Assembly: GCA_002343505.1 (NCBI GenBank)
Contig: DDQZ01000030.1
Location: forward strand, 1-20,742
Direction: 5' to 3'
DNA length: 20,742 bases
DNA from: Verrucomicrobiaceae bacterium UBA2429
GTDB lineage: Bacteria > Verrucomicrobiota > Verrucomicrobiia > Verrucomicrobiales > Verrucomicrobiaceae
In this document: piece by piece, positions 1-20,742 of the stretch
How the letters are laid out: every line of letters starts with the position of its first letter
How positions within the stretch are numbered: position 1 is the first letter of the stretch
Program-made: the position numbers and the translations under genes
Notes under the pieces: model-generated
Told to the model about the DNA's origin: nothing
What the model saw: only the letters and a program-made list of their open reading frames with translations
Database searches by the model: none

Positions 1-20
1 GGTGTCTCGGATGACGCTTA

Positions 21-163
21 CGTTCGTCTGGTGCAAACTACTGTTATTCTGGACCAAACTACCCTTCGTCTGGTGCAAACTACCGTTATTCTGGACCAAA
101 CTACCATTCGTCTGGCGCAAACTACCGTTATTCTGGACCAAACTACCCTTCGTCCGGCTCAAC
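21..163. repeat. 42-bp tandem minisatellite made of two alternating 21-bp halves, about 3.4 copies
   Basis: Three complete 42-bp units lie at 21-62, 63-104 and 105-146, with a partial decayed fourth at 147-163. Each unit is two related 21-bp halves: TTCGTCTGGTGCAAACTACC and GTTATTCTGGACCAAACTAC, which share CTGG..CAAACTAC. Units differ from one another by only 1-3 bases. Because 21 is a multiple of three, several frames stay open. On the minus strand a frame starting with ATG at 169-171 reads alternating heptapeptides GSLVQNN and GSLHQTK and runs off the left edge, so this could be the start of a repetitive protein. A non-coding interspersed repeat is equally possible, and the plus strand also has an open heptapeptide frame. 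No known family is recognised. Confidence 0.9.
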
Positions 164-411
164 GCGCACATCGGCCACCCCAACTGGCGCGGCAGAGAGA
201 TCCGCCCGCCTGAAAGAAGCCGCCCATGGACATTGCCTTGAAGAAGGAGCGCAGGACCTCCCGCCGCAGGCACCGCGCGGTTTTGCGCGGGCGGGATGGA
301 GTGGGGAGGCGGATTCATCGCAGTGAAAAATCAATTTCACGCGCATATCAGCACAGGAAACGGACACTGCGTTAGCCAAAAGAAATTGGGTAACACACCG
401 GCTCCGGGCGC
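164..411. other. Intergenic stretch with one GC-rich hairpin and no gene seen
   Basis: No convincing coding sequence is visible here. The only structure noted is a perfect stem CCGCGC/GCGCGG at 273-278 and 285-290 around the loop GGTTTT, which lies inside a wider CCCGCC...GGCGGG pairing. It sits downstream of the minus-strand regulator gene but has no following T-run on that strand, so it is not a standard intrinsic terminator. Confidence 0.5.
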
Positions 412-684
412 TCAGCCCAGAGCCTCGTTCATGAACTCCTGCAACGTCATGCCAAGATGGTAGCAGATGCGCGCCAGATTGCCCGTCAGGCAGCCCCGGT
501 CGTGCTTTCCCTGCTCCAGGTTGAGGATCGTCTGGTCGCTCAGGCCGCATTTGCGGCCCAGCGCGTAAGCGCTGAGCCCGCGCTCCACGCACAAGCGCAG
601 CAGTGTCCGGCTGATCCGTTGATTTACCCACGCCTCATACTGCGCGGCCGTCATGGAGTTGAATTTCGGGTCCATGCCCCGCAT
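412..684 (-). CDS. Small XRE-family helix-turn-helix transcriptional regulator
   Basis: This 90-residue protein is almost entirely one helix-turn-helix domain of the Cro/CI (XRE) class. The stretch from about residue 30 to 85 reads as LCVERGLSAYALGRKCGLSD, then a recognition helix QTILNLEQGKHD, then the closing helices LARICYHLGMTLQEFM. This is the usual layout of single-domain XRE proteins that bind DNA as dimers. ATG codons occur at residues 1, 4 and 11. None has a Shine-Dalgarno sequence, and since the domain begins after residue 15 the true start could be the third ATG at 652-654. The gene stands alone between repeat-rich regions. No partner toxin or enzyme is visible beside it, so its target is unknown. 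Confidence 0.8.
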   Translation of the reverse strand: MRGMDPKFNSMTAAQYEAWVNQRISRTLLRLCVERGLSAYALGRKCGLSDQTILNLEQGKHDRGCLTGNLARICYHLGMTLQEFMNEALG

Positions 685-747
685 TCAAAATCAAACCTGC
701 CGCCGGACGGGATACCACTTTGAGGTTATGCCCTGCCTGGTGCTTGA

Positions 748-792
748 GACAGGCCGGACGGGTTGGACGAGTCAGACATGCCGGACCCGTCC
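748..792. repeat. 9-bp tandem repeat cluster A (GACNNGTCN), five units
   Basis: GAC recurs at exactly 9-bp intervals at 748, 757, 766, 775 and 784: GACAGGCCG, GACGGGTTG, GACGAGTCA, GACATGCCG, GACCCGTCC. The phase and sense match the clusters at 917-961 and 1727-1798. The cluster is non-coding here and sits between the regulator gene and the four-helix-bundle gene. Confidence 0.85.
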
Positions 793-870
793 GGTGGAAC
801 GCGCATCACCGAAGAAGCCGGCATCCCCTGGAAAACACCTCACTCAGCCTCAAGCCTCCCAAACCCTTGC

Positions 871-900
871 ACCGCAGAGATCAGAACACCGCAGAGAAGA
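871..900. repeat. Short repeat CCGCAGAGA, two copies
   Basis: CCGCAGAGA occurs at 872-880 and, as CCGCAGAGAAGA, at 889-900. The 12-mer CCGCAGAGAAGA also occurs on the minus strand at the 3' end of the giant ATPase gene (plus coordinates 9266-9277), which suggests an interspersed short-repeat family in this genome. The remainder of 793-916 shows nothing recognisable. Confidence 0.45.
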
Positions 901-916
901 CTACTCCAAAGGCTCA

Positions 917-961
917 GACGAGTCAGACAGGTCTGACATGTCCGACAGGTCGGACGTGTGG
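917..961. repeat. 9-bp tandem repeat cluster B (GACNNGTCN), five units
   Basis: GAC recurs every 9 bp at 917, 926, 935, 944 and 953: GACGAGTCA, GACAGGTCT, GACATGTCC, GACAGGTCG, GACGTGTGG. The cluster ends 8 bp from the stop codon of the four-helix-bundle gene, so that gene is bracketed by the same repeat family on both sides. Confidence 0.88.
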
Positions 962-969
962 CGGGCGGG

Positions 970-1794
970 TCAGGGTTCGATGTCCTTTGTGCCTTTGCAG
1001 TCAGGGTAGGCGGGGCAGCCCCAGAATTGGCGGCTGGTTTTGCCGGCGGTGCGGCGGCGCATGGGTTTGCCGCACTGGGGGCAGAGGGGGGGGCCGGCTT
1101 GCTCGGCGCGGGCTTTGACGCGGGCGGTGTGCAGGCGCTCGGTGAAGCCGCCGTGTTCTTTGAAGTCGCGGGCCTGGCTTTCAAGCTGGCGTTTGAGCAG
1201 GTAGGCGGCCTGGTTGATGGCGCAGAGCATGGCGTTTGCGGCGATCTCGGGCGCGGCTTTTTTGACGAAGTCGCTGAGGCCGGCCAGGCCGGTGAGGATG
1301 GCTTTGTTTTGATCCGCGGCGGCGGGTAGCGCGGGATAAACGTCGTGCTTGAGGCGCTCCCGCATGGCCATGCATTCGCGGGAGTCTTTGTGCCAGAGGC
1401 GGAGGCTGTTTTGCAGGAGGAAGCTCTTGTAGTCCCGGGCGAGCTCGTCGTTGAGGCTGGCGCGGGCGACGTTGGTGAGCTTCATCTCCATTTTGCGGGA
1501 GGTGGCGGCTGCACCGCTGCCTTCGGAGATGTTGCGGACGCCGCTGCGGGCGGCCTGGATCATTTGGTCGTGAGTGCGGCTTTCCTTGCTAATGAAGCGG
1601 TCACAGAAGACGACGGTGGCATCGTAGATGGCTTCTGCGACGGCGTAGCTGCGGAGGTTTTCATAGCCGCCGTGGGGGAGGAGTGGGCTGTCGGAGTCGG
1701 GCGGGTGATTTGGCGGCGGGGTCCGAGACGGGTCTGACGAGTTGGACTTGTCCGACCCGTCCGACGGCTTGGAGGAGTCGGACGAGTCTGGCAT
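970..1794 (-). CDS. Four-helix-bundle (23S rRNA intervening-sequence type) protein with suffix domain and C-terminal topoisomerase-type zinc ribbon
   Basis: This 274-residue protein has three parts. Residues 1-23 are a Ser/Asp-rich repeat encoded by 9-bp DNA repeats. Residues about 43-165 match the four-helix-bundle family first described from 23S rRNA intervening sequences, including the motif AARSGVRNISEGSGAA and alternating helices. Residues about 165-225 look like the 'suffix' helical region seen on longer family members. The C-terminus carries a zinc ribbon with Cys238, Cys241, Cys260 and Cys266 (CPQC, then WGCPAYPDC), the type found at the end of type IA topoisomerases. The molecular function of the family is not established; nucleic-acid binding by the ribbon is an inference. 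It starts 45 bp after the nrdA stop codon on the same strand, so it is probably co-transcribed. No Shine-Dalgarno sequence is present, and the repeat-encoded N-terminus makes the start uncertain. Confidence 0.82.
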   Translation of the reverse strand: MPDSSDSSKPSDGSDKSNSSDPSRTPPPNHPPDSDSPLLPHGGYENLRSYAVAEAIYDATVVFCDRFISKESRTHDQMIQAARSGVRNISEGSGAAATSRKMEMKLTNVARASLNDELARDYKSFLLQNSLRLWHKDSRECMAMRERLKHDVYPALPAAADQNKAILTGLAGLSDFVKKAAPEIAANAMLCAINQAAYLLKRQLESQARDFKEHGGFTERLHTARVKARAEQAGPPLCPQCGKPMRRRTAGKTSRQFWGCPAYPDCKGTKDIEP

Positions 1795-1798
1795 AGTG
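1727..1798. repeat. 9-bp tandem repeat cluster C, eight units, inside the 5' end of the four-helix-bundle gene
   Basis: Units begin at 1727, 1736, 1745, 1754, 1763, 1772, 1781 and 1790. Six carry GAC at the start; the unit at 1772 has GAG and the last has GGC. Read on the minus strand the repeat encodes Ser-Asp-x triplets and forms the first 23 or so residues of the protein, beginning MPDSSDSSKPSDGSDKS. Confidence 0.88.
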
Positions 1799-1839
1799 GG
1801 CTCGGTTTTAATGTGGCCGCTTCACATGAGAAGGACGTT

Positions 1840-4800
1840 CTACTCGCACGCCTCGCACGTCCCGCCGTTGCGCCTGGCTTCGATGGAGCAGGCGTTTTTT
1901 TCCTCGGCGGTGTATTCGCGCTTGGCGCCGACGGCGCCGGCGATGACGCTGCTGCGGATGTCTTTCTGCACCTGGACATCGGCTTTTTCGATGTTGGAGG
2001 CGCTGACGGTGCGCAGGTAGTAGGTGGTCTTGAGGCCCTTCCGCCAGGCGCCGCGGTACATGTGGCTGAGGGTGGCGAGCTCTTTGCCGGAGAAGAAGAG
2101 GTTCACGCTCTGGCTTTGATCAATCCATTTCTGGCGGCGGGCGGCGGCATCCACGAGCCAGCTCCAGTCTATGCTGAAGGCGGTGGCGTAGCGGCGCTTG
2201 ATGTCCACGGGGATTTCCTCGATGGCGTCAATCTCGCCGTCCATGTACTTGAGCTTGTTCTGGATGTCGGCGGTCCAGAGGCCGCGCTTTTTGAGGTCGC
2301 GGATGAGGTAGGGGTTGAGCACCATGAAGTCGCCGGAGAGGTTGGACTTCACGAGCATGTTGCTCATCAAGGGCTCGATGCAGGGGGAGGAGCCCATGAT
2401 GTTGCTGATGGTGGCGGTGGGGGCGATGGCGAGGACGTTGCTGTTTCTCATGCCCTGTTTGGCGATCTTGGCGCGCAGGGCGCTCCAGTCCATTTTGCCG
2501 CCGCGGGGGACCTCGACGGGCACGCCGCGCTCTTTTTCGAGCAGCTCGAGGGTGTCCTGGGGCAGGAGGCCGCGATCCCATTTGCTGCCTTTGTAAGTGG
2601 AGTAAGTGCCCTTTTCGGCGGCGAGGTCGCTGCTGGCCTCATAGGCGTAGTAGGCGACGGCTTCCATGAATTCGTCGTTGAACTCGACGGCCTCCTTTGA
2701 GGCGAAGGGGATGCCTTTGCGGTAGAGGGCGTATTGCAGGCCCATGACGCCGAGGCCGATGGGGCGGTGGCGCATGTTGGCGGTGCGGGCGGCCTCGGTG
2801 GGGTAGAAGTTGATGTCTATGACGTTGTCGAGCATGCGCACGGCGGTGCGGATGGTCTCGCGGAGCTTGGTGTGGTCCATGCCGCCGGCGTCGTCGAGGT
2901 GGTTGTCAATGAGGACGGAGCCGAGGTTGCAGACGGCGGTCTCGTCGGCGGAGGTGTTGAGGGTGATCTCGGTGCAGAGGTTGCTGCTGTGGATGACGCC
3001 GGTGTGGTCCTGGGGGCTGCGGAGGTTGCAGGGGTCTTTGAAGGTGATCCATGGGTGGCCGGTCTCGAAGAGGGCCTTGAGCATGAGCTTCCAGAGGTCA
3101 ATGGCGGGGGTCTCTTTGCCGAAGATTTTGCCGGCTTTGGCGAGGGCCTCGTATTCCTCATAGCGCTTTTCGAAGGCGCTGCCATAGAGGTCGTGGAGGT
3201 CGGGGACTTCGTTGGCGCGGAAGAGGGTCCAGGGCTGGCGGGACTCGACGCGCTTCATGAAGAGGTCGGGGATCCAGTTGGCGGTGTTGAGGTCGTGGGT
3301 GCGGCGGCGCTCGTCGCCGGTGTTCACGCGGAGCTGGAGGAAGTCCTCGATGTCGTTGTGCCAGACTTCAAGGTAGGCGCAGCCGGAGCCGCGGCGCTTG
3401 CCGCCCTGGTTGACGGCGATGAGCTGGTCGTTGTGGAGCTTGAGGAAGGGGATGACGCCCTGGGACTCGCCGTTGGTGCCTTTGATGTAGCCGCCGGTGC
3501 CGCGGACGCTGGTCCAGGAGCCGCCGAGGCCGCCGGCCCATTTGGAGAGGAAGGCGTTTTCGGCGATGCCGCGGATCATGATGGACTCGATGCTGTCGTC
3601 CACTTTGTAGAGGTAGCAGGAGCTGAGCTGGGAGTGGTGGGTGCCGCTGTTGAAGAGGGTGGGGGTGGAGGAGCAGAAGCGGCGGCCTTTGTAGAGCTTG
3701 TAGAGGGAAATGATTTTTTCCTCGGGGCTGTCCTCCTGGACGCAGAGGCCCATGGCGACGCGCATCCAGAAGAGCTGGGGGGTTTCGAGCCGCCTGGAGG
3801 GCTTGACCTTTTTGTCCACGATGAGGTAGCGGTCGTAGAGGGTCTGGATGCCGAGGAAGTCGAAGTCGAGGTCGGCGGCGGGGTCGAGGGCGTCGGCGAG
3901 CTTGTCGAGGTCGAACTGGAGGAGGCGGGGGTTGTAGCGGTCAATCTCGATGCCGCGGGCGAGGTTGCGGCGGAAGGCGCGGCGGTGGAACTCGCGGAGC
4001 TGGTCTATGCCGTCGCGGACGATGTCCCAGCCGAGGACTTCCTCATAGATGTAGGAGAGGAGGACGCGGGCGGCGAACTTGGCGAAGTCGGCGTCCTTCT
4101 GCATGAGGGTCTTGGCGTTGAGAATGACGGTCTTTTTGAGATGGTCGAGGGTGATGTCGGAGTTCAGGGAGCGGCGCAGCTCCATCTCGATCTCGGCGCG
4201 GGTGAGGCAGAGGTCGAGGCCGAGCATGGCGAAGTCTATGCGGCGCTTGAGGTCCTGGCCGTCCCAGAGGAAGGAGCCGCCGTCGCTGGTTTTGACGACG
4301 ATGAGGGACTGCTGGTCCTGGCTTTCGATGTCGTTCTGCCCGGCAGCCTCCTGCTCCTCGGCCTCGCGCATTTTTCCGCGCAGGGCGCGGTACTGGATGT
4401 AGGAGCGGGCGACTTTGAAGTAGCCCTGCTTCATGAGCTCCTCCTCGACGAGGTTCTGAACGTCCTCGATGTGCATGAACTGCTTGTTTTCGGCGGCGAC
4501 GGCGCCGCTGACGGCCTCGGCGACCTGGACGGCGGGGGTGGAGTCAAGTTCGAGGGAGAGGAAGGCTTTGCGGACGGCGATCTCGATTTTGTTGTGGTTC
4601 CAGGGGACGAGCTGGCCGCTGCGGCGGATGACTTTGGTGTTCACGATGAGGGGCTGCGGGAGGGTGTTGTCGGCGAGGCTGTCGTATTCGGCGCGCTTGC
4701 GGCGCTCGGCGAGGGAGCGGGCGATGTCGTGGGCGCTGTGGCGCACGAGGGCGCGCTCGATGCACTGGTAGATGTCCCTGGCGGCGAAGGTGGCGCCGCC

Positions 4801-5133
4801 GTTGGCGCCGGCCTGGGCGCCGGCCTGCTGCTGGATTTCCTCGAGGACGGCGGTGAGGATGGTGAGGACGAGGCGGCGGTTTTGGTCGTTGTAAATGTCC
4901 TGGTCGTTCTGGCGGGCGAGCAGGAGGTCGGTGAGGGCGCTGCCGATGGTGTCGGCGATCTCGCCCATGTCGAAGTCACGCTCGTCTCCGCCGACTTTGA
5001 CTTTGATGGCGGTGGGAGCGGAGCCGGTGACGCCCGCGGCGATGGCGCTCCATTCGAAGCGGGGTTTCTGGTCTTTGGGGGTGTGGGCGACTTTTTTGAG
5101 GGCCTTGTCTTCGTGGAGCAGGTTCTGGAGCAT
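1840..5133 (-). CDS. nrdA: Ribonucleoside-diphosphate reductase, class I large (catalytic) subunit
   Basis: This protein reduces ribonucleoside diphosphates to deoxyribonucleotides together with NrdB. At 1097 residues it is much longer than the 761-residue E. coli enzyme because the N-terminus holds three ATP-cone-like units. Unit 1 (about 41-148) has a divergent nucleotide-binding strand, unit 2 (about 164-254, VIRRSGQLVPWNHNKIEIAV) is canonical, and unit 3 (about 276-368) aligns with the single E. coli cone. Catalytic residues are intact: Cys506 and Cys735 as the redox pair, Cys720 (NLCTE) as the thiyl-radical cysteine with Glu722, and Tyr1038-Tyr1039 for radical transfer. The C-terminal CEACE supplies the CxxC that passes electrons from glutaredoxin or thioredoxin. 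The ATG at 5131-5133 has no Shine-Dalgarno sequence but is preceded by CTCCCGCC. It lies 115 bp downstream of nrdB on the same strand. Confidence 0.97.
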   Translation of the reverse strand: MLQNLLHEDKALKKVAHTPKDQKPRFEWSAIAAGVTGSAPTAIKVKVGGDERDFDMGEIADTIGSALTDLLLARQNDQDIYNDQNRRLVLTILTAVLEEIQQQAGAQAGANGGATFAARDIYQCIERALVRHSAHDIARSLAERRKRAEYDSLADNTLPQPLIVNTKVIRRSGQLVPWNHNKIEIAVRKAFLSLELDSTPAVQVAEAVSGAVAAENKQFMHIEDVQNLVEEELMKQGYFKVARSYIQYRALRGKMREAEEQEAAGQNDIESQDQQSLIVVKTSDGGSFLWDGQDLKRRIDFAMLGLDLCLTRAEIEMELRRSLNSDITLDHLKKTVILNAKTLMQKDADFAKFAARVLLSYIYEEVLGWDIVRDGIDQLREFHRRAFRRNLARGIEIDRYNPRLLQFDLDKLADALDPAADLDFDFLGIQTLYDRYLIVDKKVKPSRRLETPQLFWMRVAMGLCVQEDSPEEKIISLYKLYKGRRFCSSTPTLFNSGTHHSQLSSCYLYKVDDSIESIMIRGIAENAFLSKWAGGLGGSWTSVRGTGGYIKGTNGESQGVIPFLKLHNDQLIAVNQGGKRRGSGCAYLEVWHNDIEDFLQLRVNTGDERRRTHDLNTANWIPDLFMKRVESRQPWTLFRANEVPDLHDLYGSAFEKRYEEYEALAKAGKIFGKETPAIDLWKLMLKALFETGHPWITFKDPCNLRSPQDHTGVIHSSNLCTEITLNTSADETAVCNLGSVLIDNHLDDAGGMDHTKLRETIRTAVRMLDNVIDINFYPTEAARTANMRHRPIGLGVMGLQYALYRKGIPFASKEAVEFNDEFMEAVAYYAYEASSDLAAEKGTYSTYKGSKWDRGLLPQDTLELLEKERGVPVEVPRGGKMDWSALRAKIAKQGMRNSNVLAIAPTATISNIMGSSPCIEPLMSNMLVKSNLSGDFMVLNPYLIRDLKKRGLWTADIQNKLKYMDGEIDAIEEIPVDIKRRYATAFSIDWSWLVDAAARRQKWIDQSQSVNLFFSGKELATLSHMYRGAWRKGLKTTYYLRTVSASNIEKADVQVQKDIRSSVIAGAVGAKREYTAEEKNACSIEARRNGGTCEACE

Positions 5134-5141
5134 GGCGGGAG
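5134..5141 (-). promoter_or_regulatory. CTCCCGCC motif abutting the nrdA start codon
   Basis: The eight bases directly before the nrdA ATG read CTCCCGCC on the coding strand. The same octamer precedes the flotillin start directly and the nrdB start by three bases. No GGAG-like sequence is present, so this may be part of an SD-independent initiation context. The function is inferred only from recurrence. Confidence 0.3.
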
Positions 5142-5248
5142 GGTGCGGGAATGAGGTTGGTTAAGAGAAGCGAGAGATTTTGGAGGATGGAAAACCCTGG
5201 CTGGACGAGTCCGGCCCGGATTTTCCACCCCAGGGGGGAGGTGACGAT

Positions 5249-6331
5249 TCAGAGATCGTCGTCGGAGGTGTGGACGAGGGCGGACGCCTTCTGGTAGTCC
5301 GTGACCTTGCCTTCGAAGAAGTTCTGCTCTTTGCGCACATCCATCATCTCGGCGAGCCAGGGCAGGGGATTCTGCACGCCGGGGTTGAGGACCTGGAGGC
5401 CGCAGCCGGCGAGGCGGCGGTCGGCGATGTAGTCAATGTAGCGCTCGAACTCCCCGGCGCTGAGGCCGACGGCGTTCACGGGCAGGCAGTCGCGGATGAA
5501 CTCTTTTTCAAGGGCGATGGCCTCGCGCATGATCTGGACGAGCTCCTCGCGGAACTCGGCGGTCCAGAGGTCGGGGTTTTCTTCGACGAGGTCCATGAAG
5601 AGGTTGCGGAAGACTTCGATGTGGTTGCTCTCGTCGCGCAGGGTGTAGCGGAACATCTGGCCGATGCCGGGGAATTTGTTCTGGCGGTAGAGGCTGAGGA
5701 TCATGCCAAAGAGTCCGTAGAACTGGGTGCCCTCCATGCACTGGCCGAAGACGAAGATGTTTTTGGCGAGGAGCTGCTTGTTTTCGAGCTTGGTGAGGTC
5801 GAGGTCGCGGCGGAGGTTGTTCGAGTGCCGGGTGACGAACTCGTTTTTCCTGACAATGGTGGGGATCTGCTCGAACATGGCCTCGCATTCATGCGGGTTG
5901 ATGCCCAGGGAGGAGATCATGTAGAGGAGGGAGTCGGCGTGGATGTTCTCCTCGTGGGCGTGGCGGCCGAGGACGAGCTTCAGCTCAGGGGCGGTGACCA
6001 GCTCGCGTACGACGTGCTGGATATTGTCCCCGACGATGCCCTCGGCGGCGCTGAAGTAGCCGATGCCCATCATGATGATCCAGCGCTCGTTCTGGGAAAT
6101 CTCGTGGCCGCGCCATTGCTCGACGTCTTTTTGCATCTGGATGTCCTCGGGCTCCCAGTGGTTGGCCTTCATGGTGCGGTAGAGGTCATAGGCCCACTGA
6201 TACTTGAGGGGAAGCAGGTTGAAGGTCATGGACTGGCGGCCATTGATGACCTTTTTTGCCGCGTAGGCTGCTTCTGCCTTGGACTGGTCGAGGGGGAACT
6301 CGCGATTGCCGATTTTGTAGATTTTTTCCAT
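5249..6331 (-). CDS. nrdB: Ribonucleoside-diphosphate reductase, class I small subunit with leucine at the radical site
   Basis: This is the ferritin-like radical-generating subunit, 360 residues from the ATG at 6329-6331. An upstream ATG would add 60 residues with no family similarity and would run through the operator region. All six dinuclear-metal ligands are identifiable: Glu97 (FSAAEG), Glu128 and His131 (HEENIH), Glu200 (CMEGTQF), and Glu234 and His237 (RDESNH). The first ligand is Glu, as in Chlamydia (Glu89), not Asp as in E. coli. The residue four after His131, where E. coli has Tyr122 and Chlamydia Phe127, is Leu135, encoded by CTC at 5927-5929. By analogy with class Ic enzymes this predicts a metal-centred oxidant such as Mn/Fe instead of a tyrosyl radical. 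The C-terminal tail TSDDDL should dock on NrdA. NrdR-like boxes lie about 85 bp upstream. Confidence 0.96.
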   Translation of the reverse strand: MEKIYKIGNREFPLDQSKAEAAYAAKKVINGRQSMTFNLLPLKYQWAYDLYRTMKANHWEPEDIQMQKDVEQWRGHEISQNERWIIMMGIGYFSAAEGIVGDNIQHVVRELVTAPELKLVLGRHAHEENIHADSLLYMISSLGINPHECEAMFEQIPTIVRKNEFVTRHSNNLRRDLDLTKLENKQLLAKNIFVFGQCMEGTQFYGLFGMILSLYRQNKFPGIGQMFRYTLRDESNHIEVFRNLFMDLVEENPDLWTAEFREELVQIMREAIALEKEFIRDCLPVNAVGLSAGEFERYIDYIADRRLAGCGLQVLNPGVQNPLPWLAEMMDVRKEQNFFEGKVTDYQKASALVHTSDDDL

Positions 6332-6334
6332 AAG

Positions 6335-6342
6335 GGCGGGAG
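6335..6342 (-). promoter_or_regulatory. CTCCCGCC motif three bases before the nrdB start codon
   Basis: On the coding strand the sequence before the start reads CTCCCGCCCTTATG. The octamer is identical to that preceding nrdA and the flotillin gene. There is no Shine-Dalgarno sequence. Confidence 0.28.
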
Positions 6343-6415
6343 GATTGAGGGCGTTTGAAGGGCTGGAAGGCTTGAATTTGCAGGATTTCGGAAGGAGTGA
6401 CGGCCTGGTCAAAAT

Positions 6416-6464
6416 CCACCAGATATTGCGCGGGCCGGGGGAGATGATGCACAATATCTTGTGT
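6416..6464. promoter_or_regulatory. Two NrdR-box-like operators upstream of nrdB
   Basis: Box 2 (6449-6464) is GCACAATATCTTGTGT, with core CAATATCTTG matching 9 of 10 positions of the NrdR core CWATATATWG and forming a near-perfect palindrome. Box 1 (6416-6431) has core CCAGATATTG and matches 8 of 10. The boxes are 33 bp centre to centre, about three helical turns; known pairs are usually 31-32 bp apart. NrdR is the ATP/dATP-sensing repressor of nrd operons, so this would repress nrdB-nrdA when dATP is high. The consensus comes from memory; the match is by eye. Confidence 0.6.
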
Positions 6465-6472
6465 CCGGCCAA
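6444..6472 (-). promoter_or_regulatory. Candidate nrdBA promoter overlapping the NrdR box
   Basis: On the minus strand TTGGCC (6467-6472) is followed after 17 bp by CATCAT (6444-6449). Each hexamer matches 4 of 6 sigma-70 consensus bases. NrdR box 2 would fill the spacer, and box 1 would lie just after the start point near 6437, a sensible repressor layout. A perfect TATAAT also occurs at 6538-6543 (minus strand) but lacks a -35 partner. Confidence 0.3.
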
Positions 6473-6540
6473 GATGTTTTTGATTCCGCAGTGGCGGGTC
6501 AGGCGTTGCACAACGCAGCTTCAAGCGTTCCACGCCAATT

Positions 6541-6741
6541 ATATTTTTTCGGCGTCAAAATGGCGGGGATGACACCTGAAAATGAGAATTTTCGCAACTA
6601 TTTGCGATTCCCTTCATTTTCAGCCGATTGTGAATAACTCGGTGACGAGGGAATTACTGGACCGAAAAAAGCGATTTTTGGCAAATTTTTCGCCCCGCTG
6701 AATAATTCGCGAAAAATACCGAATAAATCGAAAAATACCCC
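6541..6741. terminator. AT-rich intergenic region with stacked hairpins and a direct repeat; possible termination zone after the glutaredoxin gene
   Basis: The sequence is clearly more AT-rich than its surroundings. ATTTTTCGC (6685-6693) and GCGAAAAAT (6709-6717) form a perfect 9-bp inverted repeat around a 15-base loop. A second stem pairs 6662-6668 with 6675-6681. An imperfect direct repeat ending in GAAAAATACC occupies 6700-6720 and 6721-6739, directly beside the glutaredoxin stop codon. Neither stem is followed by a clean T-run on the minus strand, so the terminator role is tentative. Confidence 0.3.
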
Positions 6742-6987
6742 TCACAGGGCATTTCGCGCTTTCAAGAAAGGGATCAGTTCGTCCACGCCGAAGTCGGCCA
6801 GCACCTCGCCATCCCAGTCCATGGTGGGGGCTTTGGTTTGGCCGGAAAGGTCCGCCATTTCGCGCATGGCGGCGGCATTGCCGGAGACGACGACTTTGCG
6901 GTAGGGCAGGCGGCGCTCGTCGAGGAAGTCGAGTACCTCGTCACACCAGGGGCAGCCGGTTTTGACGTAGAGGACGGGCACGGGCAT
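6742..6987 (-). CDS. Glutaredoxin-family thiol-disulfide oxidoreductase
   Basis: This 81-residue protein is a single thioredoxin-fold domain of glutaredoxin size. It begins with strand VPVLYVKTG, followed by the active site CPWC at residues 12-15, and later has the cis-proline segment TKAPTMDWDGEVLADFG that binds the partner thiol. Glutaredoxins reduce the C-terminal CxxC of NrdA as well as other disulfides. The gene starts 18 bp after the stop codon of the MFS transporter on the same strand, so it is probably co-transcribed with it. It lies about 410 bp upstream of nrdB in the same direction, so a role as electron donor to the reductase is attractive but inferred. It could equally be a general glutaredoxin; a CPWC-type site does not decide between them. 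Confidence 0.88.
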   Translation of the reverse strand: MPVPVLYVKTGCPWCDEVLDFLDERRLPYRKVVVSGNAAAMREMADLSGQTKAPTMDWDGEVLADFGVDELIPFLKARNAL

Positions 6988-7005
6988 GGCGCTGTTTACT
7001 TGGTT

Positions 7006-8475
7006 TCAGACCTGATGCTCGGCCTCCGGCTCGGGCAGGAACTGGGTGAGGATGGCGCCGATGAGCGCGTAACCGCCGGCCACGCAGGCGCCGACGAGGG
7101 CGATGCGCGCGGGGTCGGGCTTGTCCGAGGCGGCGAGGGTGAGGGTGATCCAGGCGGCGGCGGTGCCCAGGATGCGCCCGCCGATGTTGGCGGCGAAGCT
7201 TTCCCCGGTGCCGCGCAGGTGCATGGGGAAGACGAGCGGGATGTAATTGCCCCAGAAGCTGAACTGGGCGACGACGAGGAAACCGGCGACGAAGATGCCG
7301 ATTTTGATGAGGCCGAGGCTGTCGGGATTGGCAAGCTGGCCGGAAATCCACCAGAACAGGAGAGGCACGAAAAACAAGGAGGGGATTTGGAACACGCGGA
7401 AGAGCGCGCGGCGGCTGATGATCATGACCGTGAGGATGGCGAGGGCGAGGCGCCCCATCATGCCGCCGATCTCCTGCCAGAAGGTGATTTTGGCCACGGC
7501 CTCATCACTGGCATTGCCGCCGATCTGGCGCTTTTTGCCGGCGGGGATTTCGGGTTTGCCGGCGGCGGCGGCTTCCTGGACGGCCTTGCCGACGGCGGCC
7601 TTGGCGGTGCCGATGATGGCGGCGTGGCCGGCCTCATTCGGGGTGTTCAGCGCCTGCGCGCCGAGGATTTGCGGAAGCTGCTGGATGGCGCCAAAGGCGA
7701 TGCCGTAGCTGGCGGCGAAGACCAGGGTGGTCAAAACGGTGGTGCGCACCAGCTCGGGGGCGAAAAGCTCGCGGATGCTGGCGCGCTTGAGCGTGCCCTC
7801 GGATTTCTTGCGCGCCCATTCGGGCGACTCGGGCAGGAAGGGACGGATCAATATGAGCGGCAGGGCTGGAATGACGCCGGAGATGAGCGTGTAGCGCCAT
7901 GCCTCATGACCGCCGTGGATGGCGGGGAGATCAAGCGCCCACTTGGCTGCGAGCACATTGGCGGCGGCCACGAGCAGGCCGCCCACGGAGGAGAAGGCCT
8001 GGGTGTAGCCGAGCACGCGCTCGCGCTGATGGTTGTCCTTGAACAGCTCCGCCAGCCAGGCCACGGCGGCGACAAACTCGACGCAGACCCCGATGAAGAC
8101 GAGGCAGCGGAAGAAAAGAAGCTGCCAGAGCGTGGTGGAAAAGCCCGCCGCGCAGGCGGAGAAGGCGTAGAGCAAAATGCTGAAGGTGAGCACGCGGCGG
8201 CGGCCGAGGCGGTCGGTGAGGTAGCCGCCGAGCAGGCCGAAGATGCCGCCGGCGATGGCCGGGATGAAAAAGAGCATCCGCGCCCATTGCGTGAACTCCG
8301 GCGAGCCCGGAAGCAGCAGGGGCGCGCCATCCGGCCCGATGCCACCGAGGGAGGCGAGAGCGGGCTTGACGATGAGCGGCAGCATGAGCAGCTCGTAAAT
8401 ATCAAAGGCGAAGCCAATGGAGGCGATGATGCAGATGAGCCACTGGGTGCGGTTCAGTTTGGGAGCGGAGGACAT
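7006..8475 (-). CDS. Major facilitator superfamily transporter, sugar-porter-like
   Basis: This 489-residue inner-membrane protein has about twelve hydrophobic segments. The superfamily loop motif between segments 2 and 3 is clear (GGYLTDRLGRRRVL, residues about 83-96), and PESPEW near residues 213-218 matches the end of the first six-helix half in sugar-porter-type members. A hydrophilic insertion of about 55 residues rich in Ala, Gly and Lys lies around residues 275-330, in the second half of the protein. The substrate cannot be told from sequence. I chose the ATG at 8473-8475; an in-frame TTG 33 bases upstream would add eleven polar residues. Neither has a Shine-Dalgarno sequence. The glutaredoxin gene follows after 18 bp. 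The 178-bp upstream gap holds an eight-G run at 8546-8553 and no gene. Confidence 0.9.
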   Translation of the reverse strand: MSSAPKLNRTQWLICIIASIGFAFDIYELLMLPLIVKPALASLGGIGPDGAPLLLPGSPEFTQWARMLFFIPAIAGGIFGLLGGYLTDRLGRRRVLTFSILLYAFSACAAGFSTTLWQLLFFRCLVFIGVCVEFVAAVAWLAELFKDNHQRERVLGYTQAFSSVGGLLVAAANVLAAKWALDLPAIHGGHEAWRYTLISGVIPALPLILIRPFLPESPEWARKKSEGTLKRASIRELFAPELVRTTVLTTLVFAASYGIAFGAIQQLPQILGAQALNTPNEAGHAAIIGTAKAAVGKAVQEAAAAGKPEIPAGKKRQIGGNASDEAVAKITFWQEIGGMMGRLALAILTVMIISRRALFRVFQIPSLFFVPLLFWWISGQLANPDSLGLIKIGIFVAGFLVVAQFSFWGNYIPLVFPMHLRGTGESFAANIGGRILGTAAAWITLTLAASDKPDPARIALVGACVAGGYALIGAILTQFLPEPEAEHQV

Positions 8476-8653
8476 GATGCGCTGATGCTGTCTGGGATTG
8501 GGAGGCAAGTCAACGCGCGCTTGGGCGGGAATCCATCAGCGCCACGGGGGGGGAAATGCGGGGAGCGAAGCAAAACGGTCGTCCCCGCGCCTGAAACGAA
8601 AAATGCCTGTCACACGCAGAGTTTCTGGCAATTCCCTTTCCGGCGCGGGATCC

Positions 8654-9175
8654 TTATTGGCGTGCCCCAGATTCGAGATCGGCTCCTGTGATGGAGTCAC
8701 GGCCGTCCAGAGTCAGATGAAGTTGAATCTGGCGAGCCAGTTTTACAGATGCTTCGCTGCGAGCATGAGGCTGGGCGATCTGGTTTGCAGATGCAAATAC
8801 CAGCGCGTGCGGATCCACCCTGTAGCTCAAACCCAATCTGTGGCAGATGGCATCAAAGAGATCGAAATATTCCACATCCTCCGCGACAAGACTGAACCGT
8901 GCGTTGGTCTGAATTGGGTTCAGACCTTCGGAAAGCAAAACAATATTGAGACCTTGCCCCGCAAGGTCGTCTTGTTGACTTAATTTTTGAATTTCCTGAA
9001 GCGCGTCAGCAAGTGTGATCCGGTGAAATTCTATGCGGCGAAAAACTGGACTGAACTCCTTGTGAGCCGCAGCTTCGAAAGAGCACAGAATATTCGTCAT
9101 CAAGACTGCCAGGAGGATTGAGTATGCGGCGGATGACTTCAAAACCGGTTCAGCATGAGGCCAAGTTTTCATCAT
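8654..9175 (-). CDS. Small exported protein with secretin/TonB short N-terminal (STN)-like domain
   Basis: This 173-residue protein starts with a signal-peptide-like segment (hydrophobic residues about 16-32, then SFEAAAH as a possible cleavage site). Residues about 47-125 have the pattern of an STN domain: a strand RIEFHRITLADAL, a helix, LNIVLL, then SLVAEDVEYFDLFDAICHRLGLSYRV and a closing strand ALVFA. STN domains occur at the periplasmic ends of secretins and TonB receptors. Here there is no barrel after it, so this is either a free-standing periplasmic protein or a remnant. GC content is about 50% by eye, lower than the flanking genes, which may indicate different origin. It starts 61 bp after the giant ATPase stop codon on the same strand. 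Two perfect 8-bp hairpins lie within it at 8906-8926 and 8950-8968. Confidence 0.65.
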   Translation of the reverse strand: MMKTWPHAEPVLKSSAAYSILLAVLMTNILCSFEAAAHKEFSPVFRRIEFHRITLADALQEIQKLSQQDDLAGQGLNIVLLSEGLNPIQTNARFSLVAEDVEYFDLFDAICHRLGLSYRVDPHALVFASANQIAQPHARSEASVKLARQIQLHLTLDGRDSITGADLESGARQ

Positions 9176-9236
9176 TTCTTGGGTAAATGGGATCGCGCGA
9201 AATTTTGACGACTCCGTTCAGCTATAGAGCGGACTT

Positions 9237-12200
9237 TCACCCCCGCCCTTTCTTCCGCACTCCCTTCTTCTCTGCGGAATCTGTGAAATCTGCGGATGGC
9301 TGCTGGACCCGCGAGCCGACGGACACGGGCAGCTCTTCGGCGGTCTCTTTTTCGACGGGCTGGACTTTGATCTCGACGTTCACGGGCACAGCGCGCAGGC
9401 CTTCGATGATCTTTTGCAGGCGTTCGATGGTTAGGTCGGAAAGGGTGGGGCTGGCGACGGCGCGCTCGATTTTTTCCAGGCCGACGGTGAAGGCGCTCAT
9501 CTGGCCGGTGATGCGGGTGACGGGGTCGCTCTCGCCCGCGCCGCCGGTGAGCAGGTTGCGGCCAAAAGTGCGCTTGATCTCGTCCCAGCGCGCGGCGGCG
9601 GGCTCGTCGAGCAGGCCGTTGATCTCGCGCCATTTGAGCAGGTTCGCCTCGGCGGCCTGGCTGAGGGTCTGGCTCTCGCCCCGGTAGTGGTCGGCGATGA
9701 GGGAGTCCACCTCGGCATCGGTCATGAGCGGCTGCACTTTTTCGGCGATCTTGTTCATGTTCCGGTAGCTGCCCTGGAGCTTGAAGGGCGGCTCGGTGCG
9801 GTAGGCGTCCTCCATGGCGGCGCTGCGGATGTACTCCTGGTTCACACGCAGGATGACCTCGCGCACGCGCAGCAGCTTTTCCATGACGGCCACGCAGTCG
9901 TTGATGTCCTCGGGACTTTGGTTGGCCTCGAATTCAATGCCCTCGCGGCTGCCGGTGAGGGCGATCTTCAGGCAGGCGAGCGCGTCGGCATGGCTGCGCG
10001 CGGCCACGCGGGCGAGCGCGGGATTGCTGGTGAGGGCGTTCTCGATGTAGCTGTCTTTGAAGGCTTCCTGATGGCCGCCGAGGATGTCGCCGAGGTTGTA
10101 GGTGTCGGCGCGGTTGGCGAGCATGTCGGGCACCTGGAATTTGCCGCCGACTTCGGTGTAGGGGTTGCCAGCCATGACGACGGCCACTTTGCGTCCGCGC
10201 AAGTCGTGGGTTTTTGCCACGCCCTTGAAGACGCCTTCGATGCGGCGGGTGCCATCGCAAAGCGGGATGAACTTTTGCAGGAACTCGGGATTGCAGTGCT
10301 GGATGTCGTCCAGGTAGATCATCACGTTGTCGCCCATCTCGAGGGCGAGGTTCAGGCGCTCGACTTCCTCGCGCGCGCTGGCGTTGGGTGCTTCGGCGGG
10401 GTCGAGGGAGGTGACTTTGTGGCCGAGGGCGGGGCCGTTGATCTTCACCAGCGTGATGCCGAGGCGCGCGGCCACATACTCCATGAGCGTGGTCTTGCCA
10501 TAGCCGGGCGGTGAAATGAGCAGCAGCAGGCCCATGCGGTCGGTGCGCGTGTCGGCCCCGACGGCGCCGATCTGCTTGGCGAGGTTGGCGCCGATGATGG
10601 GCAGATAGACCTGGTCAATGAGCCGATTGCGCACGAAGGAGCTGAGCACGCCGGCCTTGAACTGCTCCAGGCGCAGCTGCGCGCGGCGCTGCACGGCGGT
10701 CTCGTGCTTGAGCTGATGGAAGCGCTCGTAGTCCGGCACGACGCTCGTTTCATAATGCGCGAGGCGAGCGGTGAACTCATGGTAGTCCAGCTCCAGCGCG
10801 GACTCCTGGATGCGCGAGTGCGCTCCGGTGAATCCGGTCAAAGAGACGCGCGTGGCTGGCTCGGCAGGCGTGACGGCGGGCGGCGAATCACGCAGCACGA
10901 GCAGCGCGGCGGCCTCGGTGAGCACGCCTCCGTCGGTGCCGGGATGCAGGGCGGCGAGCCATTCGCGCGCGACGACGAAGGCGGTGACGGGCTGCGCTTC
11001 GAGTGCGGCGAGGGTTTCATCAAACTCCTTCGCGGCCATCTTGACGACGAGTTCTTTGCGGAAGGCGCGGATCAGCTCGACGGCAGCGGCGGAGCGCGTG
11101 AAAGGCAGCGCGGGATGCCGGGGGCCGAGGTGCTGGAGTTCTTCGAGAAGGCAGGCGGCGATAGCTTCGGAGCGGCTAAAGCCTGGACACCAGCTTTGCG
11201 GGCTGGCGCTGGCGAGCTGCTGCAAAATGGCCTCGATCCTGGCGGCGGGAGAGTCTTGCACATCCGCGCCGCTGATGCCGAGAAGCTCGCGCATTATGCC
11301 CTTCGATCTCATGCGCGCGGCGAGGGCTTTTTTCTCCTCGTCCTCCGGCCATGCGTGCCAGAAAAGCAGCGCGAGTCCGCGCGCGGCGGGTGCGTGGCGC
11401 AAAGGGCCGAGCGCTTTTTCCATGGCGCGCAGCGGCTCCAGAATGAGCGCGGCATCGTGGTCATGCACGCCCTTGGTGTAGCCCTCATGATAACGCTGCG
11501 CCATGAAGGCGGGCACATCCACGGCTGCATCGGGCGCGTGGCTTTTGTGAAGCTGCCAGGCGAGGTATTCAGCGCGATAGACTTGCGCGTTTTCCGAGAC
11601 GGAGGTCTGCTCCCAGACGTGGCGCAGCTCATCAAGGCGCGGATCGGCGACCTCCTCGAAGTAGCGCGTGCCGGTGAGGTGGAAGACAAGCTTCCCCTCG
11701 CGCGGCAGCAGGGTCAGCTCAAGCTGCTGGCGGTTGAAGCTGAACTTGTGCCGCCCGAGCTGGATGACATCGCCACCTTCCGCGTAGAGGTCGGCCTTGT
11801 CACGGATCTGCTTGAGCGAGTCCTGCTGAAGGGTCTTCAGCTTGGTCTGGAGATCATCGGCGCGGACGCTGTCGCCGAGTTTGCGCAGTTCCTCGATGAG
11901 GTCGCGCAGCTTGGCCACCATGGCATCGCCGGCAATCCAGGCGTGAACTTCCTCCGGCTTGGCAAAGGCGGCGAGGCGGTTGCGCACGCTGGCGAGGATG
12001 CGCTCCGCCGACTGGCCGAGGGACTGGCAGCGGCGGTTCAGCGCGTCCACGAGCGACTGGCGGCGCGCTTCGAAGGCGGTCTGAATTTCCTCGCGCTTGA
12101 GGGTGAGCTCGGCGGCGTAGTCGTCGAAGTCGGAGAAGCGGCTCTCCATTTCCTCGAGCTGCACCATGACGCGCGTGAGGGACTCGTCACACTTCTCCGG

Positions 12201-14333
12201 CGTGGTGGCGACTTCGAGGTAGTTTAGCACGCTCTGGCCGAGCAGGCTGAGCTGAGCGTGGAACTGTGCCGCGCCCTCGGCCTTGGCCAGATCATTGCGG
12301 CGGTTGCGCAGGACGCTGCGCACCTGGTTGAGCTGGGCAAAGAGCGCGGAGATGTGCTCAATGATGCGCGTGGTCTCGGTGGCGTCCTCGATCTTCAGGC
12401 CGCTGACGATCTCGGTGAGCATCTCCAGCTCGGTGCTGGACTGCGCGAGGGCCTGCTCCACCTCGGTGGCCTCCAGCACTTTCGCGAGGCTCGGCACGCG
12501 CGCCTGCTGTTCGCTGATCTGGCGGCGGTAGGGATCGAGCGCCTCTTCGCGCAAAAGGAAGGCCACGCACTTCTGTGAGAGCTTGTCCGCCGCCTCGGCC
12601 ACGCCGCTGTCCATGCGCGCCACCTCGTCGGCATCCACATAGCGCACGTCCTTCAAGGCGATGATCTGCCCGCGCAGCTCGCGCAGGGCGGAGAGCAGGT
12701 GGACAAAGCCGAGAATATCCGCGGGGTCGCCATGCGTGGAGGCGGCGATGCTTTTCGCGGCTTTCTTCTGGAGCGCGGCGGTCTGCTCGGCGGCGTTTTT
12801 GCGCATCCGGCTGACTTTTTCAAACTCGCCCAGCGCGGCCTCGGCGGTGCTCTTGATCTCGGACAGGATGCTCTTGAGATCGTGTGCCTCCTCCTTGCCT
12901 ATCCAAAAGTAGCTGTCTGTGATGTCGCCCGAGGAGCGTGCCAGCTCGACATAGAGGCCGGAGAAGGAGTCGTCCTTGGCCAGCAGGTTGAGAATGCCGT
13001 GGCACTCGGCCATGGCGCGGACGATTTCGGCATTGCCGATCTTGCCGAGGAAGCTCTGGCTCTGCGCATGCGGCGCGGCATCGGCGGTGATGAAAGGCGT
13101 GCGCCAGGACTGGACGACATGGTGCTTGCGCGGCTCGTCATCAGCCTGAAAGAGCACCAGCTCGCCCGAGGGGAAGAGGCTGTAGCCCTGGCAGGTGATG
13201 GGCGTGGCGATGCTCTGCGTGATGAGGTTGTAGGCCAGCAGCAGGTAGTGGCCGCTTTCGAGATCGGTGAAGACAAAGAGCGTGTCCTCGCCATTGGCGG
13301 CGGTGACGCGGCGCTCGAAGCGCATGGGCGGCAGGCCGGTGTCGAAGCGCTTCACCTCGCCCGTTTGCAGCACATAGCCGTGCGGGAAGATGATGCCGTG
13401 GCCGTCCGGCAGCAGAACGCAGGATTGCTCGATGCTGTCCACGCGGTGCGCCTCGCGGGTGCGCTCGTTGAAGACGAGATGCCGCCACGTTTTCTCCTGG
13501 TAGGGCAGCACTTTGAGCAGGATGAGATTGCCGACGATGGCGTAGTGGACCTCGGCGTCGTCGAGCGTCTGGTCGGCATTGTCCACCGGCTCGCTGTAGA
13601 TGCCTCTGCCGGAGTCGGTGTTGTTTTCCACCTTCACCGTGAGGTCGCCGCCGATGGTCTCGACAAAAACGCGGTCCTCAATGCTGATGTGCGGATGCGC
13701 GCCGTAGCGGTACATGTCCCGCCGCGCGCGCTTCCACTCGAACTCCTGCGTCGGCGGAAAGACAAACTCGTGGTCGGAGCGGTTGCCGAGATACTTGAGC
13801 GTGCCCGCCTCGTCATTGACCATCCATTTGAAGGTCTTCACCTCCGCCGCGCCGCGCCCGACGGACATGCCCATGTAGAGGTGCGGGCCGATGCGGTGGA
13901 ACTTCAGAAAGGAGGCGTTCTTGTAGTAGCCGTAGAGGTAGGCGAAGTCCTCGACGAACTGCGGATCGGAGAGCAGCCCGTCCTTGATGGGATGGAAGCT
14001 GTGGTCCTCGGGATTGTAGTCGTAGCCCGCGAAGACATCCTCCACATGCATCTGCGAGCGCAGGCCGAGGTGGACATTGTAGCCGAACAAAAAGCGCCGC
14101 GGGCCGATGGCCGTCATGTCGCGCGGCACGCAGTTGTTGTCCGTGGTCAGGCGCGTGGTGGCCAGCAGCGCGGTGTCAATGCCGCCGAACTCGGCTTTGC
14201 GGTCGTTGTTCAGCAAATCCAGCCGCCTTTGCAGCTCCGCCCCATGCTTGTCCAGCCGCTGCCGGATCACCTCGTAAGCACCGGCTTCGAGCTGGGGAGA
14301 GGCGGCCTGGGGGGATGGAGTTGGTTCAGCCAT
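9237..14333 (-). CDS. Giant AAA+ ATPase of the DUF3686 ('DNA repair ATPase') type, partner of the flotillin operon
   Basis: This 1698-residue protein has a beta-rich N-terminal region (about 60-450, resembling DUF3686, with repeated strand pairs that suggest a propeller), a long helical and coiled-coil region (about 480-845), a short beta segment (850-890), further helices, and a AAA+ module. The AAA+ motifs are Walker A SPPGYGKT with Lys1280, Walker B YLDD with Asp1342-Asp1343, sensor 1 Asn1390 in MAGNP, and an arginine-finger candidate in NRADTYNLGD. All catalytic residues appear intact. The family name 'DNA repair ATPase' is a database label; nothing in the sequence shows a repair role. 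The gene starts 59 bp after the flotillin stop codon, on the same strand, which suggests a remodelling motor acting on a flotillin-YqiJ membrane assembly. The last 20 or so residues are derived from a short DNA repeat. Confidence 0.88.
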   Translation of the reverse strand: MAEPTPSPQAASPQLEAGAYEVIRQRLDKHGAELQRRLDLLNNDRKAEFGGIDTALLATTRLTTDNNCVPRDMTAIGPRRFLFGYNVHLGLRSQMHVEDVFAGYDYNPEDHSFHPIKDGLLSDPQFVEDFAYLYGYYKNASFLKFHRIGPHLYMGMSVGRGAAEVKTFKWMVNDEAGTLKYLGNRSDHEFVFPPTQEFEWKRARRDMYRYGAHPHISIEDRVFVETIGGDLTVKVENNTDSGRGIYSEPVDNADQTLDDAEVHYAIVGNLILLKVLPYQEKTWRHLVFNERTREAHRVDSIEQSCVLLPDGHGIIFPHGYVLQTGEVKRFDTGLPPMRFERRVTAANGEDTLFVFTDLESGHYLLLAYNLITQSIATPITCQGYSLFPSGELVLFQADDEPRKHHVVQSWRTPFITADAAPHAQSQSFLGKIGNAEIVRAMAECHGILNLLAKDDSFSGLYVELARSSGDITDSYFWIGKEEAHDLKSILSEIKSTAEAALGEFEKVSRMRKNAAEQTAALQKKAAKSIAASTHGDPADILGFVHLLSALRELRGQIIALKDVRYVDADEVARMDSGVAEAADKLSQKCVAFLLREEALDPYRRQISEQQARVPSLAKVLEATEVEQALAQSSTELEMLTEIVSGLKIEDATETTRIIEHISALFAQLNQVRSVLRNRRNDLAKAEGAAQFHAQLSLLGQSVLNYLEVATTPEKCDESLTRVMVQLEEMESRFSDFDDYAAELTLKREEIQTAFEARRQSLVDALNRRCQSLGQSAERILASVRNRLAAFAKPEEVHAWIAGDAMVAKLRDLIEELRKLGDSVRADDLQTKLKTLQQDSLKQIRDKADLYAEGGDVIQLGRHKFSFNRQQLELTLLPREGKLVFHLTGTRYFEEVADPRLDELRHVWEQTSVSENAQVYRAEYLAWQLHKSHAPDAAVDVPAFMAQRYHEGYTKGVHDHDAALILEPLRAMEKALGPLRHAPAARGLALLFWHAWPEDEEKKALAARMRSKGIMRELLGISGADVQDSPAARIEAILQQLASASPQSWCPGFSRSEAIAACLLEELQHLGPRHPALPFTRSAAAVELIRAFRKELVVKMAAKEFDETLAALEAQPVTAFVVAREWLAALHPGTDGGVLTEAAALLVLRDSPPAVTPAEPATRVSLTGFTGAHSRIQESALELDYHEFTARLAHYETSVVPDYERFHQLKHETAVQRRAQLRLEQFKAGVLSSFVRNRLIDQVYLPIIGANLAKQIGAVGADTRTDRMGLLLLISPPGYGKTTLMEYVAARLGITLVKINGPALGHKVTSLDPAEAPNASAREEVERLNLALEMGDNVMIYLDDIQHCNPEFLQKFIPLCDGTRRIEGVFKGVAKTHDLRGRKVAVVMAGNPYTEVGGKFQVPDMLANRADTYNLGDILGGHQEAFKDSYIENALTSNPALARVAARSHADALACLKIALTGSREGIEFEANQSPEDINDCVAVMEKLLRVREVILRVNQEYIRSAAMEDAYRTEPPFKLQGSYRNMNKIAEKVQPLMTDAEVDSLIADHYRGESQTLSQAAEANLLKWREINGLLDEPAAARWDEIKRTFGRNLLTGGAGESDPVTRITGQMSAFTVGLEKIERAVASPTLSDLTIERLQKIIEGLRAVPVNVEIKVQPVEKETAEELPVSVGSRVQQPSADFTDSAEKKGVRKKGRG
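9271..9297. repeat. 9-bp tandem repeat (TCTGYGRAA) inside the 3' end of the giant ATPase gene
   Basis: Three units in a row, TCTGCGGAA, TCTGTGAAA and TCTGCGGAT, start at 9271, 9280 and 9289. On the coding strand they translate within SADFTDSAEKK near residues 1679-1688. The flanking 12-mer CCGCAGAGAAGA (minus strand) also occurs in the intergenic repeat at 889-900. Confidence 0.7.
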
Positions 14334-14392
14334 GGACAGCGCCGGTGAAGTGACGGCAGATCATCAGTCGGTGAAGTGGAAAGCCGAATGCG

Positions 14393-16468
14393 TCACTTCT
14401 TCGCCTTGCCCGTGAGCAACGCGCCGACGCTTTGCTCGGCGAGGCCGAAGCGGGTGGCGGCGCCGATCATGCCGGTGAGCTTGTTCAGCGTTTCGGCGTC
14501 GGGGTTGAGGCCGATGAGCTTGGCGAAGAGGCCGGAAAGGGTGAGGTTTTTAATATCCTCGGCGGTGAGGCCAAACTGGTCCACGAGGGTCTTCAACTGC
14601 GCTTTGAAGTAGTCCGGGTCGCCATTGAAGAAGGTCTCCTTCACATCGCTGAGCGTGCGGCTGCCTTCGACGAGGCGGTCCACGGCGCGGGCGTTGCCGA
14701 TGGCGCTGGTGATCTTGTCGAAGAACTGGCTCTCGCCGCCGACGATCTCGATCTTGGCGGATTTCATCGCCTCGCCAAGCACGCCAGCCTGGGCTTCGGC
14801 GATGTCTTTCTGGATGTGGATCTGGGCGAGCTCGACGGACTTCTCCTTGTCGAGCGTGAGCTTGAACTCCTCGTGCTCGCGTCCGGCGTCTTCGAGCAGC
14901 TTCATGGCCTGGGCTTTCTTGGTGATGCCGTCGGCTTCGGCGGCGAGCTTGAGCTGAAGCACCTCGGCATCCACATGGCCCTGCTTCTGCGCGGCCTCGG
15001 CCTTGGCAAGAAGAACCTGGGCCTCGCCGAGTCCGGGCGCGGCGGTCTTGGCGGCGACGGCTTCGGCGAGCGCTTTTTCGGCGGCGGCTTCGCGTGCGGC
15101 AGCTTCTTGCTTGGCTTCGGCCAGGGTGAGCATTTCCTGGGCACGGAGCTGGGCGGCCTCCTTGGCGGCATCGGCTTCCTTGACCGTGGTAAAGGCGTCC
15201 TGCTCGGCGGCAAGGCGGGCGGCTTCCTTCGCGGCCTCTGCTTCCTTGATCTTTTGGATGAGCTGCTCCTGGGCGGCTTTTTCGGCCAGGGTCAGAGCCA
15301 CCTGCTTCTCGCGGTCGGCGGTGGCGAAGGCCTCGGTGTCTTTGATCTTCTGCTGCTCGACGACGACGGTCTTCTCCAGCGCCACACGCTCTTTGATGAC
15401 CTCCTGGATGTTTCTCTTCTCGACTTCGACAGCCTTCTCTTTTTCGATGTCCTTCAGTGTGGTCACGCGCTCGCGCTCGATGATCTCCAGGTCGCGGTCG
15501 CGGGTGACGCGCTCGACTTCGACGGCGTCCGTGCGCTCCTTGCTGCGCTGGGCCACGAGCACCTGGCGCTCCATGTTTTCGTTGGCGATGGCGATCTCCT
15601 CATCGGCGGCGATCTTGGCGCGCTCGGCCTTCAGGCGCTCCTCAGCCTGCACTTTGAGTGTCTCCGCTTCTTCACGGGCTTTAACGCTTTCCACGTCACG
15701 CTTCTGCTTGGCCTCGGTCTCGGCGAGCTGGCGCTCAAGTTCGAGGATGGCCTCGCGGGCCTGCACGTCCTGCTGCTTGATGACCTTTTCCTTGTCGCGC
15801 TGGATGTGGTTGGCGAGCTTGGCCTGGGTGGCGGTGAGCTCGGTGATTTTTTTGATGCCCTCGGAGTCGAGGATGTTCTGCGGATCAAGGTTTTCGAGCT
15901 GGGTCTGCTCCAGGAAGTCAATGGCGCAGTCGTCGAGGGTGAAGCCGTTGAGGTCGGTGCCGATGACCTTGAGGATCTCGTTCTTGAAGTGGTCGCGCTC
16001 ATTATAGAGCTGGACGAACTCGAAGCGCTTGCCCACGGTTTTGAGAGCCTCGGAGAATTTGGCGTCGAACAAGGTGCGCATGGTGTCCACACTCGACGCG
16101 CGCTGGCATCCGATGCTCTGGGCCACACGCAGCACGTCCTCGTTGGTCTTGTTCACACGGACGAAAAAGGCCACCTTGATGTCAGCGCGCATGTTGTCCT
16201 TGCAGATCAGCCCTTCCGGCCCGCGGCGCTCGATCTCCACGCGCTTGACGGAGATGTCCATGTACTCGGCATGATGCGCGATGGGGATGACGAGCATGCC
16301 GTTGAAGGAGACCTTGGTTCCGCCGATGCCGTTGCGCACGATGGCCTGGCCTTGATGCACCTTCCGGTAGAAACGCGAGATGAGGATGATGACGCCGGCG
16401 ATGAGGCCGACAATGCCGCCGATGACCGGCAGGCCGAGGAGTTCGATGATGGCGATGGGTGTGTGCAT
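14393..16468 (-). CDS. Flotillin-like SPFH-domain membrane protein, YqiK type
   Basis: This 691-residue protein belongs to the flotillin/band-7 (SPFH) group, which forms membrane-attached cages or scaffolds. A transmembrane segment at residues about 10-33 is followed by the SPFH domain (about 38-200, starting FYRKVHQGQAIVRNGIGGTKVSFNG), a very long charged coiled coil (about 200-550, rich in Glu, Lys, Ala and Arg), and a C-terminal region with GGESQFFDKITSAIGNA, as in YqiK proteins. It is longer than E. coli YqiK (about 553 residues), mostly through the coiled coil and tail. Its start is 42 bp after the YqiJ-like gene's stop codon and its stop 59 bp before the giant ATPase start. This reproduces the yqiJ-yqiK pairing of E. 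coli. CTCCCGCC abuts the ATG; no Shine-Dalgarno sequence is seen. Confidence 0.93.
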   Translation of the reverse strand: MHTPIAIIELLGLPVIGGIVGLIAGVIILISRFYRKVHQGQAIVRNGIGGTKVSFNGMLVIPIAHHAEYMDISVKRVEIERRGPEGLICKDNMRADIKVAFFVRVNKTNEDVLRVAQSIGCQRASSVDTMRTLFDAKFSEALKTVGKRFEFVQLYNERDHFKNEILKVIGTDLNGFTLDDCAIDFLEQTQLENLDPQNILDSEGIKKITELTATQAKLANHIQRDKEKVIKQQDVQAREAILELERQLAETEAKQKRDVESVKAREEAETLKVQAEERLKAERAKIAADEEIAIANENMERQVLVAQRSKERTDAVEVERVTRDRDLEIIERERVTTLKDIEKEKAVEVEKRNIQEVIKERVALEKTVVVEQQKIKDTEAFATADREKQVALTLAEKAAQEQLIQKIKEAEAAKEAARLAAEQDAFTTVKEADAAKEAAQLRAQEMLTLAEAKQEAAAREAAAEKALAEAVAAKTAAPGLGEAQVLLAKAEAAQKQGHVDAEVLQLKLAAEADGITKKAQAMKLLEDAGREHEEFKLTLDKEKSVELAQIHIQKDIAEAQAGVLGEAMKSAKIEIVGGESQFFDKITSAIGNARAVDRLVEGSRTLSDVKETFFNGDPDYFKAQLKTLVDQFGLTAEDIKNLTLSGLFAKLIGLNPDAETLNKLTGMIGAATRFGLAEQSVGALLTGKAKK

Positions 16469-16476
16469 GGCGGGAG
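16469..16476 (-). promoter_or_regulatory. CTCCCGCC motif abutting the flotillin start codon
   Basis: On the coding strand CTCCCGCC lies directly before ATG, identical in sequence and position to the motif at nrdA. Confidence 0.3.
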
Positions 16477-16510
16477 TGTTGGCGGTTTGAGGGTTCGATG
16501 GATGAGCGGG

Positions 16511-17164
16511 TCAGGCGGGTTCGATGAGGTAAAATTTGCCGTCGGGGGAGGCAGTGATGATTTTGGCGGAGGCGCCCTTCGTCAGAGGCGCGCCGCCGGG
16601 AGTGAGACGGACGTTCAGCAGCACCGGCGCGCCTTCATTGCCGATCTGGAGCTGGCCGAACTGGTCGGTGGCCTCGGCGCTGACGACCACTCCGGTCCGG
16701 CCGATGACATCCACATTTTCCGTGGCCGACTCGGCCATGGCGGTGAAAAGTCTGCCGATGGGCAGGGTGACGATCTTGGTGACCACGAGACTGCCGAGCA
16801 CTCCAGGCACAAAAAGCAGCGCGGCGGTGGACATGCTGCGCTCACCCGGACTGCCGTTGTAATAATAGTTCAGCGCCACATTGCCCGCCCAGAGGAAGAG
16901 TGAAAAAAAGCTCCCCCAGATGAGGATGGGAACCTTGGCGAAGCCGAGCGCCTTGCCAAAGCTTAGCCACAGGCCGCCGAGATGGCCGTGGTGCGCGTCG
17001 GCGGCGTCACCCAGGTCGGCGGTCGCATCACCGATCTCCAGGATGTCGAGGTCAAAGTCCAGGATGCCCGCGAGCACCAGCAGCCAGTACAAAAACACCG
17101 CGCCAAGCAGCAAGGTGACCGGCAAGTTATGCGGCGCGATGATTTCCTGGTAGAGCTCGATCAT
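16511..17164 (-). CDS. YqiJ/NfeD-like membrane protein with C-terminal OB-fold domain
   Basis: This 217-residue inner-membrane protein has hydrophobic segments near residues 15-35, 78-100 and 112-132, separated by an acidic, His-containing loop (about 36-65). A C-terminal soluble domain of about 70 residues (148-217, starting ENVDVIGRTGVVVSAEATDQFGQLQIG) has the small beta-barrel (OB-fold) pattern of NfeD-family proteins. The N-terminus IELYQEIIAPHNLPVTLLLG resembles E. coli YqiJ. NfeD-type proteins are found beside flotillin-type genes and are thought to work with them in the membrane, and here the flotillin gene follows after 42 bp. It is the first gene of the cluster, so the promoter should lie in the gap before yebC. 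The ATG at 17162-17164 lacks a Shine-Dalgarno sequence. Confidence 0.88.
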   Translation of the reverse strand: MIELYQEIIAPHNLPVTLLLGAVFLYWLLVLAGILDFDLDILEIGDATADLGDAADAHHGHLGGLWLSFGKALGFAKVPILIWGSFFSLFLWAGNVALNYYYNGSPGERSMSTAALLFVPGVLGSLVVTKIVTLPIGRLFTAMAESATENVDVIGRTGVVVSAEATDQFGQLQIGNEGAPVLLNVRLTPGGAPLTKGASAKIITASPDGKFYLIEPA

Positions 17165-17612
17165 GGCATGAAACGCGGCGAGTTAAGCAGCCCGGATAAA
17201 CAAGCACACTACAAAATCCGCAAAATTTTCCACACGCTTGCCAGCGACCATCAAGCCCGCAGGCAGGTTTGAAGGCATGGAGGAGAGCGCTGGCACGCCG
17301 CAATGGACGGTCCAACCCGGAAAAAACACCTTGCAAGGACGCGGGGACTCCCGCACACTCCCACCGTTCCTGGCTCTCTCAGCCAGGTGAACATTGGTGT
17401 CCGCTCCGGCGATTCGGAGTTGTGGTTTCACAGGCGCGCTGTCCTCGAAACCCGTTCCTGCGGCAAGCTCCGGCTTGTTTCGAGTGGAAACCGCGGCGAG
17501 GCCGCTCTCATTCCCCCCATCCAATTCTCCCCTCCGCGACGAGGACCCCAGGCCCGCAAAAGCCGGCATTCTTCCGCGTTACCCCAACCTTCTCAGATTT
17601 CCGCAAAGCAAC
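17165..17612. other. Divergent intergenic region between the YqiJ-like gene and yebC
   Basis: This 448-bp gap must hold the promoters of both the leftward flotillin cluster and the rightward yebC-rho pair, but no strong sigma-70 pair was found. A weak minus-strand candidate, TTGCGG with TTTATC 17 bp later, lies about 30-75 bp before the YqiJ-like start. A perfect inverted repeat CCTGGCT-CTCTC-AGCCAGG occupies 17369-17387 and may be an operator or a transcript hairpin. Open frames here lack family features and are judged to be chance. Confidence 0.45.
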
Positions 17613-18362
17613 ATGGCTGGACATAACAAATGGTCCAAGGTGAAGCATATCAAAGCCGTCGTGGACGTGAAGCGCGGCAAGGTCTTCAGCAAGCTCTCCA
17701 AGGAGCTGACTGTCGCCGCCAAGCACGGCGGCTCGAATCCGGATCTCAACGCCCGGCTGCGCAGCGCCATCCTGGCCGCGCGCGCCGCCAATGTGCCGAA
17801 TGACAACATCGAGCGCGCGATCAAAAAAGGCGCGGGCGAGCTGGGGGGCGACGCCATTGAGGAGGTCACATACGAGGGCTACGGCCCCGGCGGAGTGGCC
17901 TTCATGATCGAGGTCGTGACAGACAACCGCAACCGCGCCGCCAACGACCTGCGCGTCCTGCTTTCAAAGAACGGCGGCACCTTCGCCGATGCCGGCAGCG
18001 TGGCCTACCAGTTCACCCGCAGGGGCGAGATACGGCTGCCCAAAGGCGGCCTCGACGAGGACGGCGCGATGGAACTGGCGCTCGAATCAGGGGCCGAGGA
18101 TGTCGAGGATGCGGATGAGGAATGGCTTCTCTACACAGCCACCGACCAGCTTTTCCAAGTCGCCGGCGCGCTGCGTGACAAGGGTCATGAAAGCACATCG
18201 CAGAAGCTCATTTACCAAGCGGCGACCCCCGTCATTCTCACCGATCTCGACCAGGCCAAGGCCGTGATCAAACTCCACGACCAGCTCGACGACTACGACG
18301 ACACGCAGAACGTCCACTCCAATTTCGAAATCTCCGACGAGATCGCCGACGCGCTCTCTTGA
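17613..18362 (+). CDS. yebC: YebC/PmpR family protein (transcriptional regulator or translation factor)
   Basis: This 249-residue protein is a full-length YebC-family member. The start is fixed by the family N-terminus MAGHNKWSKVKHIK at ATG 17613-17615; a longer upstream frame has no family similarity. Other hallmarks are the helical first domain with RAANVPNDNIERAIKKG (about residues 54-70), the segment YEGYGPGGVAFMIEVVTDNRNR (about 88-110), and the later NGGTFADAGSVAYQF. Family members have been described as DNA-binding regulators and, more recently, as ribosome-associated factors that help translate difficult sequences such as proline stretches; the sequence does not decide between these. 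rho follows after 19 bp on the same strand, so the two are probably one transcript. No Shine-Dalgarno sequence is present. Confidence 0.96.
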   Translation: MAGHNKWSKVKHIKAVVDVKRGKVFSKLSKELTVAAKHGGSNPDLNARLRSAILAARAANVPNDNIERAIKKGAGELGGDAIEEVTYEGYGPGGVAFMIEVVTDNRNRAANDLRVLLSKNGGTFADAGSVAYQFTRRGEIRLPKGGLDEDGAMELALESGAEDVEDADEEWLLYTATDQLFQVAGALRDKGHESTSQKLIYQAATPVILTDLDQAKAVIKLHDQLDDYDDTQNVHSNFEISDEIADALS

Positions 18363-18381
18363 ACCCTCCCTTTCCAAAACC

Positions 18382-20202
18382 ATGAGCGAAGAACTCCTGC
18401 TCGACCTGCCGTCATCCGAGCCGCCTGTGAAAAAGGCCGCCGCAAAAAAGACACCCGCCAAAAAGGCCGCCGCCAAGAAAACCGCCGCCAAAAAGGCGGC
18501 GGTGAAAAAAGCCCCGGCTAAAAAAGCCGCGAAAACCCAGGCCGCCGTTGAAGTCGAGGTTACCGCGCCTGAGGAAAATCCAGTTGCCGCTCAAGCAGAG
18601 ACTGAGACGCCCGCCGAGCCCAAGCTCCCGCGCAAGTCGGTAACCGTGGTGAAAAAAGCCGCCAGCATCCTCAAAAAAATGCAGAAGGCGGCGCTGAACG
18701 CGGCGCCTGCCGCCAAGAATCCCGAGTCCCCTGCCATTGAGATAGCGCCATCCGAACCGGAGCCGCCGCCTGCTGTCGAGCAACCATCCGTGGCACCTGC
18801 CGCCGCTCCAGCGATGGTCGAGACATCCGCGCCAGTATCCATTGAGACATCCGTGCCGGAGACAGCTCCCGCAGTAGAAAACGAGCCGCCAGACGGGGAG
18901 GCGGCGCCTCCCGCGCAGCCCGAGCGGAAGAAGTCGAAATTCGAGCGCTGGAAAGAACGCCGCGAACGCTTCCGCCAGGAGAAGCTGGCGCGCAGGCTCG
19001 CCGCGCAGCAGGCCGCCGGGGAGGCCGGAGCGGACCCGGACGCAGGCAACGGCGAGGACGAGAGATCACGCACACCAGAAGTGGTGCTCGGCCCGCCCGA
19101 GCCCGCGGAGGGCGTCCTGGAACTCACGCCCAAAGGCTACGGCTTTCTCCGCCGCCGCGAGCTTGGCTATGCCCAGCATCCGCAGGACGCCTTCATCTCC
19201 GGCGACTTCATCCGCCAGTATGGCCTGCGCGAGGGCATGGCGGTGAAAGGCATCGCGCAAAAAGGTCCGCGCGGACCGCAGATCACCAGTGTTGGCGAGG
19301 TGAACGACCGCGCGCCGGAAGCCATGCGCGATCTGCCCTTGTTCGAGGAGCTGAAGGCCACCAATCCCTGCAAAAAGCTCCAGCTTGAAACCACAAAAGA
19401 CCGTCTCACCACGCGGGTGATAGACATGTTCACCCCGGTGGGACGCGGCCAGCGCGGCCTCATCGTCGCCCCGCCGCGCGCGGGCAAGACGACGATGCTC
19501 CAGCACATCGCGGAAGCCGTGGTGGCGAACCACCCCGCCATCCACTTGATGATCCTGCTCGTGGACGAGCGTCCGGAGGAGGTCACCGAGTTCAAACGCA
19601 TCCTGCCCAAGGCCGAGATTTACGCCAGCTCCAACGACCAGGATGTGAAGAGCCACACGCGCATCGCCACGCTCGCCATCGAGCGCGCGAAGCGCCTCGT
19701 CGAGTGCGGCGAGCATGTCTTCATGCTCATGGATTCCATCACCCGCCTGGCGCGCGCCTTTAACAACGCCAAGTCCGGCGGCGCCACCATGAGCGGCGGC
19801 ATGGGCGTGGGCGCGATGGAAATCCCGCGCCGCCTTTTCGCCGCCGCGCGCAACACGCGCGAGGCCGGCAGCCTCACCATCCTGGCCACCGCCCTCGTTG
19901 AGACCGGCAGCCGCATGGACGACCTGATCTTCCAGGAGTTCAAAGGCACGGGGAACATGGAGCTCGTGCTCGACCGCAAGATCGCCGAGCAGTTTTATTA
20001 TCCCGCGGTGAACATCTTCAAATCCGGAACGCGCCGCGAGGAGTTGCTGCTTCAGTCCTTCCAGCTCGACAAGATCCACATGCTGCGCCGCGGCCTCGCC
20101 GGCCACAAGCCGATAGACGCCATCCAGCGCGTGCTCACCCTCATGGAGCGCTACCCAAGCAACGCGCAGATGCTCGTGGACCTGCCCAGCAAGGGCGGCT
20201 GA
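18382..20202 (+). CDS. rho: Transcription termination factor Rho with Lys/Ala-rich N-terminal extension
   Basis: This 606-residue protein is the hexameric RNA helicase that ends transcription, about 190 residues longer than E. coli Rho (419). Residues 16-53 are histone-H1-like repeats of KKAAAKK; residues 54-180 are acidic and rich in Pro and Ala; residues about 183-212 are strongly basic (RKKSKFERWKERRERFRQEK). The usual N-terminal helical Rho_N domain is not seen. The RNA-binding cold-shock-like domain starts near residue 243 (EGVLELTPKGYGFLRRRE). The motor domain has Walker A APPRAGKTT with Lys369, the catalytic VDERPEEVTE, Walker B LMDSITRLARA, and KGTGNMELVLDRKIAE. The Q-loop reads AKSGGATMSGG and lacks a basic residue where E. 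coli has Lys283. The extension may bind nucleic acid or promote condensate formation; that is inference. It ends 3 bp from the convergent glutaminase gene. Confidence 0.96.
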   Translation: MSEELLLDLPSSEPPVKKAAAKKTPAKKAAAKKTAAKKAAVKKAPAKKAAKTQAAVEVEVTAPEENPVAAQAETETPAEPKLPRKSVTVVKKAASILKKMQKAALNAAPAAKNPESPAIEIAPSEPEPPPAVEQPSVAPAAAPAMVETSAPVSIETSVPETAPAVENEPPDGEAAPPAQPERKKSKFERWKERRERFRQEKLARRLAAQQAAGEAGADPDAGNGEDERSRTPEVVLGPPEPAEGVLELTPKGYGFLRRRELGYAQHPQDAFISGDFIRQYGLREGMAVKGIAQKGPRGPQITSVGEVNDRAPEAMRDLPLFEELKATNPCKKLQLETTKDRLTTRVIDMFTPVGRGQRGLIVAPPRAGKTTMLQHIAEAVVANHPAIHLMILLVDERPEEVTEFKRILPKAEIYASSNDQDVKSHTRIATLAIERAKRLVECGEHVFMLMDSITRLARAFNNAKSGGATMSGGMGVGAMEIPRRLFAAARNTREAGSLTILATALVETGSRMDDLIFQEFKGTGNMELVLDRKIAEQFYYPAVNIFKSGTRREELLLQSFQLDKIHMLRRGLAGHKPIDAIQRVLTLMERYPSNAQMLVDLPSKGG

Positions 20203-20205
20203 GGC

Positions 20206-20742
20206 TCACATCTCCAGGAAGTTTCGCAGCAGCTTTTTCCCCTCGGTGGTCAGGATGGACTCGGGGTGGAACTGCACGCCGTGGATGGGCAGCTCCTTGT
20301 GCCGCAGGCCCATGATCTCGCTCTCGTCATCGCCGGCGACGGCGGTGATCTCCAGGCACTCGGGCAGTGTGTCGCGCTTCACCAGCAGGGAGTGGTAACG
20401 CGTGGCTTCAAAGGGGTCCGGCAGGTCTTTGAAGACGGACTGGCCCGTGTGGTGAATCATGGAGGTCTTCCCGTGCATGAGCCGCCCCGCGCGCACCACA
20501 TCCCCGCCGAAGACATGGCCGATGCTTTGATGCCCCAGGCACACGCCGAGGATGGGCGTGCTCCCGCCAAAAGCGCGGATCACATCGCAACTGATGCCCG
20601 CCTCTTTCGGCGTGCATGGGCCGGGCGAGACGCAGATGTGGTCCGGCTTCAGCCGGCGGATTTCCTCGAGCGTGATCTGGTCGTTGCGGTGGATCTCCAT
20701 GCGCGCGCCCATCTCGCCGAAGTACTGGACGAGGTTGTAGGT
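20206..20742 (-). CDS. pabA/trpG: Anthranilate/aminodeoxychorismate synthase glutamine amidotransferase subunit, N-terminus beyond the window
   Basis: The visible 178 residues form a class I glutamine amidotransferase that releases ammonia from glutamine for the chorismate-using partner of tryptophan or folate synthesis. The frame is open at the right edge and begins [12 protein letters not shown]; by family comparison about a dozen residues are missing. The oxyanion segment [11 protein letters not shown], the nucleophile cysteine in [10 protein letters not shown], and the catalytic His-Glu in HGVQFHPES are all present. The middle [11 protein letters not shown] and TRYHSLLV are typical of the TrpG/PabA family. 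Sequence alone does not separate TrpG from PabA, and bifunctional use is common. The partner gene is not in the window. The stop codon lies 3 bp from that of rho on the opposite strand. Confidence 0.94.

Follow-up and report, generated by a model that had tools for sequence, protein, structure and literature searches.

Leucine at the radical-tyrosine position of a Verrucomicrobiaceae ribonucleotide reductase small subunit points to a class Ic enzyme of the NrdB-Leu type

How might the small, radical-generating subunit of a class I ribonucleotide reductase (RNR) operate when a leucine stands at the position of its radical tyrosine? The question is raised by nrdB of Verrucomicrobiaceae bacterium UBA2429, which lies on a 20,742-nucleotide stretch of DNA (contig DDQZ01000030.1; hereafter the window). 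The best PDB match of its product by phmmer is 1syy (1.8e-76), and the protein scores above the cut-off of NCBIfam NF005550. We place the start at the ATG at 6331, as in relatives judged by protein length; the open frame extends to a GTG at 6511. The ligands and Leu135 were located by codon map, and Leu135 and the tyrosines discussed below by alignment:

5249–6331, minus strand: nrdB, class I RNR small (radical-generating) subunit, 360 aa (PF00268, 8.9e-69)
6041–6043, minus strand: Glu97, ligand 1
5948–5950, minus strand: Glu128, ligand 2
5939–5941, minus strand: His131, ligand 3
5927–5929, minus strand: Leu135 (codon CTC), radical-tyrosine position
5921–5923, minus strand: Tyr137, aligned to Chlamydia Tyr129; varies within the Leu clade
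5732–5734, minus strand: Glu200, ligand 4
5645–5647, minus strand: Tyr229, aligned to Chlamydia Tyr222, which we take to be an activation relay residue
5642–5644, minus strand: Thr230, third residue of the tyrosyl pocket
5630–5632, minus strand: Glu234, ligand 5
5621–5623, minus strand: His237, ligand 6
5294–5296, minus strand: Tyr346, aligned to C-terminal Tyr338 of Chlamydia R2c

A preliminary description of the locus had placed Leu135 four residues past ligand His131, in the column of Chlamydia Phe127, and had reported all six ligands with glutamate as the first; translation, codon map and alignment bear out each of these points. It had also proposed an alignment to structurally characterised R2 proteins as a check. 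In the phmmer alignment to solved R2 chains, L135 falls on F127 of Chlamydia trachomatis R2, the engineered F127Y chain 2ani shows a tyrosine in this column, and no tyrosine of NrdB is aligned to it. The predicted model also has an N-terminal beta-hairpin (residues 1–15; 6287–6331, minus strand) with strands at residues 2–7 and 10–15, preceding the R2 fold.

The residues around the metal site fit the published pattern of the NrdBzc group at all eight first- and second-sphere positions (Tables 3 and 4, PMC6370689). The first sphere reads E, E, H, E, E, H, and the second sphere has E127 just before ligand 2 and D233 just before ligand 5 (Table 4, PMC6370689). Furthermore, Leu135 agrees with the requirement of this group for Phe, Leu or Val at the radical-tyrosine position (PMC6370689, PMC2795772). 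Other groups fit less well: Leu135 is incompatible with subclass Ia, which is recognised by the radical tyrosine, and together with Glu127 it is incompatible with subclass Id (NrdBi), which keeps the tyrosine and has Cys or Ser before ligand 2 (PMC6370689); Glu127 likewise departs from the Asp of the proposed Cyano SP subclass (PMC6370689). The nearest solved structures, both by sequence and by predicted fold, are those of Chlamydia R2c, and alignment to this protein together with the row comparison described below indicates that the radical-relay residues are retained. A class Ic-like assignment is thus well supported at the level of sequence.

Leu135 is no artefact of sequencing. In 121 of 121 close proteins (the query and the 120 matches listed; relatives 84–93% identical) and in all 120 listed matches of a second, L060-like type that is ~54% identical to the query, it is found alongside the complete ligand set. 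Phe occupies the site in all 120 Phe-type matches listed, one of which has Asp rather than Glu at ligand 5. These three lists are narrow samples, the best 120 of 4399, 7258 and 7998 matches, respectively. Among named genome loci (the best 80 of at least 579) the site residue is Leu in 61, Phe in 10 and Tyr in 9, and among 288 Verrucomicrobiota genomes 90 had an R2 match, with 63 Leu, 11 Phe and 18 Tyr in the 92 frames read from their loci. By name, Leu-type rows also come from a complete isolate genome of Rhodothermota (L055) and from three metagenome bins, whose phylum labels may be unsure: L053 (Bacteroidota), L020 (Armatimonadota) and L050 (Actinomycetota). A divergent Leu type (L058, L060, L061, L062 and L142), ~50–56% identical to the query, has the motif AEESIHMDSLLH with His at the Tyr137 position; this His is found in 120 of 120 listed L060-type matches, three of them with ESVH.

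We then compared residues of the radical pocket across 182 rows (the query, 3 PDB chains, 80 named loci, 7 plasmid or phage loci and 91 genome frames, with the copy from the query's own genome excluded). The rows are related, some species possibly being counted as both named and genome entries, and they are not independent because the site residue needs just three changes on the 65-row tree described below. Ligand 1 follows the site residue with zero exceptions: Glu accompanies Leu (124 rows) or Phe (25), and Asp accompanies Tyr (33). The link between Glu at ligand 1 and the class Ic type is known (PMC3824934, PMC6370689). Position 230, four residues before ligand 5, behaves similarly, with Thr in 124/124 Leu rows, Ile in 25/25 Phe rows, and Ile (28/33) or Ser (5/33) in the Tyr rows. 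This position is equivalent to yeast Ile269 which, with the Phe residues four and eight positions after ligand 4, makes up the three pocket residues around the tyrosyl radical (PMC3824934); both of these, F204 and F208, are retained in NrdB. What appears new here is that Thr accompanies Leu in every Leu-type row examined, a companion that goes unmentioned in the passages on these proteins in PMC2795772, PMC6370689 and PMC3824934. Near the ligands, Thr230, Gln203 and Asn236 set the Leu types off from both the Phe types and the proteobacterial Tyr types, differences that could tune a different metal set. Because further columns also separate the Leu clade, Thr230 may instead reflect clade history and not a functional partnership with Leu135.

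To place these types in an R2 phylogeny, as the preliminary description had suggested, we built two trees, both with site columns 97, 135, 137, 229 and 230 masked. In a quick tree of 76 rows, selected from the 182 on identity and length, three Tyr rows with long branches fell next to the Leu clade; a careful tree kept 65 rows after removal of eleven long-branch, distant or partial ones. In the latter, the Leu types form a single clade (bootstrap 100, SH-aLRT 97), separate from the Chlamydia type and sister to the Phe types plus proteobacterial Tyr types (92/84, with a program warning of long branches meeting). In the best tree, no clade unites the Leu types with the Chlamydia Phe types while leaving out Tyr enzymes. 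In clade tests set after the trees had been viewed, the Phe types as one clade were weakly rejected (p-AU 0.031), and Phe plus Leu as one clade was not (p-AU 0.465); a single loss of the tyrosine with later regain and separate losses are therefore both compatible with the data. Since the best tree keeps the Leu clade apart from the Chlamydia Phe clade, the Mn/Fe chemistry that we propose for the Leu type is carried over from a sister lineage. An independent loss of the tyrosine in the Leu-type R2s of Verrucomicrobiota, separate from that in the Chlamydia type and giving a second tyrosine-free solution with paired Tyr-to-Leu and Ile-to-Thr changes in the radical pocket and a differently tuned, possibly non-Mn/Fe centre, is in our view a tentative and rather unlikely reading.

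The genomic setting bears on whether this enzyme is used. The nrdA gene follows nrdB in the window, and two NrdR-box-like sites, scored against what we take to be the NrdR-box consensus, precede nrdB:

1840–5133, minus strand: nrdA, class I RNR large subunit, 1097 aa (Pfam; NF005544 above cut-off)
6449–6464, minus strand: NrdR-box-like palindrome ACACAAGATATTGTGC, 14 of 16, 118–133 bases before the nrdB start
6416–6431, minus strand: second, weaker NrdR-box-like site GCGCAATATCTGGTGG, 11 of 16, 33 bases on from the first

NrdA has one ATP-cone above the Pfam cut-off (residues 167–253) and carries the cysteine motifs of the catalytic site, a YY pair and a C-terminal CEAC, the roles of which are presumed here. 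The same order, nrdB then nrdA, is found in 52 of the 61 named Leu loci (from the best 80 of at least 579 loci); five of the other nine have fewer than 3500 bases past the nrdB start, and four longer ones are without an nrdA match. An NrdR-box score of at least 13 is reached in 12/39 Leu loci (from the 61, those whose match includes the N terminus and that have 400 bases upstream; L050 qualified too but was omitted by oversight) versus 1/780 letter-shuffled stretches, the remaining 27 loci scoring 7 to 12. An ATP-cone also occurs in a separate frame at C92, which is probably NrdR.

The genome of UBA2429, which is 90% complete so that a second RNR could be missing from it, has one PF00268, one PF02867 and zero PF13597 matches; RNRs were sought by Pfam models, and one falling beyond the two models would escape. 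In 20 of 26 relatives chosen from the carriers, there is exactly one large subunit and the class III enzyme is absent. The exceptions have two large subunits (G186, G047 and G116), NRDD (G207) or both (G128 and G172). Among the 13 single-contig genomes of this set, the RNR stands alone in 12 (exception G186), each of these 12 having one R2 match, read as Leu type. Because no other RNR was found in its own genome or in these 12, this RNR very probably works in the cell without a radical tyrosine, and since it is the only RNR found in 20 of the 26 relatives, tyrosine-free chemistry would be no spare in those genomes. At the level of sequence, then, the residue pattern is accompanied by pairing with nrdA, NrdR-box-like sites and a sole RNR. 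In G116 (locus L135) and G207 (locus L137), genomes of the same class with family code f5 and genus code g28, a second R2 lies in tandem between the usual R2 and nrdA; its six ligands are intact, but Asn stands in place of Tyr229 (Chlamydia Tyr222) and His in place of Tyr137, as would suit a helper subunit.

Upstream of nrdB (6742–6987, minus strand), the window encodes a small glutaredoxin-like protein with CPWC, above the Pfam glutaredoxin cut-off and below those of NCBIfam. None of the 80 named loci (the best 80 of at least 579) yielded a relative, and we therefore do not claim it as a member of the operon. Elsewhere, the window holds a tandem array at 23–154 (42-base unit, 3.1 copies, 95% match) within a frame of repeated FVWCKLPLFWTKLP-like stretches; a gene at 970–1794 (minus strand) joining a 23S rRNA intervening-sequence domain (weak, below cut-off) to a topoisomerase-type zinc ribbon; a gene at 9237–14333 (minus strand) for a protein of 1698 aa that combines DUF3686 with an AAA ATPase domain; and beside it, at 14393–16468 (minus strand), a 691-aa frame without a Pfam match, for which a flotillin-like label is a guess.

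Taken together, we consider it likely that nrdB encodes the R2 of a subclass Ic (NrdBz, 'NrdB-Leu' type) RNR with a metal-centred oxidant, very probably Mn/Fe. We infer the metals, their oxidation states and the electron route as follows. The di-metal site would very probably hold Mn in site 1 and Fe in site 2, and O2 or peroxide would oxidise it to a high-valent state. The oxidising equivalent would be held by the metal centre itself and not by a tyrosyl radical, and would pass down the usual relay, through W59/D233 to Tyr346, on to the YY pair of NrdA and finally to the catalytic cysteine. Leu135 would take up the room left by the tyrosine, next to a co-substituted Thr230. The preliminary description had reached a class Ic-like reading, with which the NrdBzc pattern, fold, relay and sole RNR found agree; its further claim of insensitivity to radical scavengers goes too far, because class Ic enzymes are inactivated by hydroxyurea (PMC8463856). 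This compound reduces their cofactor in two phases, a fast one via a pathway tyrosyl radical in the engaged half and a slow direct one (PMC8463856), although the Mn/Fe state has been proposed to be less sensitive to some scavengers such as nitric oxide (PMC4118035).

The metal set is where an alternative carries most weight. The literature searched, which lacks most subscription journals, yielded no Leu-type R2 whose metals had been measured, and up to 2014 Mn/Fe had not been demonstrated in vivo for any R2c (PMC4118035). This, the separate Leu clade and its residues Thr230, Gln203 and Asn236 would suit a tyrosine-free, metal-centred enzyme with Mn/Mn, as in class Id, or Fe/Fe in place of class Ic chemistry. 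However, the second-sphere Glu127 is that of NrdBzc and not the Cys or Ser of class Id, which moreover retains its tyrosine (PMC6370689), and both sequence and fold are nearer to Chlamydia R2c than to class Id; we regard this reading as improbable. It is less probable still that Tyr137 serves as the radical site. It lies only two residues away and is Tyr in 117/124 Leu-type and 25/25 Phe-type rows, but it cannot be a replacement because many Tyr-type enzymes have it too (20/33 rows); moreover, the L060 type has His there, 2/121 close proteins with intact ligands have His or Phe, and we reject this reading.

We find it scarcely credible that NrdB is an inactive paralogue or an R2-like ligand-binding oxidase (R2lox) rather than an RNR subunit. 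R2lox likewise lacks the tyrosine and has Glu as its first ligand (PMC3824934), but it is recognised by Ala and Tyr four and eight residues after ligand 4 and by Tyr four before it (PMC3824934), where NrdB has F204, F208 and G196. NrdB also scores far under the cut-offs of the R2lox NCBIfam models, retains C-terminal Tyr346, and is the sole R2 found in its genome, beside nrdA; both readings were therefore rejected. Recent import from a phage was set aside as well: the IMG/VR scan, whose reach is limited to close relatives, yielded none. Of the phage records, all 2474 with a match are <60% identical (38.9% for the top-ranked one).

The lineage appears to make its DNA precursors with an enzyme incapable of forming the classical tyrosyl radical. 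The Leu type is common in Verrucomicrobiota, with no characterised example in the literature searched, and it is a useful subtype, one that would reveal whether an aromatic side chain at the site is a requirement of class Ic chemistry and whether there was one loss of the tyrosine or several.

Leucine at the radical site is a known variation that already has a name. RNRdb in 2009 called tyrosine-free Mn/Fe proteins NrdB-Phe or NrdB-Leu (PMC2795772), NrdBzc is defined by Phe, Leu or Val (PMC6370689), a preprint treats Phe or Leu as consistent with subclass Ic (PMC12918982), and Leu, Ile and Val in R2c proteins are credited to Hogbom 2010 (PMC3824934); subclass Ic has also been described through Tyr-to-Phe alone (PMC3019208). 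Because NrdB-Leu/NrdBzc was already in RNRdb in 2009 and in PMC6370689, NrdB is a member of a named kind, an ordinary Verrucomicrobiota class Ic RNR and a largely expected example. Compared to Chlamydia trachomatis R2c (PDB 1syy, 4d8f, 4m1i), to which it is ~37% identical, NrdB belongs to a separate clade and has Leu and Thr in place of Phe at the site and Ile in the pocket. The proteobacterial NrdBz-like Tyr R2s (e.g. L071, L072, L075–L081) are 38–40% identical and share the second-sphere Glu, but have Asp as first ligand and Tyr at the site where NrdB has Glu and Leu. The subclass Ic-like R2s of marine viruses, whose large subunits are nearest NrdAz, are also tyrosine-free, with Ile or Val at the site instead of Leu (PMC12918982). 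In contrast, the NrdBzc/'NrdB-Leu' proteins of the RNRdb NrdBz group share both the Leu and the full residue pattern with NrdB, and no tested feature distinguishes it from them as they are defined in PMC2795772 and PMC6370689.
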